Source: Mesobacillus subterraneus (lineage in GTDB: Bacteria; Bacillota; Bacilli; Bacillales; Cytobacillaceae). From it: a DNA stretch of 64,000 bases. Numbering within the stretch: position 1 is the first letter of the stretch; the number at the start of each line of letters is the position of its first letter. Position numbers and translations under genes: made by a program. The stretch covers positions 2,790,001-2,854,000 of the forward strand of contig NZ_CP129019.1 of assembly GCF_020524355.2 (NCBI RefSeq), in the 5' to 3' direction. The notes under the pieces were generated by a model that saw nothing but the letters and a program-made list of their open reading frames with translations, made no database searches and was not told where the DNA came from. Shown one piece after another: positions 1 through 64,000 of the stretch.

Positions 1-1025
1 TTTGCAAAAACGAATTGCAGCTTTTCCTCATTTTCAGACGCAAGCAAGTAAATCTTATCTTCAGCAGCTGAAACAAGCAGCCTGGCCAGCTTTTGAAGTT
101 CCTGTATACTCCTGTTCTTGAATACAGAGCTGACGATATTATTTTTACCTGATCCAATGATGTCGTTTACTTCAAATCTTAATAACTGCTCCTTCATCAC
201 CTCAACTGTTTTTTCAAGTTCTTTCTTTTGGGAAAGAAGTCTAGTTACTGATGACCTCATATGCTGTTCTGGTGAATTGAGCAAAGCTGTGAGCTCCTCA
301 ATGACTTCATGCTTTTGCCCTAGCTTGTTCAGCACCCTTTTGCCACAAACAAACTCAACACGCACCATTTTCTTCTGCCGTTCCCAACCAAGGATTTTCA
401 ATGCCCCGACCTCTGCGGTGCTGTTTGGATGTGTGCCGCCGCAGCCATTGTAGTCAAAGTCTGGAATTATAACGAGTCTGATGTTATTAGAGACAGCTAA
501 TTCTTTCCTTAGTCTGTATTGCTTCAGTTCCTCTTCATCGACCCATTTAGTGACGATTGGGCGGTTTTCAATAATCACCTGATTAGCTAGCTCTTCTGCC
601 TTTGCGACTTCGTCTGCTGATAGATTTTCTGTTTCCAAGTCTATGGTCAGAGTTTCTTGACCAAGATGGAAACTGACCGTTTTATATCCAAACAAATCCT
701 CAAACGAAGCTGAAAGAATATGCTGCCCAGCATGTTGCTGCATATGGTCAAATCGCCGTTCCCAGTCAATTTCCCCTTCAACATGGATTGCTTCCATTAA
801 TCCTTCCTTTAGGTAATGACGAATTTCCCCTTCAACTTCATCAACATCCACTACTTCAACGCCATTTAAGAATCCGGTATCAAATCGCTGACCACCGCCT
901 GTCGGATAAAAGGCTGTCTGCGAAAGGATTGCATATAACCTACCCGATTCGTCTTCTTTTTGGGTAATCAGCTCTGCTGCAAATTTTTTTATGTATGCAT
1001 CTTGATAATATAATTTGCTTTCCAT
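1..1025 (-). CDS. Alanyl-tRNA editing protein, AlaX-L type (3' end cut by window edge)
   Basis: Read backwards from ATG at 1025, the frame is open to the edge of the window, giving about 341 residues without a stop. It matches the stand-alone editing domain of alanyl-tRNA synthetase, which removes Ser or Gly wrongly attached to tRNA-Ala in the cytoplasm. Visible marks are PTGGGQ near residue 41, the zinc-ligand motif HAGQH at about 98-102 and CGGTH at about 195-199. A helical C-terminal part of the DHHA1 kind follows from about residue 240, which points to the long AlaX-L form. No aminoacylation domain precedes it, so it is not AlaRS itself. The C-terminus is missing only because the window ends. 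Confidence 0.88.
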   Translation of the reverse strand, partial: MESKLYYQDAYIKKFAAELITQKEDESGRLYAILSQTAFYPTGGGQRFDTGFLNGVEVVDVDEVEGEIRHYLKEGLMEAIHVEGEIDWERRFDHMQQHAGQHILSASFEDLFGYKTVSFHLGQETLTIDLETENLSADEVAKAEELANQVIIENRPIVTKWVDEEELKQYRLRKELAVSNNIRLVIIPDFDYNGCGGTHPNSTAEVGALKILGWERQKKMVRVEFVCGKRVLNKLGQKHEVIEELTALLNSPEQHMRSSVTRLLSQKKELEKTVEVMKEQLLRFEVNDIIGSGKNNIVSSVFKNRSIQELQKLARLLVSAAEDKIYLLASENEEKLQFVFA

Positions 1026-1128
1026 GTCATTGTTCACACTCCGAAATAAAACTTATGCTAACCAGTATAGCATTTTTCCCATTGTAAGTAGACGGATCAT
1101 TATATCGGAAAATAGGGCAGAATCTACA

Positions 1129-1161
1129 TAAAAAACAGCTTCCTGTTTACCGGGAAGCTGT
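1129..1161 (-). terminator. Rho-independent terminator of the YugN-like gene
   Basis: A 9-bp perfect stem (ACAGCTTCC/GGAAGCTGT, 1135-1143 with 1153-1161) is followed on the minus strand by a run of six T. It lies just past the stop codon at 1172. Confidence 0.8.
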
Positions 1162-1171
1162 TGGTGTTTTA

Positions 1172-1582
1172 CTATACAGTTTCTAGAGCCTGCTCTGCCT
1201 TGTTGATTAGCGTCTTTCCTTGTTCTATCAATCCCTTAGGAAATGGAGCGTCCTTGTCTTCAGGAGATTTAAATTGGTCAAAAGACCCTGTAAATGCCCC
1301 GATATTCCCTTCCTGATCCACCTCGGTCTTGAATTGATGGTCAAGAAGGAATGGCGTTCCAATCTGGACAAAAGTGCCATCATTATCCAACGGACCACCA
1401 GTCGACTTGAAGGGAATACGTACGTACTGCCTGTCACCATGGTCGTCGTTCATCTTGTAATCGATATATGCATGATCATATTCCCACTGACCATTGACAT
1501 TGAAACCAAGCGGGCTGAGCTTTTGCTTCAATTCACCGACAGTGAGTTCTTTTCCGTCTATATTAGATTGAATTGGAATCAT
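1172..1582 (-). CDS. YugN-like family protein
   Basis: A 136-residue cytoplasmic protein without signal peptide or membrane segment. The pattern QWEYDHAYIDYKM followed by an RIPF strand and a GTFVQIGTPFLLDH stretch resembles the YugN-like family of Bacillus, whose biochemical role is unknown. The start ATG at 1582 has GAGGT about 9 bases upstream. It is a single-gene unit with its own terminator at 1129-1161. It sits where a treR regulator gene would normally follow treA, but is unrelated to it. The family assignment is from pattern recall; the function is not inferred. Confidence 0.65.
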   Translation of the reverse strand: MIPIQSNIDGKELTVGELKQKLSPLGFNVNGQWEYDHAYIDYKMNDDHGDRQYVRIPFKSTGGPLDNDGTFVQIGTPFLLDHQFKTEVDQEGNIGAFTGSFDQFKSPEDKDAPFPKGLIEQGKTLINKAEQALETV

Positions 1583-1848
1583 AGTTCATACCTCTTTTCA
1601 TTTGGATTAGTCTCATAACTTACTTTTTCCACTTGGAACAGAATATCAAACCTTCTTTAGCACACTGGCAAAAAGTGAGTATGATTTATCTCAATGAATC
1701 GGCACATTTTGTGTATGAATCTGTCTGTTGCCTAAAGTAATCACTACTAATCCGAAGAATCTACATATTACAGTCACTCCCTAATCTCTATAAATTCGGC
1801 AATAATCTTTACGATACCACGGTTGATCTCTACAATTTCAAAGCCTTC

Positions 1849-1879
1849 AAAAAAAGTGGAGACCCCGATAGGCCTCCAC
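1849..1879 (-). terminator. Terminator after treA
   Basis: A hairpin (GTGGAGACC at 1856-1864 with GGCCTCCAC at 1871-1879, one mismatch) is followed on the minus strand by a T-rich run, 7 bases past the treA stop. The remaining 1583-1848 stretch shows no gene-like frame and no clear regulatory signal. Confidence 0.75.
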
Positions 1880-1885
1880 CAACAA

Positions 1886-3571
1886 TTATTTAGTTAGATA
1901 ATATACAATTGATTCATACGGACGCAGGGTAAGCCTTGAAATATTCTCGCTTGAATCCCCATAGTTGGAAAGTAAAATCCCAACCTCATACCCCTTAGCA
2001 TCTACCGAATCAGGCAACTCAAATACAGTGTCTTTTCCATAAAAATTATTCACGACTAGCAGTTTTTCATTCTGCCCGTTCCTAACATATGCAAATATGT
2101 CCGGATGCTCTTCATGGATAAGCTGATAATCGCCAAAGGTGATAATATCATATTGTTTCCTCAACTGGATCAGCTTTTTATAATGATAGAACACTGAATT
2201 TTTATCAGCGAGTGCGTTATCAACATTTACAGTCTGATAATTCTTGGCAACATCAATCCAGGGAGTACCGTCTGTAAAACCTGCATGCTTTTCTGCATTC
2301 CACTGGACAGGCGTTCTGGAATTATCACGTGATTTGCTCTGCAGAATCTTCAGGATTTCCTCCTCGGCCATGCCCTCTTCCATTTTGATTTTATAGATAT
2401 TTAATGATTCAACATCTCGATAATCGTCAATTCTATCAAAATAAGGATTGGTCATGCCTATTTCTTCGCCTTGGTAGATATATGGCGTCCCCTGCATCAT
2501 ATGGACTGCTGTACCCAGCATCTTCGCTGATTCCAGGTGGTATTCACCATCATTCCCATATCGCGAGACCACTCTCGGCTGGTCATGGTTACACCAGAAT
2601 AATGCGTTCCAACCGCCGCCTTCATGCATTTCAACTTGCCACAAAGATAAAATCCGTTTCAGGGCAAGAAAATCAAAATCCACAAGTGACCATTTGTCAC
2701 CATTTTCATAGTCAACCTTTAAATGATGAAAGTTAAATGTCATGCTCAGTTCGTTCCGATCCGGATTTGAGTATTTGACGCAGTTTTCAATCGTCGTAGA
2801 AGACATCTCGCCGACCGTCATGCTCTCATATTTGGAAAGTACCTCGGAATTCATTTCCTGCAAATACTCGTGTACTTTTGGTCCATCGGTGTAGAATTTC
2901 CGCCCATCGCCCGGTGGTACAGAACCATCATCATCTGGAAAATCCTGATCCTTTGAAATCAGGTTGATTACATCAAGCCTGAAGCCATCGATACCTTTCT
3001 TGAACCAATAATGCATCATCTCGTATACATCATTCCTGAGCTGTTCATTTTCCCAATTCAGATCAGCTTGTGTGACATCGAACAAATGAAGGTAATATTG
3101 GCCTGTAGCCTCCTCATACTCCCACGCATTTCCGCCGAATTTTGATTCCCAATTGGTAGGTGCACTGCCATCTTCCTTCGGGTCTTTCCAAATATAATAA
3201 TTTCGGTAAATGCTATCCTTTGATTTCAGGGCATCCTGGAACCACTCATGCTCAGTTGATGAGTGGTTCACGACCAAATCCATGATAATTTTGATTCCGC
3301 GCGAATGTGCTTCCTCAAGCAGACGGTCGAAGTCTTCCATCGTTCCGTATTCTTTATATATTTGATAATAATCACTGATATCGTAGCCATTATCCCGCTG
3401 AGGTGAATCATAGACCGGCGTCAGCCAAATTATATCCACTCCCAGTTCTTTCAAATAATCAAGCTTGGCGATAATCCCCTGCAGGTCGCCTGTTCCATTG
3501 CCAGTTGTATCATTAAAACTCTTTGGATAGATTTGATAGACAACGGACTTTTTCCACCATGGTTCAGTCAT
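1886..3571 (-). CDS. treA: Trehalose-6-phosphate hydrolase
   Basis: A 561-residue GH13 family hydrolase expected to split trehalose 6-phosphate, delivered by the PTS, into glucose and glucose 6-phosphate in the cytoplasm. The N-terminus WWKKSVVYQIYPKSF is typical. The catalytic set of the family is visible: the Asp in GFRLDVINL, the Glu in MTVGEM and the Asp in WCNHDQPR. The start chosen is ATG 3571, with GGAGGT about 10 bases upstream; an upstream in-frame ATG at 3601 would place that ribosome site inside the gene. It lies 43 bp behind treP in the same direction, which separates it from plain oligo-1,6-glucosidases. It should share the TreR/CcpA-type promoter upstream of treP. No treR follows. 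Confidence 0.9.
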   Translation of the reverse strand: MTEPWWKKSVVYQIYPKSFNDTTGNGTGDLQGIIAKLDYLKELGVDIIWLTPVYDSPQRDNGYDISDYYQIYKEYGTMEDFDRLLEEAHSRGIKIIMDLVVNHSSTEHEWFQDALKSKDSIYRNYYIWKDPKEDGSAPTNWESKFGGNAWEYEEATGQYYLHLFDVTQADLNWENEQLRNDVYEMMHYWFKKGIDGFRLDVINLISKDQDFPDDDGSVPPGDGRKFYTDGPKVHEYLQEMNSEVLSKYESMTVGEMSSTTIENCVKYSNPDRNELSMTFNFHHLKVDYENGDKWSLVDFDFLALKRILSLWQVEMHEGGGWNALFWCNHDQPRVVSRYGNDGEYHLESAKMLGTAVHMMQGTPYIYQGEEIGMTNPYFDRIDDYRDVESLNIYKIKMEEGMAEEEILKILQSKSRDNSRTPVQWNAEKHAGFTDGTPWIDVAKNYQTVNVDNALADKNSVFYHYKKLIQLRKQYDIITFGDYQLIHEEHPDIFAYVRNGQNEKLLVVNNFYGKDTVFELPDSVDAKGYEVGILLSNYGDSSENISRLTLRPYESIVYYLTK

Positions 3572-3614
3572 AATAAAACATCCACCTCCATCAGGATTCA
3601 CTCTCTAGGTGCTT

Positions 3615-5021
3615 TTACGCTTCTTTATTCTTTCTTGTTTTTGCCAAAATGAATGTCAGTACGAATGGTACGACAATCGCGATTCCCATCCCGATGAAGA
3701 AGACTCCCCAGAACTCAGTAAAGATTGACAGGAATGCAGGCAATCCGCCGACACCAATTGAAGGCGCCATTACTCCACGAAGGGTGATGACAATACCCGC
3801 AATTGCAGAACCAATAATTGCAGCGATAAATGGATATTTGTATCTCAGGTTTACTCCGAACATAGCTGGTTCAGTAATTCCAAGCCAAGCAGAAATGGCT
3901 GATGTCAGTGATAAGCCTTTCAGTTTTTCATTGTCCTTCTCTACAAACATCATTGCGAATGCTGCTGAACCTTGTGCGATATTGGATAAAGCGACCATCG
4001 GCTATAAGAATGTACCGCCGATTGTACCGATCAATTGCAGATCCACCGCTAAGAATGTATGGTGCATACCTGTGATAACAAGCGGTGCATAAAGGCCGCC
4101 ATAAATCAATCCGCCAATTGCAGGCACTGCATCAAAAATTCCGACAACACCGTCAGTAATTAAGTTCCCAATTGTAAAAGTAATCGGTCCGATCACGATG
4201 AAAGACAGGAAACCTGTTAACAATAAAGCTATTGGAGCTACCGTCAATAACTGGAACGCATCAGGAATCCGCTTTCGTAAGAAAATTTCCATTTTCGCAA
4301 GAACATACGAAGCTAACAACACTGGCAATACCTGACCTTGATAGCCTACTTTCTCAACAGTCAGTCCAAACAAATTCCATGTAGGAATTTCTTTTGCTGC
4401 CCCGTAACCCCAAGCATTCAACAAATCCGGGTGCACTAGCATAAGTCCCAGAACAATACCTAGAAGCGGGCTTCCACCAAATTTATTAACCGCACTCCAT
4501 CCAATCAAACCTGGCAAGAATACGAATGCTGTATTTGCAATTAAATTAATGATGCTGGCAAAATCGGCCCAGCCGGTATAAACGTCAATAAATGCCTGTC
4601 CTTCAAAGAAGATGTCCTTTCCAGTCAGGATATTATTGATCCCCATTAATAAACCTGCAGTAACAATTGCTGGAAGAATCGGAATGAAGATATCTGCCAG
4701 CGTCTTGATTGCCCTTTGAAGAGGATTCAAGTTTTGAGCTGCTGCATCTTTTATTTCTTCTTTTGAAGCTTCTCCAATTCCGGTAATCGCTACCATCTCT
4801 GCGTAAACCTTGTCCACAAGCCCCTGTCCGATCACGACCTGATATTGCCCGTTTGCGGAGAAAGATCCTTTTACAAGATCTATATTTTCCAGCTTTTCCT
4901 TATCCACTTTTCCTTCATCCTTCAAGGCAAAGCGCAGCCTTGTAACACAATGGGTGGCAGCGGCAATGTTATCTTTGCCTCCTACAGCTTCAACAATTTG
5001 TTCAACTGCTTGTCTATTCAT
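3615..5021 (-). pseudogene. treP: PTS trehalose-specific EIIBC, interrupted by an amber codon
   Basis: Two frames in the same register, 5021-4002 and 3998-3615, together encode a protein of about 468 residues, the normal length for TreP. The EIIB domain is at the N-terminus with the phosphorylated Cys in THCVTRLRFAL at about residue 25. The multi-membrane EIIC domain follows. Codon 340 (4004-4002) is TAG; in the family this position, before PMVALSNIAQGSAA, is normally Trp (TGG), so one G-to-A change explains it. ATG 5021 has AGGAGGAG upstream. If real, the cell would lose trehalose uptake by this route unless the amber is suppressed. The frame beyond the stop remains clean, which suggests a recent change or a base-call error. 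Confidence 0.88.
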
Positions 5022-5086
5022 AATTCCTCTCCTCCTGTTACCGTTTTCATGAAATATAAAAAAAGATTGCATCCAATTTCCGAAAG

Positions 5087-5100
5087 CTTGTATATACATG
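5087..5100. promoter_or_regulatory. TreR-type operator, downstream copy
   Basis: CTTGTATATACATG carries the core TTGTATATACA, matching the palindromic TTGTATATACAA type of TreR operator. It lies in the treP leader, 34 bp from a second copy with the same 11-base core. TreR is a GntR-family repressor released by trehalose 6-phosphate. Confidence 0.75.
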
Positions 5101-5101
5101 T

Positions 5102-5115
5102 TGTTTACGTTTTCA
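5102..5115. promoter_or_regulatory. Catabolite-responsive element (cre) candidate
   Basis: On the minus strand TGAAAACGTAAACA fits the CcpA consensus TGWAANCGNTNWCA at every defined position but one. It begins at the last base of the -10 box, around the expected transcription start, a repressing position. Confidence 0.65.
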
Positions 5116-5143
5116 TTTTACTTGTATATACATCAATAGTCAA
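5115..5143 (-). promoter_or_regulatory. SigA promoter of the treP-treA operon
   Basis: TTGACT (5143-5138), a 17-base spacer and TAAAAT (5120-5115) face treP. The upstream TreR-like site fills most of the spacer, so a bound repressor would block polymerase directly. Confidence 0.75.
5121..5134. promoter_or_regulatory. TreR-type operator inside the promoter spacer
   Basis: CTTGTATATACATC lies between the -35 and -10 boxes of the tre promoter and repeats the core of the site at 5087-5100. Confidence 0.75.
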
Positions 5144-5242
5144 CAATTTTTAATCATCATTTAAAATTCCCAAAACAATTGATTTCAAACAAAGATTTAT
5201 TTGCGTTTTTTTCAGTGCAAAAATTTATTAGCTGCTAGAGAT

Positions 5243-5269
5243 GTTTTGTTAAAAGCATTGATAGGGTAA
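5243..5269 (+). promoter_or_regulatory. SigB-type promoter of the DUF1232 gene
   Basis: GTTTTG, 15 bases, GGGTAA, close to the general-stress consensus GTTTAA-N12..15-GGGWAW and about 40 bp upstream of the ATG at 5310. Confidence 0.5.
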
Positions 5270-5309
5270 AAATAAGAGATAAGGAATTCTAGCAGGAAGG
5301 GTGTTTGAA

Positions 5310-5762
5310 ATGTTAGATACAAAAAAACTCGAACAAGGGTATAAAAAGTTCGAATCCAAGGCGAAAGAGTATATAAAAAAACCTGAGAAAACGGATGTTT
5401 TATTGAAGGATGCAGGCAAAAAGGCTGAAGATCATAAAGGCTCTCTTGCTGAAATTTGGGACAACCTGCAGCTGCTGTTTGATTTAGTCGGGGCCTGGCG
5501 CCGGGGAGAATACCGAAAAATCCCGACCAAATCAATCGTGACCATCATAGCTACGATTATTTACTTCGTATCCCCGATTGATTTAATTCCGGACTTTCTC
5601 TTCGGGCTCGGAATTTTCGATGACGCAGCAGTAATCGGTTTTACCTTAAAACAGATTGCATCTGATCTGGAAGAATTCCGCATTTGGAGGGAAAGCCACA
5701 TAGCGGGCGTTGCCATTATTGAAGAAACCTCATTCGAAGAAAATACACAGAGCCTGAATTAG
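5310..5762 (+). CDS. DUF1232 (YkvA-type) membrane-associated protein
   Basis: A protein of 150 residues. The N-terminal 60 are lysine-rich and helical. The DUF1232 core lies at about 65-115, with the hallmark of one hydrophobic segment (IVTIIATIIYFVSPIDLIPDF) holding SPIDLIPD. The family's function is unknown. ATG 5310 is preferred over the GTG three codons earlier because the AGGAAGG site (5294-5300) abuts that GTG but stands 9 bases from the ATG. A SigB-type promoter lies upstream and a terminator starts right at the stop codon, so it is a monocistronic, probably stress-induced unit. Confidence 0.8.
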   Translation: MLDTKKLEQGYKKFESKAKEYIKKPEKTDVLLKDAGKKAEDHKGSLAEIWDNLQLLFDLVGAWRRGEYRKIPTKSIVTIIATIIYFVSPIDLIPDFLFGLGIFDDAAVIGFTLKQIASDLEEFRIWRESHIAGVAIIEETSFEENTQSLN

Positions 5763-5785
5763 CCCTATCTTAAGGGCTTTTTTTT
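5761..5785 (+). terminator. Terminator of the DUF1232 gene
   Basis: AGCCCT/AGGGCT stem with a 6-base loop and an eight-T tail; it overlaps the stop codon. Confidence 0.85.
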
Positions 5786-5884
5786 CGGGGAAAATATCGT
5801 TCTTCCTATAGTTCAAAAGTGGGCTTTTATGGAATAAATACTTTGTCCTATTCTAATTCACACTCCCTTTCCGTACTTTATTAT

Positions 5885-5916
5885 TAATAGTAAATTTTTT
5901 ACAAGGTTTACTATTA
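5885..5916. promoter_or_regulatory. 10-bp inverted repeat before the small secreted-peptide gene
   Basis: TAATAGTAAA (5885-5894) and TTTACTATTA (5907-5916) are perfect inverted arms around a 12-base centre, 32 bp upstream of the start. This may be an operator for a dimeric regulator or a leader hairpin; no regulator family is recognised. Confidence 0.45.
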
Positions 5917-5947
5917 TTAAAGTTCTTTAAAAAAAGGGGGATGAATC

Positions 5948-6184
5948 ATGCAAAAACTGTTCATGTTGACTTTTGTATTATTGCTCGTTTTCTCTGGTTC
6001 TGTCATTGCCTCTTCTTCACAAAATCAAAATAGAAATGCCAGTCCTGTCCAGGATTATCAAAGTAAATCCGCAGTAAATACTGAAGCGTATCTATGCTGG
6101 CAATGCACAAAATATGCCTACCACAATGGCTACAGGACGTGTGTATCGGGCGTATGGCTCACAACCTGTCCAGTCATGAATTAG
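5948..6184 (+). CDS. Small secreted four-cysteine protein, unknown
   Basis: A 78-residue precursor with a clear signal peptide: a lysine at position 3, a hydrophobic stretch to about residue 20 and an Ala-Ser-Ser cleavage region. A polar Asn/Gln/Ser-rich linker follows, then a compact C-terminal module of about 30 residues with four Cys in the pattern CWQC-x14-C-x7-C. Four cysteines fit two disulfides outside the cell, or a metal site. The ribosome site AAGGGGG stands 7-8 bases before the ATG. It has its own terminator at 6193-6225 and an inverted repeat upstream. No family is recognised; a peptide toxin, a signal or an envelope protein are all possible. Confidence 0.7.
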   Translation: MQKLFMLTFVLLLVFSGSVIASSSQNQNRNASPVQDYQSKSAVNTEAYLCWQCTKYAYHNGYRTCVSGVWLTTCPVMN

Positions 6185-6192
6185 TAAAACCA

Positions 6193-6230
6193 GAAAAAGG
6201 ATGCTTCCTGTCAGCATCCTTTTTCTTTCA
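6193..6230 (+). terminator. Terminator of the small secreted-peptide gene
   Basis: A 12-bp perfect stem (GAAAAAGGATGC/GCATCCTTTTTC) with a T-rich tail. From here to 6413 no gene is apparent. Confidence 0.85.
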
Positions 6231-6413
6231 CCGGATAAACAGCATGAAAATAATGGATTGTCCGGAATAACTTCATACCTTTGACCTTTCAACAGAACGG
6301 CAATATAAAAAAGAATACGTTTGTCCGTATTGACAGGAGCAGCGTAAGACTTCCCATCATACACAAGCAGTCATCCACATTAAATTATTTTATAGTGTCA
6401 TCGTAGTAAATCA

Positions 6414-6443
6414 AAAAGCAGGTTCAAAATTGAACCTGCTTTT
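6414..6443 (-). terminator. Terminator of the sigma/anti-sigma pair
   Basis: The near-perfect palindrome AAAAGCAGGTTCAA/TTGAACCTGCTTTT overlaps the last codons and stop of the downstream gene; it may work in both directions. Confidence 0.8.
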
Positions 6444-7041
6444 CCATATCTTCAATCATGGCAATCACTTTGGCTGTGTTACTTGCTTCAACTTTATATA
6501 TGCGTTGCTCTTTCACTCTTTTGATATATACATTTCCATCATTAACCCATAATTTACATTTGTCTGGTTTCCTGCCCTCATAGATTAGTAATAGATCAAA
6601 GGTGTTTTCCATCTCCCCTGCATTCTTCACCGGGTTTCGCCCATTTACAGTCCTGTTCATTATCTCCAGCCACCCTTGGTCATCAATGATGGAAACTCCT
6701 TTTCTTGTCAGGTTCGAGTGGAGGTTAAATGGTTCTGAAGGGATAGATTTAGTGAGGTACGTAATGACAATTTCGCTTGGTGCCAATAACTCTGCAGGAT
6801 TAATAGCAGCTAGCCCTTCCGGGGATTGACTTTTGATTTCTGTTAGAAGGTAGGCTGAGCAAACCAGTATCATCACCAATGTCAGGAGTCTGCCTGACCA
6901 ATTCCTTGCTATATAGCTAATTGACTGATTCGGTCTTCCGGTCTGTAGTATTGAATTATATGTTTTTCTTTTTTGGATTTCCGATCTTGGGATTTGGCTA
7001 AGGCTTCTGAAGCTGTCTTTAATTTCAAATGATTTCTTCAA
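6424..7041 (-). CDS. Single-pass membrane protein, probable anti-sigma factor
   Basis: A 205-residue protein with about 45 cytoplasmic residues, one membrane segment at about 51-69 (LLTLVMILVCSAYLLT) and an external domain of about 135 residues. It has no zinc-binding HxxxCxxC motif, so it is not a standard ZAS anti-sigma factor. The case for the role is its position: it overlaps the ECF sigma gene by 17 bp in the same direction, the usual layout of a sigma factor and the membrane protein that holds it inactive. The external domain would then sense an envelope signal. I do not recognise the external fold. Alternatives are an effector or sensor co-expressed with the sigma factor. Confidence 0.55.
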   Translation of the reverse strand: MKKSFEIKDSFRSLSQIPRSEIQKRKTYNSILQTGRPNQSISYIARNWSGRLLTLVMILVCSAYLLTEIKSQSPEGLAAINPAELLAPSEIVITYLTKSIPSEPFNLHSNLTRKGVSIIDDQGWLEIMNRTVNGRNPVKNAGEMENTFDLLLIYEGRKPDKCKLWVNDGNVYIKRVKEQRIYKVEASNTAKVIAMIEDMEKQVQF

Positions 7042-7552
7042 TGATATCCCCTCTTCTCTTTAACTCTTTTTTTAAGGCAGCCATAGCCCGCGAAGTAGTG
7101 ATTTTCACTTTACTTTCGCTCCAACCAAGAATCACCGCGGTTTCCTTAATTGAAAATTCTTTGATTTTTCTTAAGATCAATACCTCCTGGTAGTTGAGCT
7201 TAAGTGCTTTTATCCCTTTGTAAAGGAGTGATGTCTTCTCTCCCTTTACGATAATTTCAACGGGAGATGGCTGACAGGATTCAATGACATACTTGTCCAA
7301 TGAAAAAAATCGCAGCCGCCTTCTTCTTCTTAAGTGGTCAATTGCAACATTCCGTGCGATTTTTACGATCCATGTGAAAATTTGTGAATCACCGTTGAAT
7401 TGATGAATATGCTTGTACACCCTTAAAAAAGTTTCCTGGGTCAAATCCTCTGCGACTTCCTTCTTCCCGGTCAATAACAGGAGATAGCCGTAAACCTTGT
7501 CACTATATTCCTCGTATACTTCCTGAAAACGAATGCTGTAGTGATCGCTCAA
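7025..7552 (-). CDS. ECF-type RNA polymerase sigma factor
   Basis: A sigma-70 family protein of about 175 residues. Region 2 is marked by YSDKVYGYLLLLTG, the DLTQETFLRVYKHI stretch and IARNVAIDHLRRRRR. Region 4 is marked by LKLNYQEVLILRKIKEFSIKET and the helix-turn-helix AVILGWSESKVKITTSRA. TTG 7552 is taken as start because a G-rich ribosome site lies a few bases before it; the ATG at 7594 has none, so the start is uncertain. The 17-bp overlap with the following membrane protein suggests coupled translation. No clear ECF-type promoter was found upstream, but a strong hairpin lies at 7594-7616. Confidence 0.85.
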   Translation of the reverse strand: MSDHYSIRFQEVYEEYSDKVYGYLLLLTGKKEVAEDLTQETFLRVYKHIHQFNGDSQIFTWIVKIARNVAIDHLRRRRRLRFFSLDKYVIESCQPSPVEIIVKGEKTSLLYKGIKALKLNYQEVLILRKIKEFSIKETAVILGWSESKVKITTSRAMAALKKELKRRGDIIEEII

Positions 7553-7593
7553 AATTCTCCCCCCCTTTTTACAGACAGTTAGACGAACATGCA

Positions 7594-7616
7594 CGAAAAA
7601 AGAATCGCTTTTTTCG
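7594..7616. repeat. 9-bp inverted repeat in the sigma-factor leader
   Basis: CGAAAAAAG (7594-7602) and CTTTTTTCG (7608-7616) flank a 5-base loop. It may be an operator or mRNA hairpin for the ECF operon, or a weak terminator from upstream. Confidence 0.45.
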
Positions 7617-7744
7617 GAATATTTTTAATTTATTTTAAAATAACAAGAATTCACATTTTTTTCATCGTTCTATTTGACTAGCCTGTTGTAAAATGATCAT
7701 TAATAATGGATAAGCTTTAATAAAATTTGCCCTAGTTCAAAAGA

Positions 7745-7788
7745 AAAGAGACTGTCAACAGTCATCATGACCATTGGACAGCCTCTTT
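7745..7788 (-). terminator. Terminator after the YjcZ-like pair
   Basis: Arms AAAGAGACTGTC and GACAGCCTCTTT pair with one mismatch; the minus strand continues into a T-containing stretch. Confidence 0.65.
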
Positions 7789-7799
7789 CCATGTTTTTA

Positions 7800-7931
7800 T
7801 TAGCGATAGCATGCGCAGCCGACAATGATTAAAAGGATGAACAGCACAACGATCAATACAAAACCGTTGCCGTATCCAGCTCCTCCTACGCCGGGACCGC
7901 CATATCCACAGCCTCCGCTGTATCCGTACAT
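7800..7931 (-). CDS. YjcZ-like sporulation miniprotein (43 aa)
   Basis: The translation starts [14 protein letters not shown] and ends in one hydrophobic segment, [22 protein letters not shown] Gly/Tyr/Cys-rich head on a C-terminal membrane segment is typical of the YjcZ family of Bacillus, seen in sporulating cells. A GGAGG site (complement of AACCTCC) precedes the ATG at 7931. A similar gene lies 36 bp upstream in the same direction, so the pair probably arose by tandem duplication. The biochemical role is unknown. Confidence 0.8.
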
Positions 7932-7967
7932 AATATAACCTCCTAATGAAGTTTACTTAATCAAAAT

Positions 7968-8066
7968 TTAGTAACCGAAACCCCAAGACGCTCCGATTAT
8001 GATTAAAAGAATGAACAATACTACAAGCAGGGCGAAACCGCCACCATAGCCGCATCCTTCAGACAT
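7968..8066 (-). CDS. YjcZ-like sporulation miniprotein (32 aa)
   Basis: MSEGCGYGGGF followed by the membrane segment [17 protein letters not shown], clearly related to the neighbour at 7800-7931 (both share VVLFILLII) but with a shorter glycine head. A GGAGG ribosome site stands before ATG 8066. It is first in the pair and probably shares the transcript and terminator with its neighbour. Confidence 0.78.
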   Translation of the reverse strand: MSEGCGYGGGFALLVVLFILLIIIGASWGFGY

Positions 8067-8205
8067 CGTAACAACCTCCTTTTTTTGTGTCCCTATATCC
8101 TATTCAGGCCGGAACAATTGTGCAATAAAACACCGAAAAAAGTACTAGCCCAATTAATATAAGCGTAAGAGTAAAAAAGGACGTGCTGAATAACATGGAC
8201 AAAAA

Positions 8206-8234
8206 AAGAGAACCTCAAGTGGTCCTCTTCTTCA
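8206..8234 (-). terminator. Terminator of the 120-aa hypothetical gene
   Basis: AAGAGAACC (8206-8214) pairs with GGTCCTCTT (8221-8229) with one mismatch, and a T-run follows on the minus strand. Confidence 0.65.
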
Positions 8235-8244
8235 CAGATTATGC

Positions 8245-8607
8245 CTATCCTATTTTTACCTGACTTTCCTGTGTTTCACTTAGAAATTCATATGTAATCA
8301 ACGGATTGACCGGGATTTCCAGCCATCTTGAAACTCCATTATTGTTCACTTTCTCCATGTACACTGGTTTGCAATCTTCCAGCAGACACAACCTTAACGT
8401 CTCGAATCCACTTAATTCCCAAACAGCTTGCTCGATTTCTTTCTTTTCTTCCGCAGTCGCTAGAACTTTAGCTTTTTTAGGCTCTAGAAGGACCACAATC
8501 AATTCCTTCCGCATCTGTTTTTCAAGCTCCATCCTTGCAAAAGCCAATTTTTTCAGAGTTCTGTTCAGCTGCCACATGCTGATCCCAGCTATTTTTTTAT
8601 AGATCAT
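8245..8607 (-). CDS. Hypothetical protein, 120 aa
   Basis: Not recognised. The N-terminal 35 residues are a basic amphipathic helix (WQLNRTLKKLAFARMELEK). The rest alternates short strands and helices, with two Cys near LCLLEDCKPVYM. There is no signal peptide or membrane segment. ATG 8607 has GGAGG about 9 bases upstream, and a terminator follows, so it behaves as a real single gene of the chromosome backbone. Confidence 0.6.
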   Translation of the reverse strand: MIYKKIAGISMWQLNRTLKKLAFARMELEKQMRKELIVVLLEPKKAKVLATAEEKKEIEQAVWELSGFETLRLCLLEDCKPVYMEKVNNNGVSRWLEIPVNPLITYEFLSETQESQVKIG

Positions 8608-8700
8608 CTTTTATTGCCTCCAGTTTTCCCCCAACTCTTATTCTAAAAGACAATTCGAATAAACATAACATTATATTAGGGTATGGAAAAATTTCTAATA

Positions 8701-8729
8701 AAAAAAGATTGCGAAGCCGCAACCTTTTT
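8701..8729 (-). terminator. Terminator of the MIP18-family gene
   Basis: GATTGCG/CGCAACC stem with one mismatch, flanked by A-run and T-run. Confidence 0.7.
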
Positions 8730-8748
8730 AGGTTATATTAATTGGTAT

Positions 8749-9048
8749 TTATAAGTCCAGTAAATATTTCGCGTACTTGGACATCCTGTCTTGTGTCCAT
8801 TTTGGCGCTGAGACCATTTTGATATCGATATGCTCTAGGTTACCCATCTGCCCAGCCAGATGTTCACGGGCGGATAAGGCAATATAATCAGCAAGCATGC
8901 AATCTTCATTCCTTGTAGTCATAACAATTTCGACATCTTTCTCATTCTTGACACAGACTTCATAGACAAGGCTAAGGTTCACAATATCGACTCCAAGCAT
9001 TGGTTCCTCTATTTCTTCAAGCATTTTATAAATTTCTTTTTTATCCAT
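8749..9048 (-). CDS. MIP18/DUF59 family metal-sulfur cluster assembly factor
   Basis: A 99-residue protein with the DUF59 layout: N-terminal helix (MLEEIEEPMLGVDIVNLSLVYEV), a strand with IVMTT, a Cys in NEDCMLADYIA, and a helix before the C-terminal WTQDRMSKYAKYLL. Relatives include SufT/PaaD-like proteins that help load Fe-S clusters. The family pattern D(I/P)E is drifted here to EEPMLG-DIVNL. ATG 9048 follows GGAGGAGGT; the upstream in-frame start would overlap that site. Confidence 0.75.
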   Translation of the reverse strand: MDKKEIYKMLEEIEEPMLGVDIVNLSLVYEVCVKNEKDVEIVMTTRNEDCMLADYIALSAREHLAGQMGNLEHIDIKMVSAPKWTQDRMSKYAKYLLDL

Positions 9049-9212
9049 ATTGAGTACCTCCTCCCGCAATCGTCAGGTCAATTATCTTGCTTACTTATAT
9101 CATAAGAGTTACAGGAAAAATAGTGGAGTGACGCTCTTCACATTTCATATTATTGTCATTATTACAAGGATAATTTGTGTCAGTTTTACCAAGCGAGTTT
9201 AATTTCATTAAA

Positions 9213-9243
9213 AAAGCAGGCTGCTTGTTATTCAGCCTGCTTT
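9213..9243 (-). terminator. Terminator of the MurE-like gene
   Basis: An 11-bp perfect stem AAAGCAGGCTG/CAGCCTGCTTT followed on the minus strand by a T-run, four bases after the stop. Confidence 0.85.
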
Positions 9244-9246
9244 ACA

Positions 9247-10719
9247 TCAACCTATTACCCTTTCCTGTTTGTTCAATTTTTTTAAATATAAAAGTGTTTC
9301 TTTATCCGACGATGCAGGAAGTTGGTACATTGACTGGTACTCCTCAGGCCCTTTACCTGTGATGAGGATCCACTCGCCACTCTTGGCGTTATCCCATGCC
9401 TCTTTTATTGCCAAGGTCCTGTCTGTAATGACACTTCCTTTGTTCATGCCAAATACATCGTTCAATTCTTTTAATTCATTGGTCATTTCTTCTTCGGATA
9501 TTCCGTTCAGGTCATCGAAGGTCAAGGTGAACTCATCACTCATTGCAGCCGATGTTTTAACCATATGCTCTCTTTTTGTCTTGTCCCGCTCTCCACGGAA
9601 TCCGAAGATATGCTTTACTCTAACTGCCTCATGCTCTTGTGCAGCTTGAAGGCAGTATTCAATCGCATCCTTTGTATGCGCATAATCAACAATGAAAGTA
9701 GCACCTTCAGGATGGGAGATCATTTCAAACCTTCCAGGCACGCCTGGGAAAGATTTTAAGGCTTCAGTAATCACGTCTGGAGCGATCCCGATTTCCACCG
9801 CTGTCAAGAAGGCCATTGCAGCATTATAGACATTGTGGAGCCCTGGTGATGGGAAGGTCAAGGGGTATGTGATTCCTCCCATTTGAACGTCAAATCTGCC
9901 AGCTTCATTCATTCTAATGTCGTCTATTTTCAAATCATGGATCTCATCATACCCAATTGAATATACTGGGATCTTTTTAGCTTTTAAAATACGTGCCAGC
10001 CTGTCACCCCACTTCCCCAACCTGCTGACAACAGCAGAACCTTCTTTTTTCATATAATTGTACATCATTGTTTTTGCCTCAAAGTAATCTTCAATTGTCG
10101 GATGGTAATCGAGGTGGTCATGGGATAAATTCGTGAACAACCCATAATCCAACTCAAGCCCTTCAATCCTGTATTGCTTCAGGGCATGTGATGACACCTC
10201 CAAAACAACAAACTCATCATCGCTTTTCGAAATCAATTCCTGAATTTGTAACGCATCTGGAGTGGTGTTGGAAGGCTTGTACACTTCATTATTTATAATA
10301 TAAGACACAGTCCCAAGGAGAGAGCAGCTTTTACCCGCATGCTCAAGGATGTGTTTTAAAATGTAAGAAACGGTCGTTTTGCCATTTGTACCTGTAATGC
10401 CAATCACCTTATGCTTCCTCGACGGGTATTGATAAAATGCGCTAGCTGCCCTTCCCAATGCTAGCCTGCTGTCGAATACCTGTATATAAGGGACCGAAAA
10501 ATCAAGCTCATTTTCACCGATGACAGCTGCAGCACCATTGTCTATGGCTTCATCAATAAACTTGTGGCTATCGATCTGAAAGCCTGTTATCGCAACAAAC
10601 AGATCTCCTGGTTTTACTTTCCGTGAATCCATCTGGATTCCAGACAAATCAGGATCTGCATCATTCCTGTATTTTTTCAAACTGCTGTCCAGTCCTTCAA
10701 GTACCTTGGTTAATCTCAT
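9247..10719 (-). CDS. MurE-like Mur ligase with altered substrate motif
   Basis: A 490-residue protein with all three Mur ligase domains: the UDP-binding N-terminal domain, the ATP-binding domain with GITGTNGKTTVSY at about residue 108, and the C-terminal domain from about 335. Overall it is closest to MurE, the ligase that adds the third residue of the peptidoglycan stem. Two sites that define MurE are changed. The amino-acid-recognising DNPR box is replaced by DDLNG near residue 420, and GGDRDK reads RGERDK. GKGHE reads GKGPE. It stands alone, away from a dcw cluster. It may use another amino acid or another acceptor. ATG 10719 is chosen, with GGGAG 8 bases upstream. Confidence 0.8.
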   Translation of the reverse strand: MRLTKVLEGLDSSLKKYRNDADPDLSGIQMDSRKVKPGDLFVAITGFQIDSHKFIDEAIDNGAAAVIGENELDFSVPYIQVFDSRLALGRAASAFYQYPSRKHKVIGITGTNGKTTVSYILKHILEHAGKSCSLLGTVSYIINNEVYKPSNTTPDALQIQELISKSDDEFVVLEVSSHALKQYRIEGLELDYGLFTNLSHDHLDYHPTIEDYFEAKTMMYNYMKKEGSAVVSRLGKWGDRLARILKAKKIPVYSIGYDEIHDLKIDDIRMNEAGRFDVQMGGITYPLTFPSPGLHNVYNAAMAFLTAVEIGIAPDVITEALKSFPGVPGRFEMISHPEGATFIVDYAHTKDAIEYCLQAAQEHEAVRVKHIFGFRGERDKTKREHMVKTSAAMSDEFTLTFDDLNGISEEEMTNELKELNDVFGMNKGSVITDRTLAIKEAWDNAKSGEWILITGKGPEEYQSMYQLPASSDKETLLYLKKLNKQERVIG

Positions 10720-10876
10720 TTCCAAAACTCCCTTTTAACAAGCCTATAAACTCCACAGTCGAAATTATTAATGTATATAATATGTCTATTTTTATATTCC
10801 CCCAAATGTTTAAACTATGCTCCGTAAATGATACAAGATTTTATTTTTAAAAAAATGAGTAATAGGAAATAGAAAA

Positions 10877-10906
10877 AAAGACCGGCAATTTAGCCAGTCT
10901 TTTACT
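10877..10906 (-). terminator. Terminator of tgl
   Basis: AAAGACCGGC/GCCAGTCTTT stem with one mismatch, then T-run on the minus strand. Confidence 0.7.
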
Positions 10907-10919
10907 ATTCTTTCCTGTT

Positions 10920-11648
10920 TCACTTTGAAAACTGGGATAAGTATTTAAAATTCAGTCTGCTATGCTGTTTGAGCATAAAGGCGGAGACTGTGGAGCCTCT
11001 TTTTCTAAGTGTATTCAGAGCATTGATCATTTCCTCAGCCGTACCAATTCCGATGCCATGACCATAATATAATCCATTTCCAAGGACTACAGCATTTTCT
11101 CCTCGCCAAATTGGTTTTTCAAAATCCGGATTCATGAAATAGACCACATCGCCAGGTATAAACTCATTCCCTTCTAACGTGATGATAGCCAAATCAGGGT
11201 CATAATTCCAATTCCAAACGAGCAACCCTCTGAATAAATAGTTGAAATCCGACAGTCTGATCGAATCCAGAACAGCTTTGTAAAAAATGATCACCATTGC
11301 TGTGGAGCACTCGAATGCATATTGCTGACCATTTTCATAAATATCTTGAATCGCGTCAGAAGGCAGGACATTCGGATTTAACAAGTAACCCATCGGCCCC
11401 TTTGTCCAATAAACTGGATTGAACCTTGAATATTTGAATGAGGTAAAAGCTACTGAAGCCTCCTTAAGCTTCAATGCCGCTTCAATGATTTTCTCCCTAA
11501 GATATATGTCGAAAATAAGCTGAAAGGTTGTGTCATATTCAAACATCGTCAGGCTATTATCTAATTCATTGTATATTTCTCTCTGTTTCCCTGACAGATT
11601 CTCAAGCATCTGGCCGCTTGCCGAATCTGGAAACCGGATGATTATCAT
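10920..11648 (-). CDS. tgl: Protein-glutamine gamma-glutamyltransferase (spore coat transglutaminase)
   Basis: About 242 residues, the normal length for Bacillus Tgl, which cross-links spore coat proteins through Gln-Lys isopeptide bonds in the mother cell. The catalytic Cys is in AFECSTAMVIIFYKAVL at about residue 115. The typical C-terminal GDVVYFMNPD and GENAVVLGNGLYYGHGIGIG stretch follows. ATG 11648 stands 6 bases after a GGAGGAGG site; a GTG lies one codon earlier. It is a single gene with its own terminator. This gene is strong evidence for a spore-former. Confidence 0.92.
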   Translation of the reverse strand: MIIIRFPDSASGQMLENLSGKQREIYNELDNSLTMFEYDTTFQLIFDIYLREKIIEAALKLKEASVAFTSFKYSRFNPVYWTKGPMGYLLNPNVLPSDAIQDIYENGQQYAFECSTAMVIIFYKAVLDSIRLSDFNYLFRGLLVWNWNYDPDLAIITLEGNEFIPGDVVYFMNPDFEKPIWRGENAVVLGNGLYYGHGIGIGTAEEMINALNTLRKRGSTVSAFMLKQHSRLNFKYLSQFSK

Positions 11649-11895
11649 CACACTCCTCCTCCATATTCCGCTAGTTAAACATACATTCTAACTATATGAA
11701 GATGAATCGCTTAAAAGACATTGAACAGGTCTTTTAAAAAAATACAGTTCTCACACTTATATGCTTGCCTGAAAGAATTCTTGCTTGTAAAATTCCCCAT
11801 CCTTGTGCTTTAAGTTAATCTCGGTACTGAGTTTGTTTCAATTACCTAAAAAAGGGTATTTTTATTGAAATCAATGCGAGAAGGAGGCTTTTATC

Positions 11896-12135
11896 ATGAC
11901 ACAAAAAAATAAGAAAAACATTCCTATCGATAATACTCAAAACATGGACAACCCGGAGCAATATGAAACCCGGACGAAAAGTCTTCATGACAAATTCAAA
12001 AGTGAATTGACCGTGGATCCGATTCCTATGGAAGACCTTAACCAGGAAAAACAGGAGGAGAAGGATGGCTATCATTCAAAGGATTCATCCTCGAGTGAAA
12101 AGAAATACAATGTAGATATCGACAACGAATTATAA
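11896..12135 (+). CDS. Small acidic hydrophilic protein, unknown
   Basis: A 79-residue protein made almost wholly of charged and polar residues (Asn, Gln, Lys, Glu, Asp, Ser), with no hydrophobic core, so probably intrinsically disordered. The ribosome site AAGGAGG stands 7-8 bases before the ATG. It is followed within 100 bp by the general stress protein gene in the same direction. It resembles in composition small Bacillus stress or spore proteins, but I recognise no family. Confidence 0.6.
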   Translation: MTQKNKKNIPIDNTQNMDNPEQYETRTKSLHDKFKSELTVDPIPMEDLNQEKQEEKDGYHSKDSSSSEKKYNVDIDNEL

Positions 12136-12143
12136 AAATCGCC

Positions 12144-12168
12144 TTGGTACTTCCAGGGTTTTTTAGGT
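12144..12168 (+). terminator. Possible weak terminator
   Basis: CCTTGG/CCAGGG stem with one mismatch, followed by a six-T run, just after the 79-aa gene. Confidence 0.45.
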
Positions 12169-12226
12169 TTATGAAGCTTAAGAAAGAGAATATTAATAAC
12201 AGACACAAAAAAAAGGAGGAATTCAT

Positions 12227-12646
12227 GTGGATAATCAAAATTTAAAAGAAAAAATCACCCAGGTCCTTGGTGAATCAAAGGTTGGCACTCTGGCAACCGT
12301 AGTCGGAAATAAACCTCACTCTCGATACATGACCTTTTTCCACGAGGACTTGACGTTATACACTGCGACAAGTAAAGAAACCTACAAAGCGGAAGAGATT
12401 GAAAAGAACCCATATGTTCATATCCTGCTCGGATATGAAGGTGAAGGAATGGGTGATGCTTATATCGAATTACAGGGAAAAGCATCAATCCGTGAAGATG
12501 AATCACTCAAGGAAAAATTCTGGAATGAAAAGATGGAAAAATGGATCGAAAGTGCTCATGACCCTAACTACATTATTCTTGAAATAAAACCAGAAACCAT
12601 TCGATTAATGAACGATAATGGAGAACCAGAAACCTTAAATTTATAA
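12227..12646 (+). CDS. General stress protein 26-like, pyridoxamine-phosphate-oxidase fold
   Basis: A 139-residue split-barrel flavin-binding-type protein: KVGTLATVVGNKPHSRYMTFFHEDLTLYTATSKETYKAEEI is the typical start of the YdaG/GS26 group. No catalytic role is established. The start is GTG 12227, 7 bases after AAGGAGGA. An ATG three bases earlier is in another frame and stops after six codons. It may share a transcript with the small acidic gene. A terminator follows. Confidence 0.85.
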   Translation: MDNQNLKEKITQVLGESKVGTLATVVGNKPHSRYMTFFHEDLTLYTATSKETYKAEEIEKNPYVHILLGYEGEGMGDAYIELQGKASIREDESLKEKFWNEKMEKWIESAHDPNYIILEIKPETIRLMNDNGEPETLNL

Positions 12647-12654
12647 TAAACCTC

Positions 12655-12687
12655 AGGAGATGGAACCAATCCATCTCCTTCTTTTTT
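12655..12687 (+). terminator. Terminator of the GS26-like gene
   Basis: A 10-bp perfect stem AGGAGATGGA/TCCATCTCCT, 5-base loop, T-rich tail. Confidence 0.88.
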
Positions 12688-12776
12688 GTATTTTTCGTCA
12701 AACTTTTGTTGGATTTATATGACAAATACATATTGAATAAAATTTATTAATATCGTAATCTATTGATGGATGCTGC

Positions 12777-12794
12777 TTGTGAATCATTTCACAT
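12777..12794. promoter_or_regulatory. Rex operator, distal
   Basis: TTGTGAATCATTTCACAT matches the Rex consensus TTGTGAAnnnnTTCACAA in all but the last base. Rex represses respiratory and fermentative genes and lets go when NADH/NAD+ is high. Confidence 0.8.
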
Positions 12795-12840
12795 TTTTTT
12801 GTCTATGTTATCAGGGAATCATTTATTTTTTTACCAATAC

Positions 12841-12858
12841 ATGTGAATTATTTCACAA
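12841..12858. promoter_or_regulatory. Rex operator, proximal
   Basis: ATGTGAATTATTTCACAA matches the Rex consensus in all but the first base. It lies 64 bp from the distal copy and ends 26 bp before the NDH-2 start, so Rex could bind as a pair. Confidence 0.82.
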
Positions 12859-12884
12859 TAAACAACCAGAAAGAGGGATTATCG

Positions 12885-14114
12885 ATGCAAACTCCAAAAG
12901 TTGTCATTTTAGGTGCAGGATATGGGGGTCTCATAACTAGCCGCCAGCTTGAAAAAACTTTACTGAACGGCGAGGCCCAAGTCACATTAATCAATAAACA
13001 TGATTACCATTATATATCTACTCAACTTCATAAGACAGGTGCGGGCACTGCCTCGGACGAAAAAATCACTTTACATATCCCTGACCTTTTTAAGACAGAT
13101 AAAATCAAATTCAAAAAAGGAACGGTACAAGCCGTAGACCCTACTTCAAAGAAAGTCCAACTCGAGTCTGGTGAATTTATCGAATATGATTACCTGATGA
13201 TTGGCCTCGGATTTGATGTGAGTACATTCGGTATTCCTGGAGTTGAAGAAAATGCTTTTAAAATCAAAAGTTTCAGAAGTACTAAGTCCATGTACAACCA
13301 TATTCTCAAACAGTTCGCAGCCTATAAAGAGGACCATGATCCTTCAAGACTGACTTTTGCTGTTGCCGGTGCGGGCTTTACCGGTATAGAAATGATTGGT
13401 GAGCTAATAGAAGCGATGCCAAAGTTATGTCTCACATATGATATACCTTTGTCGGTGACAAGAATTATCAATATTGAAGCGTCTGCATCTGTTCTGCCAG
13501 GATTTGATAAAGAAGCTATTGACTTTACAGAAAGCTATATTAAAAAGAATGGTGTAGAGCTGATGGACTCTACAAAGATACTTGAATGTTCTCCAACTTC
13601 CATAACATTGGACAATGGCGAAGAACTTCCTTCAAGGACCTTGATTTGGTCGGGAGGTGTGCGGGGTAACACCCTCCTCGAAAAACTGGATTTACCTATT
13701 TCGAAGGGCCGCATCATTGTTGATGAATTTTTGCGTGTACAAGGAATGGAAAATGTCTTTTGTATCGGGGACGCAGCATTATTCTTGAAAGAGGATGGAA
13801 CCCCACTCCCTCCTACTGCCCAGGTGACCATTCAACAGGCAGAGGTTTGCGGACCAAACTTAATTGCCAGCTTGAGAGGTGAACAACTCAAAGCATTCGA
13901 ATACCACCACAAAGGTACAGTCGCTTCCATCGGTAATAAAGCAGCTGTCGGAAAAATCTTCGGTTTGAAGATCAGTGGTTTTTTCGCAGCTTTAATGAAG
14001 CAAGTAATCGAAGCTCGCTACCTCTTTGTACTCGGTGGACCAGGTCTGGTCATCAAGCAACTCTTTAAAGTAGGTAAACCACATTCAGAGCTGGCTATTT
14101 CCAAACCCAAATAA
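12885..14114 (+). CDS. NADH dehydrogenase, type II (NDH-2)
   Basis: A 409-residue flavoprotein that passes electrons from NADH to quinone at the inner face of the membrane without pumping protons. It has the FAD-binding GAGYGG at residues 10-15, the NADH-binding AGAGFTGIE near 165, the quinone-site AQVTIQQAE segment near 310, and a hydrophobic and basic C-terminus for membrane contact. ATG 12885 is preferred to the upstream frame opening at 12843, because GAAAGAGGG stands before it and the earlier start would lie inside the Rex operator. Two Rex sites upstream predict induction by high NADH. It resembles Ndh and YumB of Bacillus; which one is unclear. Confidence 0.88.
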   Translation: MQTPKVVILGAGYGGLITSRQLEKTLLNGEAQVTLINKHDYHYISTQLHKTGAGTASDEKITLHIPDLFKTDKIKFKKGTVQAVDPTSKKVQLESGEFIEYDYLMIGLGFDVSTFGIPGVEENAFKIKSFRSTKSMYNHILKQFAAYKEDHDPSRLTFAVAGAGFTGIEMIGELIEAMPKLCLTYDIPLSVTRIINIEASASVLPGFDKEAIDFTESYIKKNGVELMDSTKILECSPTSITLDNGEELPSRTLIWSGGVRGNTLLEKLDLPISKGRIIVDEFLRVQGMENVFCIGDAALFLKEDGTPLPPTAQVTIQQAEVCGPNLIASLRGEQLKAFEYHHKGTVASIGNKAAVGKIFGLKISGFFAALMKQVIEARYLFVLGGPGLVIKQLFKVGKPHSELAISKPK

Positions 14115-14153
14115 TCATTCAGCGATGTCTTCAACATGAAGGTAACTAAACTT

Positions 14154-14189
14154 AACAAGCATCGGAGCCTCATGGCTCCGATGCTTGTT
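14154..14189. terminator. Bidirectional terminator between NDH-2 and cwlK
   Basis: A 16-bp perfect stem (AACAAGCATCGGAGCC and its complement) with a 4-base loop. T-runs lie on both sides, and it overlaps the stop codon of the minus-strand gene. Confidence 0.9.
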
Positions 14190-14751
14190 TTTGTGAAGCA
14201 GTCAACCCATCTCCCGGAGGACGCTTCCCCCGTTTCAAATCATTTATTGTCAGGCCAAACCTCATTTCCAAGTGCGGATAATCCTTAAAGTGATTCCAGT
14301 CTCCTCCCCACGTAAATCCTAGCTCCTTGGCAATGCCTACTACTTCCATCCAATCTGATTTCCCATTGCCATTTCCATCATAAGAAGTGTCCCATAGGGC
14401 TTTTCCTTGTTTATTCAATAACGCGAAGTCGATTGCCAGACCAAAATTATGGTAAGATTCCCCGGCTTTAGCATGTGTGACTATTTGGCCTTCTTTAGAT
14501 CTTCCCTTTTCATATAACTGATTCTGCTCATCAAAACTCCTAAAACCATCCGTTACCAAGACCCTTATTCCTCTTTCAGCTGCCTTCTGGACCAGCATAT
14601 CCTTATTCTCCTGGACAACTGGATGCAGTTGCTGTGGCAAAGGAACATCTTCATTAATTTTAGGCTGGCTGAGGAATTGATAATATAAAAGGAGCGCAAC
14701 CAAAATCAGCAAAAAAGTGATGGATGCGTTCCCGAAAAATTTATTTTTCAC
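14170..14751 (-). CDS. Peptidoglycan peptidase, CwlK-like (M15 family)
   Basis: A 193-residue protein with an N-terminal membrane or signal segment (ITFLLILVALLLYYQFL) and an M15 zinc peptidase domain. The zinc motif is visible as SYHNFGLAIDFA, and the third ligand lies in DWNHFKDYPHLEM. CwlK cuts the L-Ala-D-Glu bond of peptidoglycan stems outside the cell. A DGNGNGKSDW insertion, like a calcium loop, sits between the motifs. The start is GTG 14751 with AAAGGA upstream. The C-terminal 25 residues are basic and polar. Confidence 0.85.
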   Translation of the reverse strand: MKNKFFGNASITFLLILVALLLYYQFLSQPKINEDVPLPQQLHPVVQENKDMLVQKAAERGIRVLVTDGFRSFDEQNQLYEKGRSKEGQIVTHAKAGESYHNFGLAIDFALLNKQGKALWDTSYDGNGNGKSDWMEVVGIAKELGFTWGGDWNHFKDYPHLEMRFGLTINDLKRGKRPPGDGLTASQKQASEP

Positions 14752-14835
14752 GGTAAAAGTCCTTTCAGCTATTCTTTATTATCTATTATATAACGAATTT
14801 CCTCCATCCTTGGTTTCATGGGGATTTTTTCGAAA

Positions 14836-14864
14836 TAAAAAACCTGGCAGTAGTTTTTGCCAGG
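14836..14864 (-). terminator. Terminator of the SGNH hydrolase gene
   Basis: CCTGGCA/TGCCAGG stem followed by TTTTTT on the minus strand. Confidence 0.8.
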
Positions 14865-14902
14865 CAGCCACCCTAAAGTCAAATTTAATATTTCCGAAAA
14901 TC

Positions 14903-15613
14903 CTATTCAAACTTGTATTTCTCTAAAATGCGATCAGCGATCAGTTGGTATCCTTTATCATTCAAATGGAGCGAATCACTGAAATACTTTTGTTTATCTT
15001 TACCTTTAAACAAATCATTGGTTGGAATGTAACTTACCAGTTTTTCTTTTTTCGCAGCTTTTATTATTTCTTTATTCCAATCATTAATTATCGCTTCGAT
15101 TGCTGCGCTGTCAGGGTAGGGATTATATAGTCCCAGCAGAAGGATAGGCGCTTTTTCGTTCTTATCAGTCAAAATATTGAGGATCGCCTTCAAATTCTTC
15201 AAATACTCTGCCTGCCCTTTCTCGATTTGCCCATGCTTCAGATTCTTTAAATTCTCGCCATTGCTATTGATTAAATCATTAGTACCGATATAAAGAATAA
15301 AATAATCTGCTTCATCAAGCTTCCCTCTAATAGTGACATCAGACAGCTGAGTAAGGATACCAGAAGATTCAAGACCATAAATAGCTTCATTATCAAAGTT
15401 GAAATCCTTTTTGTTACCCTTGTTCAACATGGATTGCAGTGTATCAATATAACCCGAGCCCTTCTTATCACCGTAACCATAGGTAAGAGAGTCTCCGAAT
15501 GCTATCACCAGCCTGTCACCTTCCTCTTTTTGAGTGTTGACCACACTGAATGCAGCCATAGAGACAACAATAATTAATATTAGAGATGAAATCAAGATTG
15601 TTTTTTTCTTCAT
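14903..15613 (-). CDS. SGNH/GDSL-type esterase with N-terminal membrane anchor
   Basis: A 236-residue protein. Residues 1-25 form a signal or anchor (LISSLILIIVVSMAAFSVV) with no lipobox Cys. The SGNH blocks follow in order: FGDSLTYGYG (catalytic Ser) at about 39-48, the Gly in DNEAIYGLESSG, YIGTNDL (Asn) and DSLHLNDKGYQ (catalytic Asp and His). It probably acts outside the membrane as an esterase or lipase on an unknown substrate. GAAGGGG precedes ATG 15613. Confidence 0.86.
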   Translation of the reverse strand: MKKKTILISSLILIIVVSMAAFSVVNTQKEEGDRLVIAFGDSLTYGYGDKKGSGYIDTLQSMLNKGNKKDFNFDNEAIYGLESSGILTQLSDVTIRGKLDEADYFILYIGTNDLINSNGENLKNLKHGQIEKGQAEYLKNLKAILNILTDKNEKAPILLLGLYNPYPDSAAIEAIINDWNKEIIKAAKKEKLVSYIPTNDLFKGKDKQKYFSDSLHLNDKGYQLIADRILEKYKFE

Positions 15614-15818
15614 GTTGTGCCCCTTCTCTACTTCTTTTTGATTTTTTACCCTTTATACCTGGAATATGAAACATGAAGAATTCTTCTTAAAATTCCCTAT
15701 TGCTAATGCTGGTTCGACGTGTTATATTTATCAAGCGATGAGCTGAATTGTGTAAGCCGACAGACACTCCTTCATGGAAATGCACGATGTGGCGTGCAGT
15801 CAGTCGCCTCAATACGCA

Positions 15819-15846
15819 GAAAAGACGCCCTATGGGCGTCTTTTCT
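15819..15846 (-). terminator. Terminator of the YsnF-like gene
   Basis: A 12-bp perfect stem GAAAAGACGCCC/GGGCGTCTTTTC with a 3-base loop. Confidence 0.85.
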
Positions 15847-15863
15847 TATTTTACAGGATATTT

Positions 15864-16817
15864 CTATTTATTTTCATAACCGTCACGGTACATTCCTGAA
15901 GGATTATTTAAACCATCACGGTCCAGGTCAGCGGAATTATTTAGTGAGTCACGCTGGCGGTCAAGATCTGATTCATTGACTACAGAATCGTCGTCTGCTT
16001 CCAGATGTGCTTCTTCATGCTTTACACTTTCGACGACTTGTTCAGGAGCAGTCACTTCTCGCTTGCCAATGACAAGCTCTTCCGAAACAACCGGCTTCTT
16101 AGTAACCTCTATCTTTTCTTCCATGATTGGTACACGGATCGTTTCATCGTCATCAATAGAAGCATCCATGCCAGAAGAAGTTTCGTTCACGTCACGTCTT
16201 TCCACGTAAACTTCCTCTCGTGTGACTGGAATGTTGACCTTCTGCTGTTCTTCGACCACTTCCTTGTGAACCTCCACTTCGCCTGCCTGTACCCTTTCCT
16301 TAGAAACATCAAGCTGCTCTTCTCTTAACCTCAAAGTCTGCTCATCAGTATTATCAAAATCTCCTGTTACTGATGTATCGTTTCTGTCATATGCTCCGGT
16401 TACTGATGTATCTGTAACATATCCTGTTTCTTCAACATCAATTCCGGATGCAGCTGTTTCTGCCAATAGGATGATGCGTCCATTTAGAACATCTTCTTCG
16501 TATTCACTTGCTGCGTCATCTGTTAAGCCTACACTAACCAGACGGTCAGAAATAGAAGGCTCATTGCCACCAAGATTTCTGTCTGCATCAAATGCTGTCA
16601 TCAGGCTTTGCCAGAAACCGCCTTCCCTATGGTCATCAGTTTCATTCCCGATATTTTCAGTTGTTATACCTGTTCTGCTTTCAAGCGCAGTGGTAACATC
16701 CTTTGTATCACCAATGATTGAGAAATCCTGAACGGCATAGCCGGTGTTTTTATATTCTTCAATTGCATCAATCAATTCTGTTTGATTATCATATACTCCA
16801 ACTACTTTTTTAGCCAT
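15864..16817 (-). CDS. YsnF-like stress protein (17M-like N-terminus plus DUF2382)
   Basis: A 317-residue acidic protein with two parts. Residues 1-120 resemble the general stress protein 17M fold (KVVGVYDNQTELIDAIEEYKNTGY). Residues 155-275 hold the DUF2382/YsnF-AvaK repeats, seen as RLREEQLDVSKERVQAGEV and VNIPVTREEVYVERR. The tail is Asp/Asn-rich with three similar DLDRDGLNN-type repeats. ATG 16817 has GGAGG 8 bases before it. A SigB-like promoter lies about 55 bp upstream. The molecular function is unknown; in Bacillus these are general-stress proteins. Confidence 0.82.
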   Translation of the reverse strand: MAKKVVGVYDNQTELIDAIEEYKNTGYAVQDFSIIGDTKDVTTALESRTGITTENIGNETDDHREGGFWQSLMTAFDADRNLGGNEPSISDRLVSVGLTDDAASEYEEDVLNGRIILLAETAASGIDVEETGYVTDTSVTGAYDRNDTSVTGDFDNTDEQTLRLREEQLDVSKERVQAGEVEVHKEVVEEQQKVNIPVTREEVYVERRDVNETSSGMDASIDDDETIRVPIMEEKIEVTKKPVVSEELVIGKREVTAPEQVVESVKHEEAHLEADDDSVVNESDLDRQRDSLNNSADLDRDGLNNPSGMYRDGYENK

Positions 16818-16872
16818 TTTACATTCCTCCATTTCAATGTATGATTCATCCGGTTGCCCCGGTAGTGTATTC

Positions 16873-16899
16873 TTACCCGGCGAGGACAGGAACTCAAAC
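16873..16899 (-). promoter_or_regulatory. SigB promoter of the YsnF-like gene
   Basis: On the minus strand GTTTGA, 15 bases, GGGTAA, close to the SigB consensus and correctly placed. Confidence 0.6.
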
Positions 16900-16939
16900 T
16901 ATTTAGTACTTGCCAAAATTAGCCACAACCGTAATGTGC

Positions 16940-17075
16940 AAAGAACAAAAAGCGCAAGCGCCTTGTTCAGCCCCTACAAGCGCTGGAGGGCCTGACCGTG
17001 AAGTCGTTCTTTGACTTCATCGGAAGGACCGAAGCGACTCGAGGGGCTAGGCGCTGGAGCTGGATTAAGAAAACT
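16940..17075. repeat. 136-bp dispersed repeat, copy 1
   Basis: This intergenic block is nearly identical, at the same length, to 49975-50110. It starts AAAGAACAAAAAGCGC and ends GGATTAAGAAAACT. Inside, AGCGCAAGCGCC near the left and GGCGCTGGAGCT near the right are partly complementary, so the transcript could fold into one long branched stem. It carries no gene. Confidence 0.85.
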
Positions 17076-17126
17076 TCACTGAGTTATTCACAATCAATAA
17101 TTTTTTATAAATTCCTTAAACAAGAA

Positions 17127-17151
17127 AAAAGCCAGAATTAGTCCGGCTTTT
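17127..17151 (-). terminator. Terminator of the CNNM gene
   Basis: AAAAGCC/GGCTTTT stem overlapping the stop codon, T-run on the minus strand. Confidence 0.7.
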
Positions 17152-18454
17152 CATCTTCGTCCTTCTTTAGAACCTCTAAATAGGCAATATGATACTCGTC
17201 GATCTCGATAATCTTGAAAAGATAATCTTGTTCTTCTATTTCGTCACCAATTTCGGCATCGATATTTTTAGTCATGAACCATCCGCCGATTGTATCTACT
17301 TCATCTTCTGATATATGGATGCCTAACAGGTCATTCACTTCATCGATCAATACTCTTGAGCTGAACAGATAGTGATTTTCATTTACCTTTCTTATTTCTG
17401 CAATTTCGTCAACATCAAACTCATCTCGGATGTCTCCGACAATTTCCTCAAGAATGTCCTCTACAGTCACCAGTCCGGATGTTCCGCCATATTCATCAAT
17501 CAAGATGGCTATATGGATGCGCTCTTTCTGCATTTTGACGAGTAAATCATGGATAGGGATTGTTTCAATTACTCTAATGACAGGCTTGATAAATGACGAC
17601 AGGATCGATTCTTTTTGAAGATCCTTACGTGTCAATTTAGCAGTGAGTATCTCCTTGATATTGATCATCCCTACGATATTATCCTTCTCGCCATCTATAA
17701 CTGGATAGCGTGTGTATTTCTCTTTTTGAATCACATCTATAATGGTATCGATATCATCTGTTATATCAAACGTGACAATTTCAGTACGTGGTACCATTAT
17801 TTCTTTAGCAATCCGCTCATCAAACTCGAAAATATTATTTACATAGTTTAGTTCGTTTTGATTAATCTCACCGCTTTCATAACTCTCTGATAAAAGAATG
17901 CGGAGTTCCTCTTCAGAATGGGCAATTTCATGCTCAGATGCGGACTTCAAACCGAACAGGCTGACCAGAAGCCTGGCTGAACCATTCAACACCCATATGA
18001 AAGGGTACATAATCTTATAAAACCAGATTATTGGCTTGGAAAAAGCAAGGGTGACTGCTTCTGCTTTTTGGATTGCTACCGTTTTTGGAGCTAGCTCCCC
18101 AACGACCACATGCAAAAAGGTGATCGAAGCAAAGGCAATTCCAAACGATAAAATACTGGATAAGGACGAATTTAGATGAAAGTTTTCGAATACAGGATGG
18201 AGCATTTCTTCAACTGTGGGTTCTCCTAGCCACCCCAGGCCAAGAGCTGTAATCGTAATACCCAGCTGACAGGCCGATAGATATTCATCGAGATGTGTGA
18301 TCACGTGCTTTGCCGATTGTGCTCCATTCCTCCCTTCTGCAATCAGCTGGTCAATTCTTGAACTCCTCACTTTTACGATGGCAAACTCTGTCGCTACAAA
18401 AAACCCAGTTAAGGCAATTAATAAAACAACTAAAAACAAATTAGTAATAATCAA
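17138..18454 (-). CDS. CNNM/CorC family membrane protein with CBS domains (hemolysin family)
   Basis: A 438-residue protein in the usual order: a DUF21 membrane domain with about four helices (1-190), a paired CBS domain (about 210-330; [51 protein letters not shown]) and a C-terminal CorC_HlyC domain (about 350-430). Relatives in Bacillus include MpfA, an Mg2+ efflux protein, and YugS/YrkA. The start is TTG 18454, the only start codon in the short space after an in-frame stop. Its ribosome site is weak (AGGG), and a good AGGAGGTGA lies about 29 bases away out of range. The exact start is therefore uncertain. Confidence 0.85.
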
Positions 18455-18750
18455 TGGGCAAGCCCTACAATCGTAAGGCAGTCACCTCCTAGAAGACAGT
18501 ACTTCATTCAAAACAAAATGATGGTCAAAGGAATATTTCTTTAGCACCACGATGTTTTGTTCATTTTTTAAATTATACCCTTATAGTAAACAGCTAACGC
18601 ATATTAGAGGAAAAACGTGAATCATTCCACCCTTATTATGGGTCGCAGGTCAAAAATATATCAAAAAATAGGCTTTTATGGTTATCCGCCAAAAGGTAAA
18701 AGCACTAGTTTCTTTCAAACAAAAATATACGACTAATTAACCCATTTCCC

Positions 18751-18777
18751 TTAACTAATTTTGAAAAATGCCGAAAA
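18751..18777 (+). promoter_or_regulatory. SigD-type promoter of the chemoreceptor gene
   Basis: TTAA, 15 bases, GCCGAAAA, close to the SigD consensus TAAA-N15-GCCGATAT and about 110 bp upstream of the gene. Chemoreceptor genes are typical SigD targets. The rest of 18490-18750 shows no gene. Confidence 0.65.
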
Positions 18778-18888
18778 TAACAATAATATGAGAACCTTTC
18801 AGGACTTAACCCGACTCCTGCAGTTTAATTATTGGTAGTTGTTCTCAAATGAATTTATCGCTTACGAAGATCAGAGGGAGTGGACAAA

Positions 18889-20685
18889 TTGCTTTTCAAG
18901 AAAAAGAAGAAGAACATGGCAATGAAAGCAGTGACTTCAAAGAAATCAAGCAAAAAAAAATCCAACAAAAATATGAGTCTTAAACTAAAGATTGTATCTT
19001 TAAGCATAATCTCAATGCTGCTTCTTGCTTTGGCTACTACATCTTATGCTCAGTACACCATCAGGACGAGCAACATGGACTCGATGGAAGCAGAACTTAA
19101 TACAATTTCAAGCTTGTTATCGGACCAGGTTTCTGCAGGGAAAGCAAAAACAATTATTGCCAATCCTTCAAAAAACAATCCAGGTGTTACCTCAATGCAG
19201 AAACAAATGGACCAAATTCTAAAAGAAAACCCCTTAATACATAATCTTTATTTAATTACGAAGAACGGGGAAAAGTTTGTAATCCCAACAATGAGCTCAG
19301 CAATGATGTCCAAGGATATTACATATGGTTCGAATTATTCTGGCGGCAAGGATTTTGAAAAAGCAGCTCTAGAAGCTTTTGAGGAAAACAAACGGACAAC
19401 AACTGACATTTACAAATCGCAAAACGGTGAAAAAATGACCGGTTTTGCGCCAATCTCCGATATGACAGGAACAACTATTGCCCTCTATGGAGTTGAATTT
19501 GACGTTTCCCAGGTAAATAAAAAGATTAATGCTGAGGTCGCGGGCATATGGATTCTATCTCTTATTATTCTTGCCCTTTCAAGTGCAGCTATGTATTTCC
19601 TGGTGTCAAGACTCATTAAACCGCTGAACAACATCAAGGTTTTAACAGCAAACATCGCAAAAGGTGACTTGTCACAAGATGAGATCATCGTTACGTCAAA
19701 AGATGAAATCGGATCACTAGCTATAAGTATTAATACAATGGCTGCCTCCCTTAGAACACTCGTTTCTCAGGTACAAACAAGTTCAAGGGAAGTTTCAAGT
19801 GAAACAGTTGGGTTATCCAATATAGCCTCAAGTTCGGTTGAAGCTATCAGGGAACTGACATCAGCTAACCAGCAAGCTGCCGCAAGCACACAAGAACAGA
19901 ATGCCAACATCGAAGAAATGCAAGCAACATTGGAAGAAATCAATGCCGGTATCGAAGAGATAAACGCATCTGCTCAGCAGGCAAGCTTCATTGCTAAAAA
20001 TTCAACGGTAACTTCCAAAGAAGGAACCGTAAGAATCGACGAGATGCTTGAAGGACTTGAAGCTGTAGATGAAAATACAAACCAGCTGGCTGATATTATT
20101 ACTGTGCTTGAAAAACAATCAGACAAAATTACACAATTCGTCAAAATCATCAATACAATCTCTGATCAGACAAACCTGTTGGCATTGAACGCGGCCATTG
20201 AAGCTGCAAGGGCTGGTGAGCATGGGAAAGGTTTTGCGGTTGTCGCAAACGAAGTTCGGAAGCTTGCTGAGGAAAGCGCAAAATCAGCCTCCATTATCAT
20301 TTCCATCGTTAACGAAAATATCCAGAACACTCGTACTGCCGTTGACTACATCACAAAAACAAGAGAAGCTGTACAATACAATAAAGACCTTTCTGCTAAG
20401 GCAAAAAATACACTTAATGAAATCTATGAAACGACATTGGAGATTGAAGACAACTCCAATAATATTGCAACTGCCATTGAACAGCAGGTCAGCGCATTTG
20501 AACAAATAACTAATTCTCTTGATACAGTCTCTCAAGCTTCCCAGCAGATTGCCGCAGGCACTGGACAGACGGACCAGTCCACACAAGAGCAGCTAAGAAT
20601 CGCAGAGAATGTAAACGAGACGACAAAAATCCTCCAGCGGACAGCACTTGAGTTGGAAAAATTGACCGGGAATTTTAAATTATAG
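18889..20685 (+). CDS. Methyl-accepting chemotaxis protein
   Basis: A chemoreceptor of about 598 residues. A lysine-rich head precedes membrane segment 1 ([19 protein letters not shown]). An external sensing domain of about 165 residues, probably a single Cache-like fold, follows. Membrane segment 2 ([20 protein letters not shown]) leads into a HAMP domain and a long coiled-coil signalling tail. The tip that contacts CheA/CheW is clear: [22 protein letters not shown] 18889 stands 8 bases after AGAGGGAG, whereas the GTG at 18880 touches it, so the TTG is preferred. It is a single gene under a SigD-type promoter. The ligand is unknown. Confidence 0.9.
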
Positions 20686-20898
20686 TTTTGTTAAGTACGT
20701 AACGTTTGGTTTTAATGGCAAGCTCTTTTCTCAAACTTTGTTGCTATTGACATCAACATAGAATGGAATGACCTATTTTTCTTCAAAAAAGAGAAAAGAG
20801 CCAGCAAAATTAATCTTGAACTTCAAACTGGCTATTTATTACGTTAAAACCGGCTTTAGGATTTTAACAACAATCTTTACGAAAACAGACTATTAGAA

Positions 20899-20925
20899 AA
20901 AAGGATGCCACCGCGGCATCCTTTT
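20899..20925 (-). terminator. Terminator of the 156-aa hypothetical gene
   Basis: An 11-bp perfect stem AAAAGGATGCC/GGCATCCTTTT with T-runs both ways. Confidence 0.88.
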
Positions 20926-21396
20926 TTATCTTTTCCTGAATCCTTCTTCTTCTAAATATTGTTTGGCTTCATTGTATGAAAGGAATGTACCATCCAGATT
21001 AAGTCCAGCATATACATTCCACATTTCATCTTCATGAACAAGAATCAATGTGTGGTTTTCTGAATTAATCCAGCGTTCTTCTTCATTGTTCTCAATGATG
21101 GCTGATTCGATGGTGCTGTTGGGGGATAAGGACTCAATTGACTGTTCAATGATTGATTTTAGCTCATTCGAAGTAAAATCACGGATATTTACCATTCCCT
21201 TAGGATCCATGTCATAGCCTTCTAAAAATTCACCATAGACAAACCCATTTCCATTTGGGTGAAGGTGATAGACAACGTTTTTCTTGTCGTATACGCTCTC
21301 AGAATAATGAAAGTTTACACGGTCTAAAGAGACATCTTTTCGTTCAAGTTGAGGAAATGATTCAATAATTGCAAGTTTTTGTTCAAAAGTCAGCAT
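20926..21396 (-). CDS. Conserved-looking hypothetical protein, 156 aa
   Basis: Not recognised. The protein starts LTFEQKLAIIESFPQLERKDVSL and alternates strands and short helices (VVYHLHPNGNGFVYGE; HTLILVHEDEMWNVYAGLN), ending in a helix with EAKQYLEEEGF. It is soluble and acidic with no signal peptide. ATG 21396 follows GGAGG by 5 bases; the upstream in-frame ATG overlaps the site. It is a single-gene unit. Confidence 0.65.
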   Translation of the reverse strand: MLTFEQKLAIIESFPQLERKDVSLDRVNFHYSESVYDKKNVVYHLHPNGNGFVYGEFLEGYDMDPKGMVNIRDFTSNELKSIIEQSIESLSPNSTIESAIIENNEEERWINSENHTLILVHEDEMWNVYAGLNLDGTFLSYNEAKQYLEEEGFRKR

Positions 21397-21544
21397 AATT
21401 GCCTCCATATTAATAACAAATTTTTAGATTCTGTTCATTATAACATTTGACAGTCGAGTAACAAATAAATCTTGATCAAGCAAAACGTATGTTACAAAAA
21501 TTGATTTAAGATATAATTAAGTTACGTAAGGAAGGAGTGATTTT

Positions 21545-22099
21545 ATGAAAATGGTTAGTGCAATTAAATCTAAAAGCAAAATTATCACTATGAAGAGATT
21601 CCTCCAAACTCACTCGACCAGGGATTATTGTTTGTTTTTGCTCGGAATCAATACCGGAATCAAACTTCAGGAATTACTTAGTCTAAGAGTCCACGATGTA
21701 TGCGATAAGCATGGAGAAATTGCAGACTTTCTTTCCTTTCCGCTCTATTTCAATCCTCCAGTTTACTTAAATTCCTCTATAAAGCGGTCCCTAAAAAAAT
21801 ATATAAATGAAAATTCTTTAATCGATACAGACTATCTTTTTAAGTCGAGAAAAACTTCTAACCCAATCACAAGACAACAAGCCTACAGGATTATCAATGC
21901 AGCAGCAAAAAATGCCGGAATTGATGAACCGGTAGGAATGACCACTCTCAGGAAAACATTTGGCTATCATGCTTACTCTCAGGGTGTAGCAATTTCACTC
22001 ATCCAAAAAAGACTGCAGCATTCCTCGCCGTCAGAAACAAAGCATTTTATTGGAGTAGACCAGGAAACAGTCCCGGTTAAAATAAATATCAATCTATAA
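21545..22099 (+). CDS. Stand-alone tyrosine-recombinase-like protein lacking catalytic residues
   Basis: A 184-residue protein that holds only the catalytic domain of the phage integrase fold, with no core-binding domain, like B. subtilis YoeC. The landmarks are present but changed. The first Arg box reads TGIKLQELLSL (Lys for Arg). The His-x-x-Arg box reads GMTTLRKTFGYH (Thr for His). The nucleophile region HSSPSETKHFIGV has Phe where Tyr is expected. Strand exchange is therefore unlikely, though DNA binding is possible. The ribosome site AAGGAAGGAG stands before the ATG. It is followed after 13 bp by the antiporter gene, probably on one transcript, and so is not near any att site. Confidence 0.8.
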   Translation: MKMVSAIKSKSKIITMKRFLQTHSTRDYCLFLLGINTGIKLQELLSLRVHDVCDKHGEIADFLSFPLYFNPPVYLNSSIKRSLKKYINENSLIDTDYLFKSRKTSNPITRQQAYRIINAAAKNAGIDEPVGMTTLRKTFGYHAYSQGVAISLIQKRLQHSSPSETKHFIGVDQETVPVKININL

Positions 22100-22112
22100 G
22101 GAGGAGTTTTTA

Positions 22113-23615
22113 TTGCCTGAACACATTATTAGTACGGACTCATTCATCCTGCTTTTAGCTTTTTTATTCATTGTCGGGGTGTTGACTACGAGATTTTCAA
22201 CAAGATTAGGCGTTCCCTCCCTCATCCTTTTTATCTTGGTTGGAATGGTCATGGGCAGTGATGTCCTGGGTATCATCTATTTTGACAATGCATCATTGAC
22301 ACAGAAAATCGGTGTAATTGCACTGATCATCATTTTGTTTGAAGGCGGCCTGCAGACAAATTGGAAGGATGTCAGGCCGGTGATTGTGCCTTCTTTATCA
22401 TTGGCGACTATTGGAGTTTTAATTACCTCGGGTATTATCGCGGCGGCTGCTAAGATGATCCTGGGCCTCGACTGGCTTGAATCCATTTTATTCGGTGCGA
22501 TAGTTGGTTCAACTGACGCGGCGGCTGTGTTCGCAGTCCTGAAAGACCATAATATCTCTCCAAAACTCGGATCCACCCTTGAAGCCGAATCGGGATCGAA
22601 TGATCCGATGGCAGTATTTTTAACAGTCGCAATGATTGAACTGATTACCATGCCGGATACAAGTATCTTGACATTGATTGGTGATTTCTTTTTGCAAATG
22701 GGGCTTGGTTTGATACTGGGGATCATATTTGGAAAGATAGCTGTAAAAGCTTTGAATTCCATCAATCTGGATTCCAGTGGACTATATCCTGTATTTGCAA
22801 CCGCTTTTGCATTGCTGACTTATGGCATTACAGCTTTCCTAAACGGCAGCGGGCTTTTGGCTGTATATATTGCAGCTATTCTGATCGGTAATGCGGAAAT
22901 TGCCTACCGCCATTCTATATTCCGTTTTTCAGAAGGTTTTGCCTGGATGATGCAAATTTTGATGTTTGTCATCCTCGGACTTCTTGTATTTCCATCAGAA
23001 CTTTTTACTCCTGCTATTTTAATTCAAGGAATTCTTATCTCATTGATTCTTATATTTATAGCAAGACCAGTTGCTGTGTTCATCTCAACGATTAAAATGA
23101 AGTACACCCAAAAAGAGCGGATTTTCCTTTCATGGGCAGGATTGAAAGGCGCTGTCCCTATAATCCTTGCCACCTTCCCATTGCTGGCAGGTATCGAGGA
23201 CAGCCATCAGATCTTCAATGTTGTCTTCTTCGTCGTACTCACAAGCGCACTGATTCAGGGAGCTACCATACCAATGCTAGCCAATAAGCTGGGATTGAAT
23301 GGACCTAAAAAAACGATTCCGATGCAGTCACTTGAGTTGATTTCATTAGGAAAAGCTGATGCAGAGATGATTGAATATGAAATGGAGAGCGAAAGTGCAA
23401 TTGTCGGTAAAACCTTGATGGACATCCCCTTTCCAGAAGGGACACTGGTGAATGCGATCATCCGCCACGGCAAACTGATTGCACCTACTGGTAATACGGT
23501 CATCATGGCTGGAGACTTCCTTTACATTCTGTCCGGGCGAAAAAATAAGCCGAAACTGAAGAAACTGCTAAAGGAAAAAGCTCTATATTCACAAAATGCA
23601 CTCGATCTGAAGTAA
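22113..23615 (+). CDS. K+(Na+)/H+ antiporter, CPA1 family, NhaP2/CvrA type
   Basis: A 500-residue membrane protein with about 12 helices in residues 1-395. The ion-binding core is marked by VGSTDAAAVFAVL and AESGSNDPMAVFL. A cytosolic RCK_C/TrkA-C domain (about 405-485, EMESESAIVGKTLMDIPFPEGT and GDFLYILSG) marks the NhaP2-type potassium/proton antiporters that cope with ion or pH stress. The start TTG 22113 has AAGGAGGAG 7-8 bases upstream. It is cotranscribed with the recombinase-like gene and ends at a bidirectional terminator. Confidence 0.88.
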   Translation: MPEHIISTDSFILLLAFLFIVGVLTTRFSTRLGVPSLILFILVGMVMGSDVLGIIYFDNASLTQKIGVIALIIILFEGGLQTNWKDVRPVIVPSLSLATIGVLITSGIIAAAAKMILGLDWLESILFGAIVGSTDAAAVFAVLKDHNISPKLGSTLEAESGSNDPMAVFLTVAMIELITMPDTSILTLIGDFFLQMGLGLILGIIFGKIAVKALNSINLDSSGLYPVFATAFALLTYGITAFLNGSGLLAVYIAAILIGNAEIAYRHSIFRFSEGFAWMMQILMFVILGLLVFPSELFTPAILIQGILISLILIFIARPVAVFISTIKMKYTQKERIFLSWAGLKGAVPIILATFPLLAGIEDSHQIFNVVFFVVLTSALIQGATIPMLANKLGLNGPKKTIPMQSLELISLGKADAEMIEYEMESESAIVGKTLMDIPFPEGTLVNAIIRHGKLIAPTGNTVIMAGDFLYILSGRKNKPKLKKLLKEKALYSQNALDLK

Positions 23616-23672
23616 ATAGCTGTTTTCGTCAATTTCAATGCTTTCAGAGCCTGGACCTGCCGAAAACAAATT

Positions 23673-23700
23673 AAAACCAGTGAGCAACCTCACTGGTTTT
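23673..23700. terminator. Bidirectional terminator between antiporter and TetR genes
   Basis: A 12-bp perfect stem AAAACCAGTGAG/CTCACTGGTTTT, 4-base loop, between convergent genes. Confidence 0.88.
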
Positions 23701-23706
23701 AATCAT

Positions 23707-24321
23707 TTATCGTTTTAATTTTTCCAAGAACATATCCTGCATTTCTTTTAATATAAGTTTATATTGATAATTTTCAAGGATCGTTGCCTGCAATGTAGCT
23801 CCATTGACCATTGCCCAGAAGATATCCGCAAATTTCAAGGGATCTAGTTCTTTGTTGAATTCACCTGATGTTTGCCCTTCTTTAATGATTTCTATCAGTA
23901 ATGAAACAAAGAAATCTTTATATCTTTCAGTCAACATTTCCTTCAACTTTGGATTCCGTGTCGAGTACAATCTGAACTCATAATGGACAATTGCATCACC
24001 CTTGTTCTCTTCCTCATTCGGATCGTTATTCAGATAGGCTTCAAACAAGTAGTTGAGCTTTTCCATTGCTGTCTTTCGCTCAGCTATCGCTTTTGCAAAT
24101 GTATGTCCCGAGTCATTCGTCTGTCCTTCCATCAAAGCAAGATAGATATCATCCTTACTTTTGAAGTAATTATAGATTGCCCCTTTGCTCAGGCCAGAAC
24201 GAGCGACAATATCATCAACAGTACATGATTCAAAACCCTTCTCAGCAAAACAACCATGAGCGCTCTGCAGTATTTCCTGACGCTTTTTTTCCTTATATTC
24301 CTCTGAAACTATTGGCGTCAT
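23707..24321 (-). CDS. TetR/AcrR family transcriptional regulator
   Basis: A 204-residue protein with the TetR DNA-binding domain at residues 10-57 (ILQSAHGCFAEKGFESCTVDDIVARSGLSKGAIYNYFKSKDDIY) and a helical ligand domain after it. ATG 24321 has GAGGT 7 bases upstream. It is the second gene after the M32 carboxypeptidase, 28 bp behind its stop, and is likely read from the promoter at 26005-26034, which carries a TetR-like operator. It therefore probably represses its own operon. The ligand is unknown. Confidence 0.85.
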   Translation of the reverse strand: MTPIVSEEYKEKKRQEILQSAHGCFAEKGFESCTVDDIVARSGLSKGAIYNYFKSKDDIYLALMEGQTNDSGHTFAKAIAERKTAMEKLNYLFEAYLNNDPNEEENKGDAIVHYEFRLYSTRNPKLKEMLTERYKDFFVSLLIEIIKEGQTSGEFNKELDPLKFADIFWAMVNGATLQATILENYQYKLILKEMQDMFLEKLKR

Positions 24322-24349
24322 ATACATTACCTCATTCTTCTTCGTTGAA

Positions 24350-25882
24350 TTATAATTTGTACACTTTGCTATACTTTTCTTCCAGATACTGAACCAGATA
24401 TTCAGCATTCAGTTCTTCACCGGTGGCTTTTACAATCAGTTCATTAGGTGTATAAAGCATGCCATACTGATGGATGTTTTCCTTTAGCCAGTCTTGAATC
24501 ACTGAAAACTCACCCTGCTCAATCTTCTCATAGAAATCCGGCAAATCTTTCTTAATCTTGTTCAGGATTTGGGCTGCATAAAGATTGCCAAGAGAATATG
24601 ACGGGAAGTAGCCAAGACCTCCGAATGACCAGTGAATATCCTGAAGCACCCCTTCACTGTCAGTGGATGGTGTAATGCCAAGATAGTCATTCATTTTCGC
24701 GTTCCATATTTCTGGCAATTCCTTTGCCTCTATTTCCCCGGCAATCAAAGCCTTCTCAATTTCATAGCGAACCATGATATGAAGATTATACGTTAGCTCA
24801 TCAGCCTCAACTCGGATGAAAGATGGCTGGACAGAATTCGTGGCTCTATAAAAATCATCCAATTCCACATTACCAAGCTGTTCAGGGAAATGTTCCTGAA
24901 GTTTCGGATAGAAGTACTTCCAGAATTCCTCGCTGCGTCCTACCATGTTTTCAAGGAAACGCGACTGAGATTCATGGATTCCAAATGAAGCACCTTCCTG
25001 AAGAACTGTATCCTGGAATTCCGGATTGATATTTTGTTCATAAATACCATGCCCGGCTTCATGAATTGTTCCGAAAATAGCAGAGCGGACATTATTTTCA
25101 ACATATCTAGTCGTAATCCTCACATCACGTGTATTGACAGGTTGTGCAAATGGATGGACGGTTTCATCCAGCCTGCCTGCTTCCATATCGAAGCCTATCA
25201 GCGGCAAGATATAACGATTGAACTCTTTTTGCTTCTCTACTGAATAAGGCTGTTCAAATATCTCGACTGATGGCTTGTAAGAAGACCCTTGAATTCTTCT
25301 AAGTAAATCCGTGCTTGATTCTCTTAATTTAACAAACAAAGGATCAAGCTTTTCCACAGTCAGGCCAGGCTCAAATTCTTCAAGAAGCGCATCATATGGA
25401 TGATTTTCATAACCATATATTTCAACAGCTTTTCGTTTGAATTCTACGATCTTCTCAAGATACGGAAGGTACTTTTCAAAATCATTATTCTCTCTTGCCT
25501 CTTCCCAAGCATCATTAGCTCTTGATGTAAGTACAGAGAAATCCTTAATCATGGTAGCTGGAATACTCTTTGAACGGTTATAAAATTTAAGTCGTTCACG
25601 GACCTTAGCCTGTAACGCCTCATCAAGGTACTCCTCTGCTTCTGGTGCGGAGAGCATGCTGAGCACTTCCCCCATTTCCTCAGAGACAGTTAACTTGAAA
25701 GCTTCTGTTCTAAGCGTTCCATTTGCATTTGCGAAAGTAGAACGTCCTTTTTTCGGTGACATAACTTTTTGGTCCCAGCTCAACAAACCTAAAATACTAT
25801 TAAAATGCGAAATCTTTTCATCTAATTCATTGAACTTTCCAAGCGCAGACATGATTGATTGGTTCATTACCTTTTGTTCCAT
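24350..25882 (-). CDS. ypwA: M32 family metallocarboxypeptidase (carboxypeptidase Taq type)
   Basis: About 510 residues, the family's usual length; B. subtilis YpwA is the nearest named relative. It is a cytoplasmic zinc enzyme that removes C-terminal residues from peptides. The zinc motif HEAGH is visible in IFGTIHEAGHGIYEQ, the next ligand region in ESQSRFLENMVGRS, and the family DXRXT motif in NTRDVRITTRY. ATG 25882 has AAAGGGG 8 bases upstream. It leads the operon with the TetR gene; coupling of a peptidase to a TetR regulator suggests induction by a peptide-like or toxic compound, but this is inference. Confidence 0.9.
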   Translation of the reverse strand: MEQKVMNQSIMSALGKFNELDEKISHFNSILGLLSWDQKVMSPKKGRSTFANANGTLRTEAFKLTVSEEMGEVLSMLSAPEAEEYLDEALQAKVRERLKFYNRSKSIPATMIKDFSVLTSRANDAWEEARENNDFEKYLPYLEKIVEFKRKAVEIYGYENHPYDALLEEFEPGLTVEKLDPLFVKLRESSTDLLRRIQGSSYKPSVEIFEQPYSVEKQKEFNRYILPLIGFDMEAGRLDETVHPFAQPVNTRDVRITTRYVENNVRSAIFGTIHEAGHGIYEQNINPEFQDTVLQEGASFGIHESQSRFLENMVGRSEEFWKYFYPKLQEHFPEQLGNVELDDFYRATNSVQPSFIRVEADELTYNLHIMVRYEIEKALIAGEIEAKELPEIWNAKMNDYLGITPSTDSEGVLQDIHWSFGGLGYFPSYSLGNLYAAQILNKIKKDLPDFYEKIEQGEFSVIQDWLKENIHQYGMLYTPNELIVKATGEELNAEYLVQYLEEKYSKVYKL

Positions 25883-25986
25883 GTCACATACCCCTTTTCC
25901 TTTAATTCTTTGGCTAAATACAATAAAAAAGCTTAGCAGTCGCGATTTCACTTAAAAGGATTACGTTTTTGTGAAAGAGTCAAAAT

Positions 25987-26004
25987 AAACTAGTCAGTCG
26001 GTTT
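25987..26004. promoter_or_regulatory. Candidate TetR-family operator
   Basis: AAACTAGTCAGTCGGTTT, an imperfect dyad with AAAC/GTTT ends and an overlapping GACTGACTAG core, sits directly after the -10 box of the M32-TetR promoter, where a repressor would block initiation. Confidence 0.55.
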
Positions 26005-26034
26005 ATTATAATTCATATTACATTGTTTTTTCAA
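26005..26034 (-). promoter_or_regulatory. Promoter of the M32-TetR operon
   Basis: On the minus strand TTGAAA, 18 bases, TATAAT, about 125 bp upstream of the M32 start. Confidence 0.6.
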
Positions 26035-26130
26035 TAATCACAAAATTATTAAGAAATTTTTCTGAAATCTTGTAACTTTCCAAACTTACTTACGTCAAAA
26101 CTTAAAGAAAATTTTCCCAGAGGAGAGCTT

Positions 26131-27018
26131 ATGAAAAAAATTATCCATTACTTGTTTTTATTTTTGACCTTCATCACCGGTCTTCTATTTTTTATGGTGT
26201 TTCCCAGGCTTTTCGTCTTCCGGGATCCTGATAGTGACCACATTGGCATTAATCTTTTCTCTTTTTTTAAATTGCTCGGAGATACGGTCATGCAATTTTT
26301 CAAGCCTGCCAGCTGGCAATTCTTTGAAAGATGGAACACGGAAACAGTTATTGACCGCTATACATACTCACTAGAAGTAATTTTTGTAAGCCTGATATTT
26401 TCAATTGTAATCGGAAGTTTAATCGCTTATTTATTTATGAATTTTCCCTATAAACAACGGTCAAGAGTTAAAAATATCCTTAACTTCTTTGAGGGAATAC
26501 CTGATCTGCTTGTTATTTTCATGATACAGATGTTTTTGTTTACTCTTTATAGGGAATTCCAAATTCGCTTGGTTACGATGTATGGTTTAGCCGGGAAGGA
26601 ACCACTGATTTTTCCAATGATTATCAATTCTCTGCTGCCATCACTGTTTTTTGCTCAATACCTAATAAAAGTAATGGAGGAGGAATTTGAAAAACATTAC
26701 ATTCTCTTAGGCCAGGCAAAAGGGTTATCGAAGGTGCAGCTCCTTTTCTCCCATTTAACCCGCAATATCGTGCCGGTTGTCACGATTCATTTTAAAACTA
26801 TTATCTTTATGATTTTGACAAACCTCGTGCTCGTTGAACATATGTTTGTCCTTGACGGGTACATTCAGGAGCTAAATAAACTTCTTCAGATGAAAAGCAC
26901 CTCTCCCGTGAGTATTTTATTTTACGTTGGTGTTCTTATGCTTCCTGTCATTCTTGTGGAAAGATTCGTTTCGTTAATCGGTAAAAAGTTCGGAAGCCTC
27001 CGGGGGATGGATATATGA
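26131..27018 (+). CDS. ABC transporter permease, DppB/OppB type
   Basis: A 295-residue protein with six predicted membrane segments and the peptide/nickel permease layout. The EAA-like loop is near ILLGQAKGLSKVQLLFSHLTRN, the contact site for an ATPase. The first large external loop carries an FRDPDSDHIGIN stretch. The start ATG 26131 has GAGGAGAG upstream. It overlaps the next permease by 4 bp (ATGA), so translation is coupled. No ATPase or substrate-binding protein is encoded beside it, so it must borrow partners or act in another way. Confidence 0.82.
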   Translation: MKKIIHYLFLFLTFITGLLFFMVFPRLFVFRDPDSDHIGINLFSFFKLLGDTVMQFFKPASWQFFERWNTETVIDRYTYSLEVIFVSLIFSIVIGSLIAYLFMNFPYKQRSRVKNILNFFEGIPDLLVIFMIQMFLFTLYREFQIRLVTMYGLAGKEPLIFPMIINSLLPSLFFAQYLIKVMEEEFEKHYILLGQAKGLSKVQLLFSHLTRNIVPVVTIHFKTIIFMILTNLVLVEHMFVLDGYIQELNKLLQMKSTSPVSILFYVGVLMLPVILVERFVSLIGKKFGSLRGMDI

Positions 27019-28148
27019 GAAGTATCAAGGGGATTTTCTTATCGGCAATCGCTTTGATTGCGTCTTTTTTCAATAAAGGACAAAAAAAAGGAAACAGAAG
27101 GTTGCTTGCTTTTTTGAAAGCTGCCTTTGGGAAGTTTGTGGAATCGATTTCTTACATTAATAATCTTAAGCATCGGAATATCCTGATTGGTTCGACGATA
27201 CTTATTGCGTTGTTCCTAATCAGCTGGAACACAGAGCTTATGCCTGAAAGCAATGAGCCACTGATTTTCGATGAAGAAGGAAACTTTGTGGCTGCTCCGC
27301 CTGCTCCTCCTTCGCTAGTCTTTCCGCTCGGGACAGATTTGGGAGCAAGAAGCATGGTTAATCTTGTGCTCGTTGGAGTTAAGTATACTCTTGGAGCTAT
27401 ATTGGGAATCACATTTGCCCGACTTTTGCTTGGTACACTACTGGCGCTTATAACGAAATTATTGTATCCGAGCTTTAAACGATACTTCAGTGCTTTCTTT
27501 TGGCCATTCAGGTATATTCCTCAATTGCTTGTCGCGATTATTTTAATGATTCCTGTGGCATCATCACCTACAGGAATTTCAGCAATAGTCATACTGGAAT
27601 ATCAATTGATTATCATGCTGCTGGTTGGTCTTCCCGGCGTATATCATTACATCCTTGATATGATGGAAGAAATAGAAACACAACCCTATGTCCTAAGTTC
27701 AACGCTGATGGGTGCCAGCAAGTTACACATCTTAAAAAAGCATGTATGGCCCAATATCAAATCTCATTTGCTGTTATTGACTACACAGCAAATCTTATCA
27801 ATCTTACAGCTGTTGACCTTCCTTGGGATTTTTTCATTGTATTTAGGCGGTCCTCATCCAACCGCGCTAACTGATTCACCTCGACTGATATACAGAACAA
27901 TCACTAATGAACTAGCAGGAATGGCCGGCCAAAACTACTGGCTGATCAGAAGAGCCCCTTGGATGGCTTACAGCCCGATGCTGATCATTGCTTTTATTGC
28001 GATCATCGTGAATTGGATGAAAAAAGGAGTCGAGGATCATATTGCGGGAGTGGTGCCGGTTAAACAAATGACCAGAACTTCTGTCGCTAAAAAAAAATAC
28101 CAGCACCGCAAAAAATTTTGTAATAGTTGGCTTGCAAGAACAGCCTGA
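27015..28148 (+). CDS. ABC transporter permease, DppC/OppC type
   Basis: A 377-residue permease, longer than the usual 280-330 because of an N-terminal extension of about 55 basic residues and a Pro-rich external stretch (AAPPAPPSLVFPLGTDLGARS). PLGTD is the typical DppC/OppC entry motif (family form HPLGTDxxGRD). The EAA-like loop is at SSTLMGASKLHILKKHVWPNI. It forms the second half of a heterodimer with the 4-bp overlapping gene before it, and overlaps the next frame by 17 bp. Confidence 0.8.
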   Translation: MRSIKGIFLSAIALIASFFNKGQKKGNRRLLAFLKAAFGKFVESISYINNLKHRNILIGSTILIALFLISWNTELMPESNEPLIFDEEGNFVAAPPAPPSLVFPLGTDLGARSMVNLVLVGVKYTLGAILGITFARLLLGTLLALITKLLYPSFKRYFSAFFWPFRYIPQLLVAIILMIPVASSPTGISAIVILEYQLIIMLLVGLPGVYHYILDMMEEIETQPYVLSSTLMGASKLHILKKHVWPNIKSHLLLLTTQQILSILQLLTFLGIFSLYLGGPHPTALTDSPRLIYRTITNELAGMAGQNYWLIRRAPWMAYSPMLIIAFIAIIVNWMKKGVEDHIAGVVPVKQMTRTSVAKKKYQHRKKFCNSWLARTA

Positions 28149-29829
28149 AGTGGATTATGAAGAGAAGAAATATTTTAGTGACGTAATCCGTGAAAAACTC
28201 AGGCAGACCCGTAGGTTTATGCTCCGCTATAAGGTTTACCTGGCTGTTGATAATACTGCCATCAAAGCTTCTCAATTTATTTCGGAATACCCTAAGCCTG
28301 CATTTACTTCATTACTGACGGTATCTTTCGTGCTATGGGCGGGTGTATTTTCGTATGCGGAATTTTTCGCGGATGAAAAACCAAAGAAAAATAGTGTTGG
28401 TGCATCCAATGAATCAAAAGAAGCGAAAGACTTATTTAGTTACAGCTTCACCAACAAAGAGCATCTGCCGGTCAAATATAAGGCTGACCTGAGTTATCAG
28501 GGTGCCGAAGCCACACTGCAAGGAACACTCACAGTCGAAACAACCAATACTACCGGTGCCGATCAGGATAAAATATATTTTCACCTGTACCCTAACCAGT
28601 TCAAGGAACCGATTAATGGACCTGATTGGGAATTCGTAAGAGGCCCTTCACCGACAACAGGCTCGATTGATATACAAGATATCAAAGTGAATGACCAGAA
28701 AGCTGATTTTAAAGTTGAAGGAACTATTTTAGAAATTCAAATGGCTCAGTGGAAAGACAAGACATATTCAAAAATTGACATTCAATTCAAATTCCAGCTG
28801 CCTTCGAATTATAGCAATTCAAGCTATGATTATGCTGCAGTCTGGCTCGGAAATTTCCTGCCCAAACAGGCTGTGCATGATAAAAATGGCTGGAACCTGG
28901 ATCCTTATTCACCTATCGGAAATCCATTTTACAGCGAAACAGCTGACTATGATGTAACTATTAACACCTCTGCAAAGTACGAGATTCTTTCGAATGCAGA
29001 AGAAGTTAATGCAAGGATCGAGAAAACGGATGAAAAACAAAAATATCACGTCTCCATAAATAATGTCCGTGATTTCTCCGTCGTTCTTTTGGATAAGCAA
29101 TATTATCAAGCTGAAAGATTCATGACCCAGAATCAAACGCTTGTGAATGTATGGTACCGCCCTTCCATTGATAAGCAGCAGACCGCAAATAAAAACGCAA
29201 TGGGCGCTGACCAATCGATTGATTATTTCGAGGAGTTTTTCGACTCAACATTACCTTATAAGGAACTTGATATTATCCGAACCGGAGAAGGCAATCCCCA
29301 AATGGCTTACCAGGGAATGATCTTCTCAGCTGGATATAATTTTTCAGATAACAGCTATACTTCTCTCAGCATGACCGACGGTGTGATCCGTCAATGGCTG
29401 TCTGGATTGGTCGGAAGCCAAGGATATAAAGAACCATGGGTAAATGAAAGTCTTGTAAGCTATTCATTGAAAACTTATATGGGAGAAAAAGGCTACACGG
29501 CTAAAAGCTCCGCTGAAGATCAACTAAAACAACAAGAAGAAATCGCCAGAATACAAAAAGAAGGCCAATATTTAAGCAGCCCATTAAGCGATTTTAAAAA
29601 TATCAATGACTATATCGTGATGATGAATTTACATGGGTACAATATGTACGCTGAGCTGGACTATTTAGTCAAAGATGGGAAAGTGAATAAAGCTCTGAAG
29701 ACATATGTCAACGAGTATACAAATAAAAACGCCTCTGGACATGATGTAATTGAACTTTTTGAAAAAACAGGTCATCCTCAGGCAAAAGGATATTTCGGGG
29801 GATGGCTGAAACCTGAGGTAAAAGAATAG
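28132..29829 (+). CDS. Membrane-anchored M1-peptidase-like protein without zinc site
   Basis: A protein of about 565 residues. It has a cytoplasmic basic head of about 60, one membrane segment (about 63-80, TSLLTVSFVLWAGVFSYAEFF) and a large external domain like the N-terminal and catalytic parts of M1 aminopeptidases. Where M1 enzymes have HEIAHQWF, this protein reads DGVIRQWL, so both zinc His and the catalytic Glu are gone; only the third-ligand region remains as PWVNESLVSYS. It is expected to bind rather than cut. The start TTG 28132 overlaps the upstream permease by 17 bp and has a weak ribosome site. It may be the external ligand-binding partner of the two permeases. Confidence 0.75.
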   Translation: MQEQPEVDYEEKKYFSDVIREKLRQTRRFMLRYKVYLAVDNTAIKASQFISEYPKPAFTSLLTVSFVLWAGVFSYAEFFADEKPKKNSVGASNESKEAKDLFSYSFTNKEHLPVKYKADLSYQGAEATLQGTLTVETTNTTGADQDKIYFHLYPNQFKEPINGPDWEFVRGPSPTTGSIDIQDIKVNDQKADFKVEGTILEIQMAQWKDKTYSKIDIQFKFQLPSNYSNSSYDYAAVWLGNFLPKQAVHDKNGWNLDPYSPIGNPFYSETADYDVTINTSAKYEILSNAEEVNARIEKTDEKQKYHVSINNVRDFSVVLLDKQYYQAERFMTQNQTLVNVWYRPSIDKQQTANKNAMGADQSIDYFEEFFDSTLPYKELDIIRTGEGNPQMAYQGMIFSAGYNFSDNSYTSLSMTDGVIRQWLSGLVGSQGYKEPWVNESLVSYSLKTYMGEKGYTAKSSAEDQLKQQEEIARIQKEGQYLSSPLSDFKNINDYIVMMNLHGYNMYAELDYLVKDGKVNKALKTYVNEYTNKNASGHDVIELFEKTGHPQAKGYFGGWLKPEVKE

Positions 29830-29838
29830 TTGAGTTTT

Positions 29839-29873
29839 CGCCTGAGCTTTAGTAACGAGCTCAGGCGTTTTTT
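29839..29873 (+). terminator. Terminator of the permease/pseudo-M1 operon
   Basis: A 10-bp perfect stem CGCCTGAGCT/AGCTCAGGCG, 9-base loop, T-run. Confidence 0.9.
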
Positions 29874-29920
29874 ATTTCTTTTGTATTAATTGAATATGAC
29901 GAAGGGGTAATACGCGCAGG

Positions 29921-31078
29921 TTCACTTCAGACAAATCACTCGGCCGACTCTTCTCTTTTGACCGAACCTGCACCTACTTCAGTCAAATAACCACCGAGAG
30001 GCTTCTACTTTGTCCGACCCTATACCCACTTCAGACAAATCACCGCCCAGATGTTCTTACTTTGTCTGAACCTATACCCTCTTCAGACAATTCACCACCG
30101 AGATGCTCCTACTTTGTCCGAACCTTCACCCACTTCAGACAAATCACCACCGAGATGCTCCTACTTTGTCCGAACCTGCACTCTCTTCAGACAAATCACC
30201 GGGCCGACTCTTCTCTTTTGTCCGAACCTGCACCCACTTCTGACAATTCACCACCGAGATACTCCTACTTTGTCTGAACCTGCACCCACTTCAGACAAAT
30301 CACCGGGCCGACACTTCTCTTTTGTCCGAACCTGCACCCACTTCAGACAATTCACCACCGAGATACTCCTACTTTGTCTGAACCTGCACCCACTTCAGAC
30401 AATTCACCACCGAGATATTCCTACTTTGTCTAAACCTGCACCCACTTCAGACAAATCACCACCGAGATGCTCCTACTTTGTCCGAACCTGCACCCACTTC
30501 AGACAATTCACCACCGAGATACTCCTACTTTGTCTGAACCTGCACCCACTTCAGACAAATTACCGCCGAGATGCTCCTACTTTGTCCGAACCTGCACTCT
30601 CTTCAGAAAAATCACCGGGCTGACTCTTCTCTTTTGTCCGAACCTGCACCCACTTCAGACAAATTACCGCCGAGATGCTCCTACTTTGTCCGAACCTTCA
30701 CCCACTTCAGACAAATCACCGCCGAGATGCTCCTACTTTGTCCGAACCTTCACCCACTTCAGACAAATCACCGCCCAGATGTTCTTACTTTGTCTGAACC
30801 TTCACCCACTTCAGACAATTCACCGCCCAGATGTTCTTACTTTGTCTGAACCTATACCCTCTTCAGACAATTCACCACCGAGATGCTCCTACTTTTGTCC
30901 GAACCTATACCCTCTTCAGACAATTCACCGCCGAGATGCTCCTACTTTGTCCGAACCTGCACTCTCTTCAGACAAATCACCGGGCCGACTCTTCTCTTTT
31001 GTCCGAACCTGCACTCTCTTCAGACAAATCACTGGGCCGACTCTTCTCTTTTGTCCGAACCTGCACCCACTTCAGACC
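29921..31078. repeat. Array of 22 tandem 52-bp units, each with a hairpin
   Basis: The anchor TCAGAC recurs every 52 bp from 29927 to 31072, with one 53-bp step near 30863-30916. A unit is TTTGTCYGAA, 11 bases, TTCAGACAAA, then a 21-base linker. The two 10-base arms are inverted repeats, so each unit can form a 31-base hairpin. Two linker types occur: A (CACCRCCGAGATGCTCCTAC, 16 units) and B (CACCGGGCCGACTCTTCTCT, 6 units, at units 1, 6, 8, 14, 21 and 22). The left edge is degenerate. Because 52 is not a multiple of 3, long spurious frames run through it in all phases. There is no coding signal. Confidence 0.93.
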
Positions 31079-31083
31079 ATATT

Positions 31084-31992
31084 TCATTCGTAATAAGTAT
31101 CCGATGTGGTTCCTTTTGGAGTGTAAAACTTCTTTAATACTCTGGTTATGCGCCTTTTATTTATTTCTATGTTGCACCATTCATAGATGCTTTGTGTCGT
31201 TATCTTTCTATCTGGAAACAATACCTTGAATTCTTCTATTTGCTTAACGATTGATTGTTCTGCAGATGCAGAATTTCCGCATTTACCGCAGATTAGATGG
31301 CGTATTTTTATAGAAGTATTAAATGAACCACAAGCCCTGCAGTACATACCTTTTTCCAATTGGTCATAATCATATGGAGGCAGAGTGGTAAATGGATTTT
31401 TTACGTGGTGCAAGGAAAGCAGTTTATGGGCAAGTATTTTATGATTCTCGTCCAACTTCGAAGGTGTTTCGTTAAGTTCTTTTAAGAAGCGATTGATTTG
31501 GGTTGGTAAAATAATTGGCAGATCCTTCGGAGCTTGGTAAAGGGTAAATTCTGGGTTGTTAAAAACAACTGCAGCCTGAACGAGGTAATTTAATTTGAGG
31601 TTTTGAAGCAGTTGGCGAAAGAGCGTCTCGCTTCTCTTTAATTGTATGACTGGATTTTTGAACTCTCGGTTGCTCTTCATGTGGTACAATTTTTCTGATT
31701 CCAGGTAATAATCACCTTCGTGATATTTCACATCCAATAGATGTATCAATCCCACAGATATTATGACCTTATCAATTTGGAAATATGAATTATTCACTTG
31801 GAGCAGCAGGTCATCTATTATATACCTTTCCTCAGAGAGGTTTTCAGTCAACAGGTCAAATTCAGTTTCCCCTCTATAGCCCTTTTCCAAATTCGAAAGA
31901 TGAAATTTATCCTTTGCCGCCAACTCCATTCGTGTGTTCAGGTAGCGAAGTCCTACTAATTCCTCTGATTCAGTTCTTTTTTTTAGTAACAT
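31084..31992 (-). CDS. NERD-domain protein with C-terminal zinc ribbon
   Basis: A 302-residue protein. The nuclease-related domain (NERD) lies at about 38-150: GYRGETEFDLLTE, the IDKVIISVGLIHLLDVK strand pair and the Lys in DVKYHEGDYYLE form the family core. NERD proteins are thought to process DNA, but few are tested. At about 215-240 two CxxC pairs (CRACGS and CGKCGN) make a zinc ribbon, followed by a helical basic end with a possible DNA-binding turn (ITTQSIYEWCN). AAAGGAAG precedes ATG 31992. Its stop lies within 10 bp of the end of the 52-bp array, so the array is its 3' untranslated region. Confidence 0.82.
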   Translation of the reverse strand: MLLKKRTESEELVGLRYLNTRMELAAKDKFHLSNLEKGYRGETEFDLLTENLSEERYIIDDLLLQVNNSYFQIDKVIISVGLIHLLDVKYHEGDYYLESEKLYHMKSNREFKNPVIQLKRSETLFRQLLQNLKLNYLVQAAVVFNNPEFTLYQAPKDLPIILPTQINRFLKELNETPSKLDENHKILAHKLLSLHHVKNPFTTLPPYDYDQLEKGMYCRACGSFNTSIKIRHLICGKCGNSASAEQSIVKQIEEFKVLFPDRKITTQSIYEWCNIEINKRRITRVLKKFYTPKGTTSDTYYE

Positions 31993-32147
31993 AGTCCACT
32001 TCCTTTCTTTAAGCTTATTCTAATTCAAAAAGCATTCTATTTTTGTGAATGTTTTGTTAACATTTTTCTTTTTCCTATCTTGGTTCGATTCTAGGACCTA
32101 TGGATCATGCCATATCAACCGTTAAATTTTTTGTAATAGGCATTATT

Positions 32148-32220
32148 AATCGTTTAACTCCTAAATTAGACGCAGTCTCAATCGTTTAACTCCTAAATTA
32201 GACACAGTCTCAATCGTAAA
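32148..32220. repeat. Short 32-bp tandem repeat, 2.2 copies
   Basis: AATCGTTTAACTCCTAAATT starts at 32148 and again at 32180, with a third partial start at 32212. One base differs (GCAGTCT/ACAGTCT). It lies between the NERD and floT genes; the rest of 31993-32250 shows no gene. Confidence 0.75.
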
Positions 32221-32256
32221 TCCATGAAATAATGTTGCACTTTTGACTGTAAATGC

Positions 32257-32291
32257 AAAAAACCGCCTGGAGCCAAAGCCCCAGACGGCTT
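32257..32291 (-). terminator. Terminator of the yuaF-floT operon
   Basis: CCGCCTGG/CCAGACGG stem with one mismatch, followed on the minus strand by TTTTTT. Confidence 0.8.
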
Positions 32292-32297
32292 ATCCTT

Positions 32298-33845
32298 CTA
32301 TTCTCCCTGCTTCGGAGTACTTTCAACTCTGTTTTCAGTCTTGTTGTCGCGTATTTCGTCTGTCAAGGCATCAATACTGTTTCTTACATTAGCCTTTCCT
32401 GAGAAATTCTCAATCAACTCTTTTACATCAATACCGGATGATGCTTTTAGTGATTCCTGGAGCGTGGACATTAGGTTAGTCGCATAGCCCGTTACCTTGT
32501 TTGCTCCACCATTGGCGTCGCTGCCGCCAGTGTCGACAACGGTAATCTTATCGATGTTTCCAAGTGGCGCTGCAACTTGCTTCGCGTATTCAGGAAGCAT
32601 TTTCAAAATCATATCGAGGATTGCGGCCTGGCCGAATTGTTCGAATGCTTCTGCGATCTTTTCCTTTGCTTCTGCTTCGGCAACACCTTTCAGGCGGATA
32701 ATTTCGGCTTCGGTTTCACCTTTTGCCTTTTCTGCCTCCGCTTTCGCAAGACCGTCCATACGAACTTTTTCTGCTTCCGCTTTAGCCATTGCTTCAATAC
32801 GATACTTATTTGCGTCTGCTTCAGCCATTTGCTTGGCCTTATCTGCCGCAGCGGACTGCTCGACTGCATAGCGGTCAGCGTCGGACTTTTTCTTGACTTC
32901 AGAATCGTATTGGCGTTCGCGACGCAGTATTTCTTTCTCTTCAAGTTCAATTTGCTTTTGGCGCTCGATGATTTTGACCTGCATTTCCTGTTCGGTAACC
33001 TCTTGCTGTGTACGAGCCATTTCCAAATCATAAGCCTGGTCAGCTCTCGCCTTGGCACTATCCTGCTCGCGGCGGTACTCAGCAACCTTCAACCCATTGA
33101 TCTTTTCGGCTTCGGCGATTTCAGTCGCGCGTTCAAATTCAGCCTTCTTCGCTTCTTTATCTGCTTCTGCTTTCTTGATACGAGTTTCTTTTTCCGCGTC
33201 AGCAGTTGCGATATCAGCATCTCGTTTTACCTGTGCAATACGAGGTTTACCAAGGGAATCAAGGTACCCATTTTTATCACGTACATCCTTGATCGTGAAT
33301 GACACTATAACAAGTCCCATTTTTGCAAGATCCTGTGAAGCAACACGCTGAACTTCCTGCGAGAACTTATCACGATTCTTATAGATTTCTTCTACAGTCA
33401 TCGATCCTAAAATCGAACGAAGGTGCCCTTCTAATACTTCCTTCGCCTCATTCTCGCGGTCTTCTTTTGATTTCCCAAGGAATTGCTCAGCAGCAGTGGC
33501 GATTTCACTGATGGAGCCGCCGATTTTAATAATCGCCGTTCCATCTGCCATGACTGGAACACCCTGTTCAGTGTATACTTCAGGAGTGGTTACCTCAAGC
33601 TTGCTTGAAAGCAGGCTTAACGGGCGGGATTGCTGGAATACGGGGAAGATAAACGTACCGCCGCCACGGATGATTTTTATTTTGTTGCTTGATTCATCTG
33701 TGTGCACATTGCGGTTTCCCAAAAAACTGCCCGTTACAATCAGGGCTTCGTCAGGTCCAGCCGTTTTATACTTGGTAATGAAAACAGCTATCATTGCTAT
33801 GACAAGAAAGACTACAAAACCAATAACGATAAACATTAGATCCAT
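32298..33845 (-). CDS. floT: Flotillin FloT
   Basis: A 515-residue membrane-raft scaffold protein. A short hairpin membrane segment occupies residues 4-24, the SPFH/band-7 domain about 35-230, and a long Ala/Glu/Lys-rich coiled coil about 230-420 (repeats such as KAEADKEAKKAE). A C-terminal region with PLGNIDKITVVDTGG is typical of FloT/YuaG. Flotillins organise lipid domains and affect secretion, cell wall work and signalling. ATG 33845 has GGGGG 7 bases before it. It follows the yuaF gene by 11 bp in one operon behind a SigW-type promoter. Confidence 0.93.
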   Translation of the reverse strand: MDLMFIVIGFVVFLVIAMIAVFITKYKTAGPDEALIVTGSFLGNRNVHTDESSNKIKIIRGGGTFIFPVFQQSRPLSLLSSKLEVTTPEVYTEQGVPVMADGTAIIKIGGSISEIATAAEQFLGKSKEDRENEAKEVLEGHLRSILGSMTVEEIYKNRDKFSQEVQRVASQDLAKMGLVIVSFTIKDVRDKNGYLDSLGKPRIAQVKRDADIATADAEKETRIKKAEADKEAKKAEFERATEIAEAEKINGLKVAEYRREQDSAKARADQAYDLEMARTQQEVTEQEMQVKIIERQKQIELEEKEILRRERQYDSEVKKKSDADRYAVEQSAAADKAKQMAEADANKYRIEAMAKAEAEKVRMDGLAKAEAEKAKGETEAEIIRLKGVAEAEAKEKIAEAFEQFGQAAILDMILKMLPEYAKQVAAPLGNIDKITVVDTGGSDANGGANKVTGYATNLMSTLQESLKASSGIDVKELIENFSGKANVRNSIDALTDEIRDNKTENRVESTPKQGE

Positions 33846-33856
33846 ACCTTTTCCCC

Positions 33857-34394
33857 CTAAATATAAGTCTCTAACTCTTCATATAACTTAACTTGCAGGA
33901 CTCCATTTTCAATATCGATTATCAGTACTTTTTTTCCATAAGGAATTTCTGTTTTTGTAAAGCTGACTGCCGGCTTAGAGATGCGGCCGCTGATATTCTC
34001 TATGATGACCTCACCATAACCGTCGACAGGGATCCCAGTAATGACGGTCCCGATCCTCCCCCCTTAAGTCACTCTCTTTATACACAAGTGATTCCTCGGC
34101 ATTGGATAGTGGAATCAGCACAAATACATTCAGCAAAGTTACAAGAATAAGAGCAATAATTGCAGAAGCAGCAGCAATCAAAACACTGTGCAGCTTTGTG
34201 AAAACTTCACCTAAATACCCGCCTGAAGAAAAAATCGCAACAAAGGAAAAAACTAATGTTGGATTCAAGAAAGGAATAGCTTCTGTCAGTCCCTCAAGGG
34301 CGTCCCCGAAAAATAAATAAAGAATAGTGACGCCACCCGAAATCACCAAACCGTAAAAATAAATCGCTTCTAATGGTATGCCAAACAGCTCCAT
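33857..34394 (-). pseudogene. yuaF: NfeD-like membrane protein, frameshifted
   Basis: The first 115 residues from ATG 34394 hold the membrane helices of a YuaF/NfeD-type protein, the normal partner of FloT. After ESDLRG the frame as written runs into 14 unrelated residues and stops. In the next frame the sequence continues as an OB-fold NfeD tail (GTVITGIPVDGYGEVIIENI, KPAVSFTKTEIPYGKKVLII) and ends at 33857. The switch falls at a run of six C on the plus strand (34058-34063); five would restore the frame and give about 178 residues, the family length. It could be a sequencing error, a real mutation or a slippery site. AGGGG lies 8 bases before the ATG. Confidence 0.88.
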
Positions 34395-34460
34395 TTTCGT
34401 CACCCCTTGCTAAAATCGAAACAAGCGCCCTCCTTATTCCATTTATTTCTTGATATGTAA

Positions 34461-34486
34461 TACGATTGTCATGATATTTGGTTTCA
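34461..34486 (-). promoter_or_regulatory. SigW promoter of yuaF-floT
   Basis: On the minus strand TGAAAC, exactly 16 bases, CGTA: a perfect SigW-type promoter about 65 bp upstream of yuaF. The orthologous operon in B. subtilis is a known SigW target. Confidence 0.85.
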
Positions 34487-34557
34487 ATTTTTTAAAATTT
34501 TGTTGAAAAATAGCTAAATAAAACTATTCGTGAATTGAGTCACCTTTTCTTTGCAGT

Positions 34558-35112
34558 TTATTTCACTTGACGTTCTTTATCTTTGCTATAAATCTTTTTA
34601 ATCATTCTGATCTGCCCGCGGTGATTGAGCTCATCCTCAAACACATGGAACCATTTGAAATAATTGTTACCAGGCTGGTTCCACCACCAATTTGTTTGTT
34701 CGAACAGCCAGTCATCTGTCAGCGTCTGAAACTTCTTATAAGTATCATTTCGTGTTGCAGCGAGATCTTCCAGGTAATATTCAAGTGGAAATCCTTTAAA
34801 AGCTGTTCTCCCCTGCTCACCAAGCGCAATTCCCGCACGTAACTCTTCTTCTTCTTCCTCTGTTGGGTCACGCTTTTCAAAGGTAATAATTTGATAGATC
34901 CGTTCTACTGCAGCCATATGTCCAAGCAGCATACCGATAGAATTCGCCTCATCATGAATAAGAAAATCAAGTTCCTCTACCGTAAGTCCTTCTACTACCT
35001 TTAATGTAGTATTCCGCGTGTAATCCATCATTGAAACAAGCTGGCTAAATGTCGGAGTGAATCCATCTTTCTTATCAATTAAAAATAGTGTTGACATGTT
35101 AAAGCTCTTCAT
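34558..35112 (-). CDS. DinB-family protein
   Basis: A 184-residue four-helix-bundle protein of the DinB/YfiT metal-binding superfamily. The probable metal His residues are in LLGHMAAVERIY and WFHVFEDELNHRGQIRMI. Relatives include thiol-S-transferases and many of unknown role. It is cytoplasmic. ATG 35112 has GAGG 4-5 bases upstream; a second ATG lies five codons in. It is a single gene. Confidence 0.82.
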   Translation of the reverse strand: MKSFNMSTLFLIDKKDGFTPTFSQLVSMMDYTRNTTLKVVEGLTVEELDFLIHDEANSIGMLLGHMAAVERIYQIITFEKRDPTEEEEEELRAGIALGEQGRTAFKGFPLEYYLEDLAATRNDTYKKFQTLTDDWLFEQTNWWWNQPGNNYFKWFHVFEDELNHRGQIRMIKKIYSKDKERQVK

Positions 35113-35197
35113 TCAACCTCATTTCTCTAAGAGACTAGAATTACTTTAATTTCGACATTTTACAAAATTATCCTTTATTTCAATAAATAAAAGCCGA

Positions 35198-35887
35198 TTA
35201 AATAGCTAAATCTCCAGATTCCCTATCTTCATTTCCTTGGGGAAAAATAAATTCATTATAGAAATTCGCATTAGTTGTTACAATGTACGGTGATAACCAT
35301 AGAAAACCAACTCCAAGCGTGAAGATCGCGATAAACACCCAGCCTATGAAACTTAAGTTCATCAGAAAGAACTTCCATTTGTAACCTTTCATCCTCTTTT
35401 TACTCTCCGTGATTGCTTCAAGCGCTGAAAATTCTGGATTGTCTCGCAATAGGAAGAAGGATTGTGAATAGGAAATCCCTTTTATGAACCCAGGAATAAT
35501 TAATAATAATGTCCATAGCATTGTAAATATCCCTATCAAAATAGCTGTACCAATAACTTTCAGGGACAATTCCCAGTTTTTATAAACAGCGAATACCTGT
35601 GAGATTTTTGGGTCATTCCACCTGGCAATCGTTAAATAAAACCAATAGCTTGCAGCCGTTAGCGGAATAAATAAAAACGAAAAGAAAATATTTGTTAAGC
35701 TTGCGATTAGTGGTGTTTCTGTTTGGTTCGCCCACTCCGAAAACCCTCCGCTAACAAATACCTCGAAAGTCATTGGCACGAAGGTCGTGATAAAGAATAC
35801 CAAGAACGTTAGGAGCACTCCTAAGCCCCACTTCCCTTTCAATGCTTCCAGGGATTTCTTTTTTAATTGATTAATAGTCAAATTCAT
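35198..35887 (-). CDS. DUF975 family membrane protein
   Basis: A 229-residue protein with about five membrane segments. Family marks are the N-terminal LKKKSLEALKGKWGLGV and the central FFLLRDNPEFSALEAITESKKRMKGYKWKFF. The function is unknown. ATG 35887 follows AAAGGAGG closely; the frame opens 12 codons earlier without a ribosome site. It is a single gene without an obvious strong terminator. Confidence 0.8.
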   Translation of the reverse strand: MNLTINQLKKKSLEALKGKWGLGVLLTFLVFFITTFVPMTFEVFVSGGFSEWANQTETPLIASLTNIFFSFLFIPLTAASYWFYLTIARWNDPKISQVFAVYKNWELSLKVIGTAILIGIFTMLWTLLLIIPGFIKGISYSQSFFLLRDNPEFSALEAITESKKRMKGYKWKFFLMNLSFIGWVFIAIFTLGVGFLWLSPYIVTTNANFYNEFIFPQGNEDRESGDLAI

Positions 35888-36020
35888 TTTATATCCTCCT
35901 TTATTTACCAATAATATCGGCAAAATTTTTCAATAATAAAGTACATCCCATTATATTTCCTAATTTTCCACTACATACATAGAAGATTCTATACAACAGA
36001 TGATACTGGTCTACAAAAAT

Positions 36021-36047
36021 AAAAAAACACTGCTATGCTGCAGCGTT
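36021..36047 (-). terminator. Terminator of the ABC/two-component operon
   Basis: AACACTGC/GCAGCGTT stem (one G-T pair) followed on the minus strand by a seven-T run. Confidence 0.75.
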
Positions 36048-36076
36048 TTCGATTTAATGAAACTATTCCTCTCTCA

Positions 36077-36769
36077 TTAAGCTTTAAAGCGGTACCCCGC
36101 ACCCCATATGGTTTCGATGTATTCAGGGTTGGACGGGTCTATCTCGATTTTCTCTCTTATTTTCCGAATATGGACAGTTACGGTAGAGATTTCACCCATG
36201 CTGTCATACCCCCAAATTCGTTCGAACAGGTGATCTTTACTGAAAACCTGATTGGGGTTAGTCGCCAGAAATGTCAGTACATCAAATTCCTTTGTTGTGA
36301 ACATAGTCTCTCGATTGTTTACGAAGACTCGGCGGTCGGACCGGTCAATATGCAGTCCGCGTATATAGATATCCGTATTTTCCGGTTCGCGATGCTTCGC
36401 CACCAGCCTCTCATATCGGGCTAAATGGGCTTTGACTCTTGCAATCAATTCATTTGGACTGAAAGGCTTGACCACATAATCGTCGGCTCCCAAGCCAAAC
36501 GCCCTGATTTTATCAATATCTTCTTTCCTTGAAGTTACGAGCATAATCGGAACATCATTTGTTTTCCGAATCATCTTGCATACTTCAAAACCATCTATAA
36601 CCGGAAGCATTACATCAAGAAGTATCAAATCATACTCATTGGACAGCGCCATTTGAAGCCCTTCATCTCCAGCATTAGCGATATCGGAGGTGAAACCATT
36701 GATTTCTAAGTAATCCCGTTCAAGTTCAGCGATGCTCATTTCATCTTCAACGATGAGGATTCTTTTCAT
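36077..36769 (-). CDS. OmpR/PhoB family response regulator
   Basis: A 230-residue protein with a receiver domain at 1-115 (VEDE acidic pair, phospho-Asp in LILLDVMLP, Lys in VVKPFSP) and a winged-helix DNA-binding domain at about 130-228 (TTKEFDVLTFLATNPNQVFS; TVTVHIRKIREKIE). ATG 36769 overlaps the kinase stop by 4 bp. It is the last gene of a five-gene unit, and probably controls the ABC transporter genes before it. Confidence 0.92.
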   Translation of the reverse strand: MKRILIVEDEMSIAELERDYLEINGFTSDIANAGDEGLQMALSNEYDLILLDVMLPVIDGFEVCKMIRKTNDVPIMLVTSRKEDIDKIRAFGLGADDYVVKPFSPNELIARVKAHLARYERLVAKHREPENTDIYIRGLHIDRSDRRVFVNNRETMFTTKEFDVLTFLATNPNQVFSKDHLFERIWGYDSMGEISTVTVHIRKIREKIEIDPSNPEYIETIWGAGYRFKA

Positions 36770-38223
36770 GATTTCACCTGTCTTTCTAAAGAAATAATGA
36801 TTTTTGTACCAATCCCTATCGTGCTTTCAGCCGTGATGGTACCTCCATGTTCTTCAATGATCATGCCAGCGATCGACAACCCAAGACCGCTGCCTCCTGT
36901 TTCTTTGTTACGGGAACCCTCTTCCCGGTAAAATTGCTGGAAGATGAATGGTAGTGACTGATTACTGATTCCTGGACCATTATCAGCTAGTTCCAGGATG
37001 ACTTCATTTTGATTCTGAGAAAGAGAAATGATTATTTCCCCGTTTTCCTTCTCCATGTATTTCAGGCTATTTTCGATAATATTCGAAAATACTCTTTTCA
37101 TCTTATCCCGGTCGATGCTCACTGGGTAGGAGTCCGCTGCATCGAATTCAAAGAGCAGCTTCACATTCTCCTTTTCCAAATCAAAAGCCAGTTCCTCAAG
37201 ATAATCATTTAAATAACCCTTTAAGTCGACTTCCTCAAAATCAAAAGGCAGTTTCTTCAAATCAAGTTTTGAGTAAAGAAATAATTCATTTATCAAAGAA
37301 TCCATATCAATTGATTTCTGGTGAATCGTTTGAAGATAGCGTTCCAATTTTTCAGGAGAATTTGTTACTCCATCCCGGATGCCTTCCACATATCCTTTAA
37401 TGGAAGTAATCGGCGTTTTCAAATCATGAGTGATATGTGCGATCAGTTCCTTGCGATTCTTTTCATATTGGGCCTGTAACTCTGCAGATTCTTGCAGCTG
37501 CTTCCTCATCGCTTCAAAATCGGCACTCAACTGTGCGAGTTCATCCTTCCCTTTTACGTTAATTGTATGGTCAAGATCTCCCTCTTTGATTTTTTGGGCT
37601 GCTTCCTTCAACTGCTGTATTGGTTTGATGATGCTCCTGGAAACATAATAGGTTAACAACCCATTTGTAATAACCAGAATTAATACCAGGATGACAAAAA
37701 GAATCGGGTAAAATGTACGCATAAGCCTGGTTAAAGGGCTGGCATCCTTTATCAAAAACAACGAAGCACTCCCTTTGTCAGGAATGTAATAATCATGCTG
37801 TCTCAGAGAAAATGTTTCATCCCCAATTCTTTCTATGTTGCGGGATGTGGAGGATACTCCGTATTCAGGCAGATCCGCAGCAGACAAGTGGGCAGTTTTC
37901 TGAGAGGAATAAATGACTTCATTTTCCTGACGCAAAACTATGAAGATACCATCTTGTTCTAATTCAGCAGAAAGAACTGATAAATATTCAATACTAGCCA
38001 ACCCTTTTGGATCAACAAACGATTTTTCCTTAAGTTCACCAAATAGCTTTGTATCCTCACTGACCGTTTTCTTATAATCATGACTTTCTGGCATAAGGTC
38101 ACTGACTTCCCGGATATCACCGAGAAACAGAAACAATAAGAGCAAGCCCGCTAAAAAGAACAGGATCAGAGGCACAAAAACCATTGCCAGATAGGATAGA
38201 ATTAATCGATATTTAATAGTCAT
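36766..38223 (-). CDS. Sensor histidine kinase
   Basis: A 485-residue protein. Membrane segment 1 is at about 9-33 and segment 2 at about 170-190, with an external sensor of about 135 residues between them. A HAMP domain (SIIKPIQQLKEAAQKIKEGDLD) follows. The phospho-His is in AHITHDLKTPITSIKGY, and the ATP-binding domain has NIIENSLKY, ADNGPGIS and GGSGLGLSI. It overlaps the response regulator by 4 bp and follows the ABC permease by 13 bp. The signal is unknown; the gene order suggests it senses something handled by the ABC pair or the secreted protein. Confidence 0.92.
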   Translation of the reverse strand: MTIKYRLILSYLAMVFVPLILFFLAGLLLLFLFLGDIREVSDLMPESHDYKKTVSEDTKLFGELKEKSFVDPKGLASIEYLSVLSAELEQDGIFIVLRQENEVIYSSQKTAHLSAADLPEYGVSSTSRNIERIGDETFSLRQHDYYIPDKGSASLFLIKDASPLTRLMRTFYPILFVILVLILVITNGLLTYYVSRSIIKPIQQLKEAAQKIKEGDLDHTINVKGKDELAQLSADFEAMRKQLQESAELQAQYEKNRKELIAHITHDLKTPITSIKGYVEGIRDGVTNSPEKLERYLQTIHQKSIDMDSLINELFLYSKLDLKKLPFDFEEVDLKGYLNDYLEELAFDLEKENVKLLFEFDAADSYPVSIDRDKMKRVFSNIIENSLKYMEKENGEIIISLSQNQNEVILELADNGPGISNQSLPFIFQQFYREEGSRNKETGGSGLGLSIAGMIIEEHGGTITAESTIGIGTKIIISLERQVKS

Positions 38224-38236
38224 TTAAACACCTTCG

Positions 38237-38975
38237 TTATAGTTCCTTTGCTTTAAACATATAATAGCCGGCAGTCAAAAACAATGAACTGAAGGAGAAC
38301 AAATAGGTGAAAGATTGCACTAGCCATAAAACATTCACATTTCCCAGCCACTGCTGATACCAGTCCATGTACGCTGTCGGAAAGAGATGCACTAGATTGG
38401 GAAAAGCAAATGGCAATGCAGCCATTAAGCCATACAGAAAAATGCCGCTTGCCAATGAAGCAGGGCTGCTCTTGAACCATTGAGAAATGAATGCAGCCAA
38501 AGTAACGATTGCCGCAAGCGGTACGATTGAAACAAGCAATGAGAGGGTCACTGAACCAGCCTCGGTCCAAACGATTGTTTTTTCCAGAGCAGTTGAAGTG
38601 ATGAAAGCAGAAGCCCAAACAATAACCAGCTGTATAAAAGTCAACACCGCTATTGCTGTGGCTTTGGATAAGTAGATTTCCATTCTGGTTATAGGCCTCA
38701 CTTGAAACAAAGACCCTTTTTCCCATTCTCCAGCAAATAGCTCCGAACTGGGACATAAATATAAATAGAGGAAGAACGACCAGGATAAAACTATTCATAA
38801 TGAAAAAACTGACGCTTAGAGAAGGCAAGGTAATCATATCATTCGATTGGATGCGCACTGCTGCAAAGCCTATTAAAATTGGCATAACTGCGGCAAGCAC
38901 ATAATAAAACTTCACACTTTTCTTTGCAATCAGCTTATCGATTTCATTACGTGTATTGCTAGCAAATTCCCGCAA
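38237..38975 (-). pseudogene. ABC-2 type permease, frameshifted
   Basis: The N-terminal frame from TTG 38975 gives IDKLIAKKSVKFYYVLAAVMP and a membrane segment ending LPLFIFMS, then loses sense. The other frame picks up as ELFAGEWEKGSLFQVRPI, a typical ABC-2 permease motif, and continues with five more membrane segments to 38237. The break is at a GGG run on the plus strand (38750-38752); one base fewer would join the halves as FMSSSELFAGEW, giving about 245 residues. It overlaps the ATPase gene by 17 bp and has GGGGGTG before the TTG. A real mutation would disable the transporter; a base-call error is equally possible. Confidence 0.85.
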
Positions 38976-39687
38976 TATGAACACCCCCAATCCTTTCGAC
39001 ATAGAGATCCTTAATAGATTTTCCGGTCTCCATTAGATCTTTTTGGACTATACACTGAAGTTCCCCGTCGATCAGGATGCCAAAATGCGTGCAGATTTTA
39101 TCAAGCTCAGAGGTGAGATGGCTGGATATAAGGAACGTGACTCCAGTGTCCGACAACTGTTGGACGACATTCCTGAAAACAAGCATCCCATCAATATCTA
39201 GCCCATTTGCAGGTTCATCGAGTATGATCAGCTTTGGCTTTGTGAGCAGAGCGGCGGCTAACCCGAGGCGCTGGACCATTCCCATCGAATAAGAAGAAAC
39301 CTTGTCATGTTTATACTGGCTTAAACCTACTGACTGCAAGACATCATCGATTCGGGAAATGGGCAGCTCTGGATAAAACCTGATGATTATTTTCAGGTTT
39401 TTCCAGGCAGTCAAATGTGAATAGATGCTTCCGGAACCTATATTTGCCCCTACATCCCTGATTGCAGACTTATAATCTTTCTCAAGGTCCTTACCTAAAA
39501 TCATTACCTTACCTGTATCAGTTTTAAGGAGACCAGTTATAGCCTTCATCAATGTTGTCTTGCCAGCGCCATTAGGACCAATCAAACCAAAGACATTTCC
39601 TTTTTCGATCGAGAAATTAATATCCTTAATTCCACGCCCGTTTTTGAACCTTTTTCCAATATCAGAGACTTCGAGAACTGTTTCCAT
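38959..39687 (-). CDS. ABC transporter ATP-binding protein
   Basis: A 242-residue ATPase: Walker A GPNGAGKTT near residue 37, signature YSMGMVQRLGLAAAL near 135, Walker B LIILDEPANGLD near 155 and the switch His in LISSHLTSEL. It is of the single-domain type that pairs with ABC-2 permeases, such as antibiotic or peptide exporters. ATG 39687 is chosen because AAGGTGAGAGG lies just before it. It follows the secreted-protein gene by 26 bp and overlaps the permease by 17 bp. Confidence 0.9.
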   Translation of the reverse strand: METVLEVSDIGKRFKNGRGIKDINFSIEKGNVFGLIGPNGAGKTTLMKAITGLLKTDTGKVMILGKDLEKDYKSAIRDVGANIGSGSIYSHLTAWKNLKIIIRFYPELPISRIDDVLQSVGLSQYKHDKVSSYSMGMVQRLGLAAALLTKPKLIILDEPANGLDIDGMLVFRNVVQQLSDTGVTFLISSHLTSELDKICTHFGILIDGELQCIVQKDLMETGKSIKDLYVERIGGVHIAGIC

Positions 39688-39713
39688 ACCTCTCACCTTC
39701 TGCAGCAAATTTA

Positions 39714-40577
39714 TTAGTTATGTGGTCGTCCGTGAGTCACTTCTTCGATCGTCAAATTTGTAAGGTCAAGCGACTCGACTTTAGTGTCATTTGCATTAGT
39801 CAGGTCCAGACTGACAGCAAAACTTACTTGATGTGTTTTTCCTTGTGCATCCTTGCCTGTCACTAATACTGTTACATCCTGTGCTTCCACATAGTTCTGG
39901 CTGTTAATTTTAGCTTTGACTTCAGCTGACTTAATGACAATATCTTTTTTAAGTTCAGGGAGATTGAATTTTACATCATGGAAGCTTGAGTCCAAATCTT
40001 CCGTTCTGTCATTCATCATTGCAGCATGTTTAAGCATCATGGAAGTCACAACATTGGCTGCCATAGATATTTCAGTATTAGAGAGGTTAAGGATTACTTC
40101 CTTTGATCCATTGGTGCTGTCGTTGACAACCATTTTCTGCTGAAGATCTTTAGTCAGGACATCCACTAGCTTTTCCAGGTCTTCCTGGAGTTCCATCCTG
40201 TCTGACTGTGACCCATGGACACGGTCCTTGGACTTCATTGAATAAACTTTGTTTTCACTGTTTTTTTTCACGAGGAATTGACCATCTTGGCGATACATTT
40301 CGTAAGATGCTGTCGTTTCACCATTTGAAACAGAACTGCTTCCTTCCATCGTCTTTTCTAACCGATTTGTCATGATCGTGGTGTCAGCACTGTAAATTGT
40401 TTTGCTGTTGTCCAAAAGGTCCATACTGATGTCCATCGTCGTGCTTTCCAACAGATGTGTGTTTTTTAATGCATCTTTGTACAAGTCATATCCTGATGTG
40501 TTCGCCGAAATCGAATACACGCTGCCGAGCATGACTGCCCCGCTAATTCCAATTACAGCCAGAATCTTCTTATTCAT
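39714..40577 (-). CDS. Secreted or membrane-anchored protein, first gene of the ABC/two-component operon
   Basis: A 287-residue protein with a signal peptide (KILAVIGISGAVMLGSVYSISANT) and an extracytoplasmic beta-rich domain that repeats the pattern 'strand, polar turn, strand' (TTASYEMYRQDGQFLVKK). It resembles the LolA-like/DUF6612-type outer lipoprotein folds of Firmicutes in outline only, so no family is claimed. AGGAGG precedes ATG 40577. It is followed by ATPase, permease, kinase and regulator on the same strand within short gaps. It may be the ligand-binding or target partner of that system. Confidence 0.65.
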   Translation of the reverse strand: MNKKILAVIGISGAVMLGSVYSISANTSGYDLYKDALKNTHLLESTTMDISMDLLDNSKTIYSADTTIMTNRLEKTMEGSSSVSNGETTASYEMYRQDGQFLVKKNSENKVYSMKSKDRVHGSQSDRMELQEDLEKLVDVLTKDLQQKMVVNDSTNGSKEVILNLSNTEISMAANVVTSMMLKHAAMMNDRTEDLDSSFHDVKFNLPELKKDIVIKSAEVKAKINSQNYVEAQDVTVLVTGKDAQGKTHQVSFAVSLDLTNANDTKVESLDLTNLTIEEVTHGRPHN

Positions 40578-40750
40578 TTCTTAACCTCCTCATAATGGGT
40601 AATTCAACTTACAAGATTAGGTTAACCTTCATTTCTAAACTGCTTCTAAAAAAAATATTAAATTTTTCTTAAATCACAGGCAGATATAAGATAATTGCAA
40701 GCTGCTCAAAATCGCAGAATGTCTGTTTTTGCAGGGATTGCCGTACATAA

Positions 40751-40785
40751 AAAGCCGGAGTCTCTTTCTTGCAGACTCCGGCTAA
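40751..40785 (-). terminator. Terminator of the BCCT transporter gene
   Basis: An 11-bp perfect stem AGCCGGAGTCT/AGACTCCGGCT and T-run on the minus strand. Confidence 0.88.
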
Positions 40786-40794
40786 CTTATCATT

Positions 40795-42351
40795 TTACTT
40801 TTCCTTAGAATCTTTGTTTGCCGCTTTCTCTAATCTCCTGAATCGCCTTAAATCTGCAGACCTGATTGGCAGCGGCTCTTTTTTCAGCAGTTTAAGAATC
40901 GCGAACATTAACAGCAGAAGCAACACTGTAAACGGCAGTGCAGCAATCAATGAAGCAGTTTGTAAAGCTTCGAGCCCGCCTGCGTATAGCAAGACTGCAG
41001 AGATAGCCGCCATAAGCGAACCCCAAACGATTTTTGCAAACTTCGGTGGGTTCAAGCTTCCTGAAGTCGTCATGCTTGCCAGTATATAGGTTGCTGAATC
41101 CGCTGAAGTTACCAGGAAAGTGAAAATTAGTATAATAGATAAAATGGAAAGAATAGTTGACATCGGCAGAACTTCAAAAGTCTTGAATAAAGCAGATGTT
41201 AAATCTGCGTTCACTGCTGCAGCAATTCCTGAGTCATAATTCAAATCATTCCATAATGCGGTTCCGCCAAATGCTGCAATCCAGAGACAGGCAATAACCG
41301 GAGGAATTACCATAACACCAAAGATGTACTCCCTGATGGTCCTGCCCTTTGAAACCCTGGCAATGAACGCTCCAACAAATGGAGACCAGGCGATCGCCCA
41401 TGCCCAATAAAAGATTGTCCAATCTCTTGTCCAGGTCCCTTCCTGGTAGGGCTGCAATCTTAGGCTGTATTGAATGAAGTTGGCAAAATAGTCTCCAATC
41501 GCCAGTGTGAAGCTTTCCATGATAAAGACTGTAGGGCCTGCTATCAATACGAATAACAGCAGCACAATTGCGATTCCAAGATTCAAGTTACTCAACATCG
41601 CGATCCCTTTTTCAAGTCCTGTAGAAGATGAGATCATATAGGCAATGAAAATGACCAAAATAATGATCATTTGAATGCCGATAGAGTTTCCAGTATCAAA
41701 AACAGCGTTGAGCCCGCCATTCATTTGCAGGACGCCAAGTCCTAGGGATGTAGCGATACCCATGACGGTAGCTACAACCGCAAGGGTATCGATAGTGTTT
41801 TTCACTGCTGGTTTTGTACCTGTAATTGGTTCAAGAGCAGTAGAAACCAAACCATTTTTTTGTTTGCGGAATTGAAGGAATCCAATAACTAAGCCAACTA
41901 TCGCAAAAACAGACCATTGACTCACACCCCAGTGAAAAAAGGAGTATCCCATTGCAACTCTAGCGGCACTTCTTGATTCCCCTTGTATATCCGCGAAGGG
42001 TGTGTTGAAAAAGTGGCTCATTGGTTCTGCAATTCCCCAGAATACGAGCCCAGCGCCAAAGCCAGCTGAGAAAAGCATACCAATCCAGGTAAAGAAGGAA
42101 AACTCAGGTCGTTCCCCTTCACCACCAAGTCTGATCGCGCCATATTTACTGACGGCCAGTCCTATTAAGAAGAGCACAATAATAAATACTGCAAGCAAGT
42201 AGAACCAGCCAAAATTAACTGTTGTAAAACCAAACAACTCTCCAGCCACCGCACCAAACTTCTTTGGCATAATAGCTCCAACTACGACGAACAACAAAAT
42301 CACCGCAGCTGACACAGAAAAAACATAGTTTGATAATATATTCTTGATCAT
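40795..42351 (-). CDS. BCCT family compatible-solute transporter (OpuD/BetL-like)
   Basis: A 518-residue protein with 12 predicted membrane helices. It imports betaine or similar solutes with Na+. Family marks are SAGFGAGLVFWGIAEPMSHF near residue 95, HWGVSQWSVFAIVG (Trp-rich binding helix) and the TRDWTIFYWAWAIAWSPFVG segment near 320, where Trp residues form the substrate cage. Length and pattern fit OpuD, the glycine betaine carrier. ATG 42351 follows GGAGG by 5 bases. It is monocistronic, and likely induced by osmotic stress, although I see no clear SigB box. Confidence 0.88.
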   Translation of the reverse strand: MIKNILSNYVFSVSAAVILLFVVVGAIMPKKFGAVAGELFGFTTVNFGWFYLLAVFIIVLFLIGLAVSKYGAIRLGGEGERPEFSFFTWIGMLFSAGFGAGLVFWGIAEPMSHFFNTPFADIQGESRSAARVAMGYSFFHWGVSQWSVFAIVGLVIGFLQFRKQKNGLVSTALEPITGTKPAVKNTIDTLAVVATVMGIATSLGLGVLQMNGGLNAVFDTGNSIGIQMIIILVIFIAYMISSSTGLEKGIAMLSNLNLGIAIVLLLFVLIAGPTVFIMESFTLAIGDYFANFIQYSLRLQPYQEGTWTRDWTIFYWAWAIAWSPFVGAFIARVSKGRTIREYIFGVMVIPPVIACLWIAAFGGTALWNDLNYDSGIAAAVNADLTSALFKTFEVLPMSTILSILSIILIFTFLVTSADSATYILASMTTSGSLNPPKFAKIVWGSLMAAISAVLLYAGGLEALQTASLIAALPFTVLLLLLMFAILKLLKKEPLPIRSADLRRFRRLEKAANKDSKEK

Positions 42352-42537
42352 GTCAGCCTCCAAAAAATATGCATTTTTCCAGTTATGTATACCAATTACA
42401 CTTACCTTTAATGTAGGGAAATAAATTAAGAGCAGGGAAAACTTTGACATCCTGCCACGTAATTATTCTGCAATCTTTTTCCCGTTATTATCCATGGCGA
42501 AACATTTTTTACATCCTAGTCTTTTTAAAGATAAAAA

Positions 42538-42566
42538 TGAACGCTTAGAGAACCTAAGCGTTCATT
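42538..42566 (-). terminator. Terminator of the amino-acid ABC operon
   Basis: A 10-bp perfect stem TGAACGCTTA/TAAGCGTTCA close behind the ATPase stop. Confidence 0.82.
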
Positions 42567-42568
42567 CT

Positions 42569-43291
42569 TTAAAATGTTTTGCTTAAAAACTCTTGCGTAC
42601 GTTCTTCGACAGGATTATCAAAGATTTCATCCGGGTGGCCAACTTCTACAATCCGGCCTCCATGCATATAGACAACCCAATCAGCTACCTCGCGCGCAAA
42701 GCCCATTTCATGTGTCACGACTACCATTGTCATGCCCTCTTCTGCTAGTTCCTTCATGGTTGACAGCACTTCTCCAACCAGCTCAGGGTCAAGTGCTGAT
42801 GTTGGCTCATCAAACAGCATGATATCTGGCTTCATCGCCAGCGCTCTCGCAATTGCTACCCGCTGTTTCTGACCGCCAGAAAGCTTGGATGGATAGACTT
42901 TTTCTTTATCTGCCAGTCCTACCTTGTCAAGCAGTTCCCTGGCCTCCTTGATGGCCTGGGTCTTGCTGATACCCTTCACATGTACTGGTGCCTCGATAAT
43001 GTTCTCAATCACATTTTTGTGAGGAAATAAATTAAAGTGTTGAAATACCATACCGATTTTCTGGCGCACTTCGTTCACATTATGAGTATCGGCATTTACT
43101 TCTTCGCCTTCAATGATGATTTGTCCATTGTCCTTGATTTCAAGGAAATTCAAACAGCGCAGCAAAGTACTTTTACCAGAGCCACTTGCTCCAATCAAGC
43201 AGACAACGTCGCTTTCTTTTACCGTTATATCCACATCCTTCAAAACATGAAGGTCGCCAAATGATTTGTTCAGTTTCTTAACATTGATCAT
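42569..43291 (-). CDS. Polar amino acid ABC transporter, ATP-binding protein
   Basis: A 240-residue ATPase of the GlnQ/HisP type: Walker [11 protein letters not shown]-loop [11 protein letters not shown], signature [15 protein letters not shown], Walker [13 protein letters not shown] and switch [14 protein letters not shown] 43291 has GGAAGAG upstream; the frame opens 12 codons earlier, overlapping the permease end. It is the third gene of the substrate-binding protein, permease, ATPase operon. Confidence 0.92.
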
Positions 43292-43319
43292 ATCTCTTCC
43301 GTCCAAAACAAATTCCCCC

Positions 43320-43979
43320 TTAATCACTTACCGAAAGTTTCTTCTCAAGCAGTCCAACCAAAGCAGATATCAAGTAAACAAGGAATAGATAGTACACAGC
43401 AACGATGAGCAAGTAGGTCATATTATCAAAATCGTTTGCCCCTTTTGTTGTCGCGACGTTGAATAATTCGTACATTCCAATGAATGCTGCAAGTGATGAA
43501 TCCTTGAGGCCAATAATGAATTGATTCCCAAGAGGAGGCAAGGCACGACGGAATGCTTGAGGAAGGATGATTCTACGCATTGTAAGGACCCTGCTCATTC
43601 CGAGCGAACGTCCAGCTTCCATTTGACCCTTGTCAATAGACTGGATCGTCCCCCTGAAGATTTCCGCAATATAGGCACCGTTATGAAAAGCTAGTCCCAG
43701 GGCAACGGACCAGAAAGCGGAAATGTTTAAATTGGTCATTCCAAAGTAGAAAATGAAGATCTGGACGATCAACGGGGTTCCTCTGACCAAATAAATATAG
43801 GCATTCGCAATCCATTCCAATACTTTAATACCCGATATTTTGAGGAAGGCAAAAAACAATCCTATGAATATAGCAATCAGAATCGAGACTGCTGTAACTT
43901 GCAATGTGAGCAGCATGCCTTTGAGGAATATATCATACGTGTCAAAAAAGACTTCTATAACATGCGATAGACTTGGCAA
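43320..43979 (-). CDS. Polar amino acid ABC transporter, permease
   Basis: A 219-residue HisM/GlnP-type permease with five membrane segments. The signature is [32 protein letters not shown], followed by [20 protein letters not shown]. The start TTG 43979 has a distant GGGAG. The gene lies 105 bp behind the binding protein across a hairpin that should lower its expression relative to it. Confidence 0.9.
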
Positions 43980-44042
43980 AATTCATTCAACTCCCTGTGG
44001 ACTCTTTTATCATTCTAGGTAAATATCATGTTTAAGCAGAAA

Positions 44043-44069
44043 CGAATGTGCAGTGATACCGCACATTCG
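44043..44069 (-). terminator. Intra-operon hairpin between binding protein and permease
   Basis: A 9-bp perfect stem CGAATGTGC/GCACATTCG without a clean T-run. It is probably an attenuator or mRNA-stabilising hairpin that keeps the binding protein in excess. Confidence 0.6.
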
Positions 44070-44084
44070 CTCCCAATTGACAAC

Positions 44085-44876
44085 TTATTCCTCCGGTTTA
44101 GCTGTGATGTCTTCACCGAAATATTTTTCACTGATTTCTTTCAACGTTCCATTTTCTCTTAAAGTTTCCAATGCCTCGTTGATTTTTTCCAGTAATTCGT
44201 CGTTGTCTTTGGCTACAGCAATTGCCTGCTCGCTTCGACCAAGAAGCTCTTTGCCTTCAATTTTAAGGCCCGCACCAATCGCTTCTTTCCCTGTAATAAA
44301 GTCCGTTATAACAGCGTCGTGCCTTCCATTGGCTAACGCTTCTAAAGCAGTTACGTCACTGTCATAAAGCACAATATTATCTGTCACTTCTTCAGCAGTC
44401 TTTGCATAAGTAGAACCTTTTGAAACAGCAATTTCCAATCCATCTAAATCGGCAATTTTCTCTTTATCACTGTCAGGTCGTACAAAAATTTGTGGTCCAG
44501 AATAGTAGTATGGAGTAGAAAAATCTACATGCTTCTTGCGATCATCATTAATGGTGTGACTGGCAACCGCTGCATCGAATCGGCCTGACTTAACACCTTC
44601 TACGATACTTGCAAACTTGAACTTCTTCTGATTTGGTTCAAGACCAAGTTCTTTTGCCACTGCTTCGGCAACGTCTATGTCAAAACCAGTCATCTCGCCT
44701 TCACCATTTGTGACGCTAAATGGCTTGAATTCACCGGATGTTGCAAAGGTGAATTTGCCTTTCTCTGCTAAATCCATACCGCCTTCACTGCCGGATGTTT
44801 TTTCATCGCTGCCGCAAGCAGCCAGGAGACCTGCCATGGTCACCGTGATAATGAATAATGCTAAAATTTTCTTCAC
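44085..44876 (-). CDS. Polar amino acid ABC transporter, substrate-binding lipoprotein
   Basis: A 263-residue lipoprotein. The signal peptide ends in the lipobox LLAAC at about residues 17-21, then a Gly/Ser linker. The type-3 periplasmic-binding fold follows: FTFATSGEFKPFSV, GEMTGFDIDVAEAVAKELG, GRFDAAVASHTINDDRKKHVDFSTPYYYSG. The start is GTG 44876 with AAGGGGGAG 9 bases upstream. The substrate cannot be named; the fold suits cystine, glutamine or basic amino acids. Confidence 0.9.
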   Translation of the reverse strand: MKKILALFIITVTMAGLLAACGSDEKTSGSEGGMDLAEKGKFTFATSGEFKPFSVTNGEGEMTGFDIDVAEAVAKELGLEPNQKKFKFASIVEGVKSGRFDAAVASHTINDDRKKHVDFSTPYYYSGPQIFVRPDSDKEKIADLDGLEIAVSKGSTYAKTAEEVTDNIVLYDSDVTALEALANGRHDAVITDFITGKEAIGAGLKIEGKELLGRSEQAIAVAKDNDELLEKINEALETLRENGTLKEISEKYFGEDITAKPEE

Positions 44877-45270
44877 TGTTTAAAACTCCCCCTTATAATC
44901 TAAACTTCTTTAACTATTTATTCTGTTAAACGGTCCTTATAACACAGTTATAGTAACCGTAACATTCGACCCAAATTACTTATACCCACTTTACAAGACC
45001 AGTAAACTATTATTGTAAGAATCCATTCAAATTTCCTATTCTACTGAATAGTGTGATTTGGTTTAAAATTACGTTATGACCATAATTGTAACAATCTTGT
45101 AACATTCAATCAAAATCCTAATTATCTGATAATTTATCAAATCAATTGATATTCTTTGTTCTCGTCCACTGAGCCTTCCGAGCCTCCCTTTTCCCTCTGA
45201 TTCCTCTAAGATACTCCTATTTCTTCCTTATCCGACAATGTATGCGAAAAAAATACATTATTCTAAAAAA
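44877..45270. other. Long intergenic region upstream of the amino-acid ABC operon
   Basis: About 390 bp without a gene. It holds a 15-bp imperfect dyad TATAACACAGTTATA at 44938-44952, a possible operator in the leader. Many AT-rich stretches lie upstream. I found no riboswitch or T-box pattern that I could support. Confidence 0.5.
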
Positions 45271-45299
45271 GCCAGGAACTCCCTTGGAGAGTACCTGGC
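45271..45299 (-). terminator. Terminator of the 78-aa gene
   Basis: GCCAGGAACTC/GAGTACCTGGC stem (one mismatch) followed by a six-T run on the minus strand. Confidence 0.82.
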
Positions 45300-45345
45300 T
45301 TTCAATAAATAATCAAAACGACCTATTTTTTTATCTTAACTGATT

Positions 45346-45582
45346 TTAAAACCATTTGGGCCCTCTGTGCCTCTCAGTATTTCCCTCTGCCGAACTGCTT
45401 TCTTCCTCATAGTATTTCTCTTTTTCAAATTCACGCCCCAATCTTCTTCTTGGACCAAAGAAATCCAGAGGATGTCTTCTTTCCTCATGGCGTCTCCTTG
45501 ACCTTTCCTGAATGATTTCAACTTCTTTGGCATGAATCGTTAGCTTATCTACATGGATAACCTTTCCCTTTTCACGAGACAT
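45346..45582 (-). CDS. Small charged hypothetical protein, 78 aa
   Basis: A hydrophilic protein rich in Arg, Glu and Lys. An N-terminal strand pattern (GKVIHVDKLTIHAKEVEII) is followed by a disordered region with HPLDFFGPRRR, a tandem-Arg motif that recalls small spore-related Bacillus proteins. AGGAGG precedes ATG 45582 and a terminator follows. No family is firmly recognised. Confidence 0.62.
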   Translation of the reverse strand: MSREKGKVIHVDKLTIHAKEVEIIQERSRRRHEERRHPLDFFGPRRRLGREFEKEKYYEEESSSAEGNTERHRGPKWF

Positions 45583-45904
45583 ATTTTTCCCTCCTACTCT
45601 TATTTATTCAGTATTATCCTATTCGTTCTTTCAGGATGGGTATAGGCGGTTTGATTTAAAAAACCGAAAAATGTTTCTTACTTGTAAAAACAGATTATGG
45701 AAATAGTAAAAAATAATAAGGTAATTATGTAATATTTTTCAGTCTGTATGATCGTTTAGCTTCACCGCTCGTGGGTAAAACTTGTACATTGATAACTAAA
45801 ACTCTTTTCGAAAAAAGCACTCAATACCCAGGTGAGGGCTGAATTGAGTACGAAATGCAACCCATTCAGTGACCCACACTTTTAAGATAGGAGGCTTCTA
45901 TATC
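45583..45904. other. Intergenic region between divergent genes
   Basis: About 320 bp, AT-rich, with the leaders of the divergent 78-aa gene and the M50-like gene. ACTCAAT and ATTGAGT near 45819-45848 form a weak dyad. Nothing else stands out. Confidence 0.5.
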
Positions 45905-46384
45905 ATGTTCGGTTTTTCTGACTTTGTGGGCTTTCTATTGGCCCTTTTACTTATTTATCCTATAGTTTCACTGATACATGAGTTAGGACATTCTTTTTTT
46001 GCATGGATTTTTGGAGGTGAATTCAGTTTCTCACTTGGACGCGGAAAAACAGTTTTCAAGAAAGGCCCATTCAGCTTAAATAGCATGTATTTTTTGGATG
46101 CTTTTAGCGAGTATGAGCACCTTAAATGGAATAATCGATTAACACATTTCCTTGTCCATGCAGGTGGAATTATTTTTAATCTAGGATCAGTATTGGTGCT
46201 AAATATCCTCATCTCACAAGGATTTATAGAACCTCATACTATATTTGTCCGCTATTCCTACTTTTCGGTCTGGCTGGCAACCTTTTCATTGATTCCAGTT
46301 GATTACGGCAACGGCAATTATAGTGACGGTCTGGCCATTTACCATGTTCTTCGTTATAATGAGTGGCCAAAACTTACCGGATAA
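45905..46384 (+). CDS. Small M50-like (site-2-protease-type) membrane protein
   Basis: A 159-residue protein with about four membrane segments. The zinc motif HELGH is in the first one (VSLIHELGHSFFAWIFGG). A second metal-ligand-like site, NYSDGLAIY, near residue 140 corresponds to the family NxxPxxxxDG, here without the Pro. An HAGGIIFNLGS helix lies between. It may be a minimal intramembrane protease or a degenerate relative. ATG 45905 is chosen on the AGGAGG site; an upstream in-frame ATG at 45869 precedes that site. Confidence 0.72.
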   Translation: MFGFSDFVGFLLALLLIYPIVSLIHELGHSFFAWIFGGEFSFSLGRGKTVFKKGPFSLNSMYFLDAFSEYEHLKWNNRLTHFLVHAGGIIFNLGSVLVLNILISQGFIEPHTIFVRYSYFSVWLATFSLIPVDYGNGNYSDGLAIYHVLRYNEWPKLTG

Positions 46385-46398
46385 ATTCTTCATGAATC

Positions 46399-46430
46399 GT
46401 ACCTGTTCAACTGGGACAGGTACTTTTTTG
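46399..46430 (+). terminator. Terminator of the M50-like gene
   Basis: GTACCTGT/ACAGGTAC perfect stem, T-run. First of three consecutive hairpins. Confidence 0.85.
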
Positions 46431-46462
46431 TGATGCAGAAGATCCCTCTGCATCACAAAAAA
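46424..46462. repeat. 16-bp perfect inverted repeat between two terminators
   Basis: TTTTTTGTGATGCAGA and its exact complement around a 7-base loop. Its outer A/T arms merge with the neighbouring terminators, so it could serve as a shared bidirectional stop. Confidence 0.8.
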
Positions 46463-46494
46463 AAGAGGCATTCCTATCTAAAGGAATACCTCTT
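46463..46494 (-). terminator. Terminator of the 17M-like stress gene
   Basis: AAGAGGCATTCCT/AGGAATACCTCTT stem (one mismatch) followed on the minus strand by TTTTTT. Confidence 0.85.
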
Positions 46495-46504
46495 GCCCTC
46501 CAGT

Positions 46505-47047
46505 TTAGGAAGTCACAAACATATTAGTGTTCAATGAATTAGAGTCCCTGAAAGTTGTATGGATTTCTTCTTGTCTTTCTTCGTCCACTTCAACGAGCAC
46601 AAGGACATTTCCTTTCTTCAAGTATCTCTCATATTCCTTGGCGTCATCTTCCGTTACTCCCGCACCTGTCAATGCACCGACAATTCCGCCACCTGTAGCG
46701 CCAATCGCTGCACCACTCAATGTTGTTGCTAGCGGACCAGCGGCAGCTAGGATACCTATTCCAGGAATTGAAAGCAGACCGATTTCTGCAATCAGACCAG
46801 CGATTCCTCCAAGAACACCACCAGTCCCAGCTCCAATTCCGGCACCCTTGCCTGCATTTTTGCCTCGATCAGAATCATTTTCAATTACATCTACATCCGT
46901 TTGGTCTTCAATGTTCTCGAGTTTATCATCGTCCTTTGCAAAGATCGATAAATCATTCGTGTCAAATCCCATTTCCTTTAACCTTCTAATGGCACCTACT
47001 GCTTCGTCTGAATCCCTGAATACTCCACCAATGATTGTCTTTTCCAT
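46505..47047 (-). CDS. General stress protein 17M-like with glycine-zipper region
   Basis: A 180-residue protein. Residues 1-55 have the 17M/YflT fold (IGGVFRDSDEAVGAIRRLKEMGFDTNDLSIFAK). Residues 65-135 are a Gly/Ala-rich hydrophobic region with GxxxG repeats that could enter a membrane. A short acidic end with VLVLVEVDEER follows. ATG 47047 has GGAGG about 8 bases upstream. It belongs with the YsnF-like protein of this window in the general stress group. I could not find a convincing SigB box. Confidence 0.78.
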   Translation of the reverse strand: MEKTIIGGVFRDSDEAVGAIRRLKEMGFDTNDLSIFAKDDDKLENIEDQTDVDVIENDSDRGKNAGKGAGIGAGTGGVLGGIAGLIAEIGLLSIPGIGILAAAGPLATTLSGAAIGATGGGIVGALTGAGVTEDDAKEYERYLKKGNVLVLVEVDEERQEEIHTTFRDSNSLNTNMFVTS

Positions 47048-47250
47048 AAACTATTACCTCCATTCTAATTTTTCGCTCTTTCGCGTGATTCTCTTAATGA
47101 GCGTGAGAGTTACTTTTGCGACTAGGTAGTTAATAGTATCCCTACCCGCAAAACAGCTATTTACAAAATAATAAACTGTGTGATTTTGCCTATATTAAAC
47201 CCTTACCCGTCGCATTTTTACCTAAACATAGAGTTTTTCACAAAAAAATA

Positions 47251-47290
47251 GATAGAAAAAGATGGCGTAAGAGCCATCTTTTTCTATCTA
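47251..47290 (-). terminator. Terminator of the 49-aa gene
   Basis: A 16-bp perfect stem (GATAGAAAAAGATGGC and its complement) overlapping the stop codon. Confidence 0.85.
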
Positions 47291-47437
47291 TTTCCCTTTG
47301 TTTCCGTTTTCTTCTCTATGCTTATTTTCTGCCTTTACTGCACGTGTGAATTCCTTTGCGTAAAGCACTTCCTGAGCATCAGTCAAACCATTGTTCTGTT
47401 CGGTATTCAACCCTTTGTTGGGAGCTTTATTCTTATC
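47288..47437 (-). CDS. Small hydrophilic protein, 49 aa
   Basis: A 49-residue protein, mostly Asn, Lys, Glu and Gly, with a central helix DAQEVLYAKEFTRAVKAE. Its composition suits a small stress or spore-associated protein. ATG 47437 follows AGGAGGG by 7-8 bases; an upstream in-frame start precedes the site. A SigB-type promoter lies at 47491-47515. No family is assigned. Confidence 0.65.
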   Translation of the reverse strand, partial: DKNKAPNKGLNTEQNNGLTDAQEVLYAKEFTRAVKAENKHREENGNKGK

Positions 47438-47490
47438 CATTTGATATCCCTCCTGAGCTAGAATTAGATGCTGATCCATCTCTTACTTTT

Positions 47491-47515
47491 CTACCCTGAT
47501 GATGTAACAGTAAAC
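47491..47515 (-). promoter_or_regulatory. SigB promoter of the 49-aa gene
   Basis: On the minus strand GTTTAC, 13 bases, GGGTAG, close to the SigB consensus with good spacing. Confidence 0.6.
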
Positions 47516-47614
47516 GAACTCATTTAAAATGGTGTCATTTTAACGGGGATACCCACTAGAACTTCGTCATGGTTTGTCCTCTTATTTCATAAAATGGTGG
47601 AAAGGAGGCTTGCC

Positions 47615-48187
47615 ATGTTTTTGTACAATACTTATGTGTTTTTTACCCTTGCTGCAGTTATTCTAATTTCCATCCTATTGGTTCTCCGACACAAGACGCA
47701 GATAACATTCATGAATGGGATGATCATCTCGATGTTTCTGGGGATGAATATAGGCTTAACTGGCGGCATTTTACTTGGAACCGTTTTTCGCGGGGATTTA
47801 TATATGTCAACCATCCTATCATTGCTGCTAGGGGCAGCAGCTGGCACAATAATAGGGACTTTATTCAGTGCTGCTGCAACAATCGAAGGTTTTATGTCCG
47901 GTATAATGGGTGGGATGATGGGGGCAATGCTCGGAGAAATGCTGCTGCCTGAAAAATCGCTGATCCTTATCAATATCTTCTTAACGATTTCATTAGCTGC
48001 CTTATTCCTTTTTAAAATACTTCCCAAAAATGAGTCATCCATCACAACCAAGAAGTACTTAATAAGACCCATACTCACCTTCATATTGCTAGTAATTTAT
48101 CTTTATTTAGGCAGCCAGCTTGGTCAAACTTGGATTGAAACTCTTAAGGGAAGTACCCATCACCAGGAACACCTACATCACCTATGA
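47615..48187 (+). CDS. Multi-pass membrane protein with His-rich tail, unknown
   Basis: A 190-residue protein with five or six membrane segments. The middle helices are glycine-zipper-like (LLGAAAGTIIGTLFSAAATIEGFMSGIMGGMMGAMLGEML), with many Gly and Met. The last nine residues, HHQEHLHHL, form a His cluster that could bind metal. The family is not recognised; Met-rich helices and a His tail raise the possibility of a copper- or zinc-related role, which is inference only. ATG 47615 has AAAGGAGG 7 bases upstream; the GTG at 47594 precedes the site. Confidence 0.68.
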   Translation: MFLYNTYVFFTLAAVILISILLVLRHKTQITFMNGMIISMFLGMNIGLTGGILLGTVFRGDLYMSTILSLLLGAAAGTIIGTLFSAAATIEGFMSGIMGGMMGAMLGEMLLPEKSLILINIFLTISLAALFLFKILPKNESSITTKKYLIRPILTFILLVIYLYLGSQLGQTWIETLKGSTHHQEHLHHL

Positions 48188-48190
48188 GAA

Positions 48191-48222
48191 AAGAAACGGT
48201 TTAAATACAACCGTTTCTTCAG
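48191..48222 (+). terminator. Terminator of the His-tail membrane protein gene
   Basis: An 11-bp perfect stem AAGAAACGGTT/AACCGTTTCTT; the T-tail is short. Nothing further is seen to 48453. Confidence 0.7.
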
Positions 48223-48453
48223 GACGGTTCCAATTGCCATCCTCATGACTTTATGCAAGCGTATATATTCACGCTCGCAAAAAATAATATTTTAGACTGG
48301 TTAACATTCCTAATCCAATTATAACAACAGTACTTTCTTGACTACTTTGGGCCCTCCACCCTCAAACATGTCACAATAACAGCAAATTCTCGACAGCTTT
48401 ACATCCAATTTTCCAGCAACGGTTTCGCTGCTCCCTAAGGAAGCATTTAGCTG

Positions 48454-49539
48454 CTAATCAAATATAGAAATAATCTTCTTAGCAAAAGCAGCAAGTTCCA
48501 GCTTTTCAAGTGTATGGCAGTAATCATATTCAATATTGCCAACTGATGGTCCTTCTATCTCTCTAAGATACTCCAATACTTTAAAATCACTAAACCATTC
48601 GCCTATCTCAGCTTCCGGATGTATAACGTTTTTCCATACATTTTCAAGTGTCGGGCTATAAATTCTTCTTGCTCCGGACTTAAGCTTGCAAGCATTCAAT
48701 TTCAATTGATATTTGAGCCCAGGCATGCCTTCGTGCACATCATTAAAAATATGGGACCAGTAATCTTTTCGTGAACCCGTATGTGGGTGAGCCACGTCCC
48801 ATTCTTCCACCTTTTTCAAAACATCCTTATCAAAAAGGATAGTATAAAGTCTCTTTCCTAATTCGATTCTTTCATGCATTGACTCGAATTGATTTACTGT
48901 CTGTCCGGCCAATTTAGTCACACCGTAATCATTATAAGGGAACAGAATTTGGTTGAAGGATAATAAATCCTGGATTTCAAACTCCAGGGTACTGAATACT
49001 TCTTTGATATATTTCTGATTCTTGATGACTCTATTTTCGATATAATTCTGTTCATTAATAATCAGTCCAAATGTGAGCAAAGTTGAATTGGAAGAGCTCC
49101 AATAATAATCCCAGATCGTCTCGGCAAAGATGGAAACATTTAAGTGAGAAAGCAGCCTGAATAGTGGTTCTTCCCTTTTATGACTTTCTTCATAAAGCAG
49201 CAGCTGTGGATAGGCATCCTGGAAGATAAGCCAATTCCCTCGTTCAAGGAAAGCGAAATAGGAGCCTTTTTCCCTGCCCGATATCAGCCTTGCTAAAAGT
49301 TCAGCTCTTAAATCCGTCATACTCCAGCCACCATTCCTCGAGACCATATGAGCCAGCAATGCCCAGTGGATTTCCGGGTACTTGTTATAAAAATCAAGAT
49401 ATGCTTTTGTTCTAGTAATATTGTTTTTATTTAGCTCTTCGGTCTTCTTCTTTATCTCGAGAATGATTTTTCTCTCTTCCTCTTTTGGTTTTTTAACCAA
49501 ACTCACTTTTTGCCTTCTTTGCAAGTTTTCTTGGATCAC
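48454..49539 (-). CDS. yppC: DUF2515 family protein (YppC-like)
   Basis: A 361-residue protein of the YppC/DUF2515 family. Typical stretches are NNITRTKAYLDFYNKYPEIHWALLAHMVSRNGGWSMTDL, FLERGNWLIFQDAYPQLLLY and HPHTGSRKDYW. The function is unknown. The start is unclear: GTG 49539 opens the frame but has no good ribosome site, and a purine-rich GGGGGG site further upstream leads to a short out-of-frame ATG. The N-terminus could therefore be longer or disturbed. Confidence 0.8.
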   Translation of the reverse strand: MIQENLQRRQKVSLVKKPKEEERKIILEIKKKTEELNKNNITRTKAYLDFYNKYPEIHWALLAHMVSRNGGWSMTDLRAELLARLISGREKGSYFAFLERGNWLIFQDAYPQLLLYEESHKREEPLFRLLSHLNVSIFAETIWDYYWSSSNSTLLTFGLIINEQNYIENRVIKNQKYIKEVFSTLEFEIQDLLSFNQILFPYNDYGVTKLAGQTVNQFESMHERIELGKRLYTILFDKDVLKKVEEWDVAHPHTGSRKDYWSHIFNDVHEGMPGLKYQLKLNACKLKSGARRIYSPTLENVWKNVIHPEAEIGEWFSDFKVLEYLREIEGPSVGNIEYDYCHTLEKLELAAFAKKIISIFD

Positions 49540-49974
49540 TTCAATAGGAGACTTTCCTTTTCTATTAATAAAGAATATCTGTCATCCCCCCTATTTCAAT
49601 TTGCATAAGATTTAGAGAAATAATTCCAGTATAAAAAGGTGATAAATAACTTCTTTTTCATTCTATTTCGTTCAGATTAAATAAATGAGCCAGTAATCAA
49701 ATTTCCATCAGTTTGCAGGTTCTAGTTCCTTAACCTGAAGACGACCAAACCCCGAAATTCGAGTGCAAATTTTTTTCGGGGAAAACGATGTTTTAACGTG
49801 TTAAATAAATTCGATATCAAGCATAACCAGAAAGGCTTCCAGCACGTCCATAATGCTGCTTCGTTTGGCCAAAGCCAAAACTTAATCCTGCACCCCCGGA
49901 TTTTTCATAGACCAACTGAGGTCTTGCGCAACGAGCAAATACCAAAAATTGATATGAGAATAAACGATTCGACG
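49540..49974. other. Intergenic region upstream of yppC
   Basis: About 430 bp with no convincing frame. AT-rich to 49740, then a mixed stretch that leads into the 136-bp dispersed repeat. I see no promoter or RNA gene I can support. Confidence 0.5.
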
Positions 49975-50110
49975 AAAGAACAAAAAGCGCAAGCTCCTCG
50001 TTAAGCCCCGACAAGCGCTGGAGGGCCTGACAGTGAAGTCGTTCTTTGACTTCATTGGCAGGACCGAAGCGTCTCGAGGGGCTAGGCACTGGAGCTGGAT
50101 TAAGAAAACT
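49975..50110. repeat. 136-bp dispersed repeat, copy 2
   Basis: Same length and nearly the same sequence as 16940-17075, in the same orientation, with scattered single-base differences. It lies just outside the left end of the genomic island. Confidence 0.85.
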
Positions 50111-50156
50111 ACATGTAGTTAGCCACACTTAAATAATTTCATAATTTCCATTAACA

Positions 50157-50194
50157 AAAAAAGCTTCAACCCTTTAAAAGGATTGAAGCTTTTT
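50157..50194 (-). terminator. Original terminator of the tRNA-Val gene, stranded by the island
   Basis: A long hairpin AAAAAGCTTCAA.../...TTGAAGCTTTTT with T-run on the minus strand ends 2 bp from the left att repeat. Before insertion it would have lain directly behind the tRNA 3' end. Confidence 0.8.
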
Positions 50195-50195
50195 A

Positions 50196-50242
50196 GTATG
50201 ATTCCTACTGGGTTCGAACCAGCGACCTCTACCCTGTCAAGG
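50196..50242. repeat. attL: 47-bp copy of the tRNA-Val 3' half
   Basis: Identical to 59015-59061. It contains the T arm (GGTTCGAACC), the acceptor 3' strand and the anticodon arm up to CCTTGACAGGG on the minus strand, then diverges from the tRNA. Same orientation as the right copy. Confidence 0.92.
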
Positions 50243-50341
50243 AACCAATCGTAAACAAGTTTTATAAAACGTTGATTTAACAACAATTCCGTTATTCTAT
50301 TAACGTAAATATACAGAATTGAGTGCAGTACATCAAGATTT

Positions 50342-50803
50342 TTAATCAACGTATTTAAAACGATAATTTGTTTTTTTGTTTTTCCAACTGTATTTTAAAC
50401 AATGATTAATTGTTTGTCTTTCAATCCCTAAAGTACGACTTGCCTCAGAAACAGATTTGAAATGAATTTCTTCATTTTCGTTGTATGCCACAATTTCTCG
50501 CTCTTGCTTTTCATATTGTAATTTACGATTTTCTTCAGCGGAAATAACCACACAATTTTCAAGCGAATAAATATTACCGCCTTTGCTGTCTTTATCGAGT
50601 TGCCATTCTCGACCTTTATACAATAAATGACCATTTAGCAAATGATTGTCAACGTCCTCAACGAAATTCCAGAAATTATGCCATCTTTCATGAACAATAA
50701 TATCTCTCCCTCCGTAGTATTTGTAAGTTGCGTAATTTGGTTTATAACAACGTTCCATCATTGCCCACCAACGCCTGTATAATGGGTGTTTTTTAGCATT
50801 CAT
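50342..50803 (-). CDS. AP2/NUMOD-like DNA-binding protein, homing-endonuclease-like
   Basis: A 153-residue protein. The N-terminal half (HPLYRRWWAMMERCYKPN, YKYYGGRDIIVHERWHNFWNFVEDV) is a pattern common in phage and plasmid proteins related to HNH/AP2-type mobile DNA-binding domains. The C-terminal part (SVSEASRTLGIERQTINHCLKYSWKN) is a NUMOD1-like helix-turn-helix. No complete nuclease motif is obvious (a single ENCVVISAEENRKL stretch resembles the HNH end). It is the leftmost island gene, ending 100 bp from attL. Its role may be DNA targeting; activity is uncertain. Confidence 0.65.
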   Translation of the reverse strand: MNAKKHPLYRRWWAMMERCYKPNYATYKYYGGRDIIVHERWHNFWNFVEDVDNHLLNGHLLYKGREWQLDKDSKGGNIYSLENCVVISAEENRKLQYEKQEREIVAYNENEEIHFKSVSEASRTLGIERQTINHCLKYSWKNKKTNYRFKYVD

Positions 50804-51345
50804 TTTTCACATTCTCCGTTCCAATAACTTAACAGTATTTTATTGTGAAAAATATGAATGTAAGGTCATCGGAAAAATTTATTTTTTGAATATTAATATT
50901 CAATTCTAAGGTCGTTTCAAATGACCTTGGGATTCTCTGTTCAACAATACAGACCATTGAGCAGATACAGTAAAATTTCTGTTTTATGTGATAACCACCT
51001 TCAACTGTACCTTGCAGAAACATAGCATTTTTGACGATTTTCTGTGAATTTTCCATAGTTTTTTAATCATTTTTCGGTACTTTTGCTATCATTTTTTCAT
51101 TAATTCTCGTTGATTAATCAAGTTTTTTCATGAGTTTTTACTTCACTTCGGAAAGTACTGGGAATGAAAAATCCATTAGTGGTGCGGATTGCTGTGGATT
51201 TTTTTGTGGAAAACGCATTAAAAATCGAACAAAAATTAAAGGAAAAAGTAGGTAGGGGGAGCGGGAAAGTTCAAAATCTAAATTATGGGAATTTGGATTT
51301 TTTCGAGAGGCAACCTCCCCTTAGTCTTGGGAATCCCCTACCCAA
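50804..51345. other. Island intergenic region, AT-rich
   Basis: About 540 bp without a supported gene. It has the hairpin AAGGTC/GACCTT around 50910-50930 and the palindrome GAATATTAATATTC at 50888-50901. From 51230 on the plus strand is purine-rich. A 65-codon frame here lacks a ribosome site and is not called. Confidence 0.5.
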
Positions 51346-51370
51346 AAAAAACGACCCCTAGGGGGGTCTA
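51346..51370 (-). terminator. Terminator of the HNH gene
   Basis: GACCCC/GGGGTC stem overlapping the stop codon, then eight T on the minus strand. Confidence 0.8.
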
Positions 51371-51754
51371 TAGGAAATATTCTCTTTCTATTTCTTTCGC
51401 TTCAAAAGCAAAGTCAAGTTGCTCCCTTGTTCCTAGTTGTTGATTGCACAAGGCACATAAAGTCACGCAGTTTGACTCTACAAACGTAAGGTCAGGAAAT
51501 TTGATACGTGGCTTTATATGATGAACTTGAAGGTTTGAAGTAACTACCATGTTGAATTTAATTAAACAGCGCTGACAGTACCCACCGTCACGCTCGATGA
51601 TTCTTTTCCGAAACTTCCTCCACTTGGTAGTGGTCAATACCTTGTTACGTTCAATTTCACCCTTTGGTTTTTGTTGTCGCTGTTTTTGGCAGAATGTACA
51701 CTTCTCATATTCTTGAATCAATTTCCCACACACACATATTCTCATTCTTGGCAT
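51368..51754 (-). CDS. HNH endonuclease
   Basis: A 128-residue protein. A zinc ribbon at the N-terminus (CVCGK, CTFCQK) precedes the HNH core: WRKFRKRIIERDGGYCQRC, LQVHHIKPR and NCVTLCALCNQQLG. This small type is frequent in phages near packaging genes and in mobile islands. It probably nicks or cuts DNA with Mg2+. ATG 51754 follows AAGGAG by 9 bases. It is a single gene with its own terminator. In the island it may help packaging by a helper phage, or act in recombination; that is inference. Confidence 0.85.
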   Translation of the reverse strand: MPRMRICVCGKLIQEYEKCTFCQKQRQQKPKGEIERNKVLTTTKWRKFRKRIIERDGGYCQRCLIKFNMVVTSNLQVHHIKPRIKFPDLTFVESNCVTLCALCNQQLGTREQLDFAFEAKEIEREYFL

Positions 51755-51988
51755 ACGGTTCGTCTCCTTGTTTTGTCGTTATTGTATATATAGGCAGATT
51801 CATCTTTTATCAGGTATTTAATCAATATACTTCTGACCATTTGCTCGTATCAGTGTGACGTTTAGCACCAAAGTTAATAGGAATGTTCATCAATGATTAT
51901 CATTCACTAAACGACAAGCAGTTGTATGCGTAGAATATATACGAAGAAAGGTCCACTCAATGGTGAACCAGTCCTTAATCTGAATGTA

Positions 51989-52837
51989 TTATTTTTTCTT
52001 TTTCACAATTCCCAATGATATTGCTGTAGAAACCATATCCTTGTATGTCAATATCATCTTTTGTAGATCCGCTTCAGTCGCTAAAGTAATCTTGCCTCCA
52101 ACACCAAAATGTTTCTCCGCAATAGGAATCAACTTCGTTTCTTGTTTGTGCTTATGATAAATAATACCAAGTTTCTTGATTCGCTTCATGAGGTCAATAT
52201 ATTCGCTTGAAGGTTTGGGTTTGGGTTTAGGTTCTACCATAGACGGTTCATTCATATCAGGATATTCAGGGCGATTAAGGTCATACTCTGCTTTATTCAA
52301 TGCAGTATCCGCTTTCCGTTCATCCTCAAGTATTTTATTTTCCACTTCAAGATTAAAGGTTCGATTAGGATTCTTCCGCCTGGCGAACTTTCTAACGTCT
52401 TGTAGCATTTCCCAAGTCACTTGGTCAATGGACAGCAAGCTTTTATCCTCTCCGATATACTTGGGTGCCATTACATAATATTCATGCTCCGATTTAGTCC
52501 CTTTTTTCTTAAAGGCAAGCAATCCTGTCCTGAACAAATTCTTATCTTCGCCAATTGCCCTGTCTATTGTGGAAGGGTCAACTCCAACAGCAACAGCAAG
52601 AAAACTATATGACACCTTTACATATACATTTCCTTTAGTATCTACTTGCCCCTTGTATGCCGCTTTCATTGCGAGGTCATACATTTCTTGATAGAGTAAC
52701 TTTTCAACAGGTTTCAATGCTTTACGGTATTTGTCGCCTTTGCAGATAACTTTAGGAGTTGCATAGTATAACCCTGTTTCTTTGTTTCTGTCCCTGAGCA
52801 TTTCAATATACTCTTTTGTGATGTAGTTCTTCTTCAT
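51989..52837 (-). CDS. Putative replication initiator (winged-helix)
   Basis: A 282-residue basic protein. The first 120 residues look like a RepA_N/replication-initiator winged helix: VEKLLYQEMYDLAMKAAYKGQVD, then VSYSFLAVAVGVDPSTIDRAIG. A Pro/Lys-rich linker (EPKPKPKP) leads to a helical C-terminal domain of about 75 residues. GGAG precedes ATG 52837. It lies downstream of a DUF5659-like gene on the same strand, behind a region with three iteron-like palindromes and an ATACGTAT dyad. This setting supports a replication role, but no enzymatic motif proves it. Confidence 0.55.
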   Translation of the reverse strand: MKKNYITKEYIEMLRDRNKETGLYYATPKVICKGDKYRKALKPVEKLLYQEMYDLAMKAAYKGQVDTKGNVYVKVSYSFLAVAVGVDPSTIDRAIGEDKNLFRTGLLAFKKKGTKSEHEYYVMAPKYIGEDKSLLSIDQVTWEMLQDVRKFARRKNPNRTFNLEVENKILEDERKADTALNKAEYDLNRPEYPDMNEPSMVEPKPKPKPSSEYIDLMKRIKKLGIIYHKHKQETKLIPIAEKHFGVGGKITLATEADLQKMILTYKDMVSTAISLGIVKKKK

Positions 52838-52883
52838 TGTTTTCTCCTTTGGAATGTTTGTTTGGTATGGAGATTGAAAGCGG

Positions 52884-53048
52884 TTAAAACGATAAACACG
52901 CTTTGAAATCTTTATTTAATTGCTCGGTATTTTCAAAAAGGAATATGATTGTTTTATTGTTATGGTGTCGCTCAAAATCAACAGGTTCATATCCCATACG
53001 AATTAAATAAATTGCAATATCCTTGTTGAAAATCCTTTTCACTGACAT
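52884..53048 (-). CDS. DUF5659-like miniprotein, 54 aa
   Basis: The translation is MSVKRIFNKDIAIYLIRMGY, then EPVDFERHHNNKTIIFLFEN, then TEQLNKDFKACLSF. The pattern 'K-D-x-A-x-x-LI-R-x-G ... F-x-FE-N/D-x-x-QL' is that of DUF5659 proteins. It is related to the island gene at 56626. ATG 53048 has GGAGGAGG 6 bases before it. It precedes the replication-initiator-like gene by 46 bp and likely shares its transcript. The function is unknown. Confidence 0.72.
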   Translation of the reverse strand: MSVKRIFNKDIAIYLIRMGYEPVDFERHHNNKTIIFLFENTEQLNKDFKACLSF

Positions 53049-53072
53049 ATAAATCCTCCTCCGATGTTCAAT

Positions 53073-53088
53073 TACAATACGTATTGTA
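53073..53088. promoter_or_regulatory. 16-bp perfect palindrome upstream of the DUF5659/rep operon
   Basis: TACAATACGTATTGTA, in the leader of the minus-strand operon, is a probable repressor site. Confidence 0.6.
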
Positions 53089-53211
53089 TTGTGATTTTTC
53101 AGGTTGTTAGGTTAATTTATAAATTTTTTAACCATCTTCCCAACAGGGAAGAAACCGCAGAAATGAGCGGAGCGAATTTCTATATGTTTTTATTTAATGT
53201 TTTTATTTGTG

Positions 53212-53280
53212 CCTCAAAATGAGGACACAACCTGACTCAAATTGAGGACAGCCATAGTCATCTATACTCAAAATGAGGTT
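53212..53280. repeat. Three iteron-like palindromes
   Basis: CCTCAAAATGAGGACA at 53212, ACTCAAATTGAGGACA at 53235 and ACTCAAAATGAGGTT at 53266: a shared CTCAAAWTGAGG core, 23 and 31 bp apart, between the rep-like operon and the divergent 87-aa gene. They may be replication iterons or regulator sites. Confidence 0.7.
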
Positions 53281-53356
53281 AGTTAGAAAAGATTGTCAGC
53301 AGTTTTAGGATAATTGATAATATTCAAGTATTGTAAATTTTTAGGAGGTTGATGAA

Positions 53357-53620
53357 ATGAGAGATGAATTAATTCAGCAAGGTATTAGACTACTATTGAA
53401 AGTTTTTTATGATGAAGAACACAAAAGCGATGAACTTGCCATTACCTCGCTTGAATTGTTTTTCGAGATCGGATTGTTTGATGATATAGGTCAAGTAGCC
53501 CGATTAATCGAAGAGGAGCATGCCTTTGCATTGTTGGAAAAAATGAAACTAATTGATTATGAGTTGGTTGAGCAAATCGAGTTAAGGTTGCGAGGAATTA
53601 CACAGTATCCGTTAGACTAA
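53357..53620 (+). CDS. Helical acidic protein, 87 aa, unknown
   Basis: An all-helical, acidic protein (LIQQGIRLLLKVFYDEEHKSDELAITSLELFFEIG) with no Cys or membrane segment. AGGAGG stands 7-8 bases before ATG 53357. It is divergent from the rep-like operon across the iteron-like repeats, where a copy-control or anti-repressor gene could lie. No family is recognised. Confidence 0.6.
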   Translation: MRDELIQQGIRLLLKVFYDEEHKSDELAITSLELFFEIGLFDDIGQVARLIEEEHAFALLEKMKLIDYELVEQIELRLRGITQYPLD

Positions 53621-53694
53621 AAACAATGTTTCTTACAGAAAGCGGAAGAACCGCCGCGGGGGATGTTCCGCATCTGAATAAACCAAGAAATATG

Positions 53695-53722
53695 AAAGGA
53701 AGGGCATTAATACCCTTCCTTT
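53695..53722. terminator. Bidirectional terminator
   Basis: A 10-bp perfect stem AAAGGAAGGG/CCCTTCCTTT between convergent genes. Confidence 0.85.
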
Positions 53723-53761
53723 TGATTTGTCTATGAATTATGCTCTTGTTTTTGTTCCTTT

Positions 53762-54433
53762 TTATTGTTCCAGTTTCTTGTCCGCTTTTCTTACATTAGC
53801 AAACGTAAAGAAATCCGCTCGTTCATAATTCAATTTGGTTATCCATAGGAAACCAAAATACCTTTTCTTAAGTTGTTCTTTGTAAGTTCCATCTGCTTGT
53901 CTAACATAAAGGTATTTGAATTTCTCAAAAGTAGTTGTGTTATAACTAATTACCAGTTCTTCATTGGTGGAAAAGTTGCTTGACGAATTATTGTATATCG
54001 TAACCGGAATATAAAGAGTGTCAGTGTTTCTCCAAACTGGCAAACTAAAGTATTCTGTAATCAGTTGTTTAGGAATTGCACCTTTCTTGCCGCCTCTGTC
54101 ACTGAATGAAAATTTGATGTGAACATTGATAGCATCGTTGCTCGTTACATTTTTCAGTACAAAAAAAGTAAAAACTGATTTTCCATGTAGTTGAGTGTGG
54201 CGGTGCAATTTTTTTCCGTTTTCCCCTAACAATACTTTACCTTCACCATGCCGTAAATTAGTTTCATCGAACGGATATTTCAATTCAAATTCAGCGTACT
54301 CGAAAAACATTCTTTTGGTGAAATTATTGGTTCTTTTGTCTTTATACATTGTAAACAAAGAAGTAAGAATAAATGTGATAATTGCAGTAGCTAAAGGTAG
54401 AAAAACAATTGCTTGGTTAAAGGTCAAATTCAT
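53762..54433 (-). CDS. Membrane-anchored protein of the island, unknown
   Basis: A protein of about 223 residues with one N-terminal membrane segment (AIVFLPLATAIITFILTSLFTMY) followed by a beta-rich domain, with paired strands such as KSVFTFFVLKNVTSNDAINVHIKFSF and TLYIPVTIYNNSSS. The layout recalls single-pass membrane proteins found beside defence or immunity genes, but nothing is recognised. ATG 54433 has AGGGAG 9 bases upstream. Confidence 0.6.
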   Translation of the reverse strand: MNLTFNQAIVFLPLATAIITFILTSLFTMYKDKRTNNFTKRMFFEYAEFELKYPFDETNLRHGEGKVLLGENGKKLHRHTQLHGKSVFTFFVLKNVTSNDAINVHIKFSFSDRGGKKGAIPKQLITEYFSLPVWRNTDTLYIPVTIYNNSSSNFSTNEELVISYNTTTFEKFKYLYVRQADGTYKEQLKKRYFGFLWITKLNYERADFFTFANVRKADKKLEQ

Positions 54434-54525
54434 TAACATTCTCTCCCTGCATTTTTCTACATTATACCATTTCGTTCAGCAGGAGATTTAAAAAAATTGT
54501 AGAATATTGGAATTGAGGAGGAATC

Positions 54526-54843
54526 ATGATGAGCGATATAAGTTGTCCTGAATGTAAAAGAGAATATTATTTAAACCATTTTAAATTGCCATTTAAAGAC
54601 GACGGGGAAACGTTACATTGCAAATGTGGAAAGGAGTTATATCGGTATGGCAAAGGAACTGATATGTACACCCTTGAGGAAGTAGGAGAATATAGAAAGA
54701 GAATGCAAGCATTGGAAGAGGAGCGGTCTAAATATCCTATTTGTGATTGCGGAGAAAGAATGGTGCCCAGAGAAGGACCTTATGGCAAATTTTATGGTTG
54801 CTCTAAATATCCAAAAGGTTGCAATAAAATTGTTAAAAGATAA
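54526..54843 (+). CDS. Two-zinc-ribbon protein with topoisomerase-type C-terminal ribbon
   Basis: A 105-residue protein. It has an N-terminal CPEC...CKCG ribbon (residues 7-38), a helical linker, and a C-terminal ribbon CDCGERMVPREGPYGKFYGCSKYPKGCNKIVKR. The last is the zf-C4 ribbon normally found at the tail of DNA topoisomerase I, which binds single-stranded DNA. Here it stands without the enzyme. GGAGGAATC precedes the start; two ATG are adjacent. It may bind island DNA during replication. Confidence 0.75.
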   Translation: MMSDISCPECKREYYLNHFKLPFKDDGETLHCKCGKELYRYGKGTDMYTLEEVGEYRKRMQALEEERSKYPICDCGERMVPREGPYGKFYGCSKYPKGCNKIVKR

Positions 54844-54846
54844 AGT

Positions 54847-54878
54847 AAACCACCAGTCAAACATGCTGGTGGTTTTTA
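54847..54878. terminator. Bidirectional terminator
   Basis: A 10-bp perfect stem AAACCACCAG/CTGGTGGTTT and T-run. Confidence 0.85.
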
Positions 54879-54887
54879 TTATGTTGC

Positions 54888-55886
54888 CTATAAATTAAAC
54901 TCAATTTGATGTTCTAAACTGTTATTATTGCTACTCCCATTTACACTCTCCACTAAATCAAACAAACGATCTCGGTCAATCAATTCAACTTTATGTTTCT
55001 TCGCCAATATTTGTGCATTTTCAGTAAAGTAGGAATTGGTTATAACATACGCTTCCTGGCAGTTATAAAAGTGTTTACCTGAAAAAACCTCTTGAATGGC
55101 ACTATTCGTTAGTTTACTGCTGTATCGCTTACATTGAACAGCAATTTTCTTACCATTTCTGTATGCGAGGATATCTACACCTTCATCTCCTGAAGCTTTT
55201 GTGACTTGAACATTTTCATATCCCAGTTTTTCAAGCAAAACTTTTACAAAGTTTTCAAATTGTACACCTGTCATTTTATCAATTTCTTCAAATGAATAAT
55301 TTATCCTCTCCTTTTTAATTCTCGCCTGTTCCAATCGCCACTTATATACAAATTTAGCTTCTTGTTGGACTTCTTGCCATGCGGGAAGTATATAATTCAA
55401 ACCTTTAGTATTTTTATCACGGTAGTCAATATATTGTTTTTGAATACGCTCACTATTATTAATTATTATAAAACTCAATACAAACAACAAACCGGTGGGA
55501 ATTAATGCTCCTAACCAACCAAATAAATTCATGAAATAAAAATATCCGAAAAAACCTGTGAATATCAGAGTGTTTCCGATATACTCATAAATTTTTGCTC
55601 TCCTGCCATACAATTTATATCCTTGAATATCTGCTTCACTATAAATTGCAGAAAAACGTTCCTTTTCCGCTTGAATTTGTTCATCTAGACATTTAAAACA
55701 CTTTAATTCGATTATATTTTTAGAGGGATTAAAAGATTCATATATTACTATTTTATCTGATGAAGTATATCCCACTAGCTCACCATGCTTAGTGCAGAAT
55801 AGTTGTAATTTGCGATTAAGTGGTTTATTTTTACTACTTTTCTTTTTATAATTTCGATTTCGATAATACGAAGACACTTTTATCAC
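54888..55886 (-). CDS. Membrane-embedded Mrr-type restriction endonuclease
   Basis: A 332-residue protein. A basic N-terminus with a zinc-ribbon-like part (FCTKHGE...CFKCLDEQ) comes first. Two membrane helices lie at about 105-145 (LIFTGFFGYFYFMNLFGWLGALIPTGLLFVLSFIII). A coiled linker leads to a C-terminal Mrr_cat domain at about 205-315. The PD-(D/E)xK nuclease core is clear: the Asp in GDEGVDILAYR and QCKRY. Mrr enzymes cut modified or foreign DNA. The membrane anchor suggests action at the point of DNA entry. It is probably the island's defence gene. Confidence 0.82.
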   Translation of the reverse strand: MIKVSSYYRNRNYKKKSSKNKPLNRKLQLFCTKHGELVGYTSSDKIVIYESFNPSKNIIELKCFKCLDEQIQAEKERFSAIYSEADIQGYKLYGRRAKIYEYIGNTLIFTGFFGYFYFMNLFGWLGALIPTGLLFVLSFIIINNSERIQKQYIDYRDKNTKGLNYILPAWQEVQQEAKFVYKWRLEQARIKKERINYSFEEIDKMTGVQFENFVKVLLEKLGYENVQVTKASGDEGVDILAYRNGKKIAVQCKRYSSKLTNSAIQEVFSGKHFYNCQEAYVITNSYFTENAQILAKKHKVELIDRDRLFDLVESVNGSSNNNSLEHQIEFNL

Positions 55887-56234
55887 CCCTTGATAATTTT
55901 ACCATCTATTAGGACTAAAAATGTTAAAATTTACTTTTTTCTCACCAAAAAGTCCAATAGGTACATTCTGTGCTAACAGATGTCTACTTGGTCTCTTCCT
56001 TCTTAACATGTTTTTTCTTGGCGAGGGGCCGGGCTAGTCTGCCGTACAGAACCCTTCCCCATCTTTTATGCAATTATTTTGGGAAATAAAGTGTATTCCC
56101 TTCACAGAAACCTTGTAGAATCAACAATGTATGAAATTTGTATATAACAGAAATTCATGCACTTTAGGAATCCATTAGTATCAAAGTTGCTTGTTAGGCA
56201 CTGTTTACATAATATATATTGTCGGAGGACTCTA
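55887..56234. other. Non-coding stretch with a GC-rich core
   Basis: AT-rich except for a GC-rich block at about 56020-56065 (GGCGAGGGGCCGGGC, then CTGCCGTACAG and CCCTTCCCC). The block is unlike its surroundings and could be an origin, a nick site or a structured RNA. Downstream, TTGTTA and TATATA near 56190-56215 may form a promoter for the leader at 56235. Confidence 0.45.
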
Positions 56235-56315
56235 GTGAATACCATATTCACTTGATGTATATTCGTATTTGTCGAGATAGGCACAAAGGTGTCTCGTGAA
56301 ACTTGAGACACCTTT
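56235..56315 (+). promoter_or_regulatory. Possible attenuator: two overlapping leader peptides then a hairpin
   Basis: GTG 56235, with GGAGGA 5 bases before, encodes only MNTIFT and stops at 56255. The stop overlaps an ATG (TGATG) that opens the 14-residue peptide MYIRICRDRHKGVS (56255-56299). That peptide's stop lies inside an 11-bp perfect hairpin AAAGGTGTCTC/GAGACACCTTT (56285-56315) with a T-run. The layout fits translation-controlled termination ahead of the 56436 operon, or merely a terminator. Confidence 0.4.
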
Positions 56316-56435
56316 TTCATGCGAATTTATATTTAAACTCGGCTTCGTGCCTCCTTCCCTCTTTGTCTCCTTACACCACAAATTTGCTTTCTTATAATAA
56401 TCAAGAATTACAAATTTAAGGGAGTTGATGAAGAA

Positions 56436-56624
56436 ATGAAAGATTATGAAGGAATGTTTGAACAATGTAAACGCTCAATGACCATCGAAGAATTACATAG
56501 GCTCAAGAAAGCAGTTTATGATATAGCAATCACATGTGATTATCTGAAGGATTATAAAAAAGCTTCATATTTTTATACGCTTTCAGAAAGGATTAATACC
56601 TACATCAAACTGGAGCGGAACTGA
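56436..56624 (+). CDS. Small helical protein, 62 aa
   Basis: MKDYEGMFEQCKRSMTIEEL, continuing in helices rich in Tyr and Lys. The pattern resembles tetratricopeptide-like short helices (DYLKDYKKASYFYTLSERI). GGGAG lies 11 bases upstream. It is followed directly by the DUF5659-like gene, one base apart. No family is assigned. Confidence 0.58.
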   Translation: MKDYEGMFEQCKRSMTIEELHRLKKAVYDIAITCDYLKDYKKASYFYTLSERINTYIKLERN

Positions 56625-56625
56625 T

Positions 56626-56817
56626 ATGGACACACCAAAAAAGAACGTTTATAAGAAATCTATGGCAATGGATTTAATTCGCTTGGGTCACAACTTCTGT
56701 CACTCAATGCGTAATCGTGACGATAGGAGATTTCAAGTATATGTATTTGAAGATTCGCCACAACTCAGAAAGGACATGGCAAAATTATCAGGGAAAGAAT
56801 ATGATGAAAGCATTTAA
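56626..56817 (+). CDS. DUF5659-like miniprotein, 63 aa
   Basis: KSMAMDLIRLGHNFCHSM... ends in FQVYVFEDSPQLRKDMAKL, the same pattern as the gene at 52884-53048. It starts one base after the preceding stop, so its translation is probably coupled. It is overlapped at its end by the next small gene. The function is unknown; two diverged copies in one island suggest a lasting role there. Confidence 0.68.
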   Translation: MDTPKKNVYKKSMAMDLIRLGHNFCHSMRNRDDRRFQVYVFEDSPQLRKDMAKLSGKEYDESI

Positions 56818-56974
56818 ACATTTTGTTTTCACTCTTTGGGTCATATTCATGATTGCTTTGTATGCTTATCTGTTTTGGGATAAGATACTGATTCTAGATT
56901 CAGAACAGGAACGGATTGCTCCAAAGCTTGAAGAAATGCAAAAGCAAAGAATCGAATATTACGAGGATAAATGA
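56801..56974 (+). CDS. Small single-pass membrane protein, 57 aa
   Basis: MMKAFKHFVFTLWVIFMIALYAYLFW... gives one membrane helix and an acidic helical tail (EQERIAPKLEEMQKQRIEYYEDK). It starts inside the end of the preceding gene (17-bp overlap) and ends at a terminator. Its small size, one helix and charged tail suit a holin-like, toxin-like or regulatory peptide; none is shown. Confidence 0.55.
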   Translation: MMKAFKHFVFTLWVIFMIALYAYLFWDKILILDSEQERIAPKLEEMQKQRIEYYEDK

Positions 56975-57001
56975 CAGTGCCTTAAGGTGCTGTTTTTTAT
57001 T
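56974..57001 (+). terminator. Terminator of the small-gene operon
   Basis: CAGTGCCTTAAGGTGCTG forms a stem with one mismatch, followed by TTTTTT. Confidence 0.78.
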
Positions 57002-57083
57002 AGACAAATTTCGACAATTGTGCTAACATACAGATAATTACATAAGGGTACTCGGCAATAATTATGAGCACTCACCCCAATTC

Positions 57084-57123
57084 CATAATTAAAAACTAAC
57101 ATTAAAAGGGGTTTTTAATTATG
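57084..57123 (+). promoter_or_regulatory. Hairpin that buries the start codon of the regulator gene
   Basis: CATAATTAAAAAC (57084-57096) is the perfect complement of GTTTTTAATTATG (57111-57123), whose last three bases are the start ATG. The ribosome site AAAAGGGG is in the 14-base loop. Confidence 0.7.
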
Positions 57124-57762
57124 ATTAATCGAGTTATTTTTGAAGGAAAAGTTTATTACAAAGTTGCTGATTTAGCAAAATTATTTGATGTGTCAGTATG
57201 GAAAATGAGAAAAATTATTAAAGCGCAGGACATCGGAGCACCTTTAAGGAAAGGTTCAGGCTTCGGTCGTGCGGTATTTGTGTTGGAGGAAAATGTAGCA
57301 AAAATTAATATAACTGGCGAAGTGAAAGTTCTTGAAACAAAATTCACTGCCGACCCAGTGAAAAAGACGAAAGTTGTGGAACTTCCCACTCATGCTAAGA
57401 AGAAGAGAACAACTGCTCCTAAAAAAACGAAAAAGAAAAAGGTTGAAAATGTCGTAGCACTTCCTGACAGCAATTTAAATAGTCTTCAGAAAGAATTTGA
57501 AGAGTTGCTGGAAAAAGGAAGGGAATTAGGACGCAAACTTTATATGGCAAATCAAATGTCAGTTGCTAATGCAATTTCTGATGAACATTTCGGAATAGGC
57601 GGAGATTTTTTGAAATCCACTATTGATGATATTGAAAAATTGCGCTTAGTTGTTCCTAAATTGGAAATCGCTGTTGCTGAATTAAATGAATCATCTGGAG
57701 AAATAGCAGCTGCGATTGATGAAACGACCAATGACTCAGTCGAACCTGAATTGAACTATTAA
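57121..57762 (+). CDS. Island DNA-binding protein with MerR-like helix-turn-helix
   Basis: A 213-residue protein. Residues 11-50 are a winged-helix/MerR or excisionase-like reading head (YYKVADLAKLFDVSVWKMRKIIKAQ). A Lys-rich linker (about 90-112, KKKRTTAPKKTKKKK) and a helical, probably coiled C-terminal part follow. It is convergent with the integrase gene. It could be the excisionase/regulator of the island. Translation looks gated: the AUG is in the stem of a 13-bp hairpin with the ribosome site in the loop. Confidence 0.65.
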   Translation: MINRVIFEGKVYYKVADLAKLFDVSVWKMRKIIKAQDIGAPLRKGSGFGRAVFVLEENVAKINITGEVKVLETKFTADPVKKTKVVELPTHAKKKRTTAPKKTKKKKVENVVALPDSNLNSLQKEFEELLEKGRELGRKLYMANQMSVANAISDEHFGIGGDFLKSTIDDIEKLRLVVPKLEIAVAELNESSGEIAAAIDETTNDSVEPELNY

Positions 57763-57772
57763 CAAATAAAAG

Positions 57773-57802
57773 AACGGACACTAAGCCGGCAGTGTCCGTT
57801 TC
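57773..57802. terminator. Bidirectional terminator between regulator and integrase genes
   Basis: A 10-bp perfect stem AACGGACACT/AGTGTCCGTT. Confidence 0.82.
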
Positions 57803-57806
57803 AAAA

Positions 57807-58889
57807 TTATTTACGTTTATTATCACGTTTTCTACTGGTGATATTTTCTTTCCCAAAAAACCCATGATTGGCATGCTTTTCTTGAACTGTATTGTCAGCC
57901 ATGTGAGCATATATCAGCACAGTTCTCAGGTCGCTGTGCCCAAGGATTTTTCTTAGGGATTCAATATCACCAGTTTCTAAATAATGCGTAGCAGCACTGT
58001 GACGGATTAAATGCAGATAAAAGCGTTTTTCAATTTTTGCTTCTTTTGCATATTTCCTTAAATCTCTTAATACATTGTTTTTGCTTAACATTCTACCGCT
58101 TAACGATAAAAATATTATATCGTCCACTTCGCCTTCAAATGCTTCATTTTCTTCAAGAAGTTGAACCAGCAAGCGATATGTTTTATTACTTAATGGTACG
58201 GTGCGAGCTTTGCGTGATTTAGCGTTGTTAGACCGAACGATAATAGATTTGTTCACATGATCTATATCTGACGGTGCCAGCGTCAAAGCTTCCGTTATCC
58301 TGAACATTCCATCAATAAGTAAATGCAACAGAACATAGTCCCTATATTGCTTGAAACTTTTGTTCGAGTGCGACTTAGCGACCTTGAGCAAATTATTCAG
58401 TTCCTCACGGGTTAAAATGTCAATTTCTTGAGCATCTTTTTTAAATCCTTCGTACCTGTCAAATGGGTTCACCTGAATCAAATTTTCTTTCATGCACCAA
58501 TTAATAAACGTTTTTAAATTTATTATCCTCGTCTCCACTGTAGCATCTGACATTCCTGGAGTCTGGGCATGTTCTGGTGTATATTTGTGCCCTTCAAATT
58601 TAATACAATCAAATTTCAACCAATAAGCATAGTCACTGATAAAATCAGTGGTGATGTTTTCAAGATACAACGGGCGATTACTCACAGTAGCATGATACTT
58701 CTCAATGCTTTTGTAAACAATAACAAATTTGTTTAATGTGCCTGGCCTTAAATTTTGCTTTTGTTTGTGTTCGATGAATCGTTCAAAAATGGATTTGAAT
58801 TTTTCCTTTTTAACCACTTTATTGGCGATTCGTTTGTGCTGTTGTCGTTTTGCTACTTTTGGTCGTTCTTCAAAAAAATTCAATGACAA
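57807..58889 (-). CDS. int: Tyrosine-type site-specific integrase
   Basis: A protein of about 360 residues. It has an arm/core-binding N-terminal region (FERFIEHKQKQNLRPGTLNKF) and a C-terminal catalytic domain with the full set: Arg in DGMFRITEAL, His and Arg in HLIRHSAATH, His in ILGHSDLRT and the nucleophile Tyr in VLIYAHM. TTG 58889 is chosen (SLNFFEERPKVAKR) because GAGGGAG lies 8 bases upstream; the ATG 18 bases earlier and a longer frame lack a site. It reads away from the tRNA-Val 130 bp upstream, on the same strand. It is the enzyme that inserts and removes the island. Confidence 0.93.
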   Translation of the reverse strand: MSLNFFEERPKVAKRQQHKRIANKVVKKEKFKSIFERFIEHKQKQNLRPGTLNKFVIVYKSIEKYHATVSNRPLYLENITTDFISDYAYWLKFDCIKFEGHKYTPEHAQTPGMSDATVETRIINLKTFINWCMKENLIQVNPFDRYEGFKKDAQEIDILTREELNNLLKVAKSHSNKSFKQYRDYVLLHLLIDGMFRITEALTLAPSDIDHVNKSIIVRSNNAKSRKARTVPLSNKTYRLLVQLLEENEAFEGEVDDIIFLSLSGRMLSKNNVLRDLRKYAKEAKIEKRFYLHLIRHSAATHYLETGDIESLRKILGHSDLRTVLIYAHMADNTVQEKHANHGFFGKENITSRKRDNKRK

Positions 58890-59014
58890 AGAAAAACACT
58901 CCCTCATTCTGCAATTTGAATTAACAGAATAACGGAGTGTTTCACTCAAAGTTTGAGTTGTTCCCAACTCAACTTTTGTTTGAAACGTTGATACATCAAC
59001 GTTGGTGTTACAAT

Positions 59015-59061
59015 GTATGATTCCTACTGGGTTCGAACCAGCGACCTCTACCCTGTCAAGG
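59015..59061. repeat. attR: 47-bp repeat within the intact tRNA-Val
   Basis: Identical to 50196-50242; it covers the tRNA 3' half from the anticodon arm to four bases past the 3' end. Confidence 0.92.
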
Positions 59062-59090
59062 TAGCGCTCTCCCAGCTGAGCTAAGGAATC
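59018..59090 (-). tRNA. tRNA-Val (anticodon GAC)
   Basis: Read on the minus strand: acceptor stem GATTCCT/AGGAATC, D arm with AGCTCAGCTGGGAGAGC, anticodon stem-loop CTACC-TTGACAG-GGTAG with GAC, variable loop AGGTC, T arm GCTGGTTCGAACCCAGT, discriminator A. It is 73 bases; CCA is not encoded. It decodes GUC and GUU. Confidence 0.93.
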
Positions 59091-59128
59091 GTTCTAATAT
59101 TGTCCCAAACGTAGTGAGGACATTTACT

Positions 59129-59157
59129 AATATATACTGGATTAGTAGGAATGTCAA
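59129..59157 (-). promoter_or_regulatory. Promoter of the tRNA-Val gene
   Basis: On the minus strand TTGACA, 17 bases, TATATT, ending 38 bp before the tRNA 5' end. It is a strong SigA promoter that, with the tRNA terminator displaced, can also read into int. Confidence 0.8.
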
Positions 59158-59185
59158 TATAATTTCCATACATAAATACGCTATT

Positions 59186-59803
59186 CTATAATTTTTTTAT
59201 TGCCTTAATTACACTTTCGATATATGTATCTTCATGTGGGACAAAATCTCTTTTGGACACAAGCATGCTGTGTGATTCTTTTTCATCATTCACACTCATT
59301 AGAAAACCTTTCACTTTTATTTGCTCGACCTGCCTAAACCATAAGTTCTCAAATTCAGTCAGGCTTGCCATCATGATACCGGAGACTTCTTCTCTTTGCA
59401 GCCTGTAATGATCGAAGGGTTGAGGTTGATCATACAAATAAACATGGCATAATTCATTGTCGATTAAATCTGGGCATTTCAATGAATCTTTTATAACCCC
59501 TAACGAATGCAAATCCTCCATAGCCAATTCAATTCCAAGTTCCTCCTTCACTTCTCTTAAGCCATCCACAGGACTTTCATCAGCAAGAATATGTCCTGCT
59601 GCCGTAATATCCAACAACTTAGGATAATCTTTTTTTGTTGAACTACGGACTTGGAAGAAAAGAAACTCTTCATTGTCTATCCTCTCAGTAAACCAGCAAT
59701 GAAAGGTTTCATGCCAATGTCCTGATTTATGAACTTCAGACCTTGTAGCAGTACCAATACAATTACCTTGTTGATCAAACACCTTAAGCATTTCATTTTC
59801 CAT
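59186..59803 (-). CDS. NUDIX hydrolase, IPP-isomerase-like subgroup
   Basis: A 205-residue protein. The Nudix box is GHILADESPVDGLREVKEELGI near residue 84, with the REVKEE catalytic helix intact. The N-terminus (MLKVFDQQGNCIGTATRSEVHKSGHWHETFHCWF) is typical of the YfcD/isopentenyl-isomerase-like group. It probably hydrolyses a nucleoside diphosphate derivative; the substrate is unknown. ATG 59803 has GGGGG 6 bases upstream. It is on the chromosomal side of the tRNA. Confidence 0.87.
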   Translation of the reverse strand: MENEMLKVFDQQGNCIGTATRSEVHKSGHWHETFHCWFTERIDNEEFLFFQVRSSTKKDYPKLLDITAAGHILADESPVDGLREVKEELGIELAMEDLHSLGVIKDSLKCPDLIDNELCHVYLYDQPQPFDHYRLQREEVSGIMMASLTEFENLWFRQVEQIKVKGFLMSVNDEKESHSMLVSKRDFVPHEDTYIESVIKAIKKL

Positions 59804-59871
59804 GATACACCCCCTTCTAAATAATACCATAAAACCCTTCTAATTTTTACGAACAAATGCTCTAAAAATAA

Positions 59872-59901
59872 TTGAATAAAGAACGAATGTTCGGGTATAA
59901 T
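59872..59901 (+). promoter_or_regulatory. Promoter of the WYL-like gene
   Basis: TTGAAT, 18 bases, TATAAT. The LexA box lies wholly within the spacer. Confidence 0.75.
59880..59893. promoter_or_regulatory. LexA (SOS) box
   Basis: AGAACGAATGTTCG fits the Gram-positive LexA consensus CGAACRNRYGTTYG at all positions but the first. A weaker relative, CGAACAAATGCTCT, lies 30 bp upstream at 59850-59863. Confidence 0.78.
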
Positions 59902-59930
59902 ATAAATAGAAAATAAAGGAGTGAGAGCGT

Positions 59931-60152
59931 ATGAATGCCCTTCTAGAAAGATCATTTCAGGAAAAGCTTACTGTCGAGATGATTTATCTTGCAGCTAATA
60001 ACCAATTTACACATCGCCGGATTATCGTAAAGGAAATGCATGATCATTATTTTAAAGCTTACTGTTTTCTCCGAAGGGCAGATCGCCTGTTCAAAAAGGA
60101 AAACATACTTTCTGTTATGCCCGACAGACGCAAACTGCTTAAATCAGGCTAA
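59931..60152 (+). CDS. WYL-like small protein, SOS-controlled
   Basis: A 73-residue protein made of one small beta domain like the core of the WYL fold: KLTVEMIYLAANNQFTHRRIIVKEMHDHYFKAYCFLRRADRLFKKENIL. WYL domains sense nucleic acid or small ligands and often accompany DNA-damage or defence genes. GGAGTGAGAG precedes ATG 59931. The promoter spacer contains a LexA box, so it should be induced by DNA damage. The function is unknown. Confidence 0.72.
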   Translation: MNALLERSFQEKLTVEMIYLAANNQFTHRRIIVKEMHDHYFKAYCFLRRADRLFKKENILSVMPDRRKLLKSG

Positions 60153-60178
60153 AAAAAGAAGCCCTTTAAAAGGACTCC
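60151..60178 (-). terminator. Terminator of the TRAP operon
   Basis: AGTCCTT/AAGGGCT stem (one G-T pair) followed on the minus strand by CTTCTTTTTTT. Confidence 0.7.
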
Positions 60179-60190
60179 TTTTCCCGTACA

Positions 60191-62149
60191 TTAGTTTGCT
60201 GGTTTTGGCTTCACTGAATCTTTATCTTTAATTAGCAACTGAAGTGCAACTAGAAGGACAAAAAGACCAAGACCGATTATATCCGACATTCCTTCTGGAT
60301 AAATCAGCATAATACCTCCTACTATTCCGAGCACTCTTTCCCACCATTGCAATTTCCTTAACCAATAACCAATGACCCCTGCTCCAATCGCCAGCATACC
60401 AGAAATGGCCGAGAATACCACCCATATTAGTTCTGTCCATGTTGTATTGATCATTAGAAGTTGAGGAGATAACACGAACATATATGGTATGATAAATGCC
60501 GCTATCGCGAGCTTGGCCGAATTTATACCGGTACGCAGTGGTTCTCCACCAGAAACTCCGGCCGCCGCAAATGCTGCAAGAGCAACTGGAGGCGTGATAT
60601 CGGCAATAATGCCAAAATAGAAAACAAACAAGTGAGCTGATAAATCCGGTACACCAAGTAAAATAATCGCTGGTGCAGCAATTGTTGATGTGATAACATA
60701 GTTAGCCGTGGTTGGCGAACCCATTCCTAAAACAATGGCAGCAACCATTGTCAACATCAAAGTAGGAATCAAGTAGCCACCAGAAAGATCAAGCAAGCCA
60801 TTTGCAAGTTTCAATCCAAGTCCAGTCTTAGTAACTACCCCAACAATGATACCTGCCGCAGCTGTAGCTGCCGCCACTCCAAGAGCAGTCCGCGCTCCAT
60901 CGACAAGTGCATCAATCGCATCCTTGAAACCGATTCTCGTCTCTTTGCTGAAAGCACTAACGACAATTGTGGAAAGAATCGACCATAAGGCCGCACGCAT
61001 GATACTCATTCCGCTTACCATCAAAAGAATAACAATCAGGATTGGCAATAGAAGATAAATCTTTTTAAGGACTTCTTTTCTGTCAGGCATTTCTTCATCA
61101 GATAAACCTCGCAGGCCGATCCTTTTTGCTTCAAAATGAGTCATAATCCATATACCAGAGAAATATAACAACGCTGGAATTGTAGCTGCCTTGGCAATTT
61201 CCCAGTAAGTGATTCCGCCACCGATGAATTCAACCATCAGGAACGCTGCCGCTCCCATGATTGGAGGCATTAGCTGTCCTCCTGTTGATGCCGCTGCTTC
61301 TACGGCACCAGCGAATTCTTTCCTGTAGCCAAGTTTTTTCATCATCGGAATCGTAAACGAACCTGATGTCACAACGTTAGCCACTGAGCTTCCACTGATT
61401 GTTCCTTGAAGGGCGCTCGAAAAAATCGCAACCTTTGCTGGTCCTCCAGTACTTTTTCCTGCAACGGCTACAGCGAGATCGTTGAAATATTGACCTACAC
61501 CTGTTTTTACCAGGAAGGCACCGAACAATAAGAATAGAAAGATGAATGTTGATGAAACACCCAAAGGAGTTCCGAGAATGCCCTCAGTAGTAAAGAACAT
61601 CGTCTGGACTAGAGATTCCAGGTCTAGACCCCTGTGTGCCAAAAACCCTGGCATATAAGGTCCAAAAAGAGCATATGCCATGAATATAGCGGCAATAATC
61701 ATGATCGGCAAGCCAACCGTCCTTCGTGTCGCTTCCAGCACCAAGAGGATAGCCGCAATACCAATGTAGAAATCCACCGGTGTCAATCGGCCGACACGGT
61801 TAACGAGTTCATCAATCATAACTGGCCAATAAGCTCCAACAGCTATAGCAATCAGTGCCAATAACAGGTCGTACCATGCAACCTTTTTCACCTTAAGATT
61901 CTTCTTCCTAGCTGGAAACAGTAAGAAAATAAGCGCGAGAGCGAATCCCAAGTGAATGGAACGCTGGAGTTGGGCAGTCAGGACACCAAATATGGATGTG
62001 TACAGCTGGAATACTGAGAAAGCCAGCAGTCCGAAGAAAACAATCCATCCCATCTTGCCAGCCAATTTTCTAGTTGCAGCCTCCGGATCATATTTTTCCA
62101 AAAGCTCTTGTTGTTTTTCTTGAGATACCATTTCTTCATTTGTCGTCAA
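60191..62149 (-). CDS. TRAP transporter permease, fused DctQM type (TAXI system)
   Basis: A 652-residue membrane protein that joins the small four-helix and large twelve-helix TRAP subunits, as in TAXI-type systems. About 16-18 membrane segments are visible. Family marks include SGSSVANVVTSGSFTIPMMKKLGY, FAGAVEAAASTGGQLMPPIMGAAAFLM and MGSPTTANYVITSTIAAPA. It moves a carboxylate-type solute with Na+ or H+. The start TTG 62149 has AAGGAG 9 bases before it and overlaps the DUF1850 gene by 14 bp. Confidence 0.92.
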   Translation of the reverse strand: MTTNEEMVSQEKQQELLEKYDPEAATRKLAGKMGWIVFFGLLAFSVFQLYTSIFGVLTAQLQRSIHLGFALALIFLLFPARKKNLKVKKVAWYDLLLALIAIAVGAYWPVMIDELVNRVGRLTPVDFYIGIAAILLVLEATRRTVGLPIMIIAAIFMAYALFGPYMPGFLAHRGLDLESLVQTMFFTTEGILGTPLGVSSTFIFLFLLFGAFLVKTGVGQYFNDLAVAVAGKSTGGPAKVAIFSSALQGTISGSSVANVVTSGSFTIPMMKKLGYRKEFAGAVEAAASTGGQLMPPIMGAAAFLMVEFIGGGITYWEIAKAATIPALLYFSGIWIMTHFEAKRIGLRGLSDEEMPDRKEVLKKIYLLLPILIVILLMVSGMSIMRAALWSILSTIVVSAFSKETRIGFKDAIDALVDGARTALGVAAATAAAGIIVGVVTKTGLGLKLANGLLDLSGGYLIPTLMLTMVAAIVLGMGSPTTANYVITSTIAAPAIILLGVPDLSAHLFVFYFGIIADITPPVALAAFAAAGVSGGEPLRTGINSAKLAIAAFIIPYMFVLSPQLLMINTTWTELIWVVFSAISGMLAIGAGVIGYWLRKLQWWERVLGIVGGIMLIYPEGMSDIIGLGLFVLLVALQLLIKDKDSVKPKPAN

Positions 62150-62669
62150 GGATATTCACTCCTTCCAATTGCTCCAATATACTAATTTTCTCAATCTTTA
62201 TCCGTACCCTTGTACCAGGTTCAATCGCCTTCGACAACGGGTATGTTAAATTTTCATAAATCAGGGTGTGATTTGCACGGACCTGGCCAAGCCTCAGATC
62301 AAAGTGTGAAAATTCCCTGTTCATATTCGTAATATAGTACTTTCCATCCTTCATTTCAAAGTTCTCTCCATCTGCAACTTCCGATGGCATACCGATAGCA
62401 AAATCCTCATACTCCAGTTCGTATTGACTGATCTTATGGTTATCGGTAACTTTGTAGCTTTCAATTACATCTGACAGATGAATTGAATGCTTATACTTTA
62501 TTTTAAAGACTCCCCCTGTCTGAATCGGTACATAGCAGAGTATATCATTACTTTCAGGGGCTTGAAAAACAAGAGCTTGTTTGTAAGGGATATTGATTAA
62601 GATAATTGCAAAAAAAATGATGAGGGTTAACAGAACGAAGATTTTTGATTTAATCCAGTTTAAATTCAT
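62136..62669 (-). CDS. DUF1850 domain protein, TRAP-associated
   Basis: A 177-residue protein with an N-terminal membrane anchor (IFVLLTLIIFFAIILINI) and an external DUF1850 domain (FKIKYKHSIHLSDVIESYKV; FSHFDLRLGQVRANHTLIY). This domain is repeatedly found next to TAXI-TRAP permeases; its role is not known. GAGG precedes ATG 62669. It overlaps the permease by 14 bp, consistent with a complex. Confidence 0.85.
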   Translation of the reverse strand: MNLNWIKSKIFVLLTLIIFFAIILINIPYKQALVFQAPESNDILCYVPIQTGGVFKIKYKHSIHLSDVIESYKVTDNHKISQYELEYEDFAIGMPSEVADGENFEMKDGKYYITNMNREFSHFDLRLGQVRANHTLIYENLTYPLSKAIEPGTRVRIKIEKISILEQLEGVNILDDK

Positions 62670-62723
62670 ATCACTAGCCTCGCCTGTCCAATGTCTCCGA
62701 TGGAGTACTTTCTTTATAACAGT

Positions 62724-62753
62724 AAAAAATAGACCGGTTGGAAGTTCGGTCTA
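62724..62753 (-). terminator. Terminator/attenuator between binding protein and DUF1850
   Basis: TAGACCG/CGGTCTA stem followed on the minus strand by TTTTTT. Partial read-through would feed DUF1850 and the permease. Confidence 0.72.
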
Positions 62754-62816
62754 TCCTGCCCGGGTTTTCACCCATATAGTGGTCTTATTCTACTTTTTGT
62801 GAAAAAGATGAATTGA

Positions 62817-62847
62817 CCGGACAATATCCTTTCAGGACATTGTCCGG
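62817..62847 (-). terminator. Hairpin just after the TAXI binding-protein gene
   Basis: A 9-bp perfect stem CCGGACAAT/ATTGTCCGG without a T-run. It probably protects the 3' end of the binding-protein mRNA. Confidence 0.6.
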
Positions 62848-62861
62848 CCATGTTCAACCTA

Positions 62862-63860
62862 TTACTGAGCTGCCTTAATGCCTTTTTCATCATAGTACTT
62901 CTGAGCACCTGGATGAACTTCAATTCCAACACCGTTAAGTGCATTTTCCGGCTTGATTTGCTTAGCTTTTGCGTGTGTAACCTGATCAAGGTTCTCAAAA
63001 ATTGACTTAGTGATGTCATATACAAGATCATCAGAAAGGTCAGCTTTTACCACAAGCATCGCTAGAACTGCCACTGTCGGCACTTCTGAATCAAGTTTGT
63101 ATGTTCCAGAAGGTACTACTTCTTTCGCATAGTAAGGATACTTTTCAATAAGCTCTTCAGCTTTGTCAGCGTCAACCGGAACAATAACTACCTTTTCCGT
63201 TGCAGAAAGCTCTTCAACAGCAGCTGTAGGTGTTCCAGCAGTAACGAAAGCAGCATCGATGTTTCCATCTTTTATACCGTTTACTGATTCATCAAAGCTC
63301 AAGTCCTGCTTTTCGATATCATCCAGTGAAAGACCGTAGACTTCAAGGATTTGTTCAGCATTCGCTGCCGTACCAGAACCTGGTGCACCGATTGAGACCT
63401 TCTTGCCTTTTAGGTCTTCTACTGATTTGATTCCTGATTTTTCTGTAGTGACGATTTGAATTGTCTCAGGATACAATGTTCCGATCGCCTTGATATTTTC
63501 GATTTTGTTTCCATCGAACATTAACTTTCCTTCAGTTGCATAGGAAGCGATGTCAGTTTGTGTGAAGGCGATTTCACCTTTATTGTCTTTAATGCTCTGC
63601 ATGTTTTCTGCAGAAGCTCCTGTAGTTTCAGCATTCGTGCTGACTCCAGTAGCATCCGAGACAATTTTGGCAAATGATCCGCCCAACGGGAAGTATGTAC
63701 CACCTGTACCACCAGTAAGGATGCTCATGTATTTTGGCATATCTTCTGATTTTCCTTCTCCGCCGCCCTCTTCTTTAGAGTCGCTGCTACCACATGCAGC
63801 TAGTACCATTGAAAGAACCAGCATTAATGCAGTGAATAAAAGAAACTTTCTTTTTTTCAT
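62862..63860 (-). CDS. TAXI-family TRAP transporter solute-binding lipoprotein
   Basis: A 332-residue lipoprotein. The signal peptide with lipobox VLAAC sits at about residues 19-23, then an acidic/Gly linker. The TAXI fold begins MSILTGGTGGTYFPLGGSFAKIV, with TTGASAENMQSI, GEIAFTQTDIASYA and VSIGAPGSGTAANAEQIL all typical. It captures the solute, often a dicarboxylate or glutamate-like compound, for the fused permease. AAGGGGG precedes ATG 63860. Confidence 0.92.
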   Translation of the reverse strand: MKKRKFLLFTALMLVLSMVLAACGSSDSKEEGGGEGKSEDMPKYMSILTGGTGGTYFPLGGSFAKIVSDATGVSTNAETTGASAENMQSIKDNKGEIAFTQTDIASYATEGKLMFDGNKIENIKAIGTLYPETIQIVTTEKSGIKSVEDLKGKKVSIGAPGSGTAANAEQILEVYGLSLDDIEKQDLSFDESVNGIKDGNIDAAFVTAGTPTAAVEELSATEKVVIVPVDADKAEELIEKYPYYAKEVVPSGTYKLDSEVPTVAVLAMLVVKADLSDDLVYDITKSIFENLDQVTHAKAKQIKPENALNGVGIEVHPGAQKYYDEKGIKAAQ

Positions 63861-63923
63861 CAGAATTCCCCCTTATAGAAATAGAATTGTTCAACATAAT
63901 CTTAACATAAGACTTCACACGAT

Positions 63924-63929
63924 TGTCAA
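63924..63929 (-). promoter_or_regulatory. -35 box of the TAXI-TRAP operon promoter
   Basis: TTGACA on the minus strand, about 65 bp upstream of the binding-protein gene. The -10 is less clear (TTAAGA or TAAGAT, 18-19 bases on). Confidence 0.45.
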
Positions 63930-64000
63930 ACATGTTACTTACTAACTATCCTTCTTACCCGATAGACTTAGATTGCCATAAAAGATTTTTCAAAATACAT

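Follow-up and report, generated by a model that had tools for sequence, protein, structure and literature searches.

Putative phased protein-binding sites in a 52-bp tandem array of Mesobacillus subterraneus and its relatives

Anatomy of the array and its surroundings

The window analyzed here, 64,000 nucleotides of Mesobacillus subterraneus (assembly GCF_020524355.2, contig NZ_CP129019.1, positions 2,790,001 to 2,854,000 of the forward strand), holds an intergenic tandem array between two convergent genes. The features of the locus are:

28132..29829, plus strand: flanking gene of 565 aa with a weak Peptidase_M1 match below the curated cut-off (Pfam)
29839..29867, plus strand: terminator-like hairpin 3' of this gene
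29921..31078, unstranded: whole 52-bp array, 22 units and a remnant right half-unit (Tandem Repeats Finder and unit listing)
29926..29956, unstranded: leftmost part of the array, a remnant right arm (29926-29935) with its linker
29957..31080, unstranded: 22 inverted-repeat units with the core TGTCYGAA-N11-TTCRGACA, the first dyad starting at 29957 and the last spanning 31050-31080
30894..30924, unstranded: sole unit off the strict register, 53 bp from the preceding unit
31084..31992, minus strand: NERD-domain gene, convergent (Pfam)

Tandem Repeats Finder reports a period of 52, 22.2 copies and 85% matches at 29923-31077, and the 22 unit starts, from 29957 to 31050, are spaced by 52 bp in 20 of 21 intervals and by 53 bp in the remaining one. 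Each unit consists of 10-base inverted arms (TTTGTCYGAA/TTCAGACAAA), an 11-base loop and a 21-base linker, and the 21 internal linkers are of two shared types (16 and 5). An initial annotation, made by a model from the sequence, had described this number of units, their nearly invariant period, the arm, loop and linker lengths and the two linker types, and all of these stand. CRISPR arrays also alternate regularly between conserved and less conserved segments, but their spacers are unique whereas the linkers here are shared between units, and the annotation was right, as far as tested, that this is not a CRISPR. Its placement of the array in the 3' region of the NERD gene needs correction, as the array lies outside that gene, 6 bp beyond its stop (31084, minus strand).

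The stop of the opposite gene (hereafter M1-like), which served as the anchor for finding orthologous slots, is 92 bp from the array. A hairpin similar to the one downstream of it follows the M1-like gene in 11 of 13 orthologous loci, as judged by eye (G073 has none and G089 a variant). With the DNA helix at ~10.4 bp per turn, a spacing of 52 bp would set all dyads on the same side of the DNA. The array contains 19 copies of the wider skeleton of the core, TGTC-N19-GACA, and the rest of the window a single one; the number expected by chance is 0.77. Two plus-strand reading frames (190 and 208 aa) span the array, but a coding repeat was set aside because 52 is not a multiple of three. Elsewhere in the window lie a BsrF small RNA gene (15735-15843, plus strand; Rfam RF01411, 95.8 bits) and, between the NERD gene and the next long open reading frame, a 32-bp unit repeated 2.2 times with 97% matches (32148-32217).

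Related arrays across the genome

Used as a BLAST query against its own genome (G000), the array matched 36 further places in 15 loci. All 15 fetched loci have the 52-bp period in Tandem Repeats Finder, one of them (L018) scoring higher at 104 bp; arms and loop length are kept throughout and linkers differ from array to array. The exact arm-pair pattern (loop 7-15) has 136 matches in the genome, with none for the reversed control, and every one falls in 17 arrays: the 15 BLAST loci, the window and an array at 1.99 Mb with five listed sites that are multiples of 52 apart. With 17 such arrays in the genome, the family is peculiar neither to this locus nor to the NERD gene, and the link to NERD that had been drawn is incidental. 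A looser two-unit pattern finds 328 places, 251 of them within the 16 arrays that were read and 77 outside. In those 16 arrays, 253 of 265 spacings equal 52, and several arrays show higher-order periods of 104 and 156 bp. A further 11 arrays of the 52-bp class were found in 400 kb of stretches chosen away from the 16.

By reading, six of the 16 arrays lie between convergent genes, nine between co-directional and one between divergent genes; these are raw counts that disregard small flanking open reading frames without Pfam support (L011, L013 and L022). The flanking genes include putative gcvPB, hemL and selB genes. The longest of the 16 arrays, with 32 copies (L015:3645-5307), lies between a gene matching DUF2399, DUF3323 and JetD_C (Wadjet) and one matching Amj. 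The same genome also has a 52-bp array of 17.6 copies (L322:186-1098) whose unit (GCACATGTTCGCTC...) is entirely different and lacks TGTC..GACA.

An exclusion of arrays from the origin region was hinted at by the 17 arrays of G000, none of which lies from 3.56 Mb through 4.79 to 0.32 Mb, with the origin probably near 4.4 Mb judging from EF-Tu positions, and by BLAST maps of G078, G074 and G076. This idea was dropped in view of an array ~0.3 Mb from the inferred origin in G072, a single hit in G080, same-core arrays at 237 and 427 kb in G076 and at 346 kb in G078, and the 77 two-unit places of G000 outside the arrays read.

Distribution and spacing among relatives

Of 193 family genomes, 19 have arm pairs with an 11-base loop: 16 of the 21 in the genus and 3 of the 172 outside it. 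The reversed control matched in one genome (G168). The two-unit pattern, allowing at most three mismatches, is present in 19 of the 21 genus genomes at 11 to 352 places each and absent from G081 and G089. Across the order it occurs in 32 of 397 genomes, nine from the genus and 23 others, covering 14 of 135 genera and eight families; in three of the 23 the pattern occurs at one place only. The reversed control of this pattern gave no match in any genome of the genus and order searches. The initial annotation had named absence of the array from all relatives and a lack of conserved arms as grounds for abandoning its reading; arrays are present in relatives, with their arms conserved.

Because the two-unit pattern fixes the spacing, the order search was repeated with loop (4-24) and linker (10-40) free, and 28 of 397 genomes were positive. 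Among the 150 matches listed, from 19 of these 28 genomes, 134 have a total length of 60, which corresponds to a loop of 11 at a spacing of 52 where lengths of 38-88 were allowed; nine are one shorter, six one longer and one three longer. We also assembled 87 distinct arrays of at least three units, dropping arrays without any spacing seen twice: the modal spacing is 52 in all 87, and 739 of their 793 spacings are exactly 52.

Among the matches listed, at least two units 52 bp apart were found in Mesobacillus selenatarsenatis, M. boroniphilus and several Bacillus sp., and many single sites, mostly with loops other than 11, in unrelated bacteria, which we took as chance. Contigs of Chryseobacterium sp. 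ISL-80 (L035, L049, L061 and L074), also among the matches listed, carry Bacillus-type sites mostly at 52-bp spacing, and this assembly is perhaps misnamed or mixed. The window array had no match in plasmid or phage records and the exact two-unit pattern none in viral contigs, and a mobile origin was set aside on these grounds.

Conservation of half-sites and pairing of the arms

Mean per-site diversity in the 16 own-genome arrays is 0.025 in the core arms and 0.048 in the outer arms; it rises to 0.148 in the loop, 0.196 in the linker and 0.251 at the Y/R positions. Core arms are less diverse than both linker and loop in 16 of 16 arrays (Wilcoxon 3e-5, taking arrays as independent), although units were found by an arm search, which favors conserved arms, and the diversity test, despite its lenient limit of six mismatches in 16, is not clear of this bias.

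Y/R is the only freely varying core pair. Its two sides vary independently in the 16 own-genome arrays (276 units; odds ratio 0.95, p 0.89). In the set of 87 arrays, the combinations C-G (380), T-G (237), C-A (188) and T-A (56) give an odds ratio of 0.48, against pairing, with the proviso that units within an array are related by descent and pair counts are thus not independent events. In total, 425 of 861 units of the 87 arrays are non-Watson-Crick at this pair. On the sense strand of the nine co-directional arrays, C.A mismatches outnumber G.U wobbles (49 versus 13), and the outermost and second pairs are non-complementary in the consensus of three and four of the 16 arrays, respectively. 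Compensatory stem changes were not found at Y/R, the two sides being independent or tending against pairing. Lack of a pairing preference at Y/R together with low arm diversity is the behavior of half-sites for a protein and not of a selected hairpin or cruciform, and so the sequence comparison suggests conservation of a protein-directed DNA signal, not of an RNA hairpin. The loop is polar, with C at position 11 and C at position 21 in 94-95% of 88 arrays, a figure inflated by our choosing array orientation from the loop.

A proposed row of phased sites for a dimeric protein

We favor, with moderate confidence, the interpretation that the array is a set of phased DNA sites for a putative dimeric protein, and a protein-binding scaffold, one of the two possibilities raised by the initial annotation, agrees best with the evidence. 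Each unit would provide one inverted half-site pair, TGTCYGAA-N11-TTCRGACA within TGTC-N19-GACA, for a sequence-specific dimer. With units every five helical turns, bound dimers would face one side of the DNA and could load cooperatively, and the result would be a regular nucleoprotein block just past gene ends. Such a block might, for instance, act as a nucleoid anchor, or as a barrier to the spread of supercoiling or transcription. Several points count against the dimer-site interpretation: an asymmetric loop is odd for a symmetric dimer site, the two-unit pattern is missing from G081 and G089, and, as described below, arrays are missing from many orthologous slots and many 52-bp arrays have no TGTC..GACA pair.

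Persistence and turnover at orthologous gene ends

Orthologs of the M1-like gene were found in 13 of 21 genus genomes, including G000. At least one unit follows its stop in nine of the 13, and at least two in seven (two cut by the locus end); in the eight relatives with a unit at this slot, the flanking protein is 72-85% identical. Among the 20 orthologous hemL loci, eight have no unit, 12 carry one or more and 11 two or more; copy number ranges from 0 to 20 between species (loci end 1.5 kb after the gene). The selB slot has at least one unit within 400 bp of the stop in 10 of 20 loci and at least two in six, a count that leaves out hits beyond 700 bp in five further loci.

In five of 11 species the consensus hemL loop is GTAGCCCCAGG; the M1-like loop CCTGCACCTAC is the consensus in two of seven species and differs by one to three changes in three more, with G083 and G080 differing. 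Between species within a slot, mean identity is 0.90-0.94 in core arms, 0.61-0.72 in the loop and 0.34-0.77 in the linker, compared with 0.32 (loop) and 0.28 (linker) between slots as oriented, or 0.60 and 0.41 in the better of two orientations. These within-slot identities indicate that arrays are inherited at some sites, where linkers drift while keeping their length.

The closest rival to the dimer-site interpretation is a selfish or neutral satellite, in which replication slippage and unequal exchange multiply the unit while arms and period are maintained by an amplifying or converting enzyme that recognizes the arms, the host gaining nothing; we regard this as possible although doubtful. 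The 104- and 156-bp periods show repeated local duplication, and the variable copy number and the empty loci at the hemL slot are equally in its favor. The retention of an array at the same gene end beside M1-like proteins that have diverged this far argues against it, as does the lack of plasmid, phage and viral-contig matches. Similar arrays of no known function in Staphylococcus, the STAR elements, are a further point in its favor. These elements, as presented in parts of PMC3532100, combine a short intergenic motif and locus-specific spacers into ~50-nt tandem repeats and resemble the array in being intergenic, in varying copy number and in having no known function; unlike it, they are described as direct repeats, and their locations differ between species, and their core TGTTGKGGCCC has no match in the window. 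REP/BIME elements, in the portions of PMC2817692 and PMC3733652 drawn on here, are intergenic palindromes, often clustered, with reported host-protein binding, in which REPs alternate in orientation, whereas the array units run head to tail. REPs are also linked there to RAYT enzymes (Y1 transposases); PF01797 matches are present in 18 of 21 genus genomes, but array-rich G000 and G086 have none, so a REP-type enzyme is dispensable and RAYT-driven spread was dropped as a requirement.

Some slots have a different class of array. Of the loci without the 52-bp family, three of four at the M1-like slot and three of eight at the hemL slot, where G075 and G076 are identical, have a 20-bp array, AT-rich in each case (L146, L147, L154, L186, L187 and L193), and the selB slot of G074 has a 53-bp array of another family. 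Arrays of 20 nt are the other constant-size class described in the main text of PMC8161180. The background of this class per 200 kb is four in G078, five in G072 and two in G089, some with a period of 41-42 bp. An exchange of array classes at these slots is suggestive only, and perhaps amounts to two independent events because the slot arrays look shared by descent.

Folding and possible transcription of the array

The second possibility of the initial annotation was a beaded RNA. In our version of it, the NERD transcript (minus strand) would have the array as its 3' untranslated region, and this region would work as a row of hairpins, as a sponge for protein or as a small-RNA source. The 6 bp separating the NERD stop from the array leave no space for a terminator, and the region 29700-31200 gave a single terminator-like site, which lies on the plus strand. 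Compared with shuffled sequences, a stretch of six units folds more stably as either strand (z -2.4 for plus and -3.4 for minus), and a transcript could thus be structured; moreover, the main text of PMC8161180 states that RNA-seq shows transcription of the 52-nt repeats in B. coagulans. Nevertheless, we consider this explanation improbable. The minimum-energy fold of the minus strand is mostly long-range rather than a row of beads, the array contains no Rfam match at or above a gathering score, and a free core pair without pairing preference, the excess of C.A over G.U on the sense strand and the broken outer pairs all disfavor selection on an RNA stem. It is very improbable that the polar dyad is a recombinase core site or a centromere-like site for a partition protein, since the conserved loop polarity that would suit such a site (inflated as noted) is outweighed by arrays scattered beside unrelated genes, by head-to-tail copies in the 16 arrays read and by a 10-11-10 geometry unlike that of familiar recombinase sites.

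Relation to published constant-length repeats

The array is a member of an already known class, because Bacillus tandem repeats of constant length (52 or 20-21 nt) and variable sequence were published by Subirana and Messeguer in 2021 (PMC8161180). As described in the main text of that study, the 52-nt repeats are non-coding, 52 +/- 1 nt long, species specific and present as several families per genome; they carry short signals, often with their reverse, and their function is not explained, with protein polymerization on DNA or a small RNA as proposals. The same text reports 49 arrays of 51-53 nt in B. selenatarsenatis, repeats common to this species, boroniphilus and subterraneus, and, apart from few cross-species exceptions, no sequence conservation, with position partly conserved between strains. 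The class is defined by a period of 52 +/- 1 with at least four units, at least 60% of equal length, and the array has 22, with all but one of its 21 spacings at 52; the 16 own-genome arrays share a size and have different linkers, in line with the same size and different sequence expected within a genome; and TGTCYGAA and its reverse complement form the short sequence and its reverse within the unit. Two consensuses given in PMC8161180 contain the core of the window family, whole in alkalitelluris 71_52_7 and minus the last base in oceanisediminis 79_52_5.

In contrast to the main-text description in PMC8161180, a single half-site family is found here in 14 of the 135 genera sampled, several species keep arrays at orthologous gene ends, and arrays whose inner arms differ are united by TGTC-N19-GACA. 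These points, the arm and pairing tests and the 53-bp family go beyond that main text, and the supplementary tables may hold some of them implicitly. Constant-size 52-nt repeats were reported in 2020-2021 without explanation. Knowledge of the half-site and of the 27-bp span of the dyad, together with the result against RNA pairing and the retention of arrays at orthologous gene ends, now opens the question to simple experiment. If a protein is found, it would be a candidate chromosome-organizing factor of a large Gram-positive group.

A shared skeleton and a second family

We searched for arrays without reference to the motif in 1.4 Mb from 10 genomes, using stretches of G000 away from known arrays; the first family was already known to occur in these genomes, G089 excepted. 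Arrays passing the thresholds of 80 bp and score 100 were lacking in three of the 10, and the whole set yielded 24 arrays with a period of 52 or a multiple. TGTC-N19-GACA is the commonest pair in 10 of the 24 and spacing 22 in one, and 13 have no exact TGTC..GACA pair at any spacing of 3-39; N19 is thus commonest in 10 of the 11 arrays with any such pair. Across 27 published consensuses, N19 occurs in five (one of which also has N5), N17 in one and neither in the other 21, which lack the pair altogether. The skeleton therefore cannot explain all 52-bp arrays, as 13 of 24 motif-blind arrays and these 21 published consensuses are without it. Inner arms differ between skeleton arrays (TGTCCGATAGAG, TGTCCATCATC, TGTCTTAAG and others), so that the common part is the outer TGTC/GACA and the 27-bp span.

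As a tentative proposal, which could be right but which we would not bet on, the 52-nt repeats of Bacillales are not sequence-free: a large share might represent one dyad, TGTC-N19-GACA, at five-turn phasing, read by one old and conserved DNA-binding family whose inner specificity drifts. Such repeats would be the bacterial equivalent of satellite DNA in which every monomer has a fixed box, sharing gene-end slots, and maybe functionally interchangeable, with the 20-nt and 53-nt arrays.

A second family, unrelated in sequence (ACCCTTATG-N16-CATAAGGGT) and with a period of 53, is present in G000 and other genus genomes (loci L226, L228-L230 and L209), with a spacing of 53 bp in 25 of 26 intervals in L228 and 11 of 11 in L230. 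Its arm pair (loop 14-18) was found in 16 of 21 genus genomes and in one of the 172 outside the genus. Diversity was measured in a single array and is again low in the arms (0.025), compared with 0.217 in the loop and 0.149 in the linker.
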